Below, piece after piece: positions 1 through 64,000 of a stretch of 64,000 nucleotides of DNA. The notes below the pieces were generated by a model, which saw only the letters and a list, made by a program, of their open reading frames with translations, did not search any database and was not told the DNA's origin. The stretch is from Pseudomonadota bacterium. GTDB taxonomy: Bacteria > Pseudomonadota > Gammaproteobacteria > Acidiferrobacterales > Acidiferrobacteraceae. Position 1 is the stretch's first letter. Each line of letters begins with the position of its first letter. A program made the position numbers and the translations under genes. The stretch lies in NCBI GenBank assembly GCA_021816625.1, contig JAKAXM010000010.1, forward strand, positions 1 to 64,000. Direction: 5' to 3'.

Positions 1-51
1 TGTCGCACTTTGTTTTCCCCCGCTCCAGAGGTTATAGTAGCGGCCCACCAT

Positions 52-127
<76 letters not shown>

Positions 128-248
128 TAAAATCAATAACTTACAGTCGCATCACCTACGCATTACCACGACTTTGTTGTAATTTTGTTGTAACCGTGCC
201 CAAAAACGGATTGAGTGGCCCCGTCAAGGCTACAGCGAGTGTTACAGC

Positions 249-578
249 ATGGCATCGTTCATTCCGCGCAAGGGTCTAAGCGGCAGGCGTGTCTGGCAGG
301 CGCACGTCCGCCGGCGGGGGTACCCAGTACAAGTAAAAACCTTTGATGCGAAGGCCGACGCGGAGGTTTGGGCGCGGCGCATCGAGGAAGAGATCGACTG
401 GGGCGTCGACCCGGGCGTCTTCGTCTCCCGCACAGAGGCCGAGGCCACGACCCTGGGCGAGGCCTTGGGGCGCTATGCGGTCGAGGTCAGCAACAAAAAG
501 AAAAGTGGCCCCAGAGAGGCCTACACGATCCGCGTCTGGCAGGAGTCCGCATTGGGATCATTCGCTTCGCCACCCTAA
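249..578 (+). pseudogene. Truncated phage-type tyrosine integrase (N-terminal fragment)
   Basis: The reading frame from ATG 249 encodes the N-terminal arm of a site-specific integrase. It has a short basic beta-strand-rich start (MASFIPRKGLSGRRVWQAH), a WARRIEEEIDWG helix, and the beginning of the core-binding SAM-like domain (LGEALGRYAVEV...EAYTIRVWQ). Similarity stops near residue 103, at about position 560, where tnpB-like sequence begins in another frame. The catalytic domain with the R...HxxR...Y residues is missing, so it cannot be active. Its place just after a tRNA gene is typical of genomic-island integrases. Whether this is the left or right edge of an island cannot be decided here. 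Confidence 0.8.
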
Positions 579-1234
579 GCGATGGCCGCTTCATCGAACC
601 CCTCAACAGTTTCAAGAAACACCAGCAGCGCCTCGCTCGTTATCAACGGGCCATGAGCCGCAAACAGAAGTTCAGCCACAACGGGAAGAAGGCGAGAGCC
701 CGCGTCCAGCGTATCCATACCCGGATCGGTGCTACCCGCCGCGACTTCCTGCACAAGACCACGACTGTGACCGACCATGCGGCCGGCAATGTCAGCCAAA
801 ACCACGCGATCGTATGCATCGAGGACTTGCAGGTGCGGAATATGTCCCAATCGGCGGCCGGCACAACCGAGAAACCGGGAAGAAACGTCCGGGCCAAGTC
901 CGGCCTGAACAAGTCCATCCTCGACCAGGGCTGGTTCGAGTTCCGCCGCCAACTGGACTACAAGCTGGCGTGGAACGGGGGCTGGCTCGTCGCCGTGCCG
1001 CCGCAGTACACCAGCCGGACTTGCCCGCGTTGCGGCCACGTCAGCGCCGACAATCGCAAGACGCAAGCCCGATTTGCCTGCGTGGAATGCGGTTTCGAGG
1101 GCAATGCCGATCTCGTCGGTGCGATCAATATTTTAGAGCGAGGGCATCGCTTGTTAGCCTGTGGAGAATGGGCGCAGTCAGGCCGTTCCGTGAAGCAGGA
1201 ACCCACCGAAGCGACTCGGGCGCAAGCCGCCTGA
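553..1234 (+). pseudogene. tnpB: 5'-truncated IS200/IS605-family TnpB (OrfB)
   Basis: From about position 555 the second forward frame reads as the C-terminal two thirds of TnpB, the RNA-guided nuclease of IS200/IS605 elements. Visible are RFATLSDGRFIEPL, the RuvC-II glutamate in IEDLQVRNMS, the zinc finger pair CPRCG...CVECG (about 1024-1092), and the RuvC-III aspartate in NADLVGAINI. The usual start of RuvC-I (GIDxGxKRF) is reduced to GIIRF, so the first catalytic Asp and the whole N-terminal RNA-binding region are gone. No TnpA gene is present. It fuses directly to the integrase fragment, so a deletion or recombination created the junction. It is not expected to be a functional nuclease. 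Confidence 0.85.
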
Positions 1235-1303
1235 GCGCCGTAGGAATCCCCTTCCTTTCCGCGTGAGCGGCGACCGTGAGGTCGAGGGAGGGGAGGATGT
1301 CAA
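1180..1303 (+). ncRNA. Possible relict omega-RNA / right-end RNA of the TnpB element
   Basis: In IS200/IS605 elements the 3' end of tnpB and the right end are transcribed as the guide RNA (omegaRNA), with the guide taken from sequence just outside the element. Here the stretch across the tnpB stop holds GGAATCCCCTTCC (about 1242-1254), which can pair with GGGAGGGGAGG (about 1286-1296), then the element end at 1303. Bases after 1303 would be the guide. With TnpB broken, this is best regarded as a relic. The assignment rests on position and pairing only. Confidence 0.35.
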
Positions 1304-1723
1304 CGTCAATGCCTTGCTTCCTGGGGGTGCCACCTTGACGGGCATGATCCCCGCCTCCGTAACAGACGAGATCAAAGCCAGGCTCTTGCGCCCCAATATC
1401 GTGGTAGCACCCCTCCTGTGGCTGGCTTCCCGAGCATCCGATAGCGTGACTGGACAACGCCTTAACCCTAAATTCGGCGGTTGAAGTGGCTGCTACCAGA
1501 GGGCGGCTTGATTCATAAGGCTTTGTGCTACAAGGTGCGTTCACCCATTCGGTGAACGACGGGGTCGTTGAAATCCCTTAGAAACCCGCGAGTTAAGGCA
1601 CATTTCCCGCACCGACTGCCGAATCTAGGTTAACGCCTCACGCTGGCGCTCGGATTTGCCGCCCTCGGAGGCCGCGCCCATCGCCCTCGACATCTCCTGA
1701 GGGTCGTTTATGAAAGCAGCGCC
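1304..1723. other. Intergenic stretch with no recognisable gene
   Basis: Between the IS right end and the 3' end of cbbR no open frame looks like a protein on either strand; the open frames there are short and have no recognisable motif. The only clear structure is the inverted repeat at 1538-1558. The region may contain further eroded mobile-element sequence, but nothing could be named. Confidence 0.5.
1538..1558. repeat. Perfect 8-bp inverted repeat, 5-nt loop
   Basis: CGTTCACC (1538-1545), loop CATTC, GGTGAACG (1551-1558). There is no T-tract on either side, so a simple intrinsic terminator is not supported. It could be a mobile-element end, an operator or a chance palindrome. Confidence 0.5.
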
Positions 1724-2647
1724 TCAGTCCTCAGGGAGTCCCGAGGCCGCGATCGTGCGGTCTTTGAGCAGAAAGCCAAGGAAGCGTTCGGCGACTGCGG
1801 TGAGACGCTTATTTTTGTGATGGACCGCGTGCCATTGCCGCAGGATCGGAAAGCCTTGGACATCCAGGATGGCGATGTCGCCCGAGCTCGCCTCGGCGGC
1901 CACCGTGTTGCGGGATAAGACGCTCAGGCCCAAGCCGCCGGCCACCAGCTGTTTAACCGCCTCATTGCTGCTCATGGTCATACGCACCCGTAACTGGACG
2001 CCTCGCTCATGGAAGAAGTTTTCGGCCGTCATGCGCGTGCCTGACCCTTCCTCCCGTAAGATAAAGGGCTCGTCGCGCAGGCGCTCGGGTGCGATGGCCG
2101 ATTCCTGAGCCAGGGGATGGCCAGCCGGGGCAATGAGCACGATGGCGTTATCGAGAAAGGGGTGGGCGACGCCGTCGATGTCCTTCGGGACCTGTCCCAT
2201 AATGTAGATGTCGTCCAGGTTCTGTTTCAGGCGCTCAAGGATGCTGTCGCGATTGACGATCTCGAGATGCACCTCGATACCCGGATGCTCCTTACAAAAG
2301 GCACCCACCAGGCGCGGCGCAAAGTATTCGGCAGTCGAGATGATCGACAGGCGCAGCAGGCCGCGCTCCACATTCCGATGGGCATCGAGCTCCTGGGTCA
2401 GATTTTCGAGGCGCCGCAGGATGTCCCGGCCGGCGCGCTCGACGGCCTCGCCGCTCGCCGTCAGATAGAGTTTTTTCCCGATCTGCTCATAGAGCGGTGC
2501 CCCGGCGTACGAGGCTAACTGTTTGATCTGAATGGACAGCGCAGCCGGGGTCTGGTGCAATTCGTGGGCGGCGCGCGTCATGTTGAGATGGCGCGCCAGT
2601 ACCGTGAATATGCGCAGCTGGTGCAAGGTGGCGTGGCGCAAGGACAA
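1724..2647 (-). CDS. cbbR: LysR-family regulator of the CO2-fixation operon (CbbR)
   Basis: A 307-residue LysR-type regulator, divergent from cbbL. The N-terminal winged helix-turn-helix covers about residues 5-65 (LHQLRIFTVLARHLNMTRAAHELHQTP region). A linker helix and a periplasmic-binding-protein-like effector domain follow (about 90-295). Family members activate the Calvin-cycle operon and sense metabolites such as NADPH or RuBP. The start chosen is a TTG at 2647; a GGAG lies about 11 nt upstream on the minus strand, and starting here puts TLHQLRIF near the N-terminus as in other CbbR proteins. The palindromic TTAT...ATAA element at 2651-2671 lies over its ribosome-binding region, which would allow autoregulation. 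Confidence is high because of the neighbour cbbL. Confidence 0.92.
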   Translation of the reverse strand: MSLRHATLHQLRIFTVLARHLNMTRAAHELHQTPAALSIQIKQLASYAGAPLYEQIGKKLYLTASGEAVERAGRDILRRLENLTQELDAHRNVERGLLRLSIISTAEYFAPRLVGAFCKEHPGIEVHLEIVNRDSILERLKQNLDDIYIMGQVPKDIDGVAHPFLDNAIVLIAPAGHPLAQESAIAPERLRDEPFILREEGSGTRMTAENFFHERGVQLRVRMTMSSNEAVKQLVAGGLGLSVLSRNTVAAEASSGDIAILDVQGFPILRQWHAVHHKNKRLTAVAERFLGFLLKDRTIAASGLPED

Positions 2648-2650
2648 AGC

Positions 2651-2671
2651 TTATAGTTCTCCAAAACATAA
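2651..2671. promoter_or_regulatory. Candidate CbbR operator overlapping the cbbR leader
   Basis: An interrupted palindrome, TTAT (2651-2654) to ATAA (2668-2671), AT-rich in an otherwise GC-rich region. LysR proteins bind such T-N11-A type dyads. It sits 4 nt upstream of the cbbR start, as expected for an autoregulatory site. The assignment is inferred from pattern and position. Confidence 0.4.
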
Positions 2672-2682
2672 CCTTTATTACC

Positions 2683-2717
2683 TTTTACTGTACCCTATCA
2701 TAGTCCTGGCGTACAGT
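2683..2717 (+). promoter_or_regulatory. Promoter-like module, copy A (forward)
   Basis: TTTTACT-G-TACCCTAT, then 12 variable bases, then GTACAGT. Copy B at 2951-2985 has the same three blocks at the same spacing. It can be read as a sigma70-type promoter with -35 TGTACC (2689-2694), a 17-bp spacer and -10 TACAGT (2712-2717). Read forward, it would drive a transcript starting near 2724, about 540 nt before cbbL. Confidence 0.5.
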
Positions 2718-2730
2718 GTTGCTAAACGAA

Positions 2731-2900
2731 CGGGGGCGTAGCCCGGATCCTTGAGGGTCCTGTAACCGCCGCCCGTCGCAAAGGTGCTTAAGGGGAACGC
2801 CTGCACCTTGCCGAAAGTGAGCGGACGGCTACCATGGGTGCGGGGCGCGCCGCTTGGCAGCGTCAGGATGACCGCAGGCACGGGACTGCCGGAACCGGCG
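2731..2900 (+). other. GC-rich foldable segment between the two promoter modules
   Basis: Several hairpins follow each other: GGGC (2734-2737)/GCCC (2741-2744); GGATCC (2745-2750)/GGGTCC (2755-2760) with a TTGA loop and one wobble; and AAGGTGC (2781-2787)/GCACCTT (2803-2809) with an inner AGG/CCT extension. GCGTCA...TGACCGC occurs near 2860. No open frame with a convincing ribosome-binding site is seen. It could be a structured leader, a small RNA, or simply GC-rich spacer. Confidence 0.3.
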
Positions 2901-2918
2901 TCCGGCGATTCAGTATTG

Positions 2919-2985
2919 TTATATTTTTATAAAAGGTAATGTTAAGTTCTTTTTACTTTACCCTATAAAGTAAGTTTCGTACAGT
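2919..2985 (+). promoter_or_regulatory. cbbL-proximal promoter module, copy B, with AT-rich operator
   Basis: The AT-rich dyad TTATATTTTTATAA (2919-2932) runs into AAAAGGTAAT (2931-2940), the exact inverse complement of ATTACCTTTT at 2677-2686 in copy A. Copy B (2951-2985) then follows: TTTTACT-T-TACCCTAT, 12 bases, GTACAGT. Its -35 TTTACC (2957-2962) and -10 TACAGT (2980-2985) are 17 bp apart. The AT-rich upstream part is the best candidate for CbbR activation of the carboxysome operon. The leader to the cbbL ATG would be about 270 nt. Confidence 0.55.
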
Positions 2986-3264
2986 CGCGACGCTAAGGAA
3001 GGCATCGGCGAGCGCACGGGCCGTTCAGTGCATAGGTCTTGCTAAAGGACATCATAGCCGTCCCGGCGGGGCGCCGGCGCGCCCGGGTCCGCAGGACGGC
3101 GATGGCTACCCCGAACGCGCAGGGGGACATGAAAGGCGTCGACATAAGGACGCAAGAGCGATTGGGGTGTCCCGGTCGTACATATCCAGAGCTGGCGCAC
3201 GCACGCATCCGCGGGATGCGGTGTCGCCGGTTGAGTTGAGTGATTGATACTTTAGGAGGGATCT

Positions 3265-4683
3265 ATGGCTGGTAAATATGAAGCCGGCGTCAAGGAGTAC
3301 CGCCAGACTTACTGGGCTCCTGACTACGTGCCTTTGGACTCGGATATCCTGGCGTGTTTTAAGATCGTTCCGCAGCCCGGTGTGGATCGGGAAGAGGCGG
3401 CGGCTGCTGTGGCGGCGGAATCTTCCACCGGCACCTGGACCACGGTCTGGACGGACCTGCTTACGGACCTCGATTACTACAAGGGCCGCGCCTACCGGAT
3501 CGAAGACGTCCCCGGCGACGATACCGCCTTTTATGCCTTCATTGCCTATCCGATCGATCTTTTCGAAGAGGGATCGGTGGTCAACGTCTTTACCTCGCTC
3601 GTCGGTAACGTATTCGGCTTCAAGGCCGTGCGCGGCCTGCGCTTGGAAGACGTGCGTTTCCCGTTGCATTACGTCATGACCTGCAACGGCCCGCCGCACG
3701 GGATTCAGGTGGAGCGCGACAAGATGGACAAGTACGGCCGGCCGATGCTGGGTTGCACCATCAAGCCCAAGCTGGGTCTGTCCGCCAAGAATTATGGCCG
3801 CGCCGTCTACGAGGCGTTGCGTGGCGGTCTGGACTTCACGAAGGACGACGAGAACGTCAATTCCCAGCCGTTTATGCGCTGGCGCGACCGCTTCTTGTTT
3901 GTCGCTGACGCGATTCATAACGCCGAGGCGCAGACCGGTGAGCGTAAGGGGCATTACCTAAACGTGACGGCCCCGTCGCCCGAAGAGATGTATGAGCGCG
4001 CCGAGTTCGCCAAAGAGTTGCGCATGCCGATCATCATGCACGACTTCCTGACCGGCGGCTTTTGCGCCAATACCGGCCTTGCGCGTTGGTGCCGCAAGAA
4101 CGGCATACTGTTGCACATCCATCGTGCCATGCATGCCGTGATCGACCGCAATCCTCATCACGGTATCCACTTCCGCGTCTTGGCCAAGGCCTTGCGTCTG
4201 TCCGGCGGCGATCATCTGCATACGGGCACAGTCGTCGGCAAGTTGGAGGGTGATCGGGGTGCGACCCTGGGCTGGATCGATCTTTTGCGCGAGTCCTACG
4301 TCCCCGAAGATCGCAGCCGCGGCATTTTCTTTGATCAGGACTGGGGCTCCATGCCGGGCGTCTTTGCGGTCGCCTCTGGCGGTATCCACGTCTGGCACAT
4401 GCCGGCGCTCGTATCCATCTTTGGCGACGATTCCGTCTTGCAGTTCGGTGGCGGCACGCTCGGCCATCCGTGGGGCAATGCCGCGGGCGCGGCGGCCAAC
4501 CGCGTGGCCCTCGAGGCCTGCGTAGAGGCCCGCAACCGGGGTGTGGACATCGAGAAGGAAGGTAAGGAAATCCTTACGAATGCCGCGCGTCACTCGCCCG
4601 AGCTCAAGATCGCCTTGGAGACATGGAAGGAAATCAAGTTCGAGTTCGATACTGTCGACAAGCTCGACGGCCAGAACCGCTAA
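3265..4683 (+). CDS. cbbL: RuBisCO large subunit, form IA
   Basis: A 472-residue RuBisCO large chain, full length, that carboxylates ribulose 1,5-bisphosphate. Active-site residues are present: TIKPK (Lys167, Lys169), the carbamylated lysine and metal ligands in FTKDDE (Lys193, Asp195, Glu196), HIHRAMH (His284, Arg287) and loop-6 lysine in GKLEGDR (Lys326). The sequence and the downstream cso genes mark it as the carboxysomal form IA. The start ATG has a good upstream AGGAGG. cbbS follows after 39 bp. It is the first gene of an unbroken plus-strand run of carboxysome and carbon-uptake genes. Confidence 0.98.
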
Positions 4684-4722
4684 TTTCCGAGATTAGACAA
4701 GTCATTCAGGAAGGAGGTCGTT

Positions 4723-5055
4723 ATGGCCGAAATGCAAGAATACAAGCAGGTCCGACGGTACGAGACATTTTCGTACCTGCCCCAGATGTCTGCAGAGCAG
4801 ATCCGGGCGCAGATCCAGTACATCGTGGCGCAGGGTTGGAACCCGGCGGTCGAGCACGTCGAGGCGAACCGTGCGTTTACCTATTACTGGTATATGTGGA
4901 AGCTTCCGCTGTTTGGCGAGCGCAACGTGGATGCCATTTTGGGCGAACTCGAGGCGTGTCGGCGGGAGTACCCAAACCACGTTATCCGGCTGATCGGCTA
5001 CGACAACTACACCCAGAGTCAGGGTCTGTCGTTCGTGGTGTACCGGGGTTCCTAA
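4723..5055 (+). CDS. cbbS: RuBisCO small subunit
   Basis: A 110-residue small chain that caps the L8 core to give the L8S8 holoenzyme. The typical [15 protein letters not shown] start and [12 protein letters not shown] motif are visible. A strong AAGGAGG lies just upstream of the ATG. It is the usual size for form IA and sits between cbbL and csoS2 as in other alpha-carboxysome operons. Confidence 0.97.
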
Positions 5056-5119
5056 AGGCGTGTTCGCATGAACGGGCAGGTCCGGTTTCAACCTGATCTT
5101 GGCCCAAGAGGGAGACATT

Positions 5120-7660
5120 ATGTCTGACTTATCCTCATCCGGTTCTTTGCGCGGCCGGGCCTTGGCGCAGGAGATGCGGCGCCAGCAGGCCATGGCCAAG
5201 CAAGGCGCACAGCAAGGAAAGGCTGCCGCCCGGACAGAGGCGCCTAGGCGCAGCGGGGCCGTCGTGTCTAAGGCACGAGCGGCAGCGCCGATGGCGCCCG
5301 CCGTGTCCGCGCCGCAGAGTCAACCGGCGGCGCAGGCGGCGAAGCCGCGGGGGCGTGAGGCCGCCTTGGCCCGGCGCGCCTTGCGCTGCGCCGGGGCGCA
5401 GTGCTGGGCCGATCCCGCGCAGCGCCAGGGCGCGGGGCGTCCGCGCCCCGCGGCGCCGGCTGTCGCAACGGCAGGCCCGGTCGAAACCGTGTCGGCGCCG
5501 GTCGTGGTCCCGGGGGTCAAGGACAGCCTGATCGATACCGTCTGCGAGATTGCCGAGAAGCAGCCCGAGGTTTTGGCGGGGCGCGATCATTCGGTGCGCC
5601 AGTTGTGCAAGGCACGGCGCCGGTCACTCGCACAGCGGGGACGGGTGGCGCTCAACGTCATGCGCGGCTTGAGCTCGGCGGCGGCGCGGCTGCGTTATCT
5701 GGAGAACGGCAACGCCCACGAGTTCGCCCGTCTTCATCGCCAAGAGGTGGCCAAGCACGGGCGCGGCAGCGCGCAGCCGGCGCGGCCGACCGGACAGCAG
5801 CGGTCCCGCAAGTACCGGGTCGCGCAGAAGGTGGGGATCGGCACGACCCTTGGGGGCAGTGCTGTGAGCGGGACCCTGGTCGATCGGATCCCGGCAATGA
5901 CGGGCGTCGAGGCCGGCAGTTGCCGAACCGTCACGGGTACCGAGTATGTGGGCAGCGAGCAGTATGCGGCCTTCTGTGAGGGGCGTCCGAGCGCGGCTCC
6001 GGCCAAGGTGGGCATCGGCAGCACGGGCCGGCGCATCCCGGTGAGCGGCACCCAGGTGGGGCGTGTCGCGAACGTGACGGGTGACGAGGCGGGCCAGTGC
6101 CGTGGTGTGACCGGAACGGAATATTTGAGCCTCGAGAACTTCACATCGTTTTGTAAGACGGAAGCGCAGCCGCGTCCGGACAAGGTCGTGGTCGGGGTGA
6201 CGGAACGGCGGCATTTGCCGGTCACGGGTAGCGACGAGGCACGCGCCAACCGGACGACCGGGGCGGAGGCCGGAGTCGCGGCCCGGATCACAGGCTCGCA
6301 GTACGCCGATGGCGGGGCGGCGCGCCTGACGATCAATGGGGCCCCCAAGAAGGTCGCGGAGACGCGGACCTTGCGCGGTGGCCCGGTGACGGGGACAGCG
6401 GCCGGAGGTAGCCCGAAGATTACCGGGCTTGAGGCCGGGGAGTGCCGTCCGGTGACGGGTACGGAGTATTTGAGCCAGGAAACGTTCCAGAGTTTGTGTG
6501 GGACGCCGCCTGAGCCTACCCGTCCGGCCAAGGTGGAAGAGAGTGAGACCCGGAAAGGTCAGCGTATCACGGGCAACCTCGTCGATCGCTCGGAGAAGGT
6601 GACGGGTAACGAGCCTGGCTCGTGTCAGCGGGTAACGGGGGCCGGTTATACGAGTCCGCGCGTTTGCGGGGGTGGCGTCGACAAGGTGCAGGGGTCGACC
6701 AACCTGGGCGGACGCGTGGTTACGGGAACGGGGATCGACCGCCTCCCAAAAACGACAGGTGACGAGCGCGGAGGGTGCTTGCCCGTCACCGGGATGGATT
6801 ATTACGGGCGTGAGCACTACGCCCACTGCGCGAGCACCCCGCAGGCGGAGGCGCCCAAGGTGGCGGTGACCCGTACGCCGCGTGGGCAGCTTGTGAGCGG
6901 GCCGTCTTTGGGTCCGGCACCGCGCGTGACCGGCAATGAGGCTGGGTCCGCGCTTGCGATCTCGGGGACCCCGTATCTCGGGGAGGAGCTAAACGTCATG
7001 TCATCAGAGACGGAAAGAGCGAAGACCGGGACAGCCGGCGGTTGCGGCGGCTGTGGTTGCAAGACGCGCATGCAGGAATTGGAGGCGCAGATAAAAGAAT
7101 TGCAGGAGCGCCAGCTGGGTTGGGCGCGCGCCACGCCGGCGCCGCACCTCGCGAGCCAGCGCTTCGTAAGCCCGGTGGCGTCCGCGGCACTGGTGGCCGA
7201 ACCGCCGCCGGCAACGGATTTTAGCGTGATGGCCCCGGCCCGCGAGGGACGCACCCGGGTGACGGGTAATGCGGCCGATTCGGGCCAGAAGATAACGGGA
7301 CCTGTGAACCTGGGGCGGGGCTTGATTACAGGGACCCCGGAGTTCCGGTCGCGGGATGCCGCGCCAGCGCCGGTGGCCGCCGCCGCGCCCGCAGCCGGGC
7401 GCGAGCCGCCCGTGGTCGGGGCCTGGCAGGTGACCGGCGATGACTGGAGCCGCAATCAGCGGGTCACGGGCACCGAGGGCCATTGGGCGCAAGGGCGTAA
7501 CCCGACGCAACGGGGTGTAGCGCGTAACTGCGTGATGTCAGCGGCGGTGAACAAGGGCCAGCCGTTGGCAGCCCCGGTGCCGGAAGGCAAGGTCACCGGC
7601 AGCAGCGGCAACACGCAGAAAGGTTCGGTGGTGACGTACTCCGGAGGGGCGCGGGGATGA
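5120..7660 (+). CDS. csoS2: Carboxysome assembly scaffold CsoS2 (long form)
   Basis: CsoS2 is the intrinsically disordered scaffold that ties RuBisCO to the shell. Three regions are clear. The basic N-terminal part (to about residue 230) has RuBisCO-binding helices such as GRALAQEMRRQQ, AALARRALRCAG, VRQLCKARRRSL and FARLHRQEVAKHG. The middle region holds seven repeats of about 50 residues with paired VTG motifs and Cys residues (about 235-620). The C-terminal region has further VTG motifs and ends with the shell-anchoring tail GKVTGSSGNTQKGSVVTYSG. ATG 5120 is chosen because GAGGGAG sits 6 nt upstream; a TTG at 5099 is in frame but has no such site. Length is 846 residues. A frameshift signal lies in repeat 6. 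Confidence 0.95.
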   Translation: MSDLSSSGSLRGRALAQEMRRQQAMAKQGAQQGKAAARTEAPRRSGAVVSKARAAAPMAPAVSAPQSQPAAQAAKPRGREAALARRALRCAGAQCWADPAQRQGAGRPRPAAPAVATAGPVETVSAPVVVPGVKDSLIDTVCEIAEKQPEVLAGRDHSVRQLCKARRRSLAQRGRVALNVMRGLSSAAARLRYLENGNAHEFARLHRQEVAKHGRGSAQPARPTGQQRSRKYRVAQKVGIGTTLGGSAVSGTLVDRIPAMTGVEAGSCRTVTGTEYVGSEQYAAFCEGRPSAAPAKVGIGSTGRRIPVSGTQVGRVANVTGDEAGQCRGVTGTEYLSLENFTSFCKTEAQPRPDKVVVGVTERRHLPVTGSDEARANRTTGAEAGVAARITGSQYADGGAARLTINGAPKKVAETRTLRGGPVTGTAAGGSPKITGLEAGECRPVTGTEYLSQETFQSLCGTPPEPTRPAKVEESETRKGQRITGNLVDRSEKVTGNEPGSCQRVTGAGYTSPRVCGGGVDKVQGSTNLGGRVVTGTGIDRLPKTTGDERGGCLPVTGMDYYGREHYAHCASTPQAEAPKVAVTRTPRGQLVSGPSLGPAPRVTGNEAGSALAISGTPYLGEELNVMSSETERAKTGTAGGCGGCGCKTRMQELEAQIKELQERQLGWARATPAPHLASQRFVSPVASAALVAEPPPATDFSVMAPAREGRTRVTGNAADSGQKITGPVNLGRGLITGTPEFRSRDAAPAPVAAAAPAAGREPPVVGAWQVTGDDWSRNQRVTGTEGHWAQGRNPTQRGVARNCVMSAAVNKGQPLAAPVPEGKVTGSSGNTQKGSVVTYSGGARG
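6745..6790 (+). promoter_or_regulatory. Probable programmed -1 frameshift element in csoS2
   Basis: The zero-frame codons CTC CCA AAA ACG contain the heptamer C-CCA-AAA (6745-6751), which fits X-XXY-YYZ. Six bases later a 7-bp perfect stem begins: GGTGACG (6758-6764) with CGTCACC (6784-6790). A -1 slip reads AAC GAC AGG and then TGA at 6760-6762. The short product would be about 547 residues and end inside middle repeat 6. Alpha-carboxysomal csoS2 genes are known to make a short CsoS2A and a long CsoS2B by frameshifting. Confidence 0.65.
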
Positions 7661-7714
7661 GTACCGCGCAGGGCGGCTTGCGTAAGGCGCTGCGGCGCCC
7701 CCTCGGGGCCTGAC

Positions 7715-9277
7715 ATGGACACCCGGAAATCCTGGGCCCTGCGGCATGGGCGCGGGGGCCGGCAGGCGCCGGTCGCGATGGCGCGGGAACGGCGCGGGGC
7801 ACAGCCCGGCGTGGCCCGAGTGCCGGCGGCTGCAGACAGTGGGGTCGCGCATCCCGCCTGTCCGACGCTCCCGGGGCAGAACTGTCAGCATGCGCTGGCC
7901 GATCGGCTCGCAAACGAGCGCTTATGGCAGTGCGAGCAGGAGATCAAGGGACGGTTCGAGGCCGTAGTCCCGGTGTTGCAGGAGATCGCGGGTTTTCCGC
8001 GCAGCCCGGATTTTGCGGGACGCGCGCAGCAATTTGCGGTGGATCGGCTCGGTTTTGGACTACCGGAGGCCATGCTGAAGAACGCCTGGGTGCGGGGGCC
8101 GGATATCGGGGCCTTGCACGCAGCCGCGACCTTCTCGGCATCCATGGCGGCGGTGGCGCGATTCTCGGTGCGCATCCGCGAAGAGTTGGCGGCCGGTCAG
8201 AGTTTCGATGCGTTGTTGGTGGATTGCGGGTTTCACGCGATGGATGTGTCGGCCTGTTCGGACGGGCGGCTTAAGGGTTTGTTCCCCTACATCCTGCGGG
8301 TACCCACCTCGACGCTGGTGCGGCGGAGCGCCTTTGCGGGCACCCTTTTTGATGTGGAAGGCGATACCGAAGAGTGGCAGAACGCCGAGCTACGGCGGTT
8401 CCGGGAAGGTTATCCGACGACCGCGGATGCGAATACGCGCTATCTCAAGGTCGCGGTCTATCATCGCAGTTCGGTGGATCCGCGTCATGAAGGCTGCGCG
8501 GCACATGGCAGCGATGAACAGGCGGCCACGGAAGCGGCGCTCGAGCGGCTGAACCAGTTCCGCGGGGCGATAGAGAACGCGTTTTGCTGTGGGGCGAGCA
8601 CGGAGATCTTGCTCATTGGCGTCGATACGGACACGGACAGCATCAGGATCCATGTGCCCGACGGGGAAGGCAATCTGAGCCCCTACCGCTATGTGGATAA
8701 TGCCGACGTGTACCGGCAGACGCTTGGCTTGGATCAGGACCGGGCCTGTCTTGCGGTGTATGAGGCGATCGAGGCGGCCAGCGATAGGGAAGGCTGGGGT
8801 CAGGGCAAGGGTAGGCCCCATGATGGGATGCGGCGACTGATTGCGACGCTACTCATCAATAACCTAAGCCAGATCGAGTATGTGGGACAGTATCATGGCG
8901 GGTGGTATGCCGACGCCGGCCATGGGGAGTATTTCGTAGGCGTGGGAGACGGGTTTCAGGAGGTACAGGTCCGGAATATCTCCTACTACGCGCATCTCGA
9001 CACGGTCGAAGAGGGTGCGGCCGATCTGGATGTCGGGGTGAAGATCTTTAATAAGCTTAACCTAAGCCGCGGCTTGCCCATCCCGATGATGCTGCGGTAT
9101 CGCTTCGATGCCCGGGTACCGGGAAGTTGTGAGCGGGTGAAGGAGAAGGTCCGCCGGGTGGCGACGGCGATCCGTCAGCGGTATGCGGATCTCGCGGGGC
9201 AGAACCTGTTGTACCTGCATGGCAGTATTCAGGACCTGCCGCTGGGCAGTGGTTTGGAGGAGGTCGGCCTGTCATGA
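7715..9277 (+). CDS. csoSCA: Carboxysomal (epsilon/beta-like) carbonic anhydrase CsoSCA
   Basis: A 520-residue carboxysome shell-associated carbonic anhydrase (CsoS3), which turns bicarbonate into CO2 inside the shell. An unstructured N-terminal segment (about 1-55) probably tethers it to RuBisCO. A helical domain and a catalytic domain follow, with DCGFHAMDVSACSDGR (170-185), CAAHGSDEQ (261-269) and FCCGAS (290-295), which hold the conserved Cys/His zinc and active-site residues, and ILLIGVDTDTDSIRIHVPD. The C-terminal domain is the non-catalytic beta-CA-like half. The ATG has no good Shine-Dalgarno sequence, and a small GCCCC-CTC-GGGGC hairpin (7697-7709) lies just upstream. It overlaps csoS4A by 4 nt. 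Confidence 0.95.
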   Translation: MDTRKSWALRHGRGGRQAPVAMARERRGAQPGVARVPAAADSGVAHPACPTLPGQNCQHALADRLANERLWQCEQEIKGRFEAVVPVLQEIAGFPRSPDFAGRAQQFAVDRLGFGLPEAMLKNAWVRGPDIGALHAAATFSASMAAVARFSVRIREELAAGQSFDALLVDCGFHAMDVSACSDGRLKGLFPYILRVPTSTLVRRSAFAGTLFDVEGDTEEWQNAELRRFREGYPTTADANTRYLKVAVYHRSSVDPRHEGCAAHGSDEQAATEAALERLNQFRGAIENAFCCGASTEILLIGVDTDTDSIRIHVPDGEGNLSPYRYVDNADVYRQTLGLDQDRACLAVYEAIEAASDREGWGQGKGRPHDGMRRLIATLLINNLSQIEYVGQYHGGWYADAGHGEYFVGVGDGFQEVQVRNISYYAHLDTVEEGAADLDVGVKIFNKLNLSRGLPIPMMLRYRFDARVPGSCERVKEKVRRVATAIRQRYADLAGQNLLYLHGSIQDLPLGSGLEEVGLS

Positions 9278-9525
9278 AGATTATGCGGGTTGAAAAGACA
9301 TTGGTGTCGACCAACCGCATTGCGGAAATGGGGCATCGCCCTTTGCTCGTAGTCCAGGACAAGGAGGGCGGGCCGCGTTCGGTGGCGGTAGACGCGGTCG
9401 GGTGTATCCCGGGGGACTGGGTGATTTGCGTGGGGTCTTCGGCGGCCCGTGAGGCGGCCGGGAGCAAGGAATACCCGTCGGATCTCACCATCATCGGGAT
9501 CATCGACAACTGGGGCCCGGAGTGA
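9274..9525 (+). CDS. csoS4A: Carboxysome vertex protein CsoS4A
   Basis: An 83-residue member of the EutN/CcmL family whose pentamers close the vertices of the icosahedral shell. It starts MKIMRVEKTLVSTNRI and contains GDWVICVGSSAAREA, typical of the family. The ATG overlaps the csoSCA stop (ATGA), so translation is probably coupled. The paralogue csoS4B follows after 1 nt. Confidence 0.94.
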   Translation: MKIMRVEKTLVSTNRIAEMGHRPLLVVQDKEGGPRSVAVDAVGCIPGDWVICVGSSAAREAAGSKEYPSDLTIIGIIDNWGPE

Positions 9526-9526
9526 G

Positions 9527-9772
9527 ATGGAAATCATGCGGGTCGTTTCGGATCTGGTGGTGACACGGCGGATTCCGGGGTTGAAGCAGAGTTCGCTACG
9601 GGTGTTGCGGGATGGCGCGGGCCGTTTGAACGTGGCCACCGATCCGGTAGGGGTTCCTGCCGGGAAGTGGGTCTTTACGGTGGCGGGATCGGCGGCGCGC
9701 TATGCGCAAGGGGACTTCGAGGTCCTGACCGATCTGACCATTGGCGGGATTATCGATTTTTGGGAGCCGTAA
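9527..9772 (+). CDS. csoS4B: Carboxysome vertex protein CsoS4B
   Basis: An 81-residue EutN/CcmL-family pentamer protein. The ATG at 9527, one base after the csoS4A stop, is chosen because it yields MEIMRVVSDLVVTRRI, colinear with CsoS4A; an upstream in-frame start at 9449 would lie inside csoS4A and add residues without family similarity. GKWVFTVAGSAARYA is conserved. It is the minor second vertex protein usually paired with CsoS4A. Confidence 0.93.
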   Translation: MEIMRVVSDLVVTRRIPGLKQSSLRVLRDGAGRLNVATDPVGVPAGKWVFTVAGSAARYAQGDFEVLTDLTIGGIIDFWEP

Positions 9773-9812
9773 GGCGGGTTTTTGGACAAGGTCCGGATAG
9801 GAGGGACGAGAA

Positions 9813-10109
9813 ATGGCAGATGTAACGGGTATTGCGTTGGGCATGATCGAGACACGTGGCCTCGTGCCGGCCATTGAGGCGGCGGATGCCATGACCAAGG
9901 CGGCGGAAGTGCGCCTGATCGGTCGGCAGTTCGTCGGCGGTGGTTATGTCACGGTTTTGGTGCGTGGTGAGACGGGTGCGGTAAACGCCGCCGTCCGTGC
10001 CGGCGCCGATGCCTGTGAGCGCGTGGGCGACGGGCTCGTCTCGGCGCACATCATCGCGCGGGTACACTCCGAGGTGGAGAACATCCTGCCTAAGGCCCCC
10101 AGCGCCTAA
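9813..10109 (+). CDS. csoS1: Carboxysome shell hexamer protein CsoS1 (copy 1)
   Basis: A 98-residue single BMC-domain protein whose hexamers tile the shell facets. It shows GIALGMIETRGLVPAIEAAD, the pore-side FVGGGY loop and AHIIARVHSEVENILP. AGGAGG lies 8 nt upstream. The coding sequence is base-for-base identical to the next copy at 10150-10446, so which is csoS1C and which csoS1A is only a matter of order (compare csoS1C-csoS1A-csoS1B in Halothiobacillus). Confidence 0.97.
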   Translation: MADVTGIALGMIETRGLVPAIEAADAMTKAAEVRLIGRQFVGGGYVTVLVRGETGAVNAAVRAGADACERVGDGLVSAHIIARVHSEVENILPKAPSA

Positions 10110-10149
10110 ATAGCGCCGGGTCTGGGCTTAATGTAAGGAGATCGAGAAA

Positions 10150-10446
10150 ATGGCAGATGTAACGGGTATTGCGTTGGGCATGATCGAGACACGTGGCCTC
10201 GTGCCGGCCATTGAGGCGGCGGATGCCATGACCAAGGCGGCGGAAGTGCGCCTGATCGGTCGGCAGTTCGTCGGCGGTGGTTATGTCACGGTTTTGGTGC
10301 GTGGTGAGACGGGTGCGGTAAACGCCGCCGTCCGTGCCGGCGCCGATGCCTGTGAGCGCGTGGGCGACGGGCTCGTCTCGGCGCACATCATCGCGCGGGT
10401 ACACTCCGAGGTGGAGAACATCCTGCCTAAGGCCCCCAGCGCCTAA
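10150..10446 (+). CDS. csoS1: Carboxysome shell hexamer protein CsoS1 (copy 2)
   Basis: The protein (98 residues) and the 297-bp coding sequence are both identical to copy 1. It has its own ribosome-binding site (AAGGAG, 9 nt upstream), and the 40-bp intergenic sequence differs from that before copy 1. Identity of third codon positions points to very recent duplication or ongoing gene conversion. Two copies raise gene dosage of the most abundant shell protein. Confidence 0.97.
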   Translation: MADVTGIALGMIETRGLVPAIEAADAMTKAAEVRLIGRQFVGGGYVTVLVRGETGAVNAAVRAGADACERVGDGLVSAHIIARVHSEVENILPKAPSA

Positions 10447-10478
10447 GGGCGATCCGGGTTAAGCGGCGCGGGCGAGGT

Positions 10479-10501
10479 TTGGGCGTGCGCGACACGCCCA
10501 A
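10479..10501 (+). terminator. Intra-operon hairpin between csoS1 copies 2 and 3
   Basis: TTGGGCGTG (10479-10487), loop CGCGA, CACGCCCAA (10493-10501): a perfect 9-bp stem in the 118-bp gap. There is no T-tract, so full termination is unlikely. Protection of the upstream mRNA 3' end or partial attenuation before the minor third shell gene is plausible. Confidence 0.45.
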
Positions 10502-10564
10502 GGCTTCGGATTTCGGGGCGCGGCGGACCTGGTCAATGAATCGACGGATTCGAGGAGAGTAGGG

Positions 10565-10903
10565 ATGGCAGCTCTGACGGGTATTGCGTTGGGCATGATC
10601 GAGACACGTGGCCTCGTGCCGGCCATTGAGGCGGCGGATGCCATGACCAAGGCGGCGGAAGTGCGCCTGATCGGTCGGCAGTTCGTCGGCGGTGGTTATG
10701 TCACGGTTTTGGTGCGTGGTGAGACGGGTGCGGTAAACGCCGCCGTCCGTGCCGGCGCCGATGCCTGTGAGCGCGTGGGCGACGGGCTCGTCTCGGCGCA
10801 CATCATCGCGCGGGTACACTCCGAGGTGGAAAAGATCCTGCCGACCCGGCCGGAAGGCCATGGCGGTGGCAGAGATGGTGACGTGACGGGTAACCTGAGC
10901 TAA
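10565..10903 (+). CDS. csoS1B: Carboxysome shell protein CsoS1B-like, with C-terminal extension
   Basis: A 112-residue BMC-domain shell protein. Residues 4-89 are the same as in the two shorter copies, but the start is MAALTG and the end is extended by a Gly-rich tail (PEGHGGGRDGDVTGNLS). CsoS1B of other alpha-carboxysomes also carries a short C-terminal extension and is a minor shell protein. The tail ends in VTGN, the same motif used repeatedly in CsoS2. GAGGAG lies upstream of the ATG, after a 118-bp gap with a hairpin. Confidence 0.94.
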   Translation: MAALTGIALGMIETRGLVPAIEAADAMTKAAEVRLIGRQFVGGGYVTVLVRGETGAVNAAVRAGADACERVGDGLVSAHIIARVHSEVEKILPTRPEGHGGGRDGDVTGNLS

Positions 10904-10913
10904 GGCCCTGGCC

Positions 10914-11348
10914 ATGGTGCGCAATCATCCACGCATCATAGGGTTTCTCGGGCAAGGCCTCAGTCACGAATATGGTGCGGTCCAGCAGTATCTGACGCAG
11001 GCGAGTCTCTGCACTTTATGGGGGCTCGAGGATTGGGCTGCGACCTTCCGTAAGGAGGCGCAGGAAGAGCTGGGCCATGCGGACCTGCTGAGCCAGCATC
11101 TGCTGTTGAGGGGCATAGCGCCGGGAGCGGGGGCGCTGAATCCGGCACGCCCGGGGCGCGATTTACGCCAGATGCTGGACTATGATGTCGATATGGAGCG
11201 CGCTGCGGTCAATCTCTATGCCGAGGCCGCGAGTGTGGCGGACAGACTGCGCGAAAGCGAGGTCGCGGCGCTGTTTGCGCGGTTGCGCCAGGATGAAGAA
11301 GAGCATCTAGCGCACTTGCAGCAGACCTTGGCTCGGATGGGTGCATAG
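10914..11348 (+). CDS. Bacterioferritin-like diiron protein of the cso operon
   Basis: A 144-residue four-helix ferritin-like protein. Both diiron half-sites are intact: Glu19 with Glu52 and His55 (EELGH), and Glu94 with the ExxH in DEEEH (about 127-130), so a ferroxidase-type centre is likely. Bacterioferritin-like genes commonly sit after csoS1 in alpha-carboxysome operons; their role there is not established. Start is the ATG at 10914, 10 bp after csoS1B. Iron homeostasis or protection of the carboxysome from oxidation are guesses. Confidence 0.88.
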   Translation: MVRNHPRIIGFLGQGLSHEYGAVQQYLTQASLCTLWGLEDWAATFRKEAQEELGHADLLSQHLLLRGIAPGAGALNPARPGRDLRQMLDYDVDMERAAVNLYAEAASVADRLRESEVAALFARLRQDEEEHLAHLQQTLARMGA

Positions 11349-11366
11349 CGATGGGGAGGGCGGCTT

Positions 11367-11642
11367 ATGGCAGATGTCCCTGAAAGCTGCCCCGAGGGTT
11401 GGCAGGAGCAGCCGCGGCCGTTAGCCTGGAATCGGCGTTTTGAGTTTAATGACTACGCCCAGACACGGCGCTTCCTGGATCTACTGGCCGAGGTCTCGGC
11501 GGCGAGCGGCCATTATCCGAGCCTGAACTTCGCCCGTACCCACGTCGTGGTGACGATTCAGTTCGAGGGCGGAGGCGTCGATCCCGCCCTGCGGGCCCTT
11601 GCGCAAGCGGCCGATGAGTGCGCTCGGCGGGTCCGAGGCTAG
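11367..11642 (+). CDS. RuBisCO assembly factor acRAF (PCD-like)
   Basis: A 91-residue protein of the pterin-4a-carbinolamine dehydratase fold. In carboxysome operons this paralogue (acRAF) acts as a RuBisCO chaperone rather than a dehydratase. WNRRFEFNDYAQTRRFLDLL and SGHYPSLNFARTHVVVTI fit the fold; the dehydratase active-site histidine cluster is not complete. It lies between the bacterioferritin-like gene and mcdA, as in Halothiobacillus-type operons. Confidence 0.85.
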   Translation: MADVPESCPEGWQEQPRPLAWNRRFEFNDYAQTRRFLDLLAEVSAASGHYPSLNFARTHVVVTIQFEGGGVDPALRALAQAADECARRVRG

Positions 11643-11645
11643 GCC

Positions 11646-12269
11646 ATGAACGCGCGCCGGATCGCCCTATTTAACAGCAAGGGCGGCTGTGGTAAGACCA
11701 CCTTGTCTTGGAATTTGGCGATGGGCCTGGCGCGGCGGGCGCCGACGCTCTTGCTCGACGCTGACCCCCAGGGGAGCACTGGCGACTGGGCAGACTGGTC
11801 GCGTGACAGGCAGGAATTCGCGATCGATGTCCGCGACTGGCCGCTCGACCCGGCGGTCTCGTCTACAGCCTATACCTATGTCGTCTATGACTGCCCGCCG
11901 CAGAGCGACTTGACGCGTGTTGGGCCGATCATGGAGGACTGCGATATCGTCTTGTTGCCGGTATTGCCGTCGCCCTTGGATCTGTGGGCGAGCCGGCGCA
12001 GCGCCGAGCTTCTGCAAGAGGTGCGGGCGCGGCGGCCCGGGCTGCAGGCGTATTTTGTGCTGAATCAGGTCGAGGCGCAAAGCGCCCTGTCGCGGGCCGC
12101 CCGGGCGGCCATGGCGGAGATGGGGGTACCGGTCCTGGGCGCACCCATCGGCCGGCGCGCGGTGTACCGTAGCGCGGCCGTCGAAGGTCTGAGCGTCTAC
12201 CAAATGGGTAAGCGCGGGGCGGCGGCCGTAGACGAGATGGAGCACCTGATTGAGGAGATCCTGAAATGA
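11646..12269 (+). CDS. mcdA: ParA-type ATPase positioning carboxysomes (McdA)
   Basis: A 207-residue ParA/MinD-family ATPase. It has the deviant Walker A SKGGCGKTT (11-19, with the signature lysine Lys12), Walker A' LLLDADPQGS (36-44) and a Walker B-like YVVYDCPPQ. ATP-dependent binding to the nucleoid by McdA distributes carboxysomes along the cell. The adjacent small gene at 12266 overlaps by 4 nt and fits McdB, its partner, which supports this over a plasmid-partition role. It starts 3 nt after acRAF. Confidence 0.9.
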   Translation: MNARRIALFNSKGGCGKTTLSWNLAMGLARRAPTLLLDADPQGSTGDWADWSRDRQEFAIDVRDWPLDPAVSSTAYTYVVYDCPPQSDLTRVGPIMEDCDIVLLPVLPSPLDLWASRRSAELLQEVRARRPGLQAYFVLNQVEAQSALSRAARAAMAEMGVPVLGAPIGRRAVYRSAAVEGLSVYQMGKRGAAAVDEMEHLIEEILK

Positions 12270-12469
12270 GCAATCTGGAAAGCAAACTGAGCGCAAGCCT
12301 GCAAAACCCGCGGCGCCGCCCGGGCGCCGACAAAGGCCACGAGGCGGGCAACGGGCCCGAGGAGAAGAAGGCCGCCGAGGCACGCGCCCCGGCACCCGGG
12401 CGCGAGGTCGCGGATCTCAACGCCGGCGGCGGTCGCGGGGTGAACCCTCCGCGGATCTGGCCGGACTGA
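12266..12469 (+). CDS. mcdB: Carboxysome positioning adaptor McdB (alpha type)
   Basis: A 67-residue, highly charged and probably disordered protein, rich in Pro, Ala and Gly. It has no recognisable fold, but its position directly after mcdA with an ATGA overlap, its size and its C-terminal RIWPD (a Trp-containing end typical of alpha-carboxysome McdB proteins) support the assignment. It is thought to link McdA to the carboxysome surface. Confidence 0.8.
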   Translation: MSNLESKLSASLQNPRRRPGADKGHEAGNGPEEKKAAEARAPAPGREVADLNAGGGRGVNPPRIWPD

Positions 12470-12516
12470 GACCCTCGTTTAAGGGTCGTGCCGTGAGCAG
12501 CGCCGGCCGGCGCTGC
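12470..12516 (+). terminator. Two hairpins between mcdB and cbbO
   Basis: GACCC (12470-12474)/GGGTC (12483-12487) is followed by a perfect 20-bp palindrome GCAGCGCCGGCCGGCGCTGC (12497-12516). GGGGGTCATTTATC follows, which is not a proper U-tract. This may partly end transcription of the shell operon or stabilise its mRNA, separating it from cbbO and the dab genes. Confidence 0.45.
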
Positions 12517-12553
12517 GGGGGTCATTTATCTAAAACATCAGGGTGCCGAACGC

Positions 12554-14908
12554 ATGGCCATACAATTGGCGGACTACCCGGAGGTCCTCGAGGACTTAGG
12601 CGAGCACGCCGGCGAGGTCCTGGCCGCCAATTGGCATGAGGCCGCGCGGGTATTTTCGCGGCGGGGCTTAGAGGCCTACCTACAGGGGGCCGCAAGCCTC
12701 AAGGCTTTGGGGCGGGGCACGGACCTCGTCATCGCCTTCATCGAAAGCGCGCCTCTGGTGGCCCGCGAGATCGGTGAGCAGGCGGTGTCGGAGTTGCTGT
12801 CCACCGCGATCCGCATGTATTCAAAGACCAGCGCCGAGGTCCTCGTGCTGTTCTTCTCGACGGCCCCGGTTGTCGCCCGCCGCCTGGGCGAGATCGATCT
12901 ATTCCGCGCCTACCTCCTGCTACTCGATCAGTTGCTCGCCCAGGCGCCGCGCGGCGTGCGCCCCATGTTGGGTAAGATCGAGGTCTTGCTGAGCCATATG
13001 ACCTTAGGCGGCCTGCGCCGGTGGGCCATGTGGGGGGTGTCGGCGTACCGGAGTGATTTCGCAGCCCAGGCGGATTTCTTCGGCCTGGTAAGTCCGCAGT
13101 CGCAGGCGGTGATGCAACAGGAGCGCCGGGGCGTCTTGTTCATCGACGTTCAAAGGCGTCTTATCATGTATCTGCGCGCGCTCTGGGGCCGGGATTTCTT
13201 TCTGCGGCCGACCTCGGGCGATTTCGAGAGCCGTGAGGGTTACCGGCCCTATATCGAGAACTACTTCATTCATGTCCCGGACGCCTATGACGACTGGGAG
13301 AATGCCCGTTCGCAGCGCGTAAGCGCCCTCGAGTTGTTTCGGGCCGCCGTCGCGCATGCCGCCGCCCACGTGGTCTTATCTCATTTCGATAGCCGGTTCG
13401 AGATCGCAACGCCTGCGCAGCGACTCTGGATCGGCGTGCTCGAGGACGCCTATGTCGAGCGGCGCGCCGTCGCGCAGTTTCCGGGGCTCTTTCCCTTGTG
13501 GCGGCAGCTCGCGACGGTACCGGCTACGGTGACGCAGGAGGAGCAGCCAGATCTTCCGGCGCTCCTCGATCGTTGCGCGCTTGCCCTTATGGATCCGGAT
13601 TATCGGGATAGCGATTCCTTGGTTGCCGAGTGCCGCGCCGCCTACGCAGGGCTGGGCGAGGACGACGAGGACCGCTATACGCGCTTGCAGGCCGCAGCTG
13701 AGCGTTTGAGTGCCGCAGCGGCGGCCCGCGGGCTTACCTTCAAGCCGAGCGCCGATAGCACGGCCATCCCTTACCGCGACGATAACCGTTACCTGTGGAC
13801 GGCACCCGCATCTCACGGTCTCACCGACGTCCTGGGTGGCAGCGCGCCCCAGGTTCGCAAGTATGTGAGCCTCATGGAGATGCTCAATACCCTGGATGTC
13901 GAGACTGCCGGTGATGACGCTCAGGAGGTATGGGTGCTGGCCTCTGAGTTTTATGACGATGACGGCACCACCATCAATGAGCGCGAAGGCAAGGCGCCGC
14001 TGTCGCAGCCCGTGAATTACCCGGAATGGGACTACCAGACCCAACTCGAGCGCCCGCTATGGGTGACGCTCTACGAAAAACGCCCGAAGATGGGCGATCC
14101 CGCGGGCATCACCGAGTTTCTGGAGACCCAGAAGCCTCTCGTGCAGCGGCTCAAGAAGCTCATTGAAGCGGTGCAGCCGCAAGGTGTGGTGCGCCAGCGC
14201 AAGGTCGAGGATGGCGACGAAATCGACATCAACGCCGCCGTGGCCGCCTTGACCGATATCCGTATGGGACGCCAACCTGATCCGCGCATCGGTATACGGA
14301 CACGCCTGCACGTGCGCGACCTATCGGTCATGTTGCTGATCGATCTGTCGGAATCCACCAATGACACGTTGCGCTCGCGGGCCGGCGAGGATGTCACGGT
14401 CCTCGAGCTTGCGCGCGAGGCGGCAGCACTGCTCGCGGAGGCCTTGGGGCGCATCGGCGACCCTTTCATGTTGTGCGGCTTTGACTCCAACGGGCGCCAT
14501 GACGTCGAGTTTTACCGCTTCAAGGATTTCGACGCCCCGTATGACGACAAGGTCAAGGCACGGCTGGCGGGGATGGCAGGGCAGCTATCGACGCGGATGG
14601 GGGCCGCTTTGCGTCATGCCGGGCACATCATGGATCAGCGCGGCAGCCAGAAGAAGCTCGTCATCCTGCTTACAGACGGCGAGCCTGCCGATAACGACGT
14701 GCGCGACCCGCAGTACCTGCGCTATGACGCAAAGAAGGCGGTGGAGGAGCTCGCACGCAAGGGTGTACGGACTTTCTGTCTGTCGCTCGATCCTTATGCA
14801 GACGAGTATGTGTCGCGAATTTTTGGTGCCCGCAATTATCTTGTGCTGGACCATGTGGATCGTCTGCCGGAAAAGCTTCCGCAGCTTTACTTGGCGATGA
14901 CCAAATAA
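12554..14908 (+). CDS. cbbO: RuBisCO activase accessory protein CbbO (VWA domain)
   Basis: A 784-residue CbbO. It works with the AAA+ ring CbbQ to remove inhibitory sugar phosphates from RuBisCO. The N-terminal 400 residues form the helical, RuBisCO/CbbQ-binding part. The C-terminal von Willebrand A domain (about 590-780) has an intact MIDAS: DLSES with Asp597, Ser599 and Ser601, and later LLTDGEPADND. It starts 84 bp after mcdB, behind two hairpins. Unusually, cbbQ is not adjacent but lies about 6 kb downstream after the dab genes. Confidence 0.93.
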   Translation: MAIQLADYPEVLEDLGEHAGEVLAANWHEAARVFSRRGLEAYLQGAASLKALGRGTDLVIAFIESAPLVAREIGEQAVSELLSTAIRMYSKTSAEVLVLFFSTAPVVARRLGEIDLFRAYLLLLDQLLAQAPRGVRPMLGKIEVLLSHMTLGGLRRWAMWGVSAYRSDFAAQADFFGLVSPQSQAVMQQERRGVLFIDVQRRLIMYLRALWGRDFFLRPTSGDFESREGYRPYIENYFIHVPDAYDDWENARSQRVSALELFRAAVAHAAAHVVLSHFDSRFEIATPAQRLWIGVLEDAYVERRAVAQFPGLFPLWRQLATVPATVTQEEQPDLPALLDRCALALMDPDYRDSDSLVAECRAAYAGLGEDDEDRYTRLQAAAERLSAAAAARGLTFKPSADSTAIPYRDDNRYLWTAPASHGLTDVLGGSAPQVRKYVSLMEMLNTLDVETAGDDAQEVWVLASEFYDDDGTTINEREGKAPLSQPVNYPEWDYQTQLERPLWVTLYEKRPKMGDPAGITEFLETQKPLVQRLKKLIEAVQPQGVVRQRKVEDGDEIDINAAVAALTDIRMGRQPDPRIGIRTRLHVRDLSVMLLIDLSESTNDTLRSRAGEDVTVLELAREAAALLAEALGRIGDPFMLCGFDSNGRHDVEFYRFKDFDAPYDDKVKARLAGMAGQLSTRMGAALRHAGHIMDQRGSQKKLVILLTDGEPADNDVRDPQYLRYDAKKAVEELARKGVRTFCLSLDPYADEYVSRIFGARNYLVLDHVDRLPEKLPQLYLAMTK

Positions 14909-14933
14909 CGTTCGAGGGGGACAGAGAGCACTC

Positions 14934-16619
14934 ATGGATTCGCTAGCGGCTTGCGTGCCATTTCTGCCGATCGCATCGGGACTTGTGATCCTCGCCTTCT
15001 TGCGCCGTCACCCGCGTGGTGCGGCGCGGCTTAGTGTCGGCGCACTCCTTGTGACTTTCCTGGGCGCCGCCACCCTATTGGGGCACTACATCATCGCGGG
15101 TGGCGTCGAGGTCCTGGACCTGGGCGGCGCATGGGGTAGTCTGTGGCTCGATCCCTTGAGTCTCGTGCTCTGGACCTTCGTCTCCGGTATCAGCTTGATC
15201 GTTCACGTCTACTCGGTACGTTACATGGTGGAAGAACCGGGTTATGCCCGGTTCTTTGCCTTGCTCGACCTCATGACCGCGGTCATTCTGTTCATGGTGG
15301 GGGCAGCCGACCTCGTGACGCTCGCAGTGGCTTGGTTTCTGGTCGGCGTATTGCTGTATTTCCTGCTTGGTCATGACCATACGCGGCCCGCGGCGGGTCG
15401 CTACGCCTTTTGGACCCAGATCACCTATCGCTTTGGTGATCTCCCTCTATGGTTTGCGAGCCTGATTCTGGTGGAGCGCTATCACAGCCTATCCCTACCG
15501 GTGATATTTGCCCGCATCCAGGCACATCCGGGGGTCTTACTGTGGGGGTTGCCGGTCCCGTTGCTCGCGGGCCTGCTCTTGGCGCTAGCGGCCTTTGCCC
15601 GCTCCGCACAATTTTTGCTGCACACATGGCTTCCCTACACGATGGACGGCCCAACCCCGGTGTCGGCTTTGATGCATGCGGGCATCGTAAACGCCGGCGG
15701 ATTTCTTTTTAACCGTTTTGCGCCGCTCTTTGAGCATGCCGGCATGGCGCTGCACGTGGCCTTCGCTATGGGTCTGGTCACGGCCGTCGTGGGCTCGGCC
15801 TTGATGCTGATCCAGAATGATGTGAAGCGCTCTTTGGGCTATTCGACCATGGGTCAGATGGGCTTTATGGTCATGGAGTGCGGGCTGGGGGCGTTCCCGT
15901 TGGCCGTATTCCATCTGATCGCCCATGGCTTCTTCAAGGCCTCCTTGTTCCTGGGCGCGGGCGGCGTGATCGGTGATGCCAGGCGTCATGATGGCGTGCC
16001 GCCCGACCCCATCTACACCTCAGTAGTCGAGCGCCGGCCCGCCAAGCCCTCCCGTCTTCCATGGCTTGTGGCGGCCAGTCTCACGGTCCTCGTACCGATC
16101 GTGGTCATCGGTCTGTCGCATTTTTTTGTGGCCGAGCATCTCTTCTACGAGCAAGGGGTCGTGGTCTTGCTCTTTTTTGGCTGGGTCACGGGCGCGCAGG
16201 CCCTGTTTGCCGCGCATAAGATGTCGCATCAGGACCCCTGGCGCTTGATGTTGGGCATCCTGGCGTCGTTTGTGGTGATCGTCGTAGGCTATACCCTCAT
16301 TAGCCACTACTTCGGGGCCCTGCTCTATCCCGATCTGAGCGAGAGCCGTGGGCTCTATCAGGCGGCCAGCATTCACATGCTGTCGTTTGACGGCCTGGTT
16401 CTGTCGCTCGCGGCCTTGTTCGTGGGTGGCTGGGCACTTACCTTTTTTGCCGACGGCTTGGATCTTGCGAGCAACTTGCAGGGCCGGGGCCGGGGCGTCT
16501 ATCTCGCGATCTACGCACTGCTCTCGCGTGAGATGTATGTGGCCGATATCTATGCGTTTGTGAGCCAGATTTTGTTGCGCTGGTCGCGGCAGCTCAATGT
16601 CTGGCTCGGGTGGTGCTGA
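14934..16619 (+). CDS. dabB: DAB inorganic-carbon pump, membrane subunit DabB
   Basis: A 561-residue multi-spanning protein of the proton-pumping NADH dehydrogenase/Mrp antiporter family (NuoL-like). Hallmarks include HTWLPYTMDGPTPVSALMHAGIVNAGGFL (the lysine- and histidine-bearing NuoL signature in variant form) and LGYSTMGQMGFM. With DabA it forms the energy-coupled CO2 hydration complex that accumulates bicarbonate in the cytosol. DabB probably conducts the cation that drives it. Its place between cbbO and dabA fixes this role over respiratory complex I, none of whose other subunits is present. Confidence 0.9.
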   Translation: MDSLAACVPFLPIASGLVILAFLRRHPRGAARLSVGALLVTFLGAATLLGHYIIAGGVEVLDLGGAWGSLWLDPLSLVLWTFVSGISLIVHVYSVRYMVEEPGYARFFALLDLMTAVILFMVGAADLVTLAVAWFLVGVLLYFLLGHDHTRPAAGRYAFWTQITYRFGDLPLWFASLILVERYHSLSLPVIFARIQAHPGVLLWGLPVPLLAGLLLALAAFARSAQFLLHTWLPYTMDGPTPVSALMHAGIVNAGGFLFNRFAPLFEHAGMALHVAFAMGLVTAVVGSALMLIQNDVKRSLGYSTMGQMGFMVMECGLGAFPLAVFHLIAHGFFKASLFLGAGGVIGDARRHDGVPPDPIYTSVVERRPAKPSRLPWLVAASLTVLVPIVVIGLSHFFVAEHLFYEQGVVVLLFFGWVTGAQALFAAHKMSHQDPWRLMLGILASFVVIVVGYTLISHYFGALLYPDLSESRGLYQAASIHMLSFDGLVLSLAALFVGGWALTFFADGLDLASNLQGRGRGVYLAIYALLSREMYVADIYAFVSQILLRWSRQLNVWLGWC

Positions 16620-16620
16620 C

Positions 16621-17388
16621 ATGATCCTCGCGCTCTGGCTTTTGGCGGCCTTCGCCTTGCCGCTCTTTCCCATGGGCTGGTTGTTCAATCGGGTGCTCGC
16701 AAGCCTTCCGGTCGGTTGGCCCCAGGCGCTTGCGGTCCTGCTCATTCCGCAACTGGGGGTCGCCGCGCTGCGCGCCACTCATGAGGGCTGGGACCTACCT
16801 TCCCAATGGGCGTTCTATGGGGCGCTCTGGGTCTTGTTGTCGGCGCTGTTCTACGCCTTCCGGGCCTTGAGCGCGCGCGAACTCGGGATATGGACACGCC
16901 TGCTCGCGAGTTCCGGTCTGGCCCTTACCTGGCTCGATTGGGGTAGCGGGGCTACGTGGCCGGCCACTGAGGTCTTTGTTCTGTCATGGAGCCTGCCTGC
17001 GGCCCTGCTCTTACTTCTGGCCGGGGCGCTTACGCGGCGCCTGGGTGGCGCCTACTTGGGTCTCCAGGGAGGGCTTGTGGCGGTGCTCCCGCGCCTGACC
17101 GCAAGCCTTACGATGTGTGCTTTAGCGCTCTTGGCGACGCCCCTCTTTCCCGGTTTCTTTGCGCTGTTGCGCGCCTTTGACAGGTTGCCGCTTGCGTTCG
17201 TGCCGCTCCTTATGCCCTTGCCCCTGCTCTGGGGTTGGGCCGCAGGGCGATTTTTTCAGGATTTGCTGTTTGGCGCCTATCGGGGCGAACCCGTGACGGA
17301 CCTGGGACGCGGGCCGGCCTTACTGATCGGTATCGCGCTTGCGGCCTTTCTGTTCGTGAGCCTTTTGGGTAGCGGGGTCGGTCTATGA
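16621..17388 (+). CDS. Uncharacterised membrane protein of the DAB operon
   Basis: A 255-residue, very hydrophobic protein with about seven or eight predicted membrane segments and few charged residues. It contains CALALLATPLFPGFFALL, reminiscent of the antiporter-like NuoM/NuoN fold, and may be a shortened member of that family. ATG 16621 is used (one base after the dabB stop); an in-frame GTG at 16597 would overlap dabB. The stop overlaps the dabA ATG (ATGA), so it is translated with dabA. It could be an extra DAB subunit. No specific function is recognised. Confidence 0.75.
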   Translation: MILALWLLAAFALPLFPMGWLFNRVLASLPVGWPQALAVLLIPQLGVAALRATHEGWDLPSQWAFYGALWVLLSALFYAFRALSARELGIWTRLLASSGLALTWLDWGSGATWPATEVFVLSWSLPAALLLLLAGALTRRLGGAYLGLQGGLVAVLPRLTASLTMCALALLATPLFPGFFALLRAFDRLPLAFVPLLMPLPLLWGWAAGRFFQDLLFGAYRGEPVTDLGRGPALLIGIALAAFLFVSLLGSGVGL

Positions 17389-20300
17389 GCTTGACGCTGG
17401 GCGAACGCCTCACGGTACGTTCCATGGTCTATGTCGCAAGCGAGCCCATCCCGCGTTTTTGGCCCATGCGCACCTTCATTCATCACAATCCGCTCTATGG
17501 GTTGGAGGATCGTCCCTTTGCGGAGGCGGTCGTACAGGGGGCGCATCTCTTTCATGCGCGTGGCTATCTCTCGCGCGCCCAATATCAGGCCTATCGCGCC
17601 CAAGGTAAGGTCGCAGATGGTGAGCTGCGCGGCCGCATAACGGCATTTTTGGCTGCGCGGACGGAGCGTCTCCCATCGCTCGATCTCGAAGCCTGGCTCT
17701 GGGAGCTTCTGACGAGCTGTTGCCACGAGCGGCTCATTCAATCGGGCGACTGGATCAGCGGGGCTGCTGTGCGGGCGGAGTTGCATGGCGGGGCGCTTGC
17801 GGTACCCGCGGAAGATCTGGATGGGCGCCTAGGAATGATCCTTGGCGAACGGTTCCCGAAGGACTTGCCGGTTTACCGCCATGTGGATCTGCTCTTTGGT
17901 ACGGAATTGGGCGCGACCCTCGATGATCTGTTGAGCAAGAGCTGCCTCGATTTCTTTGATGAAGGGCAGTCGGCTTGGCAGGCCCCTGGGCGGGAGGCGG
18001 GTTTCTTTGCCGCGTGGAAAGAGGTCGCGCGGCGTAATGTCCGTTTCCTTTTGCGGGGTTTGCATCTGCGCCAGTTGTTGGCTGAGGAAGACACGCCCGA
18101 GGGGACGATCGCGCATGTGTTGCGCCTGCTCGAGGTGCCCGAAGCGGTATGGCAGGATTACATCACGCACGAACTGACCCGTATGCACGGATGGGCGGGC
18201 TTCATACGGTACCGGAGCAGCGCCAAACACTATTACTGGGCGCGTCGCTATCCCGCCGATCTCGTGGATTTCCTCGCGGTGCGAATGACGCTGGGTTTGG
18301 CCTTGATCCAGGAAAGCCATCGCCACCACCGCACGCCGCTATCGGGAGGCGAGTTGGCGACCCTCCTTCAAGAACAGCCGCGTACGGCCTACCTGCGTTA
18401 TGAGCTTTACGGGGGGACCATCCTGCCGGCATGGGCCCAGCGCGCCGAGGACGCTCTGGTTCGTGGACGGCCGCATGCCATCGCAGAGCTTGCGGCAGCC
18501 TATGTGCCAAACAAGATTTGCGCGGAGAACGCCGGCCAGGCCAAGCGCTTGCGTTTGCTGGCCCAGGCGGTAGGCCCCCAGGCCGAAGCGGGTCTGATGG
18601 ATTTGTCGGCCGAGGAGATGGATGGGCTCCTCGCTATCCTGCGCGACTGGGAGCACGGTGAGGGCCAGGCGTGGTTGCAGGCCATGGAGGCGCATTACAT
18701 AGATGAACTCGTGACGAAGGTGCGGATCCCGGCAAGCGAGGAGCGCCCGAGCAAGCGGCCCTTTGCCCAAGCCTTGTTTTGCATCGACGTGCGTTCCGAG
18801 CCGATGCGCCGGCGTCTGGAGGAGTTCGGGGATTACCAGACCTACGGCATTGCGGGTTTCTTCGGAGTGCCGCTTGGGTATCTGGAGTATGGAAAGGGAA
18901 GCGAGACCCATCTCTGTCCGGCGATACAGACACCGAAGAATCTCGTCCTCGAGATCCCAGCGAGCCTGGAACTCGCCGAGGAGCCGCTCTATGGCGCCTT
19001 GCAGCACGTCCTGCATGAATTGAAAGGTTCGGTGCTCTCGCCGTTTGTGGCGGTGGAGGCCATTGGTCTTCTATTTAGTCTGGGTCTCGTGGGTAAGACC
19101 GTCGCGCCCCTTAGCTATCATCGGTGGCATGACCGTTTGCACGGCGATAAGGGGGTGACCCGGCTGCTTTTGGATAAGTTGAGTCCGGAACAGGCCGATT
19201 CGGTCATCCGCGCCGTGCAACGCGCCATGATCGTGCGCGCCTTGGCCCGCGAGCTACCCGACATGGTCCGTGACCAGGCCACTGACGATGAAGTGCGGGA
19301 ATTGCGGGAGATCGCCCTTGGTCATCAGCACGGCCGCAGCGCCCTGGCGCAGCGGCGCCATATGTCGCCTGAGGCCGAGGCCGAGTTCATTGGCAAGCTA
19401 AGAGACATCTACCTCGTAAACCGTGCCCAGACCAGTCTGCAGATGGAGCGTCTGGGGCGCCTTGGTTTCAGCGTCGAGGAACAGGTCCGCTACGTCTTGC
19501 AGGCATTGCTCTCGATCGGACTTGATCGGAATTTTTCGCGCTTCGTGTTGTTGGTTGGGCACGAGAGCCGAACCGAAAACAACCCCTATGAGTCGGCTCT
19601 GGATTGCGGCGCGTGCGGGGGCGGCAAGGGTCTTCCCAACGCCCGTGCCTTGGCCAACATGGCGAACAAACCGGAGGTTCGGCGCAAGCTGCGCGAGCGC
19701 GGCATCGTCATTCCCGAAGACACCTGGTTTTTACCGGCCATACATAACACAACGACCGACGCCATCGAGCTCCATGATCTCGATCTCCTACCGGCGCGGC
19801 ATCTCCTTTATCTGGAGCGCCTACGCAACGGGCTTTCGGCCGCCACGCGGCACTGCGCGGCTCAGCGCATGCCGCAACTGGGCGCTCCCGCACGAATCGC
19901 AGACGACCCCGTCGCCGGTGCGGTCATGGCTCGCCGACAGGCGCATGATTGGTCGCAGGTGCGACCCGAATGGGGCCTGTCGCGCAACGTCTATGCCATA
20001 GTCGGCCGGCGGGTTCTGACGGAGGGCGTGGACCTGCAAGGCCGAGCCTTCCTGCAATCTTACGATTATCGCCTAGACCCCAAGGGCCGCCTGCTCGAGA
20101 ATATTTTGACAGGCCCGCTCGTGGTGGGGGAGTGGATCAACCTCGAACACTATTTTTCGGTCGTGGACACGGAGAGCTACGGCAGCGGCAGCAAGGTCTA
20201 CCATAATGTTGCCGGGCGTTTTGCGGTCATGACGGGGAATCAAAGCGACCTGCGCACCGGTCTGCCCACCCAAACCGTATTGAAGGATGGCCAGCCCTAT

Positions 20301-20546
20301 CATGAACCGGTGCGCCTAATCGCTCTGGTCGAGGCCCCGTTGGCGTTTGCCCAGCGTACCGTCGGGCGCATCGGTAAGGTCAAGGCGTTGATAGGGGGCG
20401 GGTGGGTCCGGCTCATCGTTCTCGATCCGGAGGACGATTATCGGGCCCATGTATTCGAGGACGGTAGTTTCCATGTCCATCCTGGCTCTGGACGTGCCGC
20501 CGCGCGTCTTTCTGAGCCACATTCCGTTGTGGAGGGAGCTTCATGA
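17385..20546 (+). CDS. dabA: DAB inorganic-carbon pump, carbonic-anhydrase-like subunit DabA
   Basis: A 1053-residue DUF2309 protein, the length of DabA1-type subunits. The beta-carbonic-anhydrase-like zinc site is intact: Cys466 and Asp468 in LFCIDVRSEP, His726 in VGHESRTENN and Cys741 in LDCGACGGGKG. With DabB it hydrates CO2 in an energy-coupled, one-way manner. It is soluble or peripheral and binds DabB at the inner membrane. It overlaps the preceding membrane gene and the following PII-like gene by 4 nt each, so the three are tightly co-translated. Confidence 0.95.
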   Translation: MSLTLGERLTVRSMVYVASEPIPRFWPMRTFIHHNPLYGLEDRPFAEAVVQGAHLFHARGYLSRAQYQAYRAQGKVADGELRGRITAFLAARTERLPSLDLEAWLWELLTSCCHERLIQSGDWISGAAVRAELHGGALAVPAEDLDGRLGMILGERFPKDLPVYRHVDLLFGTELGATLDDLLSKSCLDFFDEGQSAWQAPGREAGFFAAWKEVARRNVRFLLRGLHLRQLLAEEDTPEGTIAHVLRLLEVPEAVWQDYITHELTRMHGWAGFIRYRSSAKHYYWARRYPADLVDFLAVRMTLGLALIQESHRHHRTPLSGGELATLLQEQPRTAYLRYELYGGTILPAWAQRAEDALVRGRPHAIAELAAAYVPNKICAENAGQAKRLRLLAQAVGPQAEAGLMDLSAEEMDGLLAILRDWEHGEGQAWLQAMEAHYIDELVTKVRIPASEERPSKRPFAQALFCIDVRSEPMRRRLEEFGDYQTYGIAGFFGVPLGYLEYGKGSETHLCPAIQTPKNLVLEIPASLELAEEPLYGALQHVLHELKGSVLSPFVAVEAIGLLFSLGLVGKTVAPLSYHRWHDRLHGDKGVTRLLLDKLSPEQADSVIRAVQRAMIVRALARELPDMVRDQATDDEVRELREIALGHQHGRSALAQRRHMSPEAEAEFIGKLRDIYLVNRAQTSLQMERLGRLGFSVEEQVRYVLQALLSIGLDRNFSRFVLLVGHESRTENNPYESALDCGACGGGKGLPNARALANMANKPEVRRKLRERGIVIPEDTWFLPAIHNTTTDAIELHDLDLLPARHLLYLERLRNGLSAATRHCAAQRMPQLGAPARIADDPVAGAVMARRQAHDWSQVRPEWGLSRNVYAIVGRRVLTEGVDLQGRAFLQSYDYRLDPKGRLLENILTGPLVVGEWINLEHYFSVVDTESYGSGSKVYHNVAGRFAVMTGNQSDLRTGLPTQTVLKDGQPYHEPVRLIALVEAPLAFAQRTVGRIGKVKALIGGGWVRLIVLDPEDDYRAHVFEDGSFHVHPGSGRAAARLSEPHSVVEGAS

Positions 20547-20869
20547 AGTCTTTGAATTTGAGTCCGCTCAAAAAACTCGAGATCATTATGGAAGGCGCCC
20601 ATAAGGACTTCGCTACCGATCTCCTGGATCGCGCCGGCGTGACCGGTTATACGGTGGTCGGCAATCTCTCGGGGAAAGGTAGCCATGGCATCTATGCGGG
20701 CCATGTCATGTTTAACGAAGACGACGTCCTGATCATGATCATAGTCGCCGTTCCCGAAGAACTCGTGGGCCCCATATTGCAGGGTTTTGCGCCTTTCTTT
20801 GAGAAACACACCGGCGTCGTTTTTGTCTCCGACATCCAGGTAAGCCGGCTCGTCAAGTTCAAGGATTAG
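20543..20869 (+). CDS. PII-like signalling protein linked to dabA
   Basis: A 108-residue protein with a PII/GlnB-like ferredoxin fold: LKKLEIIMEGAHKDFATDLLDRAGVTGYTVV, the GKGSHG segment in T-loop position, and VVFVSDIQVSRLVKF at the end. The classical uridylylated Tyr51 T-loop is not seen, so it is a carboxysome-type PII-like protein (compare CPII and SbtB) that probably binds an adenine nucleotide or bicarbonate. The ATGA overlap with dabA suggests that it gates the DAB pump in response to carbon or energy state, but that is inference. Confidence 0.82.
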   Translation: MKSLNLSPLKKLEIIMEGAHKDFATDLLDRAGVTGYTVVGNLSGKGSHGIYAGHVMFNEDDVLIMIIVAVPEELVGPILQGFAPFFEKHTGVVFVSDIQVSRLVKFKD

Positions 20870-20918
20870 CGGCGCCGTCCTGGGTTTTGGCCACGGATAA
20901 TCACATAGGTCCTAAAAA

Positions 20919-21722
20919 ATGAGCGATCTCAAGAACCAATATCTTATCCAGAGCGAGCCGTACTACAAGGAAGTGCACAACGAAATATCGCTCTATGAGG
21001 CGGCCTATGCCGCGCGTTTGCCGATGATGGTAAAAGGCCCGACGGGCTGCGGTAAATCTCGCTTCATCGAGTACATGGCGTGGCGGCTTAAGCGGCCCCT
21101 CATTAGCGTCGCCTGCAATGAAGACATGACGGCATCTGACCTTGTGGGCCGCTTCCTGCTCGATAAGGATGGAACCAAGTGGCAAGACGGTCCGCTTACG
21201 ACGGCCGCCCGCATCGGGGCAATCTGTTACCTAGACGAGGTCGTGGAGGCACGCCAGGACACGACGGTCGTGATCCATCCCCTCACCGACCACCGCCGGA
21301 CCTTGCCTCTGGATAAGAAGGGTGAACTCGTCCACGCCCATGCCGACTTTCAGCTCGTGATTTCCTATAACCCGGGCTATCAGTCGTCCATGAAGGACCT
21401 GAAGCAGTCCACGAAGCAGCGTTTCGGGGCCCTGGATTTCAATTACCCGGACCGCGAGATCGAGATCGAGATCGTGGCTCACGAGTCCGGGGTGACGCGC
21501 GACATGGCCGGGAAGCTCGTGTCCATCGCCGAGCGGTCACGCAACCTGAAAGGTCACGGGCTCGATGAAGGCCTGTCTACGCGCATGCTGATTTACGCAG
21601 GATCACTCATGCAAAAGGGTGTCGACGTCATTGCCGCCTGTAGCATGGCGCTGGTGCGACCGATCACAGACGATCCGGATATGCGCGATGCCCTGGATGC
21701 CGCGGTCGCCACGTTTTTCTAG
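20919..21722 (+). CDS. cbbQ: RuBisCO activase AAA+ subunit CbbQ
   Basis: A 267-residue MoxR-type AAA+ ATPase. Walker A is GPTGCGKS (40-47) and Walker B is CYLDEV (103-108); a VISYNPGY sensor segment and a C-terminal lid follow. Hexamers of CbbQ with CbbO re-activate inhibited RuBisCO. The gene is the last of the plus-strand superoperon. It is separated from cbbO by the dab genes, so balanced CbbQ:CbbO production would depend on read-through or on a promoter not visible here. Confidence 0.95.
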
Positions 21723-21752
21723 ACGCGGCCTAGTCAAGGCCTGAGGGATAGG

Positions 21753-21783
21753 CACCCGGCCGGTTCTAGCGCCAAGCCGGGTG
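21753..21783. terminator. Convergent hairpin between cbbQ and the Nudix gene
   Basis: CACCCGGC (21753-21760) and GCCGGGTG (21776-21783) form an 8-bp GC stem around a 15-nt loop. It lies 30 nt after the cbbQ stop and overlaps the 3' end of the minus-strand gene. There is no U-tract, so termination efficiency is uncertain. Another small dyad, GGCCT/AGGCC, is at 21727-21741. Confidence 0.45.
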
Positions 21784-22335
21784 ACGCCGCGTCCAATCGC
21801 GGATCTTGACCAGCAGGCGGTGGATGGAACGCTGCTGATTGTACGCGGGGACGTCGCGGAGCGGGATCCAGCGCAGTTCGTGCGACTCGTAATTGCCGGG
21901 GATCGGCAGGCTGTCGTCTATCCCGACGAGAAAGCGGATATCGAGGTGCTCGTGTTCCCCCTCGTCGCGCGTCGCCGGTATGCGGTGGATGTCGACGTCG
22001 AATATGTCGGGTTTTAGGAGACGAATGGCGTCGGGCGTAAGCGCCGTCTCTTCGCTGCATTCCTTGAGTGCTACGCGCAGCGCATCGTCATCGCCGTCGG
22101 CGTGGCCCCCCGGTTGAAACCACTGCCCAAGCTTGCGATGGAGCAGAAGCAATGTGGCGTCTTGCCGCGGGTTCAGCACCACGGTGGAGGCCGTCACATG
22201 CAATCCCGCGCTATCGCGATAGAAGCAGCGGGGCGATTCCTGTAGCAGGCGGCAGCCGCGGTAGGCGAACGCGCGCTCTTCGGGAAAGCGGCTGCGGTAG
22301 TGACAAAGACGGGTTTGCAGGCTGTTGCGGTCCAT
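21766..22335 (-). CDS. Nudix hydrolase coupled to csoS1D
   Basis: A 189-residue Nudix-family pyrophosphohydrolase. The Nudix box spans about 77-99 (GGHADGDDDALRVALKECSEETAL), with the Mg-binding ECSEE core intact and Lys in place of the usual Arg before Glu. WFQPGG precedes it. The substrate cannot be read from sequence; NDP-sugars, dinucleotides or dNTPs are all possible. It begins 3 nt after the csoS1D stop, so the two form an operon. A link to nucleotide or sugar-phosphate clean-up in carbon fixation is conceivable. Confidence 0.85.
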   Translation of the reverse strand: MDRNSLQTRLCHYRSRFPEERAFAYRGCRLLQESPRCFYRDSAGLHVTASTVVLNPRQDATLLLLHRKLGQWFQPGGHADGDDDALRVALKECSEETALTPDAIRLLKPDIFDVDIHRIPATRDEGEHEHLDIRFLVGIDDSLPIPGNYESHELRWIPLRDVPAYNQQRSIHRLLVKIRDWTRRHPAWR

Positions 22336-22338
22336 GCA

Positions 22339-22986
22339 TTAGGTCCAGGATGGGTTTTCTACGGCATGAATGGCGGCCGCGGCCGCCTCATCCACATCGG
22401 CCTCCCGGCCGGATATGATCATACGGCCATAGGCCCCCACGGCGCGTACGTCCACGAGGGTGATGTTGGCGGCCTTCTCGGCCTGATTGGCCGCGTAGAT
22501 GATGTAGCCTGCGGGCTCGGTTTCGAGAATGAACATGCTTTGATCGGGCAGGATCATGGACCCGCGCCGGTTTTGGCGGTTTATGAGTACCGTATGATCG
22601 GGCGTCATGCCGCGGATGATCTCATTCCAGGTAATGCGGCAGGCCTTGCGGTCTTTCTGATCGGCACCCATGCGGCGCAACACGGCACGCCCCGCCTCGC
22701 GCACGTCGCTTTGGTCGCGCTGATGGATGATCATGGCCCCGAATTCCCGCTCGATGACGAGTTGCGAGAGATGCACGCGCGTCGCTTTGAGGGCGATATC
22801 GGTGAGCCTATGTACGGCCATGCCGGGCGACACCTCCACCCACAACGCGCCGTCGCCCGGGACGGGCAAGAAGCCCTGGGATACGGTGGCAACATAGGCG
22901 GCGAGCTGTGGTTGGAGCGAGTCGATGTAGACGTAAGTCCGAAGCTGGATCATGGTCCGACAAGCAATCAGGAATCCAGACAGCAT
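22339..22986 (-). CDS. csoS1D: Carboxysome shell pore protein CsoS1D (tandem BMC)
   Basis: A 215-residue protein with two fused BMC domains (about 12-110 and 115-210). In CsoS1D such pseudohexameric trimers stack and have a large gated pore thought to pass RuBP and 3-PGA. The Glu-Arg gate pair is present (Glu79-Arg80 in VIEREFGAM). [25 protein letters not shown] and [17 protein letters not shown] match the family. ATG 22986 or the internal ATG at 22953 could be the start; neither has a good Shine-Dalgarno sequence. It is encoded opposite to the main cso operon and points at cbbQ. Confidence 0.92.
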
Positions 22987-23076
22987 ACCGGAGAATCATG
23001 AATTTCTCCACGGCCGGTATGGGCGGGTGTGGATCCTGTCCGGGCAGGACCCGCTAGGCCCGTCCGGTGGCAAGCC

Positions 23077-25563
23077 TTAGAAGAAGTTTGCGATCCGGTT
23101 TAGGAAGTGTTTGATGACCGAGATCCCGGAACTGCCGTTGGATGGCAGGTAAGCCTTGAGAAAGTAAGCCTTCCGGCTGTGGCGGCGTGTGTCGGTGAGG
23201 CGACCGGTACGCGGGTCGTAGCGCCGGCGCACCACCGATTGGGGTACCGCAAAGCGCAAGCCATGCTGCCCGCGCAGCGCGGTCTTCATGAAATGGATCC
23301 ATATGGGCAAGGCCTCGCGGGCCCCGGCGGCGAAGCGGCCGAGGGTGTGGTTGTCGTCGTAGCCCACCCAAACGGTGGTGACGATCTGTGGGTTATAGCC
23401 GTTGAACCAGGCGTTGTTCTCCTTATTGGTGGTGCCGGTCTTGCCCGCCAGCGCGTGGCGATGGAGGATCTGGGCGGCAACCCCCGTACCCTGGCGAATG
23501 ACCCTTTCCATCATGCGCGTCAGCAGGAACGCGACCCCATGAGGGATGGCCACCACGGGCGCCGCTTGGTGGTGATAGCCAAGTGCACAGTCGGCGAGGG
23601 GGATGTGGTGCCCGCCGGCGGTCTCGATGCGGGCGATAAGGTAAGGTCTGGGCAGCTCACCGCCATTGGCAAAGACGGCGTAGGCGCGGGCGATCTGCAG
23701 GGGGGTGTAGTCGCCCGACCCCAGCACCATGGACGGTACCTGGGGGATTTGCGTTACGGGGAATCCGAAGCGATGGACATAGGCGGCCGCGTAGGGGATG
23801 CCGATACGCATCAGCAGCCGTACGCTCGGGACGTTGTGGGAGTCGGCGAGGTCTTGCCATACAGGGATCGGCGTTTGGGAGAAGGTCTGACTGTAATTCG
23901 TGGGACGGTAGTCTGTACCGTCGGCCAGAGGGACGCTGAGCGGCGTGTCTTTGAGCAGCGTAACCGGGGTCAGGTAATGGGGGTTGCCGGCGGCCGCGAG
24001 CGCGTGACCATCCATCGCCGCGGCATACACGAAGGGCTTGAAGCCAGAGCCGGGCTGGCGGTAGGCGTAGAGGGCCCGGTCGAAATGGCTGAGGGCGTAA
24101 CTAAAGCCCCCGCTCAAGGCGAGTATCGCGCCCGTGCGGGCGTCGAGCGATACCAAGGCGCCCTGCACGGCAGGGATCGTTGTCAGTTGCCAGCCCGGGT
24201 CGCGGAGCCGCTGCCACACGGCGGTCCCGGCCCATTGCCGATTGCCGGATCCGGCCGTGTCGGCCGCGACCGCGTGACGCAGCCATATGAGGTCCCCGCG
24301 CTTTAGGACCTGGTCTACGGCCGATACCGGGTTCGCCTGCGGGCCGGTCCGTACCCACGCTATGGCACTCTCGTTTAGCCGGACTGTACGGCGTCCCTCG
24401 AGGCGCACGCGCGCGCGGGTCGCGTCGCTTGCCAGGACCACGCCCCAGCGCAGATTGGCGGGATCGCGGTCGGGCAGCATGGTGGGGCGATCACCGGCGA
24501 TGGCGGCTTTGAGGGCGGCGCCGCGGAGGCGCGCGATGGGACCCGCCCAGGTCTTGGGGTCGAGACTATCGAGCCCCATGGCGTAGTTTTCGAGGCCCAC
24601 AGCGATGCTATGGTCGGCTGCGCGCTGATCGCGGGGCGAGATCGTCGTGTAGACCCGGAGTCCATGCCGGTAGGTGAAGTTCGCGCCCAGGCGCTTGACC
24701 AGCCACTTGCGGATCCATTCGGTGGCGTAGGGGGCCCTATTGCTAGCCGGCGTATGGTAACGGCTACGCACGGGCTGGGCCTCGGCCATGATCAGGGCGT
24801 GATGACTGATGTCGTGGTCAGCGTACATGCGATGCAGGACGTAATCCCGGCGCTTGCGGGCGAGCGTGGGATTACGGATCGGATTGAAAAATGAGGGCGC
24901 CGCCGGAAGCCCGGCGAGCGTTGCCGCCTGCGCCAGTGACAGCGCTCCCACGTCTTTGCCGTAGTAGGTCCGGGCCGCGGCCTCTACGCCGTAGGCCCCT
25001 TGGCCCAGATAGATCTTGTTCAAATAAAGATCCAGTATCTGGCCGCGCGTGAGGCGGGCGGCGATCTTGTAGGCGAGCAGGATCTCGGCGATCTTGCGGC
25101 CTATGGTTTTCTTGGGGGAGAGGTAGAAGTTGCGCGCCACCTGTTCGGTTATGGTGCTCGCCCCCTGGACGGGGGCTAGGTGTATGAGGTCGACGAGGGC
25201 CGCGCGCACGATCCCCGGATAGCTTACCGGATAGTAGAGCGGGTTGTGGCTATAAAAGTGTCCATTCTCGGCGGCGATAAAGGCTTCCTGCAGTTTCCGG
25301 GGGATCTTGGCGAGCGGGAGCGCGAAACGAATCTGGGGACCTATGGCCTGCAAGAGTTGGCCGTTGGCGGCGTATATGCGCAGTGGTTGTTCGGGTTGCC
25401 ACTTCTCGAGCGATCGGACGGCGGGCAGGTGATCCCAGGTCCACCACGTCCATGCCCCGAGCGCCAGCGTGCCATTCACGGCCAGTATGGCCAGGGCCAG
25501 TAACACCCAGAACCGGAGATTGGATCCGGGTCGTGGCGGCGTGTTGGGTAGGATGGGGTCCAT
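23077..25563 (-). CDS. Class A penicillin-binding protein 1A/1C-like (glycosyltransferase-transpeptidase)
   Basis: An 828-residue bifunctional peptidoglycan synthase. There is an N-terminal membrane anchor at about 17-40. The glycosyltransferase domain (about 75-260) has catalytic Glu99 in AFIAAEN and QGASTITEQVARNFYLSPKK. The transpeptidase domain has SxxK at Ser506 (SGFK), SxN at 575-577 (SHN) and KTG at 708-710. The usual AAED motif reads AAEN here. It acts in the periplasm on lipid II. Its closest class is PBP1A, but the short linker leaves the subclass open. It is monocistronic, with about 90 bp to csoS1D downstream. Confidence 0.9.
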   Translation of the reverse strand: MDPILPNTPPRPGSNLRFWVLLALAILAVNGTLALGAWTWWTWDHLPAVRSLEKWQPEQPLRIYAANGQLLQAIGPQIRFALPLAKIPRKLQEAFIAAENGHFYSHNPLYYPVSYPGIVRAALVDLIHLAPVQGASTITEQVARNFYLSPKKTIGRKIAEILLAYKIAARLTRGQILDLYLNKIYLGQGAYGVEAAARTYYGKDVGALSLAQAATLAGLPAAPSFFNPIRNPTLARKRRDYVLHRMYADHDISHHALIMAEAQPVRSRYHTPASNRAPYATEWIRKWLVKRLGANFTYRHGLRVYTTISPRDQRAADHSIAVGLENYAMGLDSLDPKTWAGPIARLRGAALKAAIAGDRPTMLPDRDPANLRWGVVLASDATRARVRLEGRRTVRLNESAIAWVRTGPQANPVSAVDQVLKRGDLIWLRHAVAADTAGSGNRQWAGTAVWQRLRDPGWQLTTIPAVQGALVSLDARTGAILALSGGFSYALSHFDRALYAYRQPGSGFKPFVYAAAMDGHALAAAGNPHYLTPVTLLKDTPLSVPLADGTDYRPTNYSQTFSQTPIPVWQDLADSHNVPSVRLLMRIGIPYAAAYVHRFGFPVTQIPQVPSMVLGSGDYTPLQIARAYAVFANGGELPRPYLIARIETAGGHHIPLADCALGYHHQAAPVVAIPHGVAFLLTRMMERVIRQGTGVAAQILHRHALAGKTGTTNKENNAWFNGYNPQIVTTVWVGYDDNHTLGRFAAGAREALPIWIHFMKTALRGQHGLRFAVPQSVVRRRYDPRTGRLTDTRRHSRKAYFLKAYLPSNGSSGISVIKHFLNRIANFF

Positions 25564-25762
25564 GCTGTCTTGGGCCTCAGGGCTTACCGGGGACGTTTGG
25601 TCCCATCGGAATCGGGCCGCGCCGGGCGGCGCGCGGAGGCGAAACGGACCATGTCATGACCTCAGGATACGGTCTGGGCCGGGGCCGAGGCAAAGCGCGA
25701 CCGATATGAGGTCGATCTCGCGCGAATCGCGGTCACAGACCGCGCGCGCGGTCGCGCCTCGT

Positions 25763-26206
25763 TTAGAGGTGTCGCGGCGGCGGATTGAGGCCTTCAAAGA
25801 CGGTGTCCATGGCTTGCCCCTGGGTGTCATAGGCCTGGATGGCGATGTGGTGGCCTTGCGGTATGAGCACCACGGTGCAGGCCGGCAGTCGTCTGCGGCC
25901 GGATGCAAGCCGGTAGGCCGGGCCGGCTCCGCAGGGGTTCTGCGGATAACGGGCTTCCAGGCGCCGCAGCCATTCGCGCGCGTAGCGACGCGCCTGCCGC
26001 GCCGAGGCGAAGGGGTGTCGCGGTTGCGTGCGCAACGCCAGTTCCAAATGGTGGCGTACGGCCTGCTGTTTGACCACGACTCGATAGCTCAAGACCGCGG
26101 CCCAGAGCCCATAGAGGGTCGTCAGGATGATGATGGCAAGCGGAAAGCGGCCCATGCGCCGGGGGGGCGGGGCCGCGTTTGCGGGCATGTGGGCGGCGGG
26201 TCTCAC
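25763..26206 (-). CDS. Small membrane-anchored protein of unknown function
   Basis: A 147-residue protein with one N-terminal membrane helix (FPLAIIILTTLYGLWAAVLSY, about 22-42) and a basic, probably periplasmic region with two Cys (NPCGAGPAYR, LPACTVVLIP). GTG 26206 is chosen because it overlaps the lgt stop (GTGA), implying coupled translation. A longer frame reaching into lgt is less likely. The C-terminal half, with TVVLIPQGHHIAIQAYDTQG, is beta-rich. No family was recognised. Confidence 0.6.
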   Translation of the reverse strand: MRPAAHMPANAAPPPRRMGRFPLAIIILTTLYGLWAAVLSYRVVVKQQAVRHHLELALRTQPRHPFASARQARRYAREWLRRLEARYPQNPCGAGPAYRLASGRRRLPACTVVLIPQGHHIAIQAYDTQGQAMDTVFEGLNPPPRHL

Positions 26207-27021
26207 GAGGCACCCTCTCCAGGGTGCGCAGACCCCGGTGTCTCGAAGCCGCCCCGATAGGCCCAATACAGGAGGGCCAGGCCCGCGAGGATCATCGGGA
26301 TCGATAGTATCTGTCCCATGTCGAGTCGCCCCCACACGAAGCCGAGCTGGATATCCGGTTCGCGCGTGAATTCAACCAGAAAGCGGAAGAGGCCGTAGCA
26401 GACCACGAACAGGCTGCCCACGGCCCCGGCCGGCCGGGGCCGTCGGCCGTAGACGACGAGGATGACGAGTAACAGCACGCCTTCCAGGAGAAACTCGTAG
26501 ATCTGCGACGGTTGGCGGGGTTGCGGTCCTCCCGCGGGGAAGATGATAGCCCATGGCAGGTGGCTTACGCGGCCAAACAACTGGTCGTTGATGAAGTTGG
26601 CAAGTCGCCCGAGTCCGAGTCCGATGGGGGCGGCCGGCGCGACGAAGTCGAGGACCTTCATGGTCGATCGGCCCTGTTTGCGGCCGTAGGCCCAGCAGCC
26701 CAGGATGACTCCGATCAGTCCGCCATGAAAGGACATGCCGCCGTCCCAGACCTTCAGCATGTCGAGGGGGTGGCCTATGTAATACGGGAGATCGTACCAA
26801 AGGATGTAACCGGCGCGGCCGCCGGCGATCGCGCCTACCGACAGGTAGTATTCGAGGTCCAGCACCTGTTCCTTGGTCCAGTCCCACTGGGGGCGGCGCC
26901 CACGGCGGATGAGCCAGAGGGTGCCGATGACGAAACTGATGATCTCAAGCAGCCCGTACCAGTGGATGGGTATGGGTCCGATATGAAAACCAACCGGATT
27001 GATGTGCGGATAAGGGAGCAT
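26203..27021 (-). CDS. lgt: Prolipoprotein diacylglyceryl transferase
   Basis: A 272-residue inner-membrane enzyme that moves a diacylglyceryl group from phosphatidylglycerol to the lipobox cysteine, the first step of lipoprotein maturation. It has seven membrane helices, the conserved MSFHGGLIG (97-104) and the signature GRLANFINDQLFG (138-150), where GNF...NGE is more usual. It is of normal length. It would serve the several lipoproteins in this window (MlaA-like, CyoA, PqiC-like). The downstream small membrane gene overlaps it by 4 nt. Confidence 0.95.
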   Translation of the reverse strand: MLPYPHINPVGFHIGPIPIHWYGLLEIISFVIGTLWLIRRGRRPQWDWTKEQVLDLEYYLSVGAIAGGRAGYILWYDLPYYIGHPLDMLKVWDGGMSFHGGLIGVILGCWAYGRKQGRSTMKVLDFVAPAAPIGLGLGRLANFINDQLFGRVSHLPWAIIFPAGGPQPRQPSQIYEFLLEGVLLLVILVVYGRRPRPAGAVGSLFVVCYGLFRFLVEFTREPDIQLGFVWGRLDMGQILSIPMILAGLALLYWAYRGGFETPGSAHPGEGAS

Positions 27022-27106
27022 GCGCGTCCACGGACAATCGGCGCAGGATGGCGAATGGAGGGACCGGTGTCAAGCGCGCCGCGCCCGGCCGGCCATCCCA
27101 TGGACT

Positions 27107-28039
27107 TTAAGAAGAAGGCGTCGGCTTAAGGTTATCTACGATACGAAATGCCGTCCCCACCGTCTTTGCGAGATCCCCCATGTCGGCGGGCACGATCATG
27201 ACGTTGCTCGCCTTGGCGATCCCGCCCCACTGGGCAATGAAGGATTCCGCGACACGCATGTTCATGGCCTGACGGGCGTTGTCGTCTTTCAGGCTGTCGC
27301 CCACGATCCGCAGGGATTCGGCGGTGGCCTTGGCCACCAGCAGGATCGCCTGGGCCTCGCCTTGTGCACGCAGGACCTGTGCTTGCTGGTTGCCATCGGC
27401 GCGGTTGATCGCCTGCTGGCGTTCGCCCTCGGAGATGTTGATCGCCTGCTGCTTGGCGCCCTCTGAGGTCGCAATGGTGGCGCGCTTCTCGCGTTCAGCC
27501 GTGATCTGCATCTCCATCGCGCGGATCACGTCGGCCGGCGGCGTGATGTCACGGATCTCGTAGCGCAGGACCTTAAGGCCCCAGGTCACGGCGGCGCGGT
27601 CCAACTCTTGCACGACCGTGGCGTTTAGCTCGGCGCGTTGCGACAAGACCTCATCGAGGGCGCGCTTCCCGACATCGGCGCGCAGTATGGTCTGCGCCAG
27701 CTGAATCATAGATTGCGTGGGATTGGTGGTTCCGTAAGCGGCGGCCTTGGCGTCGGTGATCTGGAGATAGAGGACCCCGTCGATAGCGATCTGCGTATTG
27801 TCTTTGGTGATACAGACTTGTTTTTGAACATCTATCGGCGTCTCGCGCAGGTCGAAGCGATAGGCAATGCGGTCGATCAGGGGGAATATGATATTGAGGC
27901 CCGGTCCCAACACCCCATGAAAACGTCCCAATCTTTCCAATACGAAGGCGTGTTGCTGGGGGACTACGCGCAAGCCCTTCGCGACCATGAACAGTCCCAA
28001 CGCCGCCAGTATGACGAGAACGACGATACCAAGGTCCAT
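27107..28039 (-). CDS. SPFH/band-7 membrane protein (QmcA/paraslipin type)
   Basis: A 310-residue stomatin-like protein. One N-terminal membrane helix (about 3-20) is followed by the SPFH domain (VPQQHAFVLERLGRFHGVLGPG) and a long coiled coil rich in Glu, Arg and Ala (AEREKRATIATSEGAKQQAINISEG). An AAGGAGGAG ribosome-binding site is very strong. It pairs with the upstream nfeD-like gene 26 nt away, a common SPFH-NfeD couple that organises membrane microdomains. Hopanoid-rich membranes may favour such domains; that connection is speculative. Confidence 0.9.
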   Translation of the reverse strand: MDLGIVVLVILAALGLFMVAKGLRVVPQQHAFVLERLGRFHGVLGPGLNIIFPLIDRIAYRFDLRETPIDVQKQVCITKDNTQIAIDGVLYLQITDAKAAAYGTTNPTQSMIQLAQTILRADVGKRALDEVLSQRAELNATVVQELDRAAVTWGLKVLRYEIRDITPPADVIRAMEMQITAEREKRATIATSEGAKQQAINISEGERQQAINRADGNQQAQVLRAQGEAQAILLVAKATAESLRIVGDSLKDDNARQAMNMRVAESFIAQWGGIAKASNVMIVPADMGDLAKTVGTAFRIVDNLKPTPSS

Positions 28040-28065
28040 ATCTCCTCCTTTTTACGTGTTTGGCT

Positions 28066-28527
28066 CTAGCGTTGTGGCTGTTTGATGTCTTGTGCCGCTG
28101 CCGGCGAGGCGAGTATCAGTTCGCTACCTTGCCGGTCGACGATGGTCAGGATATCGCCGATAGCAGGCGGCGCCGCGCTCGGGCTCTCGAGGCGTGCCTG
28201 CCAGGAGGTGTCCCGATAGGCGACGCGCAGGCCTTCGGCACTGATCGTCTCCACGCGCACGAGTTGGCCCACATCGGGGCAGGCGACTTGCGCCCATTCC
28301 GGGCGGGGTCGCAACAGCCGTCGGCGCACGATGGTCGCCGCGGGTAGTCCCACGAGGGCTGCGATCACGACCACGACGATAGCCATACCCGCAGAATCCC
28401 CCGCAAAGGCCGCGATACTGCCAGCGCCGAGGGCAGCGGCCACGGCGATCAGATAGAATGTCATGGTAGCGAGTTCGATGGCGAGCACGGCGGCCGCCAA
28501 GATCGCAAGGATCGCTCCTGCCGTCAT
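28066..28527 (-). CDS. NfeD-family membrane protein (short form)
   Basis: A 153-residue protein with two or three membrane helices (about 5-75) and a C-terminal OB-fold (VGQLVRVETISAEGLRVAYRDTSWQARLE). It lacks the N-terminal ClpP-like protease of long NfeD proteins. NfeD proteins work with the SPFH partner encoded next to them, here the gene at 27107. The preceding GGDEF/EAL gene stops 44 nt upstream. Confidence 0.87.
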   Translation of the reverse strand: MTAGAILAILAAAVLAIELATMTFYLIAVAAALGAGSIAAFAGDSAGMAIVVVVIAALVGLPAATIVRRRLLRPRPEWAQVACPDVGQLVRVETISAEGLRVAYRDTSWQARLESPSAAPPAIGDILTIVDRQGSELILASPAAAQDIKQPQR

Positions 28528-28570
28528 AGGCCTCCCGGCTTCCTTTCAGGCGCAGCCTAAAGCGTATGCG

Positions 28571-30421
28571 CTAAAGCGGCCGAGCGCCAGGGTGACCGGT
28601 CGGGGCGGGAAGGGATTCGCCGTGGGAATCCCCTGCGCACCCTCGGTCATCCGGGCCCCACAACTGCGCTTCCGGCCCGGGCGGCGCGAACAGGTAGCCC
28701 TGTCCGAATCGGCAGCCCATGGTCAGCAAGACCGCCCTTTGTGCCGGCGTTTCTATCCCTTCGGCCACCGGGGTAATACCGAAGGCCTCAGCGGCGCTGA
28801 TCATGCTCTGGACAAGCACGCAATCGGCACGATCGTAAGTGATGCCGGCAATGAAACTCTTGTCGATCTTGATCGTGTCGATGGGCAGCGAGCGCAGGTG
28901 CTGGAGGGCGGCATAGCCGGTACCGAAATCGTCTAGGGCTACGGCGATGCCGAGGCGGCGGCAATCGTCGATCAACGCGCGCGCCGCGTCGAGGTCTCGG
29001 ATCGTGCTCCATTCAACCAGCTCTATCCCGAGGTAACGCGGATCGACCGCTTGCTCCGAGGCCGCCAGGGCGCGGCGCACGGTATCGCCGAAGCGGTGAT
29101 TCTCGACGGAGGATGCGGATAGGTTGATATGCAATGTCCGGAATATTCCGCGGGCCTGCCAGCGGGCCAGGGCCGCAAGGGCGGCGCGGATCACCCAGGC
29201 GTCGAGCTTTAGGCTGTTGTAGGCATGCTCCATGGCCGCCATGAATTGCGGGGGCGCCAAAAGCCCATGGGTCGGATGCTGCCACCGGATCAGGGCCTCA
29301 GCGGATACTGTCTCCCCGGTGAGCAAATCCACCACAGGCTGAAAATACAAGATCATTTCGCCTTGCTCTATGGCGTGACCAAACTGTAAAACGAGGTCGG
29401 ATTGGGGATCACGGGATAGAGCCATGGCGTCCGTAAAGACGAGTCCTCTATTGCCGCCGGCGCGCTTGGCTTCATGCATCGCGATGTCGGCATGGTGCAA
29501 CAAAGTGGATTCGGGGCCGTCTTCGATAGGGTAGACCGTAAATCCTAGGCTGATACTGACAGCGATCTGGGTCGTATTTGTTCCCCAGCGTATGCCCGAA
29601 GTCTGCCGGATACGTTCGATCACCGTTTCGATCTCGCTATAGCGGTTCACATCTTCAAGGATCAGGGCGAACTCATCCCCGCCCAAGCGCGCCAGAGTAT
29701 CACCGGTACGAATCAGATCCTGAACCCGGCGCTTGATCTCCACAAGAAGGCTATCGCCCATGGCGTGTCCGAGCCGATCATTGATCATCCTGAAATTGTC
29801 GATGTCGAAGACAATGATGGCCACGAGCCGCTCGTGTCGCACGGCGGTGGCCATCGCGCGCGGTAGACGATCGAAGAAGAGATTGCGGTTTGCAGCGCCC
29901 GTCAGCGGATCGTGCAGGGCCAGCGTGCGCAGGCGCTGCTCGGTGTGAAAGCGGTGTAAGGCTGTGCCCATGAAATCGGAGACAATCGCGAGCATCCGGT
30001 AGTCTGCGGCATCGGGCAGAGGCGGCGACTGGCAAAACCACGAGATCGCCAGAATCGCGAGCACGCGACCATCGGCCACGACCGGGCTGCACAGGCTTGC
30101 CTTAAGGCCGCACGCGACGTATGCAGGCATCGCATAGGGGCTGTCGGCGTAATTCGTGACCAAGATGGGGCGGCGCGCGGCGAGCGCTGCCCCGGCAACC
30201 CCCAGACGGTTGCTGAAGGCGTGGGTGGCGAGTCTTTGGTGGGCGGCCGGAAGCCCATGGAAAAACTGGTAGCGCAGACGGTCTGGTTCCTCGCAGACGA
30301 TAAGGGCCGCGCCGTCGGCCGCGAATTGCGCAGCGAGTCCTGCGGCGGCCATATGAAAAAAGCGTTCTAGGTCCAGTTCGCAGACGAGCCGGTGCAAGAA
30401 GTTGATATCAAGGGATTGCAT
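28571..30421 (-). CDS. GAF-GGDEF-EAL cyclic-di-GMP signalling protein
   Basis: A 616-residue cytosolic protein. A GAF-like sensor comes first (about 10-155). The diguanylate cyclase domain has an intact GGDEF (247-251), and the allosteric I-site RTGD sits five residues before it. The phosphodiesterase domain has EAL (375-377), DDFGTG (497-502), KIDKSFI and AEGIET. All key residues are present, so both synthesis and breakdown of c-di-GMP are possible. The ATG at 30421 is preferred; a longer frame to 30553 adds a Gly/Arg-rich stretch with no domain similarity. Confidence 0.9.
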   Translation of the reverse strand: MQSLDINFLHRLVCELDLERFFHMAAAGLAAQFAADGAALIVCEEPDRLRYQFFHGLPAAHQRLATHAFSNRLGVAGAALAARRPILVTNYADSPYAMPAYVACGLKASLCSPVVADGRVLAILAISWFCQSPPLPDAADYRMLAIVSDFMGTALHRFHTEQRLRTLALHDPLTGAANRNLFFDRLPRAMATAVRHERLVAIIVFDIDNFRMINDRLGHAMGDSLLVEIKRRVQDLIRTGDTLARLGGDEFALILEDVNRYSEIETVIERIRQTSGIRWGTNTTQIAVSISLGFTVYPIEDGPESTLLHHADIAMHEAKRAGGNRGLVFTDAMALSRDPQSDLVLQFGHAIEQGEMILYFQPVVDLLTGETVSAEALIRWQHPTHGLLAPPQFMAAMEHAYNSLKLDAWVIRAALAALARWQARGIFRTLHINLSASSVENHRFGDTVRRALAASEQAVDPRYLGIELVEWSTIRDLDAARALIDDCRRLGIAVALDDFGTGYAALQHLRSLPIDTIKIDKSFIAGITYDRADCVLVQSMISAAEAFGITPVAEGIETPAQRAVLLTMGCRFGQGYLFAPPGPEAQLWGPDDRGCAGDSHGESLPAPTGHPGARPL

Positions 30422-30853
30422 GATCCGCCCGCTCCTGTTGCCATGCCCAAGGCGCCGGCCCGTGCCCGCACACCCTGGGTCTTTTCGGCATTCACCGTAC
30501 GAGCCGGTGTCGTTCGTGCCCGTGGTCTCCTTAAACATGGGCCGGTTCACCACAGGCCATCAGGGTTCGCGGCCTTTGGCCGAACCTAAGCAATTGGTAT
30601 GCCAGGGCGCGAGCCGTGCTTGGGGTACAGCGCCTGGGGTAGCCCGCGGGTCACGCCCTGGGGCTGCGCCCTACCAAAGGTCCTGGGCAGGGACGGCGGC
30701 AAAGGTTCAGGATAGACGGGTACGCCGATGGCAGGCGGGGGTGCTCTGCGTCCCCGATTGGGGCGCGACGGTTCGATTCCGCAAGGCCGCCGCGCACCGG
30801 GCCCGGCCGGGGCCACCGGTCAGGCGAACGCGGGTCCACAGGAGGGTCTGACT
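30422..30853. other. Divergent intergenic region
   Basis: This lies between the GGDEF/EAL start and the nemA-like start. It holds open frames on both strands typical of GC-rich DNA but none with a family motif. A dyad GGCCTTTGGCC is near 30571-30581. Promoters for both flanking genes are expected here, but no clear -35/-10 pair was identified. Confidence 0.4.
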
Positions 30854-32032
30854 ATGGATAACGAGTCACACACGCCCGCACAGGCTATGGGGTCCGGGAC
30901 GCACGCCGAGATCGCCGGCCCCGGTCTTTTTGCACCAATAAGGGTCGGCGCCTTGTCGTTGCCGAACCGTGTCGTCATGGCCCCGCTTACCCGCAACCGG
31001 GCGGGGCGTGGCTTCGTCCCTCGCGAGCTCAACGCCCTCTATTATCGCCAGCGCGCGTCGGCCGGTCTCATTATCGCGGAGGCAACCCAGATCGCGCCGG
31101 AGGGTCTCGGTTATCCGGATACGCCGGGCATCTATAATGATGGGCAGGTGGCGGGCTGGCGACGGGTCACGGATGCGGTCCATAGGGAAGGAGGTCGGAT
31201 CTTCCTGCAGCTCTGGCACGTAGGCCGTATCTCGCATCCGAGCCTGCAGCCCGGTGGGGCGCTACCGGTCGCACCCAGCGCGATCAAACCCCAAGGGCAG
31301 GCTGCCACCTATCAGGGGCCTCAGGATTTCGTGACGCCACGGGCGTTGCGCACCGAGGAGCTCGGGCAGATTCTCGCCCAATACCGCGCAGCCGCCCATA
31401 ATGCGCTCGCGGCCGGCTTCGATGGGGTGGAGGTGCATAACGCCAACGGCTATCTCCTCGATCAGTTTTTGCGCGATGGCACGAACGACCGTACTGATGA
31501 CTACGGGGGATCGCTCGCCAAGCGCATGCGCTTCCCCTTGGCCGTCCTGGAGACGGTCTTGCAGGTCTGGCCTGCCGATCGGGTCGGTATCCGGCTGTCC
31601 CCGAGCGGCACCATGAACGATATGCACGATTCCGACCCCCAGGCCACGTTCACGGCCATGGTGCGCGCACTCGAATCCTATAACCTCGCTTATGTGCATA
31701 TCATAGAGGCCCTGGAGGGCGATCTCCGACATGGCGCCCAAGCCCTGCCCATCGCGTATTTCCGGTCGGTGTATCGGGGCTGTCTCATGGTCAACGGTGG
31801 TTATGATGGGCCGAAGGCGCAGGCGGTCATAGCCGCAGGGCACGCCGACCTCGTATCCTTTGGACGGCTCTTCCTCGCAAACCCCGACCTTCCGGCGCGC
31901 CTGCAGAGGGGGTGGCCCTTGAACGCCCCCCGCCCCGAGCTTTTTTACGGAGGCGATGAGGCCGGGTATACGGACTATCCGGTCGCGTCGCCTGGAGGCG
32001 AAACCACCAACCCTCCCCTTAAGGATCGCTAG
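30854..32032 (+). CDS. Old yellow enzyme family FMN ene-reductase (NemA-like)
   Basis: A 392-residue FMN-dependent oxidoreductase that uses NAD(P)H to reduce activated C=C bonds or nitro groups. It starts LFAPIRVGALSLPNRVVMAPLTRNRA. The active-site pair is His-Asn in GVEVHNANGYLLDQFL, followed by RTDDYGGS, and VNGGYDGPKAQAVI binds FMN phosphate. ATG 30854 is chosen because GGAGGG lies 7 nt upstream; an in-frame start at 30728 would add a low-complexity stretch. It overlaps the glutathione peroxidase gene tail-to-tail by 14 bp. An electrophile-detoxifying role with its neighbours fits. Confidence 0.9.
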   Translation: MDNESHTPAQAMGSGTHAEIAGPGLFAPIRVGALSLPNRVVMAPLTRNRAGRGFVPRELNALYYRQRASAGLIIAEATQIAPEGLGYPDTPGIYNDGQVAGWRRVTDAVHREGGRIFLQLWHVGRISHPSLQPGGALPVAPSAIKPQGQAATYQGPQDFVTPRALRTEELGQILAQYRAAAHNALAAGFDGVEVHNANGYLLDQFLRDGTNDRTDDYGGSLAKRMRFPLAVLETVLQVWPADRVGIRLSPSGTMNDMHDSDPQATFTAMVRALESYNLAYVHIIEALEGDLRHGAQALPIAYFRSVYRGCLMVNGGYDGPKAQAVIAAGHADLVSFGRLFLANPDLPARLQRGWPLNAPRPELFYGGDEAGYTDYPVASPGGETTNPPLKDR

Positions 32033-32537
32033 GGTCGGCGAGGAGGTGTTCTATGGCCAAAGCCAAGCGCGCCGGTGGCGTTCGCGGGGCATGGCGCGCG
32101 CGAACGTGGCCGCTGCGGTCGATCAGGAATTTCGTGAAATTCCATTTGATGGCGCGCGTCCCCCATAGCCCCGGGGCGCGTGCGCACAGCCATTGATACA
32201 GAGGGTCGGCGCCGGGCCCCTTGACGTCGATCTTACCGAACACCGGAAAGGTGACATCGTACTGGCTGCGGCAAAAGGTCTGGATCTCCGCATCGCCGGC
32301 GGGTTCTTGCCCCCCGAATTGATTGCAGGGAAAGCCCAGGACCGTAAAGCCCTGTCCCTGATAGCGGCGATACAGGGCCTCGAGGGCTGCGTATTGCGGG
32401 GTAAAGCCGCAGCGGCTCGCGACATTGACGAGCAGGAGTACCTGGCCCTGGTAGGCCGCAAGGTCGCAGGCCGCGCCGGTCGGGCCCTTGACCCGAAAGT
32501 CGTACACGCGGTCGGGATGCATCGCTCTGTCCTTCAT
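32019..32537 (-). CDS. Glutathione peroxidase family protein
   Basis: A 172-residue thiol peroxidase. The catalytic cysteine is in [15 protein letters not shown], the conserved [11 protein letters not shown] follows, and WNFTKFL carries the catalytic Trp/Asn. It is Cys-type rather than Sec-type, so thioredoxin may be its real reductant. ATG 32537 overlaps the gloA stop (ATGA), so the two are co-translated. It reduces H2O2 and lipid hydroperoxides in the cytosol. A second in-frame ATG five codons later is possible. Confidence 0.92.
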
Positions 32538-32926
32538 GCGCGCGCCCGGCGCTCGATGAATTCGATCTTATAGCCGTCGGGGTCCTCGACAAAGGCAATG
32601 ACCGTCGTGCCATGCTTCATGGGGCCGGGCGGCCGCGTGACCTTACCGCCGGCCTCTTGTACCTGCGCGCAAGCGCGCGCGGCCGAGTCTACCTCGATGG
32701 CCACGTGACCAAACCCCGTCCCCAGGTCATAGGCCGCAGTGTCCCAGTTATAGGTCAGTTCGAGGACCGCTTGGAGGCGTTCGTCCCCGTAGCCCACAAA
32801 GGCCAAGGTAAAGCGCCCCTCCGGGTAGTCCTGGCGGCGCAGGAGGCGCATCCCGAGGGCATCCTGATAAAAGCGCAGGGACCGCTCGAGGTCGCCTACC
32901 CGCACCATGGTATGGGCTATACGCAT
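32534..32926 (-). CDS. gloA: Lactoylglutathione lyase (glyoxalase I)
   Basis: A 130-residue VOC-fold metalloenzyme converting the methylglyoxal-glutathione adduct to S-lactoylglutathione. Metal ligands sit in the conserved places: His in [10 protein letters not shown], Glu in AVLELTYNW, His in GFGHVAIEV and Glu in YKIEFIE. ATG 32926 is used, with AGAGGA 8 nt upstream. It is the first gene of a two-gene glutathione operon with the peroxidase. Confidence 0.93.
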
Positions 32927-32979
32927 ACACAATCCTCTGTCGCTTGCGGTCGGGAGCCATGCGATCCCAGGTCCGGGTC

Positions 32980-33870
32980 TTAGAATCGAATCCCAGCCCC
33001 GGCCGTTACGAGCACCTGGGTCGTCCGGCTATCCGGCTCATAATAACCCAGCATGGCTCCTCCCGAAGAGGTGATGATGGGCGTACTGGCCGAGGCCCCG
33101 TAGGCAAAGCGCACGGCGTCGACGGCGACATAGGCCTGCCAGACCCGGCCCAAGAGATAGGTGGCGCGCACGCCTGCAGCGACATAGGGGCGATCACCCA
33201 AGCTCTTGGTCTCGCGCGCGTAGTAGTAGGTTTGGCTGGGGGCGTCGTAATACACAGGGTCGGTCGCCGTGATCTGGGCGCCGAAGGTGTAGCCGCCGCT
33301 GCCGTGGGCGGCAAGGATCAGGTGAGGTGCCAGCACCATCTCCCAACGAATGCCGGCTCCCAAGTAGCCATTGCTGTAGTCCTCGATGCCGCCCGCTCCC
33401 TGTCCTGAGCCGACGTTGCGTTGCCAATGATGGTCGCCGAGGGCGAGGTAGGGTATGAGTGCCGTCCGGCGGCCCAGGCCGTAGGCAAAGCCCACGCGCC
33501 CGTCGATGTCGACCATGGTGTTGGCGGTCGTCGTCTGGGCCGGCGCGCCATTCAGGTAGTGCCCGTCGTAGTGGGTATTGCCGTCTGCCGCGCGACCCTG
33601 AAGACGCCAATAGAGGCCCCCTTGCGGGTTGCTGCTGATTCCTGAGGCGCTGAGAGTGAAGACCGGGATCGCACCCGTCTCTTGGTCCAGGACGGCACCA
33701 TTGGCGGTCTCCGTGTAGTCCTGGTTCAATGCGCCGATCCCGGCCGAGAACCCGCTTTCGGCACGGACGACAGGGTAGGGGATCGTCCGCGCGGCGGCCA
33801 AAGACGGCAGGACGATGGCAAGGGCTGCCCCCAGGGCAGACAGGGGTGTGGCGGCGTGGACTCGTGACAT
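32980..33870 (-). CDS. Predicted outer-membrane beta-barrel protein
   Basis: A 296-residue protein with a Sec signal peptide (hydrophobic [18 protein letters not shown], cleavage near residue 27). The rest alternates polar and apolar residues, is rich in Tyr, Gly and Thr ([12 protein letters not shown]) and ends in AGAGIRF, a C-terminal aromatic of the kind recognised by the BAM complex. An eight- to twelve-stranded barrel is likely. The substrate is unknown and no porin family could be named. Confidence 0.7.
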
Positions 33871-34114
33871 GGACGGACTCCCTTTTTTAGATGTGGTGTG
33901 GGTTGAGTCACCGGCGAAACCGCCCGGCCGGGACCGGGGGTCCGCGCGCCCATGACTTGCTGCGTGCCCGCAGGGAGCGGACGGGTAGGGTTTCCGGGCC
34001 GAATTATAGCGGAACGGGCGGGATTTGCAGGGGTCCCGGGCGGGCCGGTCCTTAAAGGCCCTGCCAGGGCAAGACGGCCGCTGTTATCGTTATCCGGGGC
34101 TCAGGAGGGACGGG
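33871..34114. other. Divergent intergenic region, barrel gene / NRAMP-family gene
   Basis: About 240 bp of GC-rich sequence. AATTATAGCGG near 34001 is the most AT-rich spot and could hold a -10 element. No riboswitch core or clear operator was recognised. Confidence 0.35.
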
Positions 34115-35386
34115 GTGGCGCGGCACGACGGTCAGGGGGGTAAGGGTCTGAGTTGGCGCGACCTCGGTCCGGGCCTGCTGACGGGTGTGGCCGACGACGA
34201 TCCGAGCAATATCGCGACCTATTCCCAGGTCGGTGCCGGTTTCGGCTACCAAATGGTCTGGACGCTGTGGGTTTTCTATCCGTTGGTGGCGGTCATTCAG
34301 GAAGTGAGCGCGCGCATGGCGCGCGTCACCGGGAAGGGTTTGGCCCAGAACCTGCGTGAACATTATCCGCCATGGATCTGCTCTGTCCTCGTGACCGCCA
34401 TGGTGGCGGCCAACATCATCAATATCGGGGCCGATCTGATGGCCATGGGGGGCGCGGCGCGGCTCTTGTGGGGTGGCCCGCGCCTGGCGTATGCCGCGGG
34501 CTTTCTCATCCTCATCGTGACGCTCGAGGTTGGGGTGCGCTATGAGCACTACGCCCGTGTGCTCGAGGTCCTCTCGCTCTGCCTGCTGGCCTACGTCGTG
34601 ACGGCCTTTTCCGTGTCGGTTGATTGGCGGCAGGCCGCGCTTGGCTTGCTGCCGACGGTCTTGCCGGGGCGCCACTACGCCATGGCCCTCGTCGCGATCG
34701 CGGGTACCACGATTAGTCCCTACCTGCTGTTCTGGCAGGCCGGCCAAGAGGCCGAGATCGAGGAGCACGACCCCGCGCAGGCGCCGCTCGTGCGCCGCCC
34801 GGCTGAGGGACCGCGGGAGTTGCGCCGCATACGGGTCGATACCTATGTCGGTATGGCCATTTCCCAGATCATCGGTTTTTTCATTGTCGTAACGGCGGCC
34901 GCTACCTTGGGGGCGCATGGCGCGACCCCTGTCGATACCGCCGCCGCGGCGGCCCAAGCGCTGGCCCCGCTCGCCGGGCATTGGACCGCGGCGGTTTTTA
35001 CCATGGGGCTCGTCGCCACTGGTTTTCTGGCAATCCCGGCCATGGCCGGGGCCTGCGCCTATGCCCTGGCCGGCATGTTCGGGTGGTCGCGGGGGCTCGC
35101 GGCGACGGCGGTCGAGGCGCCCCGCTTTTATCTCGTACTCGTCTTGGTGGGGCTGGCCGGTCTCGGGGTCGCGCTCATTCATGTAAGTTCCATGCGCGCC
35201 CTGTACCTAAGCGCCGCCCTCAATGGCCTGGTGGCCGTACCCATACTCATGTTCATGATGATCTTGGCCCGCCGCCGCACCGTCATGGGCCGTTTCGTGT
35301 TGCCGGCCGGACCGCTGGTGGTGGGCTGGCTCGCCACCCTCGCCATGTTGGCGGCCGCCCTGATGCTGGTGGCGAGCTGGCTCTAG
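34115..35386 (+). CDS. NRAMP-related divalent cation transporter (DPSN variant)
   Basis: A 423-residue membrane protein with about eleven helices and LeuT fold. TM1 reads GVADDDPSNIATYSQVG where classical NRAMP has DPGN. TM6 reads AGTTISPYLLFWQ and lacks the canonical metal-binding Met of the MPH motif. Such variants form a separate bacterial clade whose ions (Mn, Mg or others) are unsettled. GTG 34115 is chosen because AGGAGGG lies 8 nt upstream; a longer in-frame start at 34025 adds a charged stretch without similarity. Confidence 0.85.
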   Translation: MARHDGQGGKGLSWRDLGPGLLTGVADDDPSNIATYSQVGAGFGYQMVWTLWVFYPLVAVIQEVSARMARVTGKGLAQNLREHYPPWICSVLVTAMVAANIINIGADLMAMGGAARLLWGGPRLAYAAGFLILIVTLEVGVRYEHYARVLEVLSLCLLAYVVTAFSVSVDWRQAALGLLPTVLPGRHYAMALVAIAGTTISPYLLFWQAGQEAEIEEHDPAQAPLVRRPAEGPRELRRIRVDTYVGMAISQIIGFFIVVTAAATLGAHGATPVDTAAAAAQALAPLAGHWTAAVFTMGLVATGFLAIPAMAGACAYALAGMFGWSRGLAATAVEAPRFYLVLVLVGLAGLGVALIHVSSMRALYLSAALNGLVAVPILMFMMILARRRTVMGRFVLPAGPLVVGWLATLAMLAAALMLVASWL

Positions 35387-35492
35387 CGGCTACCCTGATG
35401 ACGGCACGGGGACCGACCCGGCAGGTGCTGTGGTGCGCCAGAGCGCTCGCGGGCGTTTATCATCCGGTCTTGGTACGGGCGCCGCTCGCACC

Positions 35493-35521
35493 TTTACCCT
35501 GGCTTAGCCATTCAGTAGCAT
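35493..35521 (+). promoter_or_regulatory. Candidate promoter of the ispH-hopanoid cluster
   Basis: -35 TTTACC (35493-35498), a 17-bp spacer, -10 TAGCAT (35516-35521), 70 bp before the ispH ATG. The -35 context CTTTACCCT also occurs in copy B of the cbb promoter module. The palindrome TAGCATGCTA (35516-35525) overlaps the -10 and could be an operator. Confidence 0.4.
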
Positions 35522-35590
35522 GCTAAGGTATACGGATCGGTCGGATTGGGCATAGGCCGCTACTGGCCAGGATGAGGGAAGACTGCGGGC

Positions 35591-36550
35591 ATGGAATCGA
35601 GATCCAATATGGACGTCGTGTTGGCACAACCGCGCGGTTTCTGTGCCGGCGTCGTGCGGGCCATCGAGATCGTGGAACGGGCCTTGGAGGTCTATGGGGC
35701 GCCCGTCTACGTGCTCCACGAGATCGTCCACAATCAGCATGTCGTCGAGGACCTGAAGGCGCGCGGCGCGGTGTTTGTGGAGCGACTCGCGGAAGTGCCG
35801 CAGGGGGCGCCCACGATCTTTAGCGCCCATGGGGTTGCTACGGCGCTGGTAGACGAGGCGGCGGACCGTCAGCTCGATGTCCTGGACGCCACCTGCCCGC
35901 TGGTTACCAAGGTCCACTATCAAGCGCAACGCTATAGCATGCAGGATTATGCCGTGGTGATCATAGGCCACCCGGGGCATCCCGAAGTGGAGGGGACCCG
36001 TGGGCGCATCCCCGGGCCTGTCTACGTCGTATCCGATGTCGACGATGTGGCGCGGCTTGCGGTGACAGACGAGATGAAGCTTGCCTATGTGACCCAAACG
36101 ACCTTGAGTGTCGATGATACCAAGGACGTGATCGCGGCGTTGCGGGCGCGTTTTCCGCATATTCAGGGACCCGATCTCAGCGGTATTTGTTATGCGACCC
36201 AGAACCGCCAGAATGCGGTCCGTAAACTGGCCGGCAAGGTCGACATCCTGCTGGTCGTTGGGGCCCGCAACAGCTCCAATTCGAACCGTTTGCGCGAGGT
36301 GGGGGAGCAGCCCGGCACCCGCGCTTACCTCGTACAAGACGCGACCGAGCTCGATCCCTCATGGTTTCAGGGCTCGCTGCGTGTCGGCATCACCGCCGGG
36401 GCCTCGACCCCCGAGATCCTGGTGCGCGGGGTCTTGAAGAAACTCGAGAGCTTCGGCGTCGTACAGGTCACGGAGCTGCCGGCCGAGCCTGAGACGACCA
36501 CCTTTCGTTTACCGGTCGCCCTCTTGAAGAAGGCGCGCAGCCCCTCATGA
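35591..36550 (+). CDS. ispH: 4-hydroxy-3-methylbut-2-enyl diphosphate reductase
   Basis: A 319-residue [4Fe-4S] enzyme that makes IPP and DMAPP in the last step of the MEP pathway. Cluster ligands are Cys18 (RGFCAGV), Cys102 (DATCPLV) and Cys200 (SGICYATQNRQ). The proton-relay Glu is in HPEVEGTRG. ATG 35591 or the ATG at 35609 may be the start. It leads the hopanoid gene run and would feed it C5 units; hpnH begins 28 nt after its stop. Confidence 0.95.
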   Translation: MESRSNMDVVLAQPRGFCAGVVRAIEIVERALEVYGAPVYVLHEIVHNQHVVEDLKARGAVFVERLAEVPQGAPTIFSAHGVATALVDEAADRQLDVLDATCPLVTKVHYQAQRYSMQDYAVVIIGHPGHPEVEGTRGRIPGPVYVVSDVDDVARLAVTDEMKLAYVTQTTLSVDDTKDVIAALRARFPHIQGPDLSGICYATQNRQNAVRKLAGKVDILLVVGARNSSNSNRLREVGEQPGTRAYLVQDATELDPSWFQGSLRVGITAGASTPEILVRGVLKKLESFGVVQVTELPAEPETTTFRLPVALLKKARSPS

Positions 36551-36578
36551 ACGGGCGTCCACGGAGTAGGAGATTGTT

Positions 36579-37691
36579 ATGCAAGTGCCCATAAGACAGC
36601 AGTGGCGTGTAGGGCGCTATATCCTGGGGCAGAAGCTTAAGGGTATTAAGCACTACCCCCTGGTCTTGATGCTGGAACCCTTGTTCCGTTGCAACCTCGA
36701 ATGCGCGGGTTGTGGCAAGATCGAGTATCCCGAGGACATCCTCGACAAGCGTCTGAGTGTCGAGGAATGCCTGCAGGCGGTCGATGAGTGTGGGGCCCCC
36801 ATCGTCTCGATCCCAGGTGGCGAGCCCTTGATTCACAAGGACATGGCGAAGATCGTGGCCGGCATCGTGGCGCGCAAGAAGTTCGTTTATTTGTGCACGA
36901 ATGCGCTGTTGTTGGCGCGCAAGATCGACGAGTACACGCCGTCGCCTTATCTCACGTTTTCGATCCACCTAGACGGGCTGCGCGAGCGTCATGACCAGTC
37001 GGTGTGCCGCGAAGGGGTCTTCGACAAGGCCGTGGAGGCGATCAAGCTCGCGCGCGACCGGGGCTTCCGGGTCACCGTGAATTGCACGCTTTTTCAGGAT
37101 GAGGATCCCGCCGAGGTCGCCGCGTTTTTCGATTTCGTGGATGGGCTTGGGGTCGAAGGCGTCACCGTTTCGCCGGGTTATAGCTACGAGCGCGCCCCCC
37201 GCCAGGATGTCTTTCTGCGCAGGGCGCAAAGTAAGACCCTGTTTCGCAAGGTCTTCGCCCTGGGCCGTGAACGCGGCGCCAAGTGGCGGTTCAATCAGTC
37301 GAGTCTGTTTCTCGACTTTTTGGCAGGCAACCAGGCCTATCAATGTACGCCCTGGAGCAACCCGACGCGCAATGTCTTTGGATGGCAAAAGCCGTGTTAT
37401 CTCTTGAGCGACGAAGGGTACGCCGCGAGCTTTTCGGAGCTCATAGCGACCACGCCCTGGGAGCGCTATGGCACGGGCCGTCATCCGAAATGCGATAACT
37501 GCATGGTCCATTGCGGCTATGAGGGGACCGCCGTGAACGACACGTTCGCGCGCCCTTGGAAGGCGCTCAAGGTGTTTCTGTGGGGGCCGCGTGTCGACGG
37601 TCCCATGGCCCCCGACCCGGAGCCTGCGTATAGCAACGACGCGGGGATACCGGTCACCGTGCACAGACCGGCGCGCAAGGGCGCAGGCTAA
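36579..37691 (+). CDS. hpnH: Adenosyl-hopene transferase HpnH (radical SAM)
   Basis: A 370-residue radical SAM enzyme that joins the 5'-deoxyadenosyl group to hopene, giving adenosylhopane, the first C35 hopanoid. The cluster motif CNLECAGC supplies Cys38, Cys42 and Cys45. IPGGEPLIH follows, and there is a C-terminal Cys-rich segment (PKCDNCMVHCGYEG). AGGAG precedes the ATG. Length and motifs match the family closely. Its product is cleaved by HpnG further downstream. Confidence 0.95.
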   Translation: MQVPIRQQWRVGRYILGQKLKGIKHYPLVLMLEPLFRCNLECAGCGKIEYPEDILDKRLSVEECLQAVDECGAPIVSIPGGEPLIHKDMAKIVAGIVARKKFVYLCTNALLLARKIDEYTPSPYLTFSIHLDGLRERHDQSVCREGVFDKAVEAIKLARDRGFRVTVNCTLFQDEDPAEVAAFFDFVDGLGVEGVTVSPGYSYERAPRQDVFLRRAQSKTLFRKVFALGRERGAKWRFNQSSLFLDFLAGNQAYQCTPWSNPTRNVFGWQKPCYLLSDEGYAASFSELIATTPWERYGTGRHPKCDNCMVHCGYEGTAVNDTFARPWKALKVFLWGPRVDGPMAPDPEPAYSNDAGIPVTVHRPARKGAG

Positions 37692-37707
37692 ACCCGGCGT
37701 CGGCTGC

Positions 37708-38829
37708 GTGGTGTGGGTGGCGGCCTGGGCGGCGCTCGCGTGGTGGGCCCTGCTATGGGTACCGTGGCGCCCCTGGTCGACGGTCGAACGCCTCGAGGCT
37801 GAGCCGGCCGTGGCCGCGTCCTTGGCCGGGGTCACGGTGCTCATGCCGGCGCGCAACGAGGCGCCGGTTATCGGACGCTCCTTGGCGGCGTTGGCCGCCC
37901 AGGGCGCACGCCTTCGGGTTATCGTCATCGACGATGACTCAACGGATGGCACCGCGGACGTGGCCCGCGGCGTGACGGGGCTTGACCTCACCGTCCTGAC
38001 GCCCCCCGCGCTGCCCCCCGGCTGGACAGGCAAGCTGTGGGCGCTCGAACAAGGCCGGCAGGCCGTGACCACCCCCTACATACTCTTACTCGACGCCGAC
38101 ATAGCGGTCGCCCCGGGTCTCGTCGCGACCTTGCTCGCGAAGGCGCAGGCCGAGGATCTCGTCTTGGTATCGCTCATGGCCGCGCCCGCCATGAAGGGAT
38201 TCTGGGACCGTTGGTGGATGCCGGTTTTCATTTATTTCTTCAAGCTGCTCTATCCGTTTCGTCTCGCCAATCGCCCAGCGGCGAGATTGGCCGCAGCCGC
38301 CGGCGGTTGTCTACTCACGGCCACCGATGCGCTGGCCGAGATCGGTGGTTTCGCCGCGCTCCGGGATGCGGTAATCGACGATTGCGCGCTTGCCGCGCGG
38401 ATCAAGGCATGGCGGCATGGTGGCACATGGCTTGGTCTCACGCACTCGGCAACCATGCTGCGCGCCAACACCTTCGCCGGGGTTTGGCGCATGGTCGCGC
38501 GCACCGCCTTTACGCAGCTGCGCTATTCCTATCTTTTGCTGGGTGCCTGCGCCCTCGTCATGGTCGTGGTGTTCATGGGGCCCTTGATCGCCGTCGTCCA
38601 TGGCGGCCCCGCGCCCCGGTTGCTGGGCGTCTTGGCGCTCGTCGCGATGGCCGCAAGCTATGTGCCGACGGCCCGATTTTATCGTCAGCCGCTGCTGGCC
38701 ATCCCGGGCCTACCCCTTGCAGGGCTTGCCTTTCTCCTTATGACCTTCACGTCGGCCTTATGGTATGCTCGCGGCGTCCGCTCGCGGTGGAAGGGACGCG
38801 ATTACTCCCGCGAGTCCGGGCGCGGGTAG
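37708..38829 (+). CDS. hpnB: Hopanoid-associated glycosyltransferase HpnB
   Basis: A family-2 glycosyltransferase of about 373 residues with an N-terminal membrane helix (VAAWAALAWWALLWVPW), the GT-A core (VTVLMPARNEAPVIGRSL, IDDDSTDGT, LLDADIAV) and several C-terminal membrane helices. GTG 37708 is chosen, 16 nt after hpnH; alternatives are GTG 37711 and 37717, and the frame is open well into hpnH. HpnB is found in many hopanoid clusters, but its exact sugar transfer is not settled. Confidence 0.87.
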   Translation: MVWVAAWAALAWWALLWVPWRPWSTVERLEAEPAVAASLAGVTVLMPARNEAPVIGRSLAALAAQGARLRVIVIDDDSTDGTADVARGVTGLDLTVLTPPALPPGWTGKLWALEQGRQAVTTPYILLLDADIAVAPGLVATLLAKAQAEDLVLVSLMAAPAMKGFWDRWWMPVFIYFFKLLYPFRLANRPAARLAAAAGGCLLTATDALAEIGGFAALRDAVIDDCALAARIKAWRHGGTWLGLTHSATMLRANTFAGVWRMVARTAFTQLRYSYLLLGACALVMVVVFMGPLIAVVHGGPAPRLLGVLALVAMAASYVPTARFYRQPLLAIPGLPLAGLAFLLMTFTSALWYARGVRSRWKGRDYSRESGRG

Positions 38830-38860
38830 GTCGGAGACTATGACAGCAAAAGGAGAGGCT

Positions 38861-39499
38861 ATGGGATGGCAGGAGAGACAGGGGCATGGGGCGCGCTTTC
38901 TGGCGCTCACCGCGGTGTTGCTGATCCTGGCCGCGCCCGCGTGGGCGGCTTCGGTGGCGCCTGCCCGCGCCGTCGTTGCGCATTTCCAAAACAGCTTGTT
39001 GACCGTCATGAAGGCGGGACAGCGTCTGGGATTCAAGGGGCGCTACGAGCACCTGATGCCGGCCGTGGAGCGCACCCACGATCTCAGTTTTATCGCGCAG
39101 CTCACCTTGGGACCGTACTGGGGCAAGCTCTCGCCGTCGTCGCGCGCGGCCTTCGTGCATGCCTTTCGTGATCTTACGGTTGCCACCTATGCTGCCGAGT
39201 TTCGCCGTTACTCCGGACAGACCTTTAAGCGCACGGCCGCGCAAGTGGTGGCGCAAGGCGATGTCCTCGTGGAGACCGAACTGGCTGCGCATGGCCGTAA
39301 GGAGGCCACGATCGACTATTTGCTCGCGCGTGCGGGTGGGCGCTGGGAGATCGTCAACATCGTTGCCAATGGCGTAAGCGACCTCGCTTTGAAGCGCGCG
39401 CAATACACGGCGGTCATACGCAAGGAGGGCTTCCCGGCCCTCTTGAAGCTCGTGCAAGCCAAGGTAAACGCGCTTTCCAAAGGGCAGGTCAAGGGTTAG
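38861..39499 (+). CDS. hpnM: Hopanoid-associated MlaC/Ttg2D-like periplasmic protein HpnM
   Basis: A 212-residue secreted protein of the MlaC/Ttg2D family. The signal peptide ends near AAPAWAAS. The body has VVAHFQNSLL, FKGRYEHLMPAV and ATIDYLLARAGGRWEIVNI, typical of lipid-shuttling MlaC proteins. ATG 38861 has AGGAG 5 nt upstream; ATG 38840 is a possible earlier start. It probably carries hopanoids or phospholipids across the periplasm. The following gene encodes an MlaA-type lipoprotein, a natural partner. Confidence 0.88.
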   Translation: MGWQERQGHGARFLALTAVLLILAAPAWAASVAPARAVVAHFQNSLLTVMKAGQRLGFKGRYEHLMPAVERTHDLSFIAQLTLGPYWGKLSPSSRAAFVHAFRDLTVATYAAEFRRYSGQTFKRTAAQVVAQGDVLVETELAAHGRKEATIDYLLARAGGRWEIVNIVANGVSDLALKRAQYTAVIRKEGFPALLKLVQAKVNALSKGQVKG

Positions 39500-39559
39500 A
39501 TGATGGCAGGTCCCGCAGATGGATGGTGCCGTTGAGGTCGACTGGCGCACGTTAGGGTC

Positions 39560-40462
39560 ATGGGGGACGCGAACCGAATCATGGCGACAGCGGGGCCGCG
39601 CTCCCGAGGGACGGCCGCCCGCAAGCGCCGGCTAGGGTCTTTGCCGGCCGTGCTTGTCGTGGGATGCTTGCTGGCCGGCTGCGCGACGACCGGCCAGGGA
39701 GATGATCCGCTAAAGCCCATGAACAAGCGTTTCTATGCGTTCAACAACGATACGGACCGGCTCATCATGAGCCCGGTCGCGCGTATGTATAAAACCGTCA
39801 CACCCCGGCCGCTGCGGGCGTCCGTAACGAATTTTTTTCGCAATGCCGGCTATCCTGACGTTATCGTGAATGACTTTTTGCAGGGTCGGCTGGGGCAAGG
39901 GGCAAGCGATATTGGACGGTTTCTCGTGAACAGCACCATCGGTCTTTTTGGTCTATTCGACGTGGCAAGGCCGCTCGGGCTCAAGGCGCATGTCGAGGAC
40001 GCGGGGCTTACCCTCGGCCGGTGGGGCGTAGGGCGTGGCCCTTATCTGGTTCTGCCCTTCGTGGGCCCCGACACCCTGCGCAATACCCCAAGTCTCGTGA
40101 TGGGCATCTTTACGAATGTCCTCTTTTATGTCGGAAACGCGGCGCTCACTGTGCCTCTGACGGTATTCGACGTCATTAACGCGCGCGCCCAAGCGAGTGC
40201 CTCTTTGCGGTATGTGCGCCAGAACGCGGTGGACCGCTATGTCTTTACGCGCGATGCCTATCTCCAACACCGCGACTACCTTCAAGACGGCGGCCATCTC
40301 CCGTTGAAGGCAGTCGAAGACCTGATGTTGCCACCGGGAACGGGGACGCCCGGGGCGCCGCCCGATCCGCCGCCACTCGCGGCCCCCGGGCCGCGGGCCG
40401 GAGTCAGCGGTCGCCCCGTGCCGCGGCCCCGGCTCATGCGGCCGCCGCGGCCGGCCGGTTAG
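39560..40462 (+). CDS. mlaA: MlaA/VacJ-family outer-membrane lipoprotein
   Basis: A 300-residue lipoprotein. The signal peptide has lipobox LLAGC with Cys41, preceded by an unusually long basic stretch (the in-frame ATG at 39581 shortens it). The MlaA domain shows DPLKPMNKRFYAFNN, FFRNAGYPDVIVNDFLQG and LGRWGVGRGPYLVLPFVGP. A Pro-rich tail of about 45 residues ends the protein. MlaA forms a ring in the inner leaflet of the outer membrane and extracts lipids. Lying between hpnM and hpnA, it probably works on hopanoid distribution. Confidence 0.9.
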   Translation: MGDANRIMATAGPRSRGTAARKRRLGSLPAVLVVGCLLAGCATTGQGDDPLKPMNKRFYAFNNDTDRLIMSPVARMYKTVTPRPLRASVTNFFRNAGYPDVIVNDFLQGRLGQGASDIGRFLVNSTIGLFGLFDVARPLGLKAHVEDAGLTLGRWGVGRGPYLVLPFVGPDTLRNTPSLVMGIFTNVLFYVGNAALTVPLTVFDVINARAQASASLRYVRQNAVDRYVFTRDAYLQHRDYLQDGGHLPLKAVEDLMLPPGTGTPGAPPDPPPLAAPGPRAGVSGRPVPRPRLMRPPRPAG

Positions 40463-40477
40463 GATAGCCGGGCTGCC

Positions 40478-41476
40478 ATGAAGGCCTTGGTGACGGGGGC
40501 ATCCGGTTTTGTCGGCTCGGCGGTGGTGCGCGCCTTGTTGGCAGACGGCCATGACGTGCGCGTGCTTGTGCGGGCGTCGAGCCCGCTTGCCAATCTCGCG
40601 GGGCTTTCCGTCGAGCGGGTGATTGGGGATCTCCAGGAACCGGCGTCGCTACGGGGCACGTTGTCGGATTGTGATGCGGTGTTTCACGTCGCTGCGGATT
40701 ACCGCCTGTGGGTGCCAGACCGGGCCGCGATGTTCCGGGCCAATGTGGACGGCACGCGGGCCCTCATGGAGGAGGCCCTGACGGCAGGGGTAAGGCGCGT
40801 CGTCTACACGAGCAGCGTCGCGACCTTGGGGATCGTCGCAGACGGGCTTGCCGATGAGACCACGCCGGTGGCCCTGCGCGACATGATAGGTCCCTATAAA
40901 CAATCGAAATTCTTGGCCGAGGAAGAGGTGCGCCGGCTGGTGGCCCAGGGGCTCCCGGCGGTGATCGTGAATCCCTCGACCCCCGTCGGTCCGCGGGACA
41001 TAAAGCCTACTCCGACAGGACGCATCGTGCGCGATGCGGCGGCGGGCCGCATGCCCGCCTATGTCGATACCGGTCTCAACATCGTCCATGTCGACGATGT
41101 CGCGCGCGGACATCTGCTCGCCTACGAGCGAGGGGTCGTGGGAGAGCGCTACATCCTGGGGGGCGACAATATGACGCTTGCCCGCATCCTGGAGGTCATC
41201 GCAGGCCTCGTCGGACGCAAGCCCCCGGCGCTGCGTTTATCACGTCATTGGCTGTGGCCGGTGGCCGTGGCCTGCGAGGCCTATGCGTCGCTGCACCGAT
41301 CGGCGACGCCGCTCGTCACGCGCGATGAGTTGCGTATGGCGGCCAAGCATATGTTTTTCAGTTCGGCCAAGGCCCGCAGCGCGCTCGGCTACGCCCCGCG
41401 TCCCGGCGAGGAGGCCCTGGCCGATGCCGTAGCATGGTTTAGGGCGCGCGGGGCGGATCGGGGAGGTGTGGGGTGA
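40478..41476 (+). CDS. hpnA: Hopanoid-associated sugar epimerase/dehydratase HpnA
   Basis: A 332-residue extended short-chain dehydrogenase. The NAD-binding VTGASGFVGSAVVRALL is at the N-terminus, and the tail matches the hopanoid-associated sugar epimerase family. The usual YxxxK reads YKQSK, in DMIGPYKQSKFLAEE, with the active-site Ser in YTSSVATLG. It is thought to modify the sugar moiety of composite hopanoids. Its TGA overlaps the hpnI start. Confidence 0.92.
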   Translation: MKALVTGASGFVGSAVVRALLADGHDVRVLVRASSPLANLAGLSVERVIGDLQEPASLRGTLSDCDAVFHVAADYRLWVPDRAAMFRANVDGTRALMEEALTAGVRRVVYTSSVATLGIVADGLADETTPVALRDMIGPYKQSKFLAEEEVRRLVAQGLPAVIVNPSTPVGPRDIKPTPTGRIVRDAAAGRMPAYVDTGLNIVHVDDVARGHLLAYERGVVGERYILGGDNMTLARILEVIAGLVGRKPPALRLSRHWLWPVAVACEAYASLHRSATPLVTRDELRMAAKHMFFSSAKARSALGYAPRPGEEALADAVAWFRARGADRGGVG

Positions 41477-42594
41477 TGCCGGCGCTGGCGCTCGGCCAGG
41501 CCGTTTTCGGTATTACTATCCTCGTCGTGCAGGCGGCCGTATTCAAGGCCTGGCCGCGGGCGGTGCCGGCCGGGGCGACGCCCTGCCCCGGGGTGTCGAT
41601 CTTAAAGCCCCTCTACGGCGAGGAGCCCGGTCTCTACGAGTGTCTGCGTTCGTTTTGTGTCCAGGACTACCCGCTCTATGAAGTGGTCTTTGGGGTGCAC
41701 GACCCGGACGATGCCGCGATCGCCGTCGTGCGCCGCCTGCAGCGGGAGTTCCCGGGCCGGACCTTGACGCTCGTAATCGATCCCCGCCGTCATGGCGCCA
41801 ACGCCAAGGTGTCGAACCTCATCAATCTCAGCACGGCGGCGCGCCACGATATCCTCGTGCTCGCCGATGCCGACATCCGCGTAGGCCGCGATTACCTGCA
41901 GGTCGTGACGGCCGAGCTCCAAGACCCCGGTGTCGGCATCGTCACCTGTCTCTACCGGGCCCGGCCAGGCGCCCAGTTCTGGTCGCGTCTGGAGGCCATT
42001 TTTATACACGACTGGTTCGTACCGCAGGTGCTGCTCGCAAAGACCTTGGGTTCGCGGGACTTTGCCTTTGGGGCCACCATTGCGGTGCAACGCGCGACCC
42101 TGGCGGCAATCGGCGGTTTCGAGGGCCTCGCGTCCCATTTGGCCGATGATTATGAGCTCGGGCGGCGCACGCGGGCCTTGGGTCTACGCACGGTATTGTC
42201 GTCCTACCTGGTCGAGACCACGGTCTGGGAACCGCGCTTTCGGGACCTGGTGGGGCACCAGCTTCGCTGGCTGCGCACGATCCGGACCATTAACCCCGCC
42301 GGTTACGCCTTCTCCTGGCTCACGTTCGGTTTCCCGCTCGCGGTGGCGGCCCTCCTATGGGCCCCCCAAGAGCGCGTCGGGATCCTTGTGTTTCTGGCCT
42401 TAGCGGCACGGCTCGTGCTACATTTCCGGGCTTGCAGTCACCTGCGCGCCAAGCACCATTTCGGGCTCGTGCCCCTGGCCGATTGTGTGCTATGCGGTCT
42501 ATGGGCCGTGGCGCTTGTGGGACGTCGTGTCAGCTGGCGCGGCGCGGCCTTGGCCGTGGGCGCCGATGGGAGCATAAAAGCGAATCGGGAGTAA
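41476..42594 (+). CDS. hpnI: Hopanoid glycosyltransferase HpnI
   Basis: A membrane glycosyltransferase of about 372 residues related to ceramide glucosyltransferase. It adds N-acetylglucosamine to bacteriohopanetetrol, the first step to the cyclitol ether. Visible are GVSILKPLYGEEPGLYECL, the D...DAD region ILVLADADIRV, and the acceptor-side DDYELGRR with RHQLRW-like QLRWLRTIR. Start is ATG 41476, or GTG 41473 one codon earlier. Four membrane segments lie at the termini. Confidence 0.93.
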   Translation: MPALALGQAVFGITILVVQAAVFKAWPRAVPAGATPCPGVSILKPLYGEEPGLYECLRSFCVQDYPLYEVVFGVHDPDDAAIAVVRRLQREFPGRTLTLVIDPRRHGANAKVSNLINLSTAARHDILVLADADIRVGRDYLQVVTAELQDPGVGIVTCLYRARPGAQFWSRLEAIFIHDWFVPQVLLAKTLGSRDFAFGATIAVQRATLAAIGGFEGLASHLADDYELGRRTRALGLRTVLSSYLVETTVWEPRFRDLVGHQLRWLRTIRTINPAGYAFSWLTFGFPLAVAALLWAPQERVGILVFLALAARLVLHFRACSHLRAKHHFGLVPLADCVLCGLWAVALVGRRVSWRGAALAVGADGSIKANRE

Positions 42595-42600
42595 GTTCTT

Positions 42601-44019
42601 ATGATGAAAACCCTGTTTTTGCATCCACCGTCCTTCGAGGGGTTTGATGGGGGTGCCGGGTCGCGGTATCAGGCCAAGCGCGAAGTGCGGTCTTTTTGGT
42701 ACCCCACATGGCTTGCTCAGCCGGCCGCTTTGGTACCGGGCAGCAAGCTCATTGACGCCCCGGCGGCGGGCCTCACGCTCGAACAGGTGCTGCCGATGGC
42801 GCAGGGCTATGAGCTCGCGGTCCTGCATACGAGCTCGCCCTCGTTTTCCTACGACGTCCAGGTGGCGGAGGCATTGAAGAAGGCCTATCCCGGCCTGAAG
42901 ATCGGCTTGGTGGGTGCCAAGGTCGCGGTAGCGCCCGAGGAGTCTCTGCTGGCCTCCGAGGCGATCGACTTCGTGGCCCGCGAGGATTTCGATTTTACGA
43001 TCAAAGACGTCGCCGAAGGTAAGCCTTATGGAGAGATCGATGGGCTGACCTTCCGGGATGCCAATGGCCTTGTCGTGCATACCCCCCACCGGGCCCCGAT
43101 CGAGGACATGGATCAGTTGCCCTTCGTGACCGAGGTCTATAAACGCGACCTGCGTGTCGAAGACTACTTCATCGGCTACCTGAAGCACCCGTACGTGTCT
43201 TTTTATACGGGCCGCGGCTGCAAGTCGCGCTGCACGTTCTGCCTGTGGCCGCAGACCGTAGGCGGACACCGTTATCTTGTGCGCAGCGCCGAGCACGTCG
43301 TCGAAGAGGTGAAGTTGATTCAGCGCTATTTCCCGCAGGTTGCGGAGGTGTTTTTCGATGACGACACCTTCACCGACAACGCTCCGCGTGCCGAAGAGAT
43401 CGCGCGCCGGTTGGGCAAGCTCGGCGTGACCTGGTCGTGCAACGCCAAGGCCAACGTTCGCTACGAGACCTTGAAGGTTATGCGCGACAACGGCCTGCGC
43501 CTGCTGCTCGTGGGTTATGAGTCGGGCAATCAGAAGATCCTAAACAACGTCAAGAAGGGGGTCCGTCTCGATATCGCGCGGCAGTTCGCCAAGGATTGCC
43601 ACAAACTCGGGATCACGGTCCACGGGACCTTCATCCTCGGGCTGCCCGGTGAGACGCGCGAGACCATCGAAGAGACGGTCCGCTTTGCCAAAGAGATCAA
43701 TCCGCACACGATTCAGGTGTCTCTCGCCGCCCCGTATCCCGGAACCTTCCTCTACAAGCAGGCCCTGGAGAACGGTTGGTTACAGGAAGAGAATAGCGCA
43801 CACCTCGTGAACGATAGGGGCGTGCAAATGAGCGCACTCAGCTACCCTCACCTGAACCACACCGAGATCTATGAGTCCGTGGAGTCGTTTTACAAGCAGT
43901 TTTATTTCCGTTCGGGCAAGGTCGCCGAGATGTTGGGCGAGATGATAAAGAGCCCGCAGATGATGGGTCGGCGCCTGCGCGAAGGGGTCGAGTTCCTGCG
44001 GTTTTTCAGGCAGCGCTAG
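42601..44019 (+). CDS. hpnJ: Bacteriohopanetetrol cyclitol ether synthase HpnJ (radical SAM)
   Basis: A 472-residue radical SAM protein with an N-terminal B12-binding-like domain (about 1-170). Its cluster motif CKSRCTFC gives Cys207, Cys211 and Cys214. HpnJ rearranges the glucosamine head group into the cyclitol ether. FDDDTFTDN and LVGYESGNQKIL are conserved. It starts 6 nt after hpnI and abuts hpnK with no gap, matching the hpnI-hpnK-hpnJ pathway order of action. Confidence 0.95.
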   Translation: MMKTLFLHPPSFEGFDGGAGSRYQAKREVRSFWYPTWLAQPAALVPGSKLIDAPAAGLTLEQVLPMAQGYELAVLHTSSPSFSYDVQVAEALKKAYPGLKIGLVGAKVAVAPEESLLASEAIDFVAREDFDFTIKDVAEGKPYGEIDGLTFRDANGLVVHTPHRAPIEDMDQLPFVTEVYKRDLRVEDYFIGYLKHPYVSFYTGRGCKSRCTFCLWPQTVGGHRYLVRSAEHVVEEVKLIQRYFPQVAEVFFDDDTFTDNAPRAEEIARRLGKLGVTWSCNAKANVRYETLKVMRDNGLRLLLVGYESGNQKILNNVKKGVRLDIARQFAKDCHKLGITVHGTFILGLPGETRETIEETVRFAKEINPHTIQVSLAAPYPGTFLYKQALENGWLQEENSAHLVNDRGVQMSALSYPHLNHTEIYESVESFYKQFYFRSGKVAEMLGEMIKSPQMMGRRLREGVEFLRFFRQR

Positions 44020-44874
44020 GTGTCGCCGCCAAACCGCCGGCTGATCGTGACGGCGGATGATTTTGGCTTATCGCGCGAGGTCAATGAGGCCGTGGAGCGC
44101 GCTGCGCGCGAGGGGATACTGACCTGCGCGAGCCTCATGGTCGGGGAGGCGGCGGCCGCCGATGCCATTGAGCGTGCCCGTCGTCTGCCGGGTTTGCGCG
44201 TAGGCCTGCATGTGGTGGTGGCCGACGGTTTCCCGGTGTTGTCACCTGCGCGCATCCCCGCTTTGTGCGATGACGCGGGCCGGCTCGACGGGCGCTTGGT
44301 GCGGGCCGGGTTTCGGTTTTTCTTCAACCGGCGCGCCACCCGCCAGCTCGAAGCGGAGATACATGCGCAGTTCGCCGCCTTCGCACAGAGCGGGCTTGTG
44401 CTCGATCACGTGAACGCCCACAAACACATGCATCTGCATCCGACGGTGCTCACCTTGATCCTGAAGATCGGTCGCGAGTACGGGATGCGGGCCGTACGCT
44501 TGCCCTACGAGCCGCCCAGCGCCGCCTTGTCGGCGGCCCAGATGCGCCAACGGCGGCGGGCGGCGGCGGTGACCGGACTTTGGACGGCGGTCATGCGCTG
44601 GCGGCTCGATCGGGCCCGGGTCTTGCACAATGACACGGTGCTTGGACTCGTGCAGTCCGGGGTACTCGATGAAGCGGCAGTCATCGCCTTGCTTAGGCGT
44701 CTGCCGGAAGGCGTGACCGAGCTTTACTGCCACCCCGCGATCGCCGCCGATGACGCCGCGCGCCGCCGCGGCGACCGCCCGCACGATGAGCTTAACGCCC
44801 TGCTTAGCCCGCAGGTGGCGCAGGCCTTGCGGGCGCAGGGTGTGGCGCGCATGACTTTCAGCGATCTTGCTTAA
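44020..44874 (+). CDS. hpnK: Hopanoid N-acetylglucosaminyl deacetylase HpnK (YdjC family)
   Basis: A 284-residue YdjC/carbohydrate deacetylase. The metal-binding Asp pair is in VTADDFGLSREVNEAV and the His ligands in HVNAHKHMHLHP. It removes the acetyl group from N-acetylglucosaminyl-BHT before ring contraction by HpnJ. The start is a GTG immediately after the hpnJ TAG. Confidence 0.92.
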   Translation: MSPPNRRLIVTADDFGLSREVNEAVERAAREGILTCASLMVGEAAAADAIERARRLPGLRVGLHVVVADGFPVLSPARIPALCDDAGRLDGRLVRAGFRFFFNRRATRQLEAEIHAQFAAFAQSGLVLDHVNAHKHMHLHPTVLTLILKIGREYGMRAVRLPYEPPSAALSAAQMRQRRRAAAVTGLWTAVMRWRLDRARVLHNDTVLGLVQSGVLDEAAVIALLRRLPEGVTELYCHPAIAADDAARRRGDRPHDELNALLSPQVAQALRAQGVARMTFSDLA

Positions 44875-44886
44875 GGGAAGGGAACC

Positions 44887-47559
44887 ATGGCCAGCCGCGA
44901 CCAACGCCACTCAGGTAGCGTCGATCGTCTCGACCGGGTCTTCTACGGGGCCCTGATCGGTCTTGCCAGCTTTTCTTCGCGCCGGCCGTGGCGCGTGTTG
45001 CTGGCCGGTCTCGTATTAAGCGCAGGTTCACTCTTCTATACGGTGACGCATTTTGCGATCAGCACCAACACGAGCAAGATGTTGTCCCAAGACCTGCCTT
45101 TCGAGCGCTCCCAGCAGGAGTTCAATCGCGCGTTTCCGGGACTCAACCGGACGCTGCTCATCGTCGTGCACAGCCGCTCCCAGACCCTGGCCCGCGAGGA
45201 TGCAAGCCGTCTGGGCCATTGGCTCGCCCACCACGGGCGGGATATTACGGCCGTCAACCAGCCTGGTGGTGGCCGGTTCTTTGCGCGCGAGGGCCTCTTG
45301 TATCTCTCCCAAAAGGATCTTTGGCGCCTATCCGATCGGCTCTCGCGGGCGCAGCCCTTCATGGCGACGCTGGCCGCGCATCCCACGCTCCCGCGCTTCA
45401 TAGGTCTGCTGCAGGCCGCGCTCGCCCGTGCCCATGGGTCGAATGGTCCGTTGCCGGGGCTTGTGACTGTGCTACACGGCTTGCGCGACATCATGCAGGG
45501 CCAGCTAGAAGGGCGTTACGTCGCCATGCCGTGGGGCCGCTTGATGGGGCCGGCGGCGCCGGGTGGCGGGGTCCAGGGCGACAGCTTCCTCGTCGTCAAA
45601 CCCCGTTACAATTACGGGGGCGGCGCGCCCGTCCATGCCGCTTTACAGAGTGTGCGCTCCGGGGTGCGGGCTTTGCATCTCGATGAGGCCCATGGGGTCA
45701 CCGTCCGGGTCACGGGGTCGGCCGCCCTCGACAACGAGCAGGTAAAGACCGTCTCGCAGAGCGCCGGGGTCGCCACGGGTCTATCGCTTACGCTCGTGCT
45801 CGTGATGCTGGTATTGGGCCTGCGGCGGCCACGCTATGTCCTCATCATCTTGGCGACCCTCTTTATGGGGCTTACCTGGACGGCGGCCTTTGCCTTGGCC
45901 GCGACCGGACCCATGAACCTGATCTCGGTGGCCTTCGCCGTCTTGTTTGTGGGGTTGGGTGTGGATTTTGGGATCCAGTTCTGCATCCGCTATCAGGAGG
46001 AAGGGGCGCACCGGGACAATGGCGCGGCCATCTGTGAGACGGCGCGCGGCACAGGCAGTGCCTTGAGCCTAGCGGCGGTGGCGGCGGCCATCAGCTTTTA
46101 TTCCTTCGTGCCTACGAGTTATGCCGGTATCGTTGATCTCGGCATCATCTCGGGCACCGGGATGTTTTTTGCGCTCTTTGCCAATCTCACCATCACCCCG
46201 GCGCTTTTGACCCTGCTCGTCAATGGGCATGCCGAAGGGCGCCCGCGGGGACGACTGCGCGCGCTGTTGGCACGCATCCCGGTGGCCCGCCATCCCCGCG
46301 CGATCGTGACCGGAGCAGCGGTTATTGCGGTGGGCCTTATACCCATGATCCTTGCCAGCCGTTTCGATTTCGATCCGATGCATTTGCAAAATCCCCATAG
46401 CGAGGCGGTATCCACCTTTGAATCCTTGCTCAAAAATGGCCGCATATCACCTTACCCCATCGATGTCCTGACCCCCAATCTGCCCGCCGCCGAGGCCCTG
46501 GCCGCCCGCCTGCGCACGCTCAAGGTCGTAGGCCGCGTCTTGACGGCGGCGAGCTTCGTTCCGCGTCACCAGAACGCGAAGCTCGCCGTCATCGCTCAGA
46601 TGGCGCTCCTCGTGCCACCCTTCTCGATACGCCCGCAAGTCGGTGCCTTGCCGCCCCGCGGCCGTATTCCGGCCGCCTTGGGAGGTTTGCAGCGCGATCT
46701 TGCGGGCTATGGCCATGCGCATCCCGACGGGCGCACGGCGCGCGCGGCGCGGCAATTGGCCGCCGTCATCGGGCCCTATCTCGCACGTTTTGGGACGCAG
46801 CGCCGGGCCCTGCTGACCCTGCAAAGACGCGTGATCGGCACCTTGCCCTACCAGCTGGCCGGCTTGCGCACGGCGCTTAACGCGCAGGCCGTGGGTCTCA
46901 AAGACCTTCCGGCCTCCTTGCGGCGACAGTTTTTGAGCGCGCGCGGCGAGGCGCGGGTCGAGATATTTTCATCGCTCAACTTAAACCGTAACCGGAATAT
47001 CCGGCGGTTTGCGCAGGATGTCTTGCGGGTGGCGCCAACGGCGGTGGGGCCGCCTATCCTGCTCGTTCAGGGCGGCCAGGCCGTAGTTGATGCCTTTCAG
47101 GAGGCCACGGCGATCTCTTTTGTGCTGATTACCGTGGTCTTGTTGCTGACTCTACGCAGTTTCGCTGACGCCATGACGATACTGCTACCGCTCGTGCTGG
47201 CGGCCATGACGGCAGTCGCGGTGATGTGGATCCTGGGGATATCGTTCAATCTGGCCAACATCATCGTATTGCCCTTGCTCATTGGACTCAGTGTGGCCTT
47301 TAGCATCTACCTTGTGGTGCGCTGGCGGCGTGGCGTCGGCACAAGCCTGTTACTCGATACCACGACCTCAGAGGCGGTCGTCTTCAGCGCCCTCACGACC
47401 ATGAGTTCGTTTGGGAGCCTCGCCGTTTCCTCGAATCCCGGGATGGCCGTACTAGGCGAGACCCTCTTTATCGCGATGGGTGCGGCGCTGGTTACGATCC
47501 TGCTCGTCTTACCGGCGATCCTGACCTTGCGGCATGCGCCAGGCGTCCACCGTGCGTGA
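44887..47559 (+). CDS. hpnN: Hopanoid RND-family transporter HpnN
   Basis: An 890-residue RND/MmpL-type inner-membrane transporter with two six-helix bundles and two large periplasmic loops. One helix is followed by SISTNTSKMLSQDLPFERSQ (first loop); the central helices carry LISVAFAVLFVGLGVDFGIQF and the last bundle TLFIAMGAALVTILLVLPAIL. HpnN moves hopanoids to the outer membrane. AGGGAAGGGAACC precedes the ATG. The next gene overlaps it by 26 nt. Confidence 0.94.
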   Translation: MASRDQRHSGSVDRLDRVFYGALIGLASFSSRRPWRVLLAGLVLSAGSLFYTVTHFAISTNTSKMLSQDLPFERSQQEFNRAFPGLNRTLLIVVHSRSQTLAREDASRLGHWLAHHGRDITAVNQPGGGRFFAREGLLYLSQKDLWRLSDRLSRAQPFMATLAAHPTLPRFIGLLQAALARAHGSNGPLPGLVTVLHGLRDIMQGQLEGRYVAMPWGRLMGPAAPGGGVQGDSFLVVKPRYNYGGGAPVHAALQSVRSGVRALHLDEAHGVTVRVTGSAALDNEQVKTVSQSAGVATGLSLTLVLVMLVLGLRRPRYVLIILATLFMGLTWTAAFALAATGPMNLISVAFAVLFVGLGVDFGIQFCIRYQEEGAHRDNGAAICETARGTGSALSLAAVAAAISFYSFVPTSYAGIVDLGIISGTGMFFALFANLTITPALLTLLVNGHAEGRPRGRLRALLARIPVARHPRAIVTGAAVIAVGLIPMILASRFDFDPMHLQNPHSEAVSTFESLLKNGRISPYPIDVLTPNLPAAEALAARLRTLKVVGRVLTAASFVPRHQNAKLAVIAQMALLVPPFSIRPQVGALPPRGRIPAALGGLQRDLAGYGHAHPDGRTARAARQLAAVIGPYLARFGTQRRALLTLQRRVIGTLPYQLAGLRTALNAQAVGLKDLPASLRRQFLSARGEARVEIFSSLNLNRNRNIRRFAQDVLRVAPTAVGPPILLVQGGQAVVDAFQEATAISFVLITVVLLLTLRSFADAMTILLPLVLAAMTAVAVMWILGISFNLANIIVLPLLIGLSVAFSIYLVVRWRRGVGTSLLLDTTTSEAVVFSALTTMSSFGSLAVSSNPGMAVLGETLFIAMGAALVTILLVLPAILTLRHAPGVHRA

Positions 47560-48601
47560 GCCGCGGCCGGGCGCCACTGTGACGGGACGCAGCCACCGCG
47601 CTCGGGCGGCGACGTTTTTCATGGGGGCCACGCTCGTCGGCGCCGCCCTGACCGTCTGGCTGGTCGCGCGGTCCGGCTGGGCCGGCGTATCGGCCGTGAT
47701 GCTACGGGGAGGGGTCGGTCTCTTGTGGCTCATCCCCTTGCGCGTGGGGCTCTTGGCCTGCGAGGTCCGGGGTTGGGGCGCCTTGCTCGGAATCGGGCGG
47801 CGGGTATCCTGGTTTGTGCTGAGCTGGTTAGGTTTGGTCCGCGACGCGGTCAATACCTTCCTTCCCGTGGCGCGGATCGGCGGCGAACTCGTGGCCATCC
47901 GCCTGTTGTGCCTCAAAGGCCTCAATGCCGCCACGGTGTCGGCAAGCATAGTCGTCGAGACGAGCATAGCCCTGGTGCTGCAGATCCTCATGACGGTAAG
48001 CGGGATCGCCGTGATGTTGGGTCATAATGCCGGGCAGGCCCTGCTCCCGGATCTCCTGGGGGGTCTAGGACTTGCCGTCGTCGTGGTGGTGATCTTTGTC
48101 ACGATCCAGATTCGCGTGGGCCTGGTGAGTACCGTCGAGCGGGTCATAGGTCGATTTTGGCGGTCGCGCGCGACCTCGGCGGGGGCCCTGTTTCCGGGGC
48201 TTGATCGCAAGGTGGTCGTACTCTACCGTTGTCCTTCGGCGCTCGCGCGCTGCGCGGCCTGGCAAGTATTTGGCTTTGTGGCGGGCGCAGCCGAGCTCTA
48301 TGTCATGGCGGCCTTGATGCACATCCCTCTGGGGCTTGGGCAGATCTTCGTTCTGGAGAGTTTGATCCAGGCCGTGCACAGCGTCTCGTTCGTGGTGCCC
48401 GGGGCGCTGGGCGTCCAGGAGGCGGGTTTTGTGGGGCTGGGACTCGTCTTGGGTATTCCGGCCGACAGCGCCCTGGCCTTGGCCCTCACGCGCCGGCTGC
48501 GCCAAGTCGCGATCGGCTTGCCGGTGTTGGCGTCGTGGCAATGGTATGAGTGGCGCGCCCGCCGCCTTTCGTCCGAAGCGGCGGTGCCGGCAAGCAGCTA
48601 G
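47534..48601 (+). CDS. hpnL: HpnL-family flippase-like membrane protein (copy 1)
   Basis: A 355-residue integral membrane protein of the lysylphosphatidylglycerol-synthase TM/UPF0104 type, with about eight helices. Conserved stretches are NTFLPVARIGGELVAIRLL and HSVSFVVPGALGVQEAGFVGLG. HpnL proteins are tied to hopanoid clusters; the biochemical role is not defined, with lipid flipping as one idea. The 26-nt overlap with hpnN supports this start; internal starts are possible. It is paralogous to the gene at 52475. Confidence 0.88.
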   Translation: MRQASTVREPRPGATVTGRSHRARAATFFMGATLVGAALTVWLVARSGWAGVSAVMLRGGVGLLWLIPLRVGLLACEVRGWGALLGIGRRVSWFVLSWLGLVRDAVNTFLPVARIGGELVAIRLLCLKGLNAATVSASIVVETSIALVLQILMTVSGIAVMLGHNAGQALLPDLLGGLGLAVVVVVIFVTIQIRVGLVSTVERVIGRFWRSRATSAGALFPGLDRKVVVLYRCPSALARCAAWQVFGFVAGAAELYVMAALMHIPLGLGQIFVLESLIQAVHSVSFVVPGALGVQEAGFVGLGLVLGIPADSALALALTRRLRQVAIGLPVLASWQWYEWRARRLSSEAAVPASS

Positions 48602-48708
48602 GGCGCCTAAGCGAGTTCAAGAATGGCGCCCTTTATGATAAGGTGCCCGGCTCTGTAAGGGACCCGGCCGGCGGCAGCGTAAGTGATCGTGATATCGAGA
48701 TGAGGGAC

Positions 48709-49782
48709 ATGTCCGCATTCGCACAGGACGCCATGGCCGACAGCGACCGAGAGGGCGACCAAAGGTTTCAGGCCGCCATGCTAAAGGACGTGTCGCGGAC
48801 GTTTGCGCTCACGATCCCCGTATTGCCGGACGCGTTGCGCGACGTGGTTGGCAACGGCTATCTGCTATGCCGGATCGTCGACACCATAGAGGATGATCCG
48901 GGCTTGAGTCCCGTACAAAAGCGCAGGCTTTGTACATGGTTTGCAGACGTCGTCCGGCGCACAGCCGATCCGCGCGAGTTCGCCTGCGAACTGCACGGCC
49001 TGCTCGCACCTACGGTGCCCGCGAGTGAACGGCTGCTGATACGCGAGACCGAGCGCGTCATTGCCATAAGCGATGCCTTTACGGCCAGTCAACGCCGGGC
49101 CCTCGAGATTTGCGTGGCCATCATGGCCGACGGCATGGCCGAGTTTCAAGAGCGTAAGGACGTGGCCGGCTTGCCGACGCAGACGGACATGGACCGCTAC
49201 TGTTATTACGTGGCCGGCGTCGTAGGGGAGATGCTGACCCGGCTATTTTGCGAATACTCTCCGGAAATGCGGCGCCATGAAGATCGCCTTATGGCACTTG
49301 CCGTCTCCTTTGGGCAGACTCTCCAGATGACCAATATCCTGAAGGATATATGGGAAGACCGGGACCGGGGGGCCTGCTGGTTGCCGCGTGACGTCTTCGC
49401 GCGTTACGGGTTTTCCCTGGATGATCTCGGGAATGCCCCGTCCGATGCCCGCTTCGCGCAGGCCTTGGGCGAACTCCTGGGGGTGGCCCATGACCACGCC
49501 CGCCGGGCCTTGGAGTATGTCCTGCTGATCCCGGCTGAGGAGACGGGGCTGCGAAATTTTTGTCTATGGGCCCTCGGCATGGCCCTTCTTACGCTCCGCA
49601 AGATTGCCAAAAGGCGGGGTTTTCGCAGCGGCCAGGAGGTCAAGATTACGCGTCGCAGCGTGACCGCCACGGTCGCCATAAGCCGCTTCTCGGCCGGCAG
49701 CGACGGCCTCTTGCGGGCCCTATTTGCGTTGCTGTCGGCGGGGTTGCCACGCGCACCCGCGCGGTCGGGACGGCCAGTTTGA
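48709..49782 (+). CDS. Squalene synthase (single-enzyme type)
   Basis: A farnesyl-diphosphate farnesyltransferase of about 357 residues. Asp-rich motif 1 is DTIEDD (58-63), motif 2 is DIWEDRDRG (213 onward), and DMDRYCYYVAGVVGEMLTRLF is the conserved reductase-region helix of true squalene synthases. It resembles the eukaryotic/Methylococcus-type synthase that makes squalene with NADPH in one protein, rather than the bacterial HpnC/HpnD/HpnE trio, none of which is seen here. Start is uncertain: ATG 48709 or 48700. An upstream in-frame extension into hpnL has no similarity. Confidence 0.87.
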   Translation: MSAFAQDAMADSDREGDQRFQAAMLKDVSRTFALTIPVLPDALRDVVGNGYLLCRIVDTIEDDPGLSPVQKRRLCTWFADVVRRTADPREFACELHGLLAPTVPASERLLIRETERVIAISDAFTASQRRALEICVAIMADGMAEFQERKDVAGLPTQTDMDRYCYYVAGVVGEMLTRLFCEYSPEMRRHEDRLMALAVSFGQTLQMTNILKDIWEDRDRGACWLPRDVFARYGFSLDDLGNAPSDARFAQALGELLGVAHDHARRALEYVLLIPAEETGLRNFCLWALGMALLTLRKIAKRRGFRSGQEVKITRRSVTATVAISRFSAGSDGLLRALFALLSAGLPRAPARSGRPV

Positions 49783-49818
49783 CGGTAAGCCGTATCGTTT
49801 CGTGAGGAAGTGCATGGC

Positions 49819-51753
49819 ATGAAGAGTCAGGGTGTTCCAGCAGAGGATCGTGCACGAAGCAAGGTCCCCGAGCCGCGCGCGTTTCTCGACGAGGCGCTGG
49901 CCGAGGCCCGCGATTGCATTCTGGCGGAACAGGCGCCCGAGGGGTATTGGTGCTGGCCGCTCGAGGCCGACTGCACCATCCCCTCCGAATACATCCTCAT
50001 GATGCACTTCATGGATGAGATCGATCGCGCGCTTGAGGTTAAGCTTGCGCGCTATATCCGCGCCCGCCAGATGGCGGAGGGCGGCTGGCCGCTCTACCAC
50101 GAAGGGCCGTTTGATATGAGCGCCTCCGTGAAGGCCTATTATGCCCTTAAATTGGTAGGCGACGACGTCAATGCGCCGCACATGGCGCGGGCCCGCGCGC
50201 TGATCTTAAGCCGCGGAGGGGCCGCGCGCGCCAACGTTTTCACCCGTATCGCTTTGGCGCAATTTGCCCAGGTACCATGGCGGGCCATCCCTTTCATGCC
50301 CGTCGAGCTGATGCTCGCGCCGGCGTGGTTTCCCATAACGCTTAAGAAAGTCTCCTATTGGTCCCGGACTGTGATGGTTCCGCTTCTGGGTCTGTGCAGC
50401 CTGCGCGTGCGCGCTCGCAACCCTCGGGGCATTGGTATCCCAGAACTGTTTGTGCGCCCCGCCGATGAGGAACGTGATTACTTCCCGATCCGGTCGGTGA
50501 TGAACTTCATCCTGTGCAAGCTTGAGAGAATCGGCTTTGTCCTTGAGCGCGTGATCCCCAAAGGGCTACGGGCGCGGGCCCTGGATAAGGCGGAAGCCTG
50601 GATCATCGAGCGTCTGAACGGCACCGGCGGGCTCGGCGCCATTTTTCCGGCCATGGTCAATGCGTATGAGTTCCTGGCCGTGCGCGGTTACGCGCCCGAC
50701 CACCCTTATCGGCGCGACGCGCTCGTCGCGATCCAAAAATTATTGGTCGTGGGCGACGAAGAGGCCTATTGCCAGCCCTGCGTATCGCCGATTTGGGATA
50801 CGGGACTCGTTTGTCTTGCGCTCATGGAGACCGATCGCGAAGGGACCCGCGCGGCGGTGGCGCGGGGGCTTACGTGGATGCGGGACCGGCAACTCCTCGA
50901 TGAGCCGGGCGATTGGCGTGAGAGCAAACCGGATCTAGCCGGCGGTGGTTGGCCCTTCCAGTTCGAGAACAGCCATTACCCGGATCTGGACGATACGAGT
51001 GTGGTGGCCTGGGCCATGGAGGAATCCGGGGACCCTGCCTACGCTGAGTCGATACGTCGCGCTGCCGAATGGGTGGCGGGCATGCAGTCGGAAAACGGCG
51101 GCTTTGCCTCCTTCGATGCCGACAATACTCACTATTACCTAAACGAGATCCCTTTTGCCGATCACGGCGCCTTACTCGATCCGCCGACGAGCGATGTCAC
51201 CGCGCGCTGCGTGACCTTACTGGCCCGAGCCGGGGCGGGCGATCGCTACCGTGCGGCCGTTGCGCGCGCCGTGAGCTATTTGCGCAGCGAACAGGAGTCC
51301 CATGGCGCCTGGTTTGGACGCTGGGGTACGAATTACATTTATGGGACCTGGTCGGTCTTGGTCGGCCTGCGGGCCGCCGGCATCGATCCCGAGGATCCGG
51401 CCGTCCGCGCGGCCGTGGCCTGGCTCCATAGCGTTCAGCGCGACGATGGCGGCTGGGGTGAGAGCAACGATTGCTATCACGATCCGGCGACGGCAGGTCA
51501 GGGCGTGCGCAGCACCGCGTTTCAGACCGCGTGGGCGGTCCTGGCCCTGCTGGCCGCGGGCGAAGGGGATAGTGCGGCCGTTCGGCGCGGCGTCGATTAC
51601 CTCCTGGCAGCACGCGTGCCAGGTGGCCTGTGGGAGGATGTCGAATTCACTGCGCCCGGCTTCCCGCGCGTCTTTTATCTCAAGTATCACGGCTATGCAC
51701 GGTACTTCCCGCTGTGGGCGCTCGCGTGTTACCGCCGTTGCGTGGCGGGCTAG
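49819..51753 (+). CDS. shc: Squalene-hopene cyclase
   Basis: A 644-residue monotopic membrane enzyme that cyclises squalene to hopene/hopanol. The catalytic DxDD is DLDD at 389-392 in YPDLDDTSVVAWAM. Several QW repeats are visible (QRDDGGWGES, QMAEGGWPLY, QSENGGFASF). ATG 49819 is preferred over GTG 49810 because GAGGAAG lies 8 nt upstream. It is in tandem with squalene synthase, as expected for coupled substrate supply. Length is normal for the family. Confidence 0.96.
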   Translation: MKSQGVPAEDRARSKVPEPRAFLDEALAEARDCILAEQAPEGYWCWPLEADCTIPSEYILMMHFMDEIDRALEVKLARYIRARQMAEGGWPLYHEGPFDMSASVKAYYALKLVGDDVNAPHMARARALILSRGGAARANVFTRIALAQFAQVPWRAIPFMPVELMLAPAWFPITLKKVSYWSRTVMVPLLGLCSLRVRARNPRGIGIPELFVRPADEERDYFPIRSVMNFILCKLERIGFVLERVIPKGLRARALDKAEAWIIERLNGTGGLGAIFPAMVNAYEFLAVRGYAPDHPYRRDALVAIQKLLVVGDEEAYCQPCVSPIWDTGLVCLALMETDREGTRAAVARGLTWMRDRQLLDEPGDWRESKPDLAGGGWPFQFENSHYPDLDDTSVVAWAMEESGDPAYAESIRRAAEWVAGMQSENGGFASFDADNTHYYLNEIPFADHGALLDPPTSDVTARCVTLLARAGAGDRYRAAVARAVSYLRSEQESHGAWFGRWGTNYIYGTWSVLVGLRAAGIDPEDPAVRAAVAWLHSVQRDDGGWGESNDCYHDPATAGQGVRSTAFQTAWAVLALLAAGEGDSAAVRRGVDYLLAARVPGGLWEDVEFTAPGFPRVFYLKYHGYARYFPLWALACYRRCVAG

Positions 51754-52427
51754 CCGGCTACGGTCTCGTCGTAGCCCTGCCAGCGGAGGCTCGTGCCTTC
51801 GGCCATCATGGGCGTGCCCGTGATGCGCCGGTCGCACTGGCCGGCGGCCATTGGTTGCGGGTCTCGGGGGTCGGGGATGAACGGGCCGCTGCGGCGGCCC
51901 GCGAACTGGCGGTGCGCCCGGTGGCGGGACTGGTGAGTTTTGGGACCTGCGGCGCGCTTGCGCCCGGTCTCGCCCCAGGGGCCCTCGTCTACCCGCGGGA
52001 GGTCGTGACCTGCGAGGGCGAACGCTGGGCGACCGCGGACATCCCGTTGGGACCCGGGATCCTGCGCGAGGGCCGGCTTGTGTCGGTGGCAAGGCCCGTG
52101 TGTACGGTGACTGAGAAGGCGGGTTTGCATAAGACCTTGGGCGCCTGGGCGGTGGATATGGAGAGTGCGGCGGTGGCGCGCGTGGCCTACGCACAGGGAC
52201 TTGCCTTTATCGCGGTGCGGGTAGTCGTGGACCCGTCCGACGAGGGCCTCCCGGAGGCCTTGCTGGCGAGTGTCGATGCCTGGGGGCGTCCGCGTCCGGA
52301 GATGTTGGCAGCGCTCGTTACAAGCCCCACGCAGTGGCGGCAGCTCTGGCGTCTGCGTCGGCAATTTCGGAGCGCACAGAAGCGGCTGCAGACCGTGGCG
52401 GGCTGGCTTATCCGCCCCGAGACGTGA
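51726..52427 (+). CDS. hpnG: Hopanoid nucleoside phosphorylase HpnG
   Basis: A PNP/MTA-type phosphorylase of about 233 residues that removes adenine from adenosylhopane to give phosphoribosylhopane. GLVVALPAEARAFG, GLVSFGTCGALAPG and the purine-site segment AVDMESAAVARVA are present. The start must lie inside the end of shc: GTG 51714, GTG 51726 or TTG 51738; GTG 51726 is taken. This overlap implies coupling. HpnG acts just after HpnH, although its gene lies 15 kb away. Confidence 0.9.
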   Translation: MLPPLRGGLAGYGLVVALPAEARAFGHHGRARDAPVALAGGHWLRVSGVGDERAAAAARELAVRPVAGLVSFGTCGALAPGLAPGALVYPREVVTCEGERWATADIPLGPGILREGRLVSVARPVCTVTEKAGLHKTLGAWAVDMESAAVARVAYAQGLAFIAVRVVVDPSDEGLPEALLASVDAWGRPRPEMLAALVTSPTQWRQLWRLRRQFRSAQKRLQTVAGWLIRPET

Positions 52428-52474
52428 CCTACTAGGCAGGCAGACCGGGGGGTTATGACGAGCGTGCGAGGCGT

Positions 52475-53482
52475 GTGGTCGTGACGGCAAGGCGCATGCG
52501 CGTGTGGCGCTACCTGCCTCTTCTGACAGGCCTTGTGGGCCTCGCCGGGGCCATAGTCCTGTTCGTTCGGCATCACCCCCTGCGCATCCTGCGCTTAGTC
52601 GCGTTGGCGGGCTTTGGTATGCTGTGGCTCGTGCCGCTACGCCTTGTCACCATGGCCCTCAATGCCGAAGGATGGCGGGTACTATTCCCTCAGAGGCAGC
52701 GGCCGTCGCGCCGGCTCCTGACCTGGCTTGCCTTCGTGCGTAACGCCATAAATACCTTGTTGCCGGTAGCCCACGTGGGTGGCGAGGTAGCTGCGGCGCG
52801 GGATTTGATACGGCGGGGCGTGGGCGCCGATCTCGCGGTATCGGGCATCGTCGTCGAGACGACGGTGACGCTCTTTGTGCAGATGGGATTTACCGTAATC
52901 GGGATCGGCCTCCTTCTGTCCTACGGTGGGGGCAACGTCTTGGTCACCCGGCTGTGGTGGGGGCTTGCGGTCGCGGTGTCCGCGGGCCTCCTGTTCGTGT
53001 TTGTCCAGCGGCGGGGGCGGGTCTTTGCGCGCCTACAGCGCGCCTTCGTGCGACTCGCGGCCCCCTGGGGGGCATCCGTAGCCGATGGCGCGACGGTCGA
53101 TGCGGCGATTGTGCGGGCGTATGGGCGGACTGGGCCGCTCTTCATGAGCGCGTTGTGGCAGGGGGCGAGCTTGATGGGGGGTGCCGCCGAGTTTTGGGTC
53201 ATCCTGCGGCTCTTGCATCAGGCGGCTGGCCCGCGGCTTGCTGTACTGCTGGAGACCCTGATGCAGGCCTTGCAGAGCGCGGCCTTTTTGGTGCCCGGGA
53301 CGCTCGGGGTCCAGGAAGGGGGTCTCATGGCCGTCGGTGCCGTGGCTGGCCTCTCGGCGGAGACCGCGCTTGCGATTTCGGCCGTGCGGCGGGTACGCCA
53401 AGTCGGCCTCGCCGTGCCGGTCTTGCTCACCTGGGCGCGTACGAGCCGCCCGCGCGGGCGGGCCGTGCCGGAGGATGGATAG
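52475..53482 (+). CDS. HpnL-family membrane protein (copy 2)
   Basis: A 335-residue paralogue of the hpnL at 47534. It shares the same topology and the motifs FVRNAINTLLPVAHVGGEVAAA and SAAFLVPGTLGVQEGGLMAVG. GTG 52475 is the first start; GTG 52481 and ATG 52496 are alternatives. Two HpnL-type proteins in one cluster are unusual and may handle different hopanoids. It is 47 nt after hpnG and 82 nt before the sulfotransferase. Confidence 0.83.
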   Translation: MVVTARRMRVWRYLPLLTGLVGLAGAIVLFVRHHPLRILRLVALAGFGMLWLVPLRLVTMALNAEGWRVLFPQRQRPSRRLLTWLAFVRNAINTLLPVAHVGGEVAAARDLIRRGVGADLAVSGIVVETTVTLFVQMGFTVIGIGLLLSYGGGNVLVTRLWWGLAVAVSAGLLFVFVQRRGRVFARLQRAFVRLAAPWGASVADGATVDAAIVRAYGRTGPLFMSALWQGASLMGGAAEFWVILRLLHQAAGPRLAVLLETLMQALQSAAFLVPGTLGVQEGGLMAVGAVAGLSAETALAISAVRRVRQVGLAVPVLLTWARTSRPRGRAVPEDG

Positions 53483-53564
53483 CGGCCGCGCCGTGCGCGG
53501 TTAGTATGACGGGCGCGGCCTGTACACGGGGCGCCAGGACGATGATGGCAAGGAGAATGCGGTA

Positions 53565-54569
53565 ATGGCGGTCTGGCCAAATCTTTTTATAGTGGGCGCG
53601 GTCAAGAGCGGCACCACCTCGCTGTATGCGTATCTGCGCCAACATCCGGCGATCTTTTTCCCGGAGATGAAAGAGCCCCATTTCTTTGCGCGGCCGGCGC
53701 CATCGCCGGCGCAACGCCACCTTATTACCTTTATCCGCGACGAAGCGGCCTACCTGCGCCTCTATGAGTCGGCGCAAACGCCCTGGCGGGGCGATGCGAG
53801 TCCCTCGTATCTCTGGTGTCCTGAGGCCCCGGGGCGCATCGCGGCGGTCGCCCCAGAGGCCCGTATCATCGTCATTCTCCGTGATCCCATCGAACGTGCC
53901 TATGCCCAGTACCTTATGGACTACTCCGAGGGCGCCATCCAGGCGCCCTTCTATGAGGCCCTGCAGACGGATTGGCGGCGGCCGGACAAGGGCTGGGGTG
54001 TGTCGCAGCTCTATGTCGAATTGGGTCTGTATACGGAACAGATCCGGCGTTATCGCGCCGTTTTTGGGCATGATCGCGTGCTTGTGTTGTTGCTCGAGGA
54101 CTTGAAAAAGGATGCGAGCGGGGTGCTCAAGCGCATTGCCCGATTTCTGGATATAGCCGAGGGCCCGATGGCCCATGTGGACACGAGCGAGGCGCATAAT
54201 CGCTATTTGCAGCCCAAAGGGCAGTGGGCCCGATGGCTTGCCGGTCACCCCGTGAGCCGCTTTTTGGGGGAGCGGGTCATCCCGCGGCGCCTGGGCGAAT
54301 ATGTGTGGGAACATTGGATGCAGAAGGAGGCGCCCAAGCCGGCCATGGATCCGCGCGCCCGAGAGTTTCTGCAAAAGATATATACGGCAGAACTCGTAGC
54401 GCTCGAAGACGAACTGGGGTGCCCCTTGCCGGAGCTACGGCGCAGCTGGACTGTGGTGGCAAGGCCGGCGGCCGCTCAGCGCGACGCCGGGGCGGCGGGG
54501 ACGGGCGTACAGACCGCGCCGGCTGGAGGCCGATCCGCCTCTGTACAGTCCTCTGCGCCGCCGCTCTAG
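53565..54569 (+). CDS. PAPS-dependent sulfotransferase family protein
   Basis: A 334-residue sulfotransferase-1/3-like protein. The 5'-phosphosulfate loop is VGAVKSGTTSLY (10-21, Lys14) and the 3'-phosphate region is VILRDPIERAYAQY, where the usual Ser is replaced by Ala. A low-complexity Ala/Gly tail of about 40 residues closes it. AAGGAG lies upstream of ATG 53565. It ends the plus-strand hopanoid run, so a sulfated lipid or polysaccharide product is conceivable. The true acceptor cannot be read from sequence. Confidence 0.82.
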   Translation: MAVWPNLFIVGAVKSGTTSLYAYLRQHPAIFFPEMKEPHFFARPAPSPAQRHLITFIRDEAAYLRLYESAQTPWRGDASPSYLWCPEAPGRIAAVAPEARIIVILRDPIERAYAQYLMDYSEGAIQAPFYEALQTDWRRPDKGWGVSQLYVELGLYTEQIRRYRAVFGHDRVLVLLLEDLKKDASGVLKRIARFLDIAEGPMAHVDTSEAHNRYLQPKGQWARWLAGHPVSRFLGERVIPRRLGEYVWEHWMQKEAPKPAMDPRAREFLQKIYTAELVALEDELGCPLPELRRSWTVVARPAAAQRDAGAAGTGVQTAPAGGRSASVQSSAPPL

Positions 54570-54618
54570 GCCATCCCTGTCGCAGGCCCCGGCGTTCACC
54601 TGCCGGAGGTTCTAGCGA

Positions 54619-55500
54619 CTAGCATTGCGTCTTTTGTGGCCCTTCCCTGATCGCAAGCCAGTGTCCGTAAGGGTCCTGTAGAAGGACTGCGCGCATAGGA
54701 CGCGCCATGACCAAGGCCCGCACGGGCACGCCTGCCGCGCCGAGCGTCTCAAGCACCGGATCTAGGTCGCTTACATCCCACACGGTCCGCGTAGCGGCGA
54801 TATCGGTCGCCTTAATCACGGCGGCCCGTGGCCGGGGGTGCTGGTACTCTAAAAGTTCGAGATGGGGTCCGTTGCCCGCGGGCCAGAGGGTGACGACCCG
54901 CACCTCGCTCCCGGCGAGCCCATCCAGGCGTTCTTGCGCAGGGCCCTTGTTGAGTTGCTCATGACCCAGACGCAGGCCCAGGAGGTCCCGATAGAAGGTC
55001 ACCGTGCCCCCGGCGTCGGCGACGCTTAGGGCGGTGTGATCGATCCCGGTACGCGGCGCGGCGAGTAGCTCCAGGGGATGGCCATCCGGATCGCGAAACT
55101 TATAGGCGGTCACACCCCCGCTCGCCGGGGGCAGGGTCTGTGGGCCCCCTTGCGTGATGTCCGCAATCGGGTAGCGGCGCAGGCGGCGGACCGTTGCGGC
55201 TAGGTCGGGCGTACGAATCGCGAAGTGCTGGAACCAGAGATCGTTCGCGCGGCTGTCTGCCGGATAGGCGGTCGAGTCCTCGGTCCCTTGGGTGAGCTGG
55301 AGGCGGCTTGGGCCGAGCGCGAGGACGACGTGGCGCGCTGCGGGCCAGGAGCTTAAAGATGCCGGGTCCGGGCATTCCGCGCCGGGCGCAAGCGGCATAA
55401 AGCCGAGCGCCTGCTCATAAAAGGCGCGGCTTGCGCCGATGTCGACCACGTTGAGGGCGATGGCCGCGATCCGCGAGGCCGCGGGGGCGGGGACGTTCAT
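54619..55500 (-). CDS. Two-domain VOC-superfamily protein
   Basis: A 293-residue protein made of two glyoxalase/extradiol-dioxygenase-like halves: one with ALNVVDIGASRAFYEQALGF, the second with DHTALSVADAGGTVTFYRDLLGL and DPYGHWLAIREG. ATG 55500 overlaps the stop of the upstream SMP-30 gene (ATGA). The family includes dioxygenases, epimerases and resistance proteins; no substrate can be assigned. It is the last of five minus-strand genes. Confidence 0.8.
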   Translation of the reverse strand: MNVPAPAASRIAAIALNVVDIGASRAFYEQALGFMPLAPGAECPDPASLSSWPAARHVVLALGPSRLQLTQGTEDSTAYPADSRANDLWFQHFAIRTPDLAATVRRLRRYPIADITQGGPQTLPPASGGVTAYKFRDPDGHPLELLAAPRTGIDHTALSVADAGGTVTFYRDLLGLRLGHEQLNKGPAQERLDGLAGSEVRVVTLWPAGNGPHLELLEYQHPRPRAAVIKATDIAATRTVWDVSDLDPVLETLGAAGVPVRALVMARPMRAVLLQDPYGHWLAIREGPQKTQC

Positions 55501-56399
55501 GGATAAAGCACGCCGCGGCGGTTGACGAAAATCGCGAGCAGCGCTTGTCCCGCGCACAGGAACAGACGGCTGCGGTGACGGTCACCGAAGGCCAGATTGG
55601 AAACGGGTCCGGGCGTGAGGATCTTGCCTTGGAGATGGCCTGCCGCGTTTAGGCAATGGACGCCATCGCCCGCGCTCGTCCATACGTTGTCGTCTTCATC
55701 ACAGCACAGGCCGTCTGCGCCCCCCGGACTCACCTCATGAAAGATGCGCCCCCCGGTGAGGCGCCCGGCGGCGGTTACATCGAAGACCCGGATATGACGG
55801 GTGGGTGCCGGCGCGAACGGGCGTCCGGTTTCGACCACATAAAGCCGCGTTTCATCGGCGGAAAAACACAGGCCGTTGGGCCCCTCGAAGTCATCGGCCA
55901 CGATGGTGAGCGTGGCCGTGGCGGGGTCGAGGCGGTACACGGCGGGCGCGAGCTCAGAGGTCTGCTTGCCACCCTCGTAGTCGGTGCTGATGCCGTAGAG
56001 GGGGTCTGTGAACCACACCGAACCATCGCTGCGCACCCGCACGTCGTTGGGAGAATTGAGGCGGCGGCCCTTGTAGTGACTGGCAAGGAGTGTGACCCGA
56101 CCGTCCCATTCGGTGCGCCGCACGCAGCGGTCTTGGTGAGAGCAACTCACGAGCCGGCCGACCCGATCACGGGTGTGGCCGTTTTCAAATCCCGCTGGGG
56201 AGCGAAAGACCGATATCCCGCCAGCCTGAGACCACGACAGGACGCGATCATTCGGGATGTCGCTAAAAAGCAGACTATTGCGATCGCCGAACCATACCGG
56301 GCCCTCGAGCCAGCGAAAGCCGTCCGCCAAGGTCTCGAGGGCCGCGTTTGGCAGCACGCAGGACCGGAAAGCGGGATCGATGATCGTGTAGCGGTCCAT
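55497..56399 (-). CDS. SMP-30/gluconolactonase family protein
   Basis: A 300-residue six-bladed beta-propeller lactonase. Metal-ligand positions are visible: Glu in WLEGPVWFGD, Asn in LNSPNDVRV, Asn in GPNGLCFSADE and Asp in GGADGLCCDED. Such enzymes hydrolyse sugar lactones or similar esters. With a GMC oxidoreductase in the same operon, a pathway of alcohol or aldose oxidation to a lactone, then lactone opening, is reasonable. It is 3 nt from the cupin gene and overlaps the VOC gene. Confidence 0.88.
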   Translation of the reverse strand: MDRYTIIDPAFRSCVLPNAALETLADGFRWLEGPVWFGDRNSLLFSDIPNDRVLSWSQAGGISVFRSPAGFENGHTRDRVGRLVSCSHQDRCVRRTEWDGRVTLLASHYKGRRLNSPNDVRVRSDGSVWFTDPLYGISTDYEGGKQTSELAPAVYRLDPATATLTIVADDFEGPNGLCFSADETRLYVVETGRPFAPAPTRHIRVFDVTAAGRLTGGRIFHEVSPGGADGLCCDEDDNVWTSAGDGVHCLNAAGHLQGKILTPGPVSNLAFGDRHRSRLFLCAGQALLAIFVNRRGVLYP

Positions 56400-56402
56400 G
56401 GG

Positions 56403-56894
56403 TTAGCGGCGGTGGCAGGGGTGATGCGCGGCGGTGGGTGACAGACGCACCGTCATGAGAGCTGCGGGTTCGGATCCTATGACGCCCGAACGGTGACCGT
56501 GGCGGCCGGCCGCATCGGCCCTGCAATGCTGATCTTCACCGAGCGAAAGATCCCCCGGGCCCATTTCCACGCGCGTGCCGTCCATTGACTCGACCCACCA
56601 TCGCCCCGACAGCGGCACGATCCATTGCGGCGCCGGGTTCTCATGCCACTCACCGACCCAACCCACCGGCTGTACCGTAAAAACGACGGTCGCCGTGTCG
56701 GCGGGTTGCGCATCATTCCATTGGGCGGCGGCCTGACCGACCCCCGCAAAGACAAAATGATCGAGGTGGCAACGGGTCTGGCGGCTTATGCCCCGGTCAT
56801 CTGTCCAGATATGCCAGTAGGGTATGCGGGGGGAGGGCTTACCCGCGATGTCTTGCGGGTTATGGGCGATCTGATCCTGTGGGGATTTATCCAT
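56403..56894 (-). CDS. Cupin-like protein
   Basis: A 163-residue protein with a single cupin-like barrel: GEWHENPAPQWIVPLSGRWWVE (metal-site region with His and Glu) and GPGDLSLGEDQH. ATG 56894 is chosen because GGAGG lies 4 nt upstream; a TTG five codons earlier is also in frame. It overlaps the end of the DoxX gene by 8 nt. Its substrate is unknown. Confidence 0.75.
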   Translation of the reverse strand: MDKSPQDQIAHNPQDIAGKPSPRIPYWHIWTDDRGISRQTRCHLDHFVFAGVGQAAAQWNDAQPADTATVVFTVQPVGWVGEWHENPAPQWIVPLSGRWWVESMDGTRVEMGPGDLSLGEDQHCRADAAGRHGHRSGVIGSEPAALMTVRLSPTAAHHPCHRR

Positions 56895-57387
56895 GAGGCC
56901 TCCGGACAAGCGGGGCGGCGCTTGGGTTTAGCAGTGGGCGCGTCGCGGTCGTTGGGGAAGGGGTCACGCGGATTGGGGCGTCTGGGCCTGTGACAGGGCG
57001 TGCGGTGCTTGCGGCCACGACCAGCAGAAGTCCGCCGACCAATCCGAAATTCTTGAGGAAGTCCCAGAAATGCGCGGATCCCTCAGGAGTGGATCCCGAC
57101 CAGAATCCGCGAAATTTCCAAAAAGGGTGGAACAATACAGCGGTCGCGACGGAAAAGGCTGCCAGTACGAGCGCGGCGGCGACCTGCGCGACGCCGAACA
57201 CGATACATATAGGCGTCAGAAGCTCGATGACGATGGCGCCTACCAAAAGGTAGCGTCCGCCACCCAAAGGCGAGGAGTTTGCCTGCTTCATGGCGGTGGC
57301 CCAGTGCACGATCTTGTCTACGCCACTGAACGGGAACAGTATCACAAGGCAGATGCGCGCGACGAGACTCAAAGCCTGCGCACTCAT
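56887..57387 (-). CDS. DoxX-family membrane protein
   Basis: A 166-residue protein with four membrane helices (about 5-22, 48-68, 70-90, 112-128) and a Pro/Thr-rich C-terminal tail of about 35 residues. FPFSGVDKIVHW and HFWDFLKNFGLVGGLLLV are typical of DoxX proteins, some of which carry quinone-linked thiosulfate or other oxidation. It may pass electrons from the neighbouring GMC oxidoreductase to quinone, but this is inference. Confidence 0.82.
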   Translation of the reverse strand: MSAQALSLVARICLVILFPFSGVDKIVHWATAMKQANSSPLGGGRYLLVGAIVIELLTPICIVFGVAQVAAALVLAAFSVATAVLFHPFWKFRGFWSGSTPEGSAHFWDFLKNFGLVGGLLLVVAASTARPVTGPDAPIRVTPSPTTATRPLLNPSAAPLVRRPHG

Positions 57388-57439
57388 GAGCGGATCCCGG
57401 AGGCGGGGCCTTTTCCCGCAGCAATTATCGACATAATGG

Positions 57440-59008
57440 TCACCCCAGGCGTTCGTGGATGCGATCGGCCACGCGTAAGGCGTTGGCTATAATGGTCAAG
57501 GTCGGGTTCACGGCGCCGATGGAGGGAAAGAAGCTCGCGTCGGCGACGTAAAGATTGTCGATCTCGTGGGTCTTGCAATCGATGTCGAGCACGGAGGTGG
57601 CGGGATCGATTCCGAAGCGCAGCGTGCCCGCTTGGTGGGCCGTGCCGCCAATGGGGATGTTTTTACCTAGATAGAGCCGGCGTTCCAGCAATAGGGGATG
57701 GACATCGACGCTGCCGAGCAAGGTCTTTAGCTGGCGCCGCAAGCCGTGATGGGTGTCCATATTGTTTTGCGTAAGATCCAGGATCACCCGTTCGCCGTCG
57801 TAAAATACGCGGTTCTCGGGACGTGGCAAGTCCTCGCTCGAAAGCCAAAAACTCAAGGTGCGTTCGGCAAGCGTGTCGAAGGGGGCGGCCGGCAGCCAGT
57901 CCAGCCAATCCGGGAGCACCTCCCCCTGGATCTGTGCCGGATGGGTCTTTGCCAAAAGTTGGATCAGTCCCAGGGGCGGCCCGCCCTGCGGGCCGCTTAC
58001 GCAGTAGTCGCTCACGGCGAGCGTTTTCTGAAAGACGGCATGGTTTGGGTGTCTTAGGAGCGCCATCAACACCGACTGGTTGTGGCGCATGTAGTTACGT
58101 CCGACTTGTCCCGAACCATTGGCAAGACCTTGTGGGTGACGCGCATTGGGGGAGCGCAGCAGCAAGAGGGCGCTCGACAGCGCACCACAGGCCACCACGA
58201 CCATCGGCGCCTCATAGACCTCGGCACGTCCGTCGCGCAGCGCGTGTACGCGCGTAACCCGGCGGCCCGATGCGTCGGTTTCCAGACGCGCCACATAGGT
58301 TCCGGTACGCAAAGTGAGGTACTCCGGATACGCGGCGAGGGCCGGGTCGACGCATATCACCTGGGCGTCGGCCTTGCCGTTGGTGGGGCACGGGAAGCCG
58401 TCGAAGGCCGCGCAGCGAATGCAGGGGCTGGTCGGTGTCGCCTGGCCGTCGCGTTCATCCAGGAGAATGCCAAGTGGCAGATGGAAGGGATGCGCGCCGG
58501 CCTTTTTCAGGTCCGCACTTAAGGCCGCAATCTCGGCATCGTGGGCGACCGGCGGGAAGGGGTAGGGGCCGCTTGCCGGTGGTTCGTTGGGATCCTCGCC
58601 TCGCAGTCCATGGACGTGAAATAGTCGCTCGGCCTTTGCGTAGTAGGGCTCAAAGACGGAATACGGAACCGGCCACGCGGGCGATGGCCCGTCCGGGTAG
58701 GAGATCTCGTCGAAATCGTTCAGGCGCAGCCGAAACAGGGCAGCCCCATAGACCTTAGAATTTCCCCCCACGAAATAGTGGAGACCGGGATGGAAGGGGC
58801 GCCCGTCGCGGCCGAACCAGGTTTCTTGCGCCTGATAGCGGCCGTCTACGAATACGGCCTTGGCGTCCCAGTTCTCGGGCGACCGCGGGAGATAGGGCCC
58901 GCGCTCCAGCAACAAAACCCGCCGTTTGCGCGCGGCTAGGTGTGCTGCCACCGTAGCACCACCAGGCCCACTGCCGATAACGATGAGATCGTAGTCCTCG
59001 CGCGTCAT
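57440..59008 (-). CDS. GMC-family FAD oxidoreductase
   Basis: A 522-residue flavoprotein. The N-terminal FAD fold is IVIGSGPGGATVAAHLA (10-26). The GMC C-terminal region has active-site His in GTAHQAGTLRFG and NLYVADASFFPSIGAVNPTLT. SPCIRCAAFDGFPCP holds closely spaced Cys, as in membrane-bound, cytochrome-linked sugar/alcohol dehydrogenases, though no heme motif is present. It probably oxidises an alcohol or sugar. It leads the five-gene minus-strand operon. Confidence 0.88.
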   Translation of the reverse strand: MTREDYDLIVIGSGPGGATVAAHLAARKRRVLLLERGPYLPRSPENWDAKAVFVDGRYQAQETWFGRDGRPFHPGLHYFVGGNSKVYGAALFRLRLNDFDEISYPDGPSPAWPVPYSVFEPYYAKAERLFHVHGLRGEDPNEPPASGPYPFPPVAHDAEIAALSADLKKAGAHPFHLPLGILLDERDGQATPTSPCIRCAAFDGFPCPTNGKADAQVICVDPALAAYPEYLTLRTGTYVARLETDASGRRVTRVHALRDGRAEVYEAPMVVVACGALSSALLLLRSPNARHPQGLANGSGQVGRNYMRHNQSVLMALLRHPNHAVFQKTLAVSDYCVSGPQGGPPLGLIQLLAKTHPAQIQGEVLPDWLDWLPAAPFDTLAERTLSFWLSSEDLPRPENRVFYDGERVILDLTQNNMDTHHGLRRQLKTLLGSVDVHPLLLERRLYLGKNIPIGGTAHQAGTLRFGIDPATSVLDIDCKTHEIDNLYVADASFFPSIGAVNPTLTIIANALRVADRIHERLG

Positions 59009-59121
59009 GTGATAATCCGCAGGCCGCCAAATGACACCTTAACACGAGCGCGAGGTCTCGTGATCGGTCTTGGGAACCGGGATACTCGGACGTAGCGCAC
59101 AGGGCCTTTATTATACCGCCG

Positions 59122-59790
59122 CTAGGGCCGGCGATCTTCCGAGGGGCTGCGCTGCAGTCCGCCGCTTATGTGCGGCATAAGCGGCGCCCGGAGACTGTTT
59201 AGGACGTGGCGCGCGAGGCGGGCCACGGCCCCGCTCATGGCGCGCGTCGCACTTGCGTATCCCCCAGACGAGCGCTTATGTGTGGCAAACGTATGCGCGG
59301 GACCTAGCGTTGGGGCGGCCTGCACGGTCCATGTGGCCTGCAAAACCACGCGGCCATCCGCTTCCAGAAGGAATCTCTGCACGATCATGGATATGATCGC
59401 GCCGCCGCGAGCCGGCATCGATTCGCCGGGCATATGGACGATGGTCGGCGGGGCGATGCGGGCGGCGAGGTCGCGGGCAAGCGTAAAGCGCAACAGCTCT
59501 CCGGGCGGCGCGACCCAGCGGGCGTGATGGGCCAGCCCGACCCGTGTCCCTACGGTCGCATAGGCGATAGGAAGCCGGCTGTAACCGGGGGGCATGGTGA
59601 CCGGGCCTACTGCGATCGCCCGATAAGGGACGGGTCGAGGCGCGGCGCGAGCCGGTTCGGCGCGTAGGCGGAAGTAGCGCGTGGGTACGCTTACGCAGGC
59701 GGCGAGCACAGAGGTCGCAATGATCGCGAGTATCCGGCGCGCGGCGCGCGAGGGGTCTACGAGCGTGCGTCGCACAGGGCCGCTTTCCAT
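59122..59790 (-). CDS. PqiC-like (ABC transport auxiliary) lipoprotein
   Basis: A 222-residue lipoprotein with lipobox SVLAAC (Cys32) and body PVPYRAIAVGPVTMPPGYSRLPIAYATVG, typical of the PqiC/YmbA and MCE-associated auxiliary lipoproteins of the outer membrane. No MCE or ABC partner gene is in the window. It diverges from cyoA with about 200 bp between starts. A role in lipid transport next to the hopanoid genes is possible. Confidence 0.78.
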   Translation of the reverse strand: MESGPVRRTLVDPSRAARRILAIIATSVLAACVSVPTRYFRLRAEPARAAPRPVPYRAIAVGPVTMPPGYSRLPIAYATVGTRVGLAHHARWVAPPGELLRFTLARDLAARIAPPTIVHMPGESMPARGGAIISMIVQRFLLEADGRVVLQATWTVQAAPTLGPAHTFATHKRSSGGYASATRAMSGAVARLARHVLNSLRAPLMPHISGGLQRSPSEDRRP

Positions 59791-59989
59791 AAGACAGGGC
59801 GTCTCGGTTGGGGCATCGATGGCTCGCGAGTCTCGGCGGCGGTCGGGCGCCCGTCAATCAGACGCGCCGATCACAGGTTGCGCCGCCCTTCAGCGACGGT
59901 ATGGCGCGGGCCCCATCTCATGCAAAGGACCGATAAGCATGTCCGACTGCGACCCATACAATAACGACGGCACGTTGGCAGGGGGCTAT

Positions 59990-61012
59990 ATGGCAGAACG
60001 ACGTTGGGAAAGGGCCCGAGGACTGGTACCGGTGCTGGCGGCTATGCTGTCGGGCTGCGCCCAGAAGGGATTCTGGCTCTTCCATCCCAAGGGGGCTGTC
60101 GCCCGTACCGAATGGCACACCACCATCCTCGATGTCGCCGTCATGGGCGGCGTTATCCTCGTGGCCGGGGGACTCGTCGTCGCCTTCCTATGGCGCTATC
60201 GGGCTGGTAACCGCGCCCGAACCTATGATCCCCACTTCACATCCTCCTTGGTCATCGAGGTATTAGTGTGGGGGATACCGCTTGTGGTCGTGGGCTATCT
60301 GTCCTATTTCTCGGTAAAGAGTGTCTTCGCCACCAATCCTTATAACCCCTTGGCCGTACGGCAGGCCGTCGATCGCGCAGGCGGCGGCCTGCGCGAGGCC
60401 TACGGCGAGCGAGCCGATCCTACCGTCGTAGACGCGATGGGCGCACCGCCGCCCGCGACCCGTCCCTTGCAAGTCGAGGTGGTGACGACCGATTGGCAGT
60501 GGGTGTTCATCTACCCCCATCAGAGGGTGGCCACCGTAAACGAGCTTGTAATGCCGGTTCACACCCCCGTCGAGTTCGATCTCACCTCCGCTACGGTAGT
60601 CAATGATTTCTTCATACCCGAGCTCGTCGGAGAAATCGATATCATGCCCGGCATGCGCACCAAGCAGGCCTTGATCGCGAGCCGAACGGGAACCTATCAC
60701 GGATATTCCGATGATTACAGTGGCGGCGGCTTCTCATGGATGGGGTTTCGGGCTCGGGTGGAATCACCGCAAAGATTTAGAAGTTGGATCAAAAAAATGC
60801 AGGCACAGCCGGTGCACTTAAGCTACTCACGGTTCCGCCAGCTGGCCCGCCCCACGATCAATCTGAGTGAACGGATCAGCCGGTTCTCGCAGGTGCAAGC
60901 CGGTTTGTTTGATCACGTCGTTGAGCGCGTCATGGAAGGCCGCGTGTATCCCACCCCGTTAGCCATGACCGAAAATATGACAAAGCCCATGAAGGTGCGC
61001 TTGATAAAGTAG
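59990..61012 (+). CDS. cyoA: Ubiquinol oxidase (bo3-type) subunit II
   Basis: A 340-residue subunit. ATG 59990 gives a proper lipoprotein signal (MAERRWERARGLVPVLAAMLSGC); ATG 59939 is a possible longer start. Two membrane helices (about 44-70, 84-107) and a cupredoxin domain follow. The domain lacks the CuA Cys pair, so electrons come from quinol and not cytochrome c. DWQWVFIYPHQ and YSGGGFSWMGF are CyoA-typical. It is the first gene of cyoABCD. Confidence 0.94.
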   Translation: MAERRWERARGLVPVLAAMLSGCAQKGFWLFHPKGAVARTEWHTTILDVAVMGGVILVAGGLVVAFLWRYRAGNRARTYDPHFTSSLVIEVLVWGIPLVVVGYLSYFSVKSVFATNPYNPLAVRQAVDRAGGGLREAYGERADPTVVDAMGAPPPATRPLQVEVVTTDWQWVFIYPHQRVATVNELVMPVHTPVEFDLTSATVVNDFFIPELVGEIDIMPGMRTKQALIASRTGTYHGYSDDYSGGGFSWMGFRARVESPQRFRSWIKKMQAQPVHLSYSRFRQLARPTINLSERISRFSQVQAGLFDHVVERVMEGRVYPTPLAMTENMTKPMKVRLIK

Positions 61013-61022
61013 AGGAGTACGG

Positions 61023-63137
61023 ATGCTCGTTCATTACCCGGGTCCTTGGACCCCGCTGCTCGGCCGACTCGCCTTACGGCAGATCCCCTATCAGAATCCC
61101 ATCCTCGTCTGGACCTTTGTATTGGTGGTGCTCGCGGGGGCGCTGGTCGTGGGCGCCATCACTTACACCCGCTCCTGGACCTATCTATGGCGGGAGTGGC
61201 TTACGAGTGTCGATCACAAAAAGATCGGGGTCATGTATTGCCTTTTGGGCCTTGTGATGTTTTTTAGGGGGTTCATAGACGGCGTCATGATGCGCACCCA
61301 GCAGGTCATGGCCGTGGGGCCGCATTCGCCTGGCTATCTCGGCGCGTTGCACGGCTATCTGCCCCCCTACCATTTTGGGCAGATCTATAGTGCGCACGGC
61401 ACCATCATGATCCTCTTTGCCATAACCCCCATCCTGGTCGGCCTCATGAACATCATAGTGCCTTTGCAGATCGGCGCTCGCGACATGGCCTACCCTTACC
61501 TCAATGCCTTATCGTTCTGGCTGACGGCGGCTGCTACGGGTCTCGTCATGATCTCGCTCTTCGTGGGGGATTTCTCGCATGCCGGTTGGGTCGGCCTCAT
61601 CCCGCTTACCGAACTTGCCTACAGTCCTGGCGTAGGCGTCGACTACTGGATATGGGCGGTCCAGATCGGCAGCGTGGGGACGACGCTTGCCTCTATCAAT
61701 ATTATCGCCACCATCATAAAGATGCGCGCCCCCGGCATGAGCTGGACCAAGATGCCGATCTTTTGCTGGACGGCGCTTAGCACGAGTGTCGTTGGCTTAA
61801 GTTCGTTTCCCGTATTTACCGCCGCGGTAGCGCTTCTGAGCCTGGACCGCTACGCCGGGACGCACTTTTTTACCGCGGGTCTGGGTGGAAACCTCATGCT
61901 CTACACGGATCTGTTCTGGATATGGGGGCATCCCGAAGTGTATTACGTGGTATTGCCGGCCTTCGGCATCCTTTCGGAGATCATACCGACCTTCTCCGAG
62001 AAGCCGCTCTTTGGTTATATGACCATGGCCGCGGCCAGTATCGCGATCGGCGGCGTATCGTGGTCGGTCTGGCTGCACCACTTTTTTACCATGGGGGCAG
62101 GCCCCGGCGTGAATGCGTTTTTTAGTATCGCGAGCATGCTCGTAGGCATTCCCACGGGCGTGAAGGTCTTCAATTGGGCGTTTACCCTTTATCGCGGTCG
62201 CGTGCGTTTCGATCTGCCCATGTTATGGGCGCTGGCAGCGCTCGTGTTGCTGCTTACCGGCGGATTGACGGGGATGATGCTGGCCATGCCCGCCATCAAC
62301 TATACCGTTCATAACAGCGTGTTCGTGGTGGCACATTTTCATAATATGCTGAATGTCGTGGGATTTGCGTGCCTTGGAGCCATAAATTTCTGGTTCCCTA
62401 AGGTTTTCGGATTCAAGCTCGACGAGCGTATCGGGAAGCGCGCCTTTTGGTACTTCAGTGCGGGTACGGCGGTCCTGTTTGGCTGCATGTATGCCCTTGG
62501 ATTCATGGGCATGCCGCGCCGCCTGGACTATATCCCCTTTCCGTCCTGGCGGCCATTGCTCATAGGCGAGGAGATCGGGATCGTATTGTTCCTGATCTCA
62601 AGTTATTACCTCGTAAAGCAACTCTATGTCTCTATCCGGAATCGCGCACAGTATCGGGTCAGCGGTTCGGATGCCTGGGGCACGGCGCGCAGCCTCGAGT
62701 GGCTGGCGCACTGTCCTGTGCCGTTTTATAACTTCGCCGTCCAACCCCACATCAACGTCCGGGACGAGTGGGCGTGGAGACGCCAGAATGGTTTGGGGCA
62801 GACGGCCCCGGAACACTATGAGGATATCCATCTCCCCAACAATACGCCGATACCCCTGTTTATCGGTGTGCTCACGTTTGCTCTGGGGTTTGGCCTTGTA
62901 TGGCGTATGTACTGGCTCGCTTTGGCAAGTCTTATCGCCATCATCGCGGCTATCATTGCCCGCGCCTTCGACGATGATCCGGGACAAACGATACCGGGCG
63001 AGCGGATTCGTCGGATCGAGGCGGGCTTGGCCGGTGTCTTGGAGGGCCGGGTGGCGACGGGGGATGTGGTGGTGGGGGGTGCCGTCGCCTTTGAGACGCG
63101 GGCCACGAAGGCCGCGCCACGGGCCCGTGATGCCTAG
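61023..63137 (+). CDS. cyoB: Ubiquinol oxidase (bo3-type) subunit I
   Basis: A 704-residue heme-copper oxidase core with about fifteen helices. Ligands are in place: low-spin heme His125 (AHGTIM) and His440; CuB ligands His303, His352 and His353; high-spin heme His438 (VAHFH). The cross-linked Tyr307 and proton-channel Glu305 are in GHPEVY. It reduces O2 to water with quinol electrons and pumps protons. The tail after residue 650 is charged and cytosolic. It starts 10 nt after cyoA. Confidence 0.97.
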   Translation: MLVHYPGPWTPLLGRLALRQIPYQNPILVWTFVLVVLAGALVVGAITYTRSWTYLWREWLTSVDHKKIGVMYCLLGLVMFFRGFIDGVMMRTQQVMAVGPHSPGYLGALHGYLPPYHFGQIYSAHGTIMILFAITPILVGLMNIIVPLQIGARDMAYPYLNALSFWLTAAATGLVMISLFVGDFSHAGWVGLIPLTELAYSPGVGVDYWIWAVQIGSVGTTLASINIIATIIKMRAPGMSWTKMPIFCWTALSTSVVGLSSFPVFTAAVALLSLDRYAGTHFFTAGLGGNLMLYTDLFWIWGHPEVYYVVLPAFGILSEIIPTFSEKPLFGYMTMAAASIAIGGVSWSVWLHHFFTMGAGPGVNAFFSIASMLVGIPTGVKVFNWAFTLYRGRVRFDLPMLWALAALVLLLTGGLTGMMLAMPAINYTVHNSVFVVAHFHNMLNVVGFACLGAINFWFPKVFGFKLDERIGKRAFWYFSAGTAVLFGCMYALGFMGMPRRLDYIPFPSWRPLLIGEEIGIVLFLISSYYLVKQLYVSIRNRAQYRVSGSDAWGTARSLEWLAHCPVPFYNFAVQPHINVRDEWAWRRQNGLGQTAPEHYEDIHLPNNTPIPLFIGVLTFALGFGLVWRMYWLALASLIAIIAAIIARAFDDDPGQTIPGERIRRIEAGLAGVLEGRVATGDVVVGGAVAFETRATKAAPRARDA

Positions 63138-63193
63138 GGGAAAGTCGGGATGTGGTTTTCTGGGGTCGTGTACATGAAGAAAAGGAGGGCCGC

Positions 63194-63832
63194 ATGAGCA
63201 AGATGAATGATATGGATCCGGCCGGGGCGGTGTTATGGGCCCCCCATGACGCCGAACCCGATATGATTGCGACGCGTACGCTCGGGTTTTGGCTATATCT
63301 CCTGAGCGACGCCATGATCGTCGCCAGTCTGTTTGCAAGCTATCTTGTCTTAAACCATCGCATGAACGCCGCCGCAGGTCCGACGGCGGGCGCCGTCATG
63401 CATCCGCTTACGGCCTTATGGGAAACTATCTTGCTGTTGTCGGCGATACTGGCCTATGGCCTATCGCTGGTGGCGCTCAAGCGCAAAGACCGCCGCGGGG
63501 TTTTGGCCGGGTTTGGCGTGGCTTGTATGCTGGGGCTTGGCTTTCTTGTCATGGAAGGGCACGAGTTTGCCGATCTGGCCTTGCGGGGCGCCGTGCCGGA
63601 GCGCAGCGGCTATCTATCGGCACTCTATACCCTGGTTCTTTATCATGCGGTACACATCGTGTTTGCGCTCTTGTGGACGGCTGTTATGGCCGTACAAGTA
63701 GCGCGTCAGGGCTTTACGCCAAATGTCGTCTATCGCTTGCTGAATCTGAAGCTATTTTGGTTTTTCCAGGGCTTCATATGGATTTATGTATTTTGTTTTG
63801 TCGATCTCACGGGGGCTCTGCATGTCCACTGA
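63194..63832 (+). CDS. cyoC: Ubiquinol oxidase (bo3-type) subunit III
   Basis: A 212-residue membrane subunit with five helices and conserved LGFWLYLLSDAMIVASLFASYLVL, GHEFADL and HAVHIVFALLW. ATG 63194 follows AAGGAGG at the ideal distance; an in-frame start at 63152 is unlikely. The 3' end overlaps cyoD by 11 nt. Confidence 0.95.
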   Translation: MSKMNDMDPAGAVLWAPHDAEPDMIATRTLGFWLYLLSDAMIVASLFASYLVLNHRMNAAAGPTAGAVMHPLTALWETILLLSAILAYGLSLVALKRKDRRGVLAGFGVACMLGLGFLVMEGHEFADLALRGAVPERSGYLSALYTLVLYHAVHIVFALLWTAVMAVQVARQGFTPNVVYRLLNLKLFWFFQGFIWIYVFCFVDLTGALHVH

Positions 63833-64000
63833 ATGTCAAGACCCGCTGCAACATCCCCAGGTTCAAATGGCGCACGGCGGCCAGTATATAGCGGCCTACG
63901 TGTTCTCCCTTATCTTAAGCGCCTTGCCGCTTTTTTTGGTGCAAGAGCATGGTTATAGCGACACCCACCTACTCTTTGTTGTGATCGCGGCGGCTGCGGC
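63822..64000 (+). CDS. cyoD: Ubiquinol oxidase subunit IV, partial (runs off window)
   Basis: The frame from ATG 63822 overlaps the cyoC stop by 11 nt and stays open to 64000. It encodes a polar start (MSTECQDPLQHPQ) followed by GGQYIAAYVFSLILSALPLF, the first CyoD helix, and the beginning of a second helix. CyoD is a small three-helix assembly subunit. The 3' part lies beyond the window. Confidence 0.85.
   Translation, partial: MSTECQDPLQHPQVQMAHGGQYIAAYVFSLILSALPLFLVQEHGYSDTHLLFVVIAAAA

Follow-up and report, generated by a model that had tools for sequence, protein, structure and literature searches.

A probable programmed -1 ribosomal frameshift element in the carboxysome gene csoS2 of an Acidiferrobacteraceae bacterium, with a likely second RNA helix

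The stretch of DNA analyzed in this study, referred to as the window, comprises 64,000 nucleotides of contig JAKAXM010000010.1 from an Acidiferrobacteraceae bacterium. It carries an ordinary alpha-carboxysome operon in which csoS2 is accompanied by cbbL, cbbS, csoSCA, two csoS4 and three csoS1 genes, together with a ferritin-like gene, a ParA-like gene and a pterin dehydratase-like gene, the last slightly below the Pfam cut-off. Two of the csoS1 copies, at 9811-10109 and at 10148-10446, are the same at all 299 nt and the third (10563-10861) is 93% identical; the csoS1 triplet at 9811-10861 suggests recent duplication or gene conversion. The csoS2 open reading frame and its translation start with ATG at 5120 and stop with TGA at 7660. 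The product matches PF12288 (CsoS2_M) in Pfam with 395 bits, and its top match in the Protein Data Bank is CsoS2B of Halothiobacillus neapolitanus (8b12/9ly8). The features discussed below are collected in Table 1.

Table 1. Features of csoS2 and of the putative frameshift element, in window coordinates
Feature	Position	Strand	Basis and remarks
csoS2 (CsoS2B, zero-frame full-length product, 846 aa)	5120..7660	+	ORF, translation, Pfam
Predicted CsoS2A reading, 547 aa, end N-D-R	5120..6762	+	Sequence; H. neapolitanus read likewise gives the published 570 aa
Synonymous-constraint footprint, codons 542-574	6743..6841	+	Strongest of the gene at each window size tested
Slippery heptamer C-CCA-AAA, P-site CCA, A-site AAA	6745..6751	+	Sequence; kept in relatives
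6-nt spacer	6752..6757	+	Codons free to vary among relatives, observed/expected synonymous divergence 0.8-1.2
S1 5' arm GGTGACG	6758..6764	+	Pair counts in relatives, folding
-1 frame stop TGA, within S1 5' arm	6760..6762	+	Sequence; exactly three codons past the slip in 58/58 sites
S2 5' strand GGGTGC, in S1 loop	6773..6778	+	Complementarity; pairing extendable to 6782 in the window species
S1 3' arm CGTCACC	6784..6790	+	Pair counts in relatives, folding
Possible second hairpin GGGCGTG/TACGCCC between S1 and S2	6806..6824	+	Present in roughly half of the genus; not a general feature
S2 3' strand GCACCC (with A6833: AGCACCC), predicted pseudoknot partner of 6773-6778	6834..6839	+	Complementarity

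An earlier note on this DNA had proposed a -1 frameshift site in csoS2, and the coordinates it gave were all recovered in the sequence. The zero-frame codons 543 and 544 are CCA (6746-6748) and AAA (6749-6751), and C6745 ends a CTC codon, which places the heptamer in the correct phase. It is the sole in-phase X-XXA-AAN or X-XXT-TTN of the window gene; the note had likewise seen this heptamer at one place in the gene. In the -1 frame the region reads CCC AAA AAC GAC AGG TGA, with the stop lying inside the downstream stem. The predicted CsoS2A would follow the zero frame to codon 544 (AAA, 6749-6751), which is re-read as AAA at 6748-6750, and would continue with AAC GAC AGG (6751-6759) to the TGA. 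The 543 residues, the lysine and N-D-R add up to 547 aa, and the proposed sizes of 846 and 547 aa thus agree with the ORF and the -1 reading. Because CTC (7/41 Leu), CCA (2/60 Pro) and AAA (4/29 Lys) are minor codons of the window csoS2, C-CCA-AAA at a given L-P-K would arise by random synonymous choice with a chance of about 0.08% (product of codon frequencies) and is not regarded as accidental.

In H. neapolitanus, according to PMC5009743, CsoS2B has 869 aa and CsoS2A 570 aa, three residues of the latter being encoded in the -1 frame. The two CsoS2 proteins are roughly equimolar in this model. The frameshift site was proven by Chaijarasphong et al. 2016, J Mol Biol 428:153 (as cited in PMC5009743, PMC12312397 and PMC12918739); it is described as about 50% efficient and located in repeat R6 (PMC5009743, PMC12918739, PMC11365436). 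The genome G927 encodes the PDB stretch of H. neapolitanus CsoS2B at 100% identity, and its csoS2 contains C-CCA-AAG, the spacer ATGTCC, GGTGACG...CGTCACC and a -1 tail of D-V-R, with products of 869 and 570 aa. P543-K544 of the window aligns with P566-K567 of H. neapolitanus in DHAPKMSGDERGG, residue for residue, which puts the site in the sixth middle-region repeat (R6), the repeat assigned to it beforehand.

The earlier note had named conservation among relatives as a check of the heptamer, and the result was positive. In a first alignment of 16 csoS2 genes, comprising the window, 12 other members of the genus, one gene of the same family (L015), a relative found on a genome contig (L031) and a further genus member (L011, genome G008), C-CCA-AAA is kept in 15. 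Wider searches recovered C-CCA-AAR at the same place in 58 genes from eight GTDB families, 43 with AAA and 15 with AAG, and the -1 stop follows precisely three codons on in every one of these. The site is not universal, since only 12 of 72 csoS2-bearing genomes carry it in a sample spread evenly over the class. This is in line with the patchy species distribution in a 2016 prediction, in which 79 of 162 species are predicted to have the site and others are not (PMC5009743). One gene, L185 of G800, has an in-frame TAA soon after an intact heptamer and stem, which would reflect an assembly error or else a broken csoS2. A C-CCA-AAA found elsewhere in the csoS2 gene L045 has no stem and was treated as chance.

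The host genome encodes tRNA-Pro(UGG), tRNA-Lys(UUU) and tRNA-Lys(CUU). Among the genomes listed out of 64, with kinship ignored, genes with C-CCA-AAA often occur with tRNA-Lys(CUU) and those with C-CCA-AAG often without a detected CUU. Exceptions occur both ways, such as AAG with CUU in G874, G880 and G893. Given these exceptions and shared ancestry, a link between AAG heptamers and absence of tRNA-Lys(CUU) was rejected as a trend at most. The five consecutive A residues at 6748-6752 also raise the question whether a short form could arise by transcriptional slippage on the A run and not by ribosomal slippage. Five A, however, are short for RNA polymerase slippage, and the 15 homologous sites with CCCAAAG, that of H. 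neapolitanus included, have three A only. The conserved RNA helices downstream, described below, likewise point to the ribosome, and a transcriptional origin is considered extremely unlikely.

Codons 542-574 show the lowest synonymous divergence in csoS2 at windows of 5, 9, 15, 21 and 25 codons, and their constraint was never matched in 20,000 column permutations. Within this stretch the spacer codons 545-546 and the first loop codons 550-551 evolve at near-normal synonymous rates, and this speaks against the constraint being due to a recent local recombination event. The constraint continues for about 50 nt beyond the S1 hairpin, with GCACCC (6834-6839) at its end. The extent proposed earlier for the element, 6745-6790, is therefore correct for the parts it names and too short for the whole, because the constraint and a likely second helix reach about 6841.

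The 7-bp stem S1 was found as proposed, 6 nt past the heptamer, GGTGACG (6758-6764) pairing with CGTCACC (6784-6790). The earlier note had cautioned that the arms are repeat codons. They do encode the TGDE and VTG motifs, and on this basis the whole pattern could be incidental to the CsoS2 repeat code, with P-K, G-D-E and V-T-G kept for the protein and heptamer and stem arising as a by-product. However, all seven S1 pairs are complete at 57 of 57 sites, compared with 4 of 198 other repeats of those genes, and the heptamer is never used at the other P-[KR]-x-[TSH]-G sites in csoS2 repeats. Codon choice is fixed beyond what the amino acids demand, and the rare stems elsewhere never come with a heptamer. 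In addition, the downstream hexamer of the second helix lies in another reading frame and encodes different residues in 7 of 47 matches. While the caution about the arms is correct as to what they encode, the repeat code does not explain the stem, and a by-product is very improbable. As S1 is nearly invariant among the genes, in pair counts as in the alignment, its support is conserved codon choice and not covariation. Compared with dinucleotide shuffles, the fold of the 48-nt hairpin does not stand out (z -1.4).

The constraint past S1 coincides with a complementarity between the S1 loop and the downstream sequence, termed S2, whose 5' strand consists of the codons GGG TGC. An exact reverse complement of a gene's own loop hexamer occurs within the next 69 nt in 47 of 56 genes, as against 13.5 ± 3.0 in synonymous shuffles; this exact-hexamer statistic was picked after the pattern had been seen in about 25 sequences and was later applied to 56. 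With one gene per sequence cluster the exact match is found in 15 of 20 (4.6 expected), and by site in 46 of 57 compared with 6 of 198 control repeats of those genes. The standard match is absent from L002, L003 and L075. Some variants are matched on both sides, namely GTGTGC/GCACAC in L177, GAGTGC/GCACTC in L181 and GGGCGC/GCGCCC in L178. In a structure-blind MAFFT alignment 90% of S2 cells pair, with five two-sided changes, three S2 pairs show changes of this kind, and the whole S1 plus S2 structure was equaled by 0 of 500 shuffles; slid registers on the same alignment also yield some two-sided changes. A permutation limited to variant loop sequences gave P 0.11, so covariation alone is no proof of S2. 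Duplex energy between loop and downstream region was not significant against synonymous shuffles (mean z -0.25). Exact hexamer complementarity was used in its place because GC-rich strands find some imperfect duplex in any case. The G927 gene of H. neapolitanus has the same loop/downstream pair as the window. From this comparison of sequences the S2 helix is likely to be real.

Whether S2 would form together with S1, as a pseudoknot, or would replace it as an alternative hairpin was considered on folding and conservation. Nested folding favors S1 or S2 depending on length, and the minimum-energy fold of 108 nt pairs S2 without S1, as an alternative hairpin would have it, but the folding tool used cannot score pseudoknots. 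Against mutual exclusion, S1 and S2 are conserved together, and loop lengths of 8 nt, 3-5 nt and about 40 nt in the window species permit both helices at once. An alternative hairpin is accordingly rated unlikely and a pseudoknot with S1 the more probable form. No Rfam family matches 6600-7000. No description of a csoS2 pseudoknot was found in the open-access papers covered, where a 2016 review was the sole match for csoS2 with pseudoknot; the primary 2016 paper lay outside the scope of the search. The H. neapolitanus stimulator has been reviewed as a complex 3' stem-loop, with a pseudoknot unmentioned in the portion of the review text available (PMC5009743).

A genus member, L011 (G008), has lost the element. 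It has CCG-CAA in place of the heptamer, its S1 stem lacks the outermost pair and no S2 match is left, while its csoS2 is still full length (835 aa; the G008 genome is 85% complete). Joint decay is as expected if heptamer, S1 and S2 work together, and L011 is a candidate for a natural single-form csoS2. The same gene bears on the idea that the window element is a real relic, inherited intact and yielding little or no CsoS2A under host conditions. Loss is evidently tolerated, given L011 and the short CsoS2 form of H. neapolitanus, which is reported in PMC11365436 to be non-essential. The window copy, on the other hand, is intact in all parts and under strong synonymous constraint, which makes a relic improbable.

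Other CsoS2 clades differ at this place. Within the genus of H. neapolitanus, four genes (L220-L223, from G930, G933, G934 and G935) encode a shorter CsoS2, with an open frame of about 625 aa, that is devoid of the P-K slip site. A further four genes (L042, L044, L045 and L052, from G101, G353, G239 and G187) belong to a clade without the R6 site and carry A-AAT-TTT in phase where the last repeat ends, with a -1 stop three codons on and a predicted hairpin directly 3'. The region corresponds to codons 529-545 of L042, and these four genes show zero synonymous differences over nine codons, the lowest window of their gene. The heptamer is missing at that place in most relatives of the clade. A-AAT-TTT is thus a possible independent frameshift site. 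The combined proposal, that the csoS2 stimulator of the window species and H. neapolitanus is a conserved pseudoknot (GGGTGC with GCACCC about 44-70 nt on) and not a plain stem-loop, and that a separate clade evolved an A-AAT-TTT slip site of its own at the close of the final repeat, so that a short CsoS2 without C-terminal domain arose at least twice, has in our estimate about even odds.

Taken together, 6743-6841 is best explained as an ortholog of the proven H. neapolitanus csoS2 site, acting in programmed -1 ribosomal frameshifting, with a probability of roughly 0.93. The frameshift reading of the earlier note is upheld by homology to that site in position and sequence and by the conservation found. 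The downstream RNA structure would hold ribosomes that have CCA in their P site and AAA in their A site, and some of these would slip back by one base, presumably by tandem slippage of tRNA-Pro from CCA to CCC and of tRNA-Lys from AAA to AAA. Slipped ribosomes would append Asn-Asp-Arg before terminating at TGA 6760. Their product, CsoS2A, would keep the Rubisco-binding N-terminal part and the first of the repeats but lack the C-terminal shell-anchoring domain, and unslipped ribosomes would produce full-length CsoS2B. The stimulator would comprise the 7-bp S1 and very probably S2 (S1 loop with 6834-6839), that is, a pseudoknot. What the sequences show directly is the site with its phase and tail length, its conservation and constraint, the S1 stem, and an S2 complementarity beyond the codon null; that ribosomes slip in the window organism, how often they do so and which shape the stimulator takes in three dimensions is inferred. 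Frameshifting of this kind is already known; the window adds its signal in a further lineage, and the predicted pseudoknot is a refinement.

The ratio of CsoS2A to CsoS2B bears on Rubisco packing and alpha-carboxysome shape, as stated in PMC12312397 and PMC12918739; in H. neapolitanus the former of these sources places the short form in Rubisco packing and the long form at the shell (PMC12312397). Alpha-carboxysomes are being transferred to plants and yeast. With a signal of about 100 nt, reaching to 6841 and probably including a pseudoknot, constructs cut or recoded just past the hairpin may no longer yield the short form. The loss in L011 and the CsoS2 clades without the site offer ready comparisons on the purpose of the short form.

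Among known systems, insertion sequences of the IS3 family use a hairpin loop or internal loop that pairs downstream and stimulates bacterial -1 frameshifting. This resembles what is predicted for csoS2; the genes are different, and the outcome in csoS2 is a two-product scaffold protein, not a transposase fusion. The dnaX gene of E. coli has the heptamer A-AAA-AAG, and its shift product ends soon past the slip. Like dnaX, csoS2 combines a slippery heptamer and a 3' stem-loop, so that one gene yields both a longer and a shorter product, a comparison drawn in PMC5009743. The upstream Shine-Dalgarno stimulator used by dnaX is reported absent for csoS2 in the same source (PMC5009743). Gene and heptamer of dnaX are also unrelated, and a loop-to-downstream helix is predicted in the window csoS2. 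The H. neapolitanus site shares with the window the csoS2 gene, repeat R6, the P-K slip codons, a three-residue -1 tail, the S1 sequence and the S2 complementarity, whereas the two differ in heptamer (C-CCA-AAA in the window, C-CCA-AAG in H. neapolitanus), tail (N-D-R and D-V-R) and product sizes (846/547 and 869/570).
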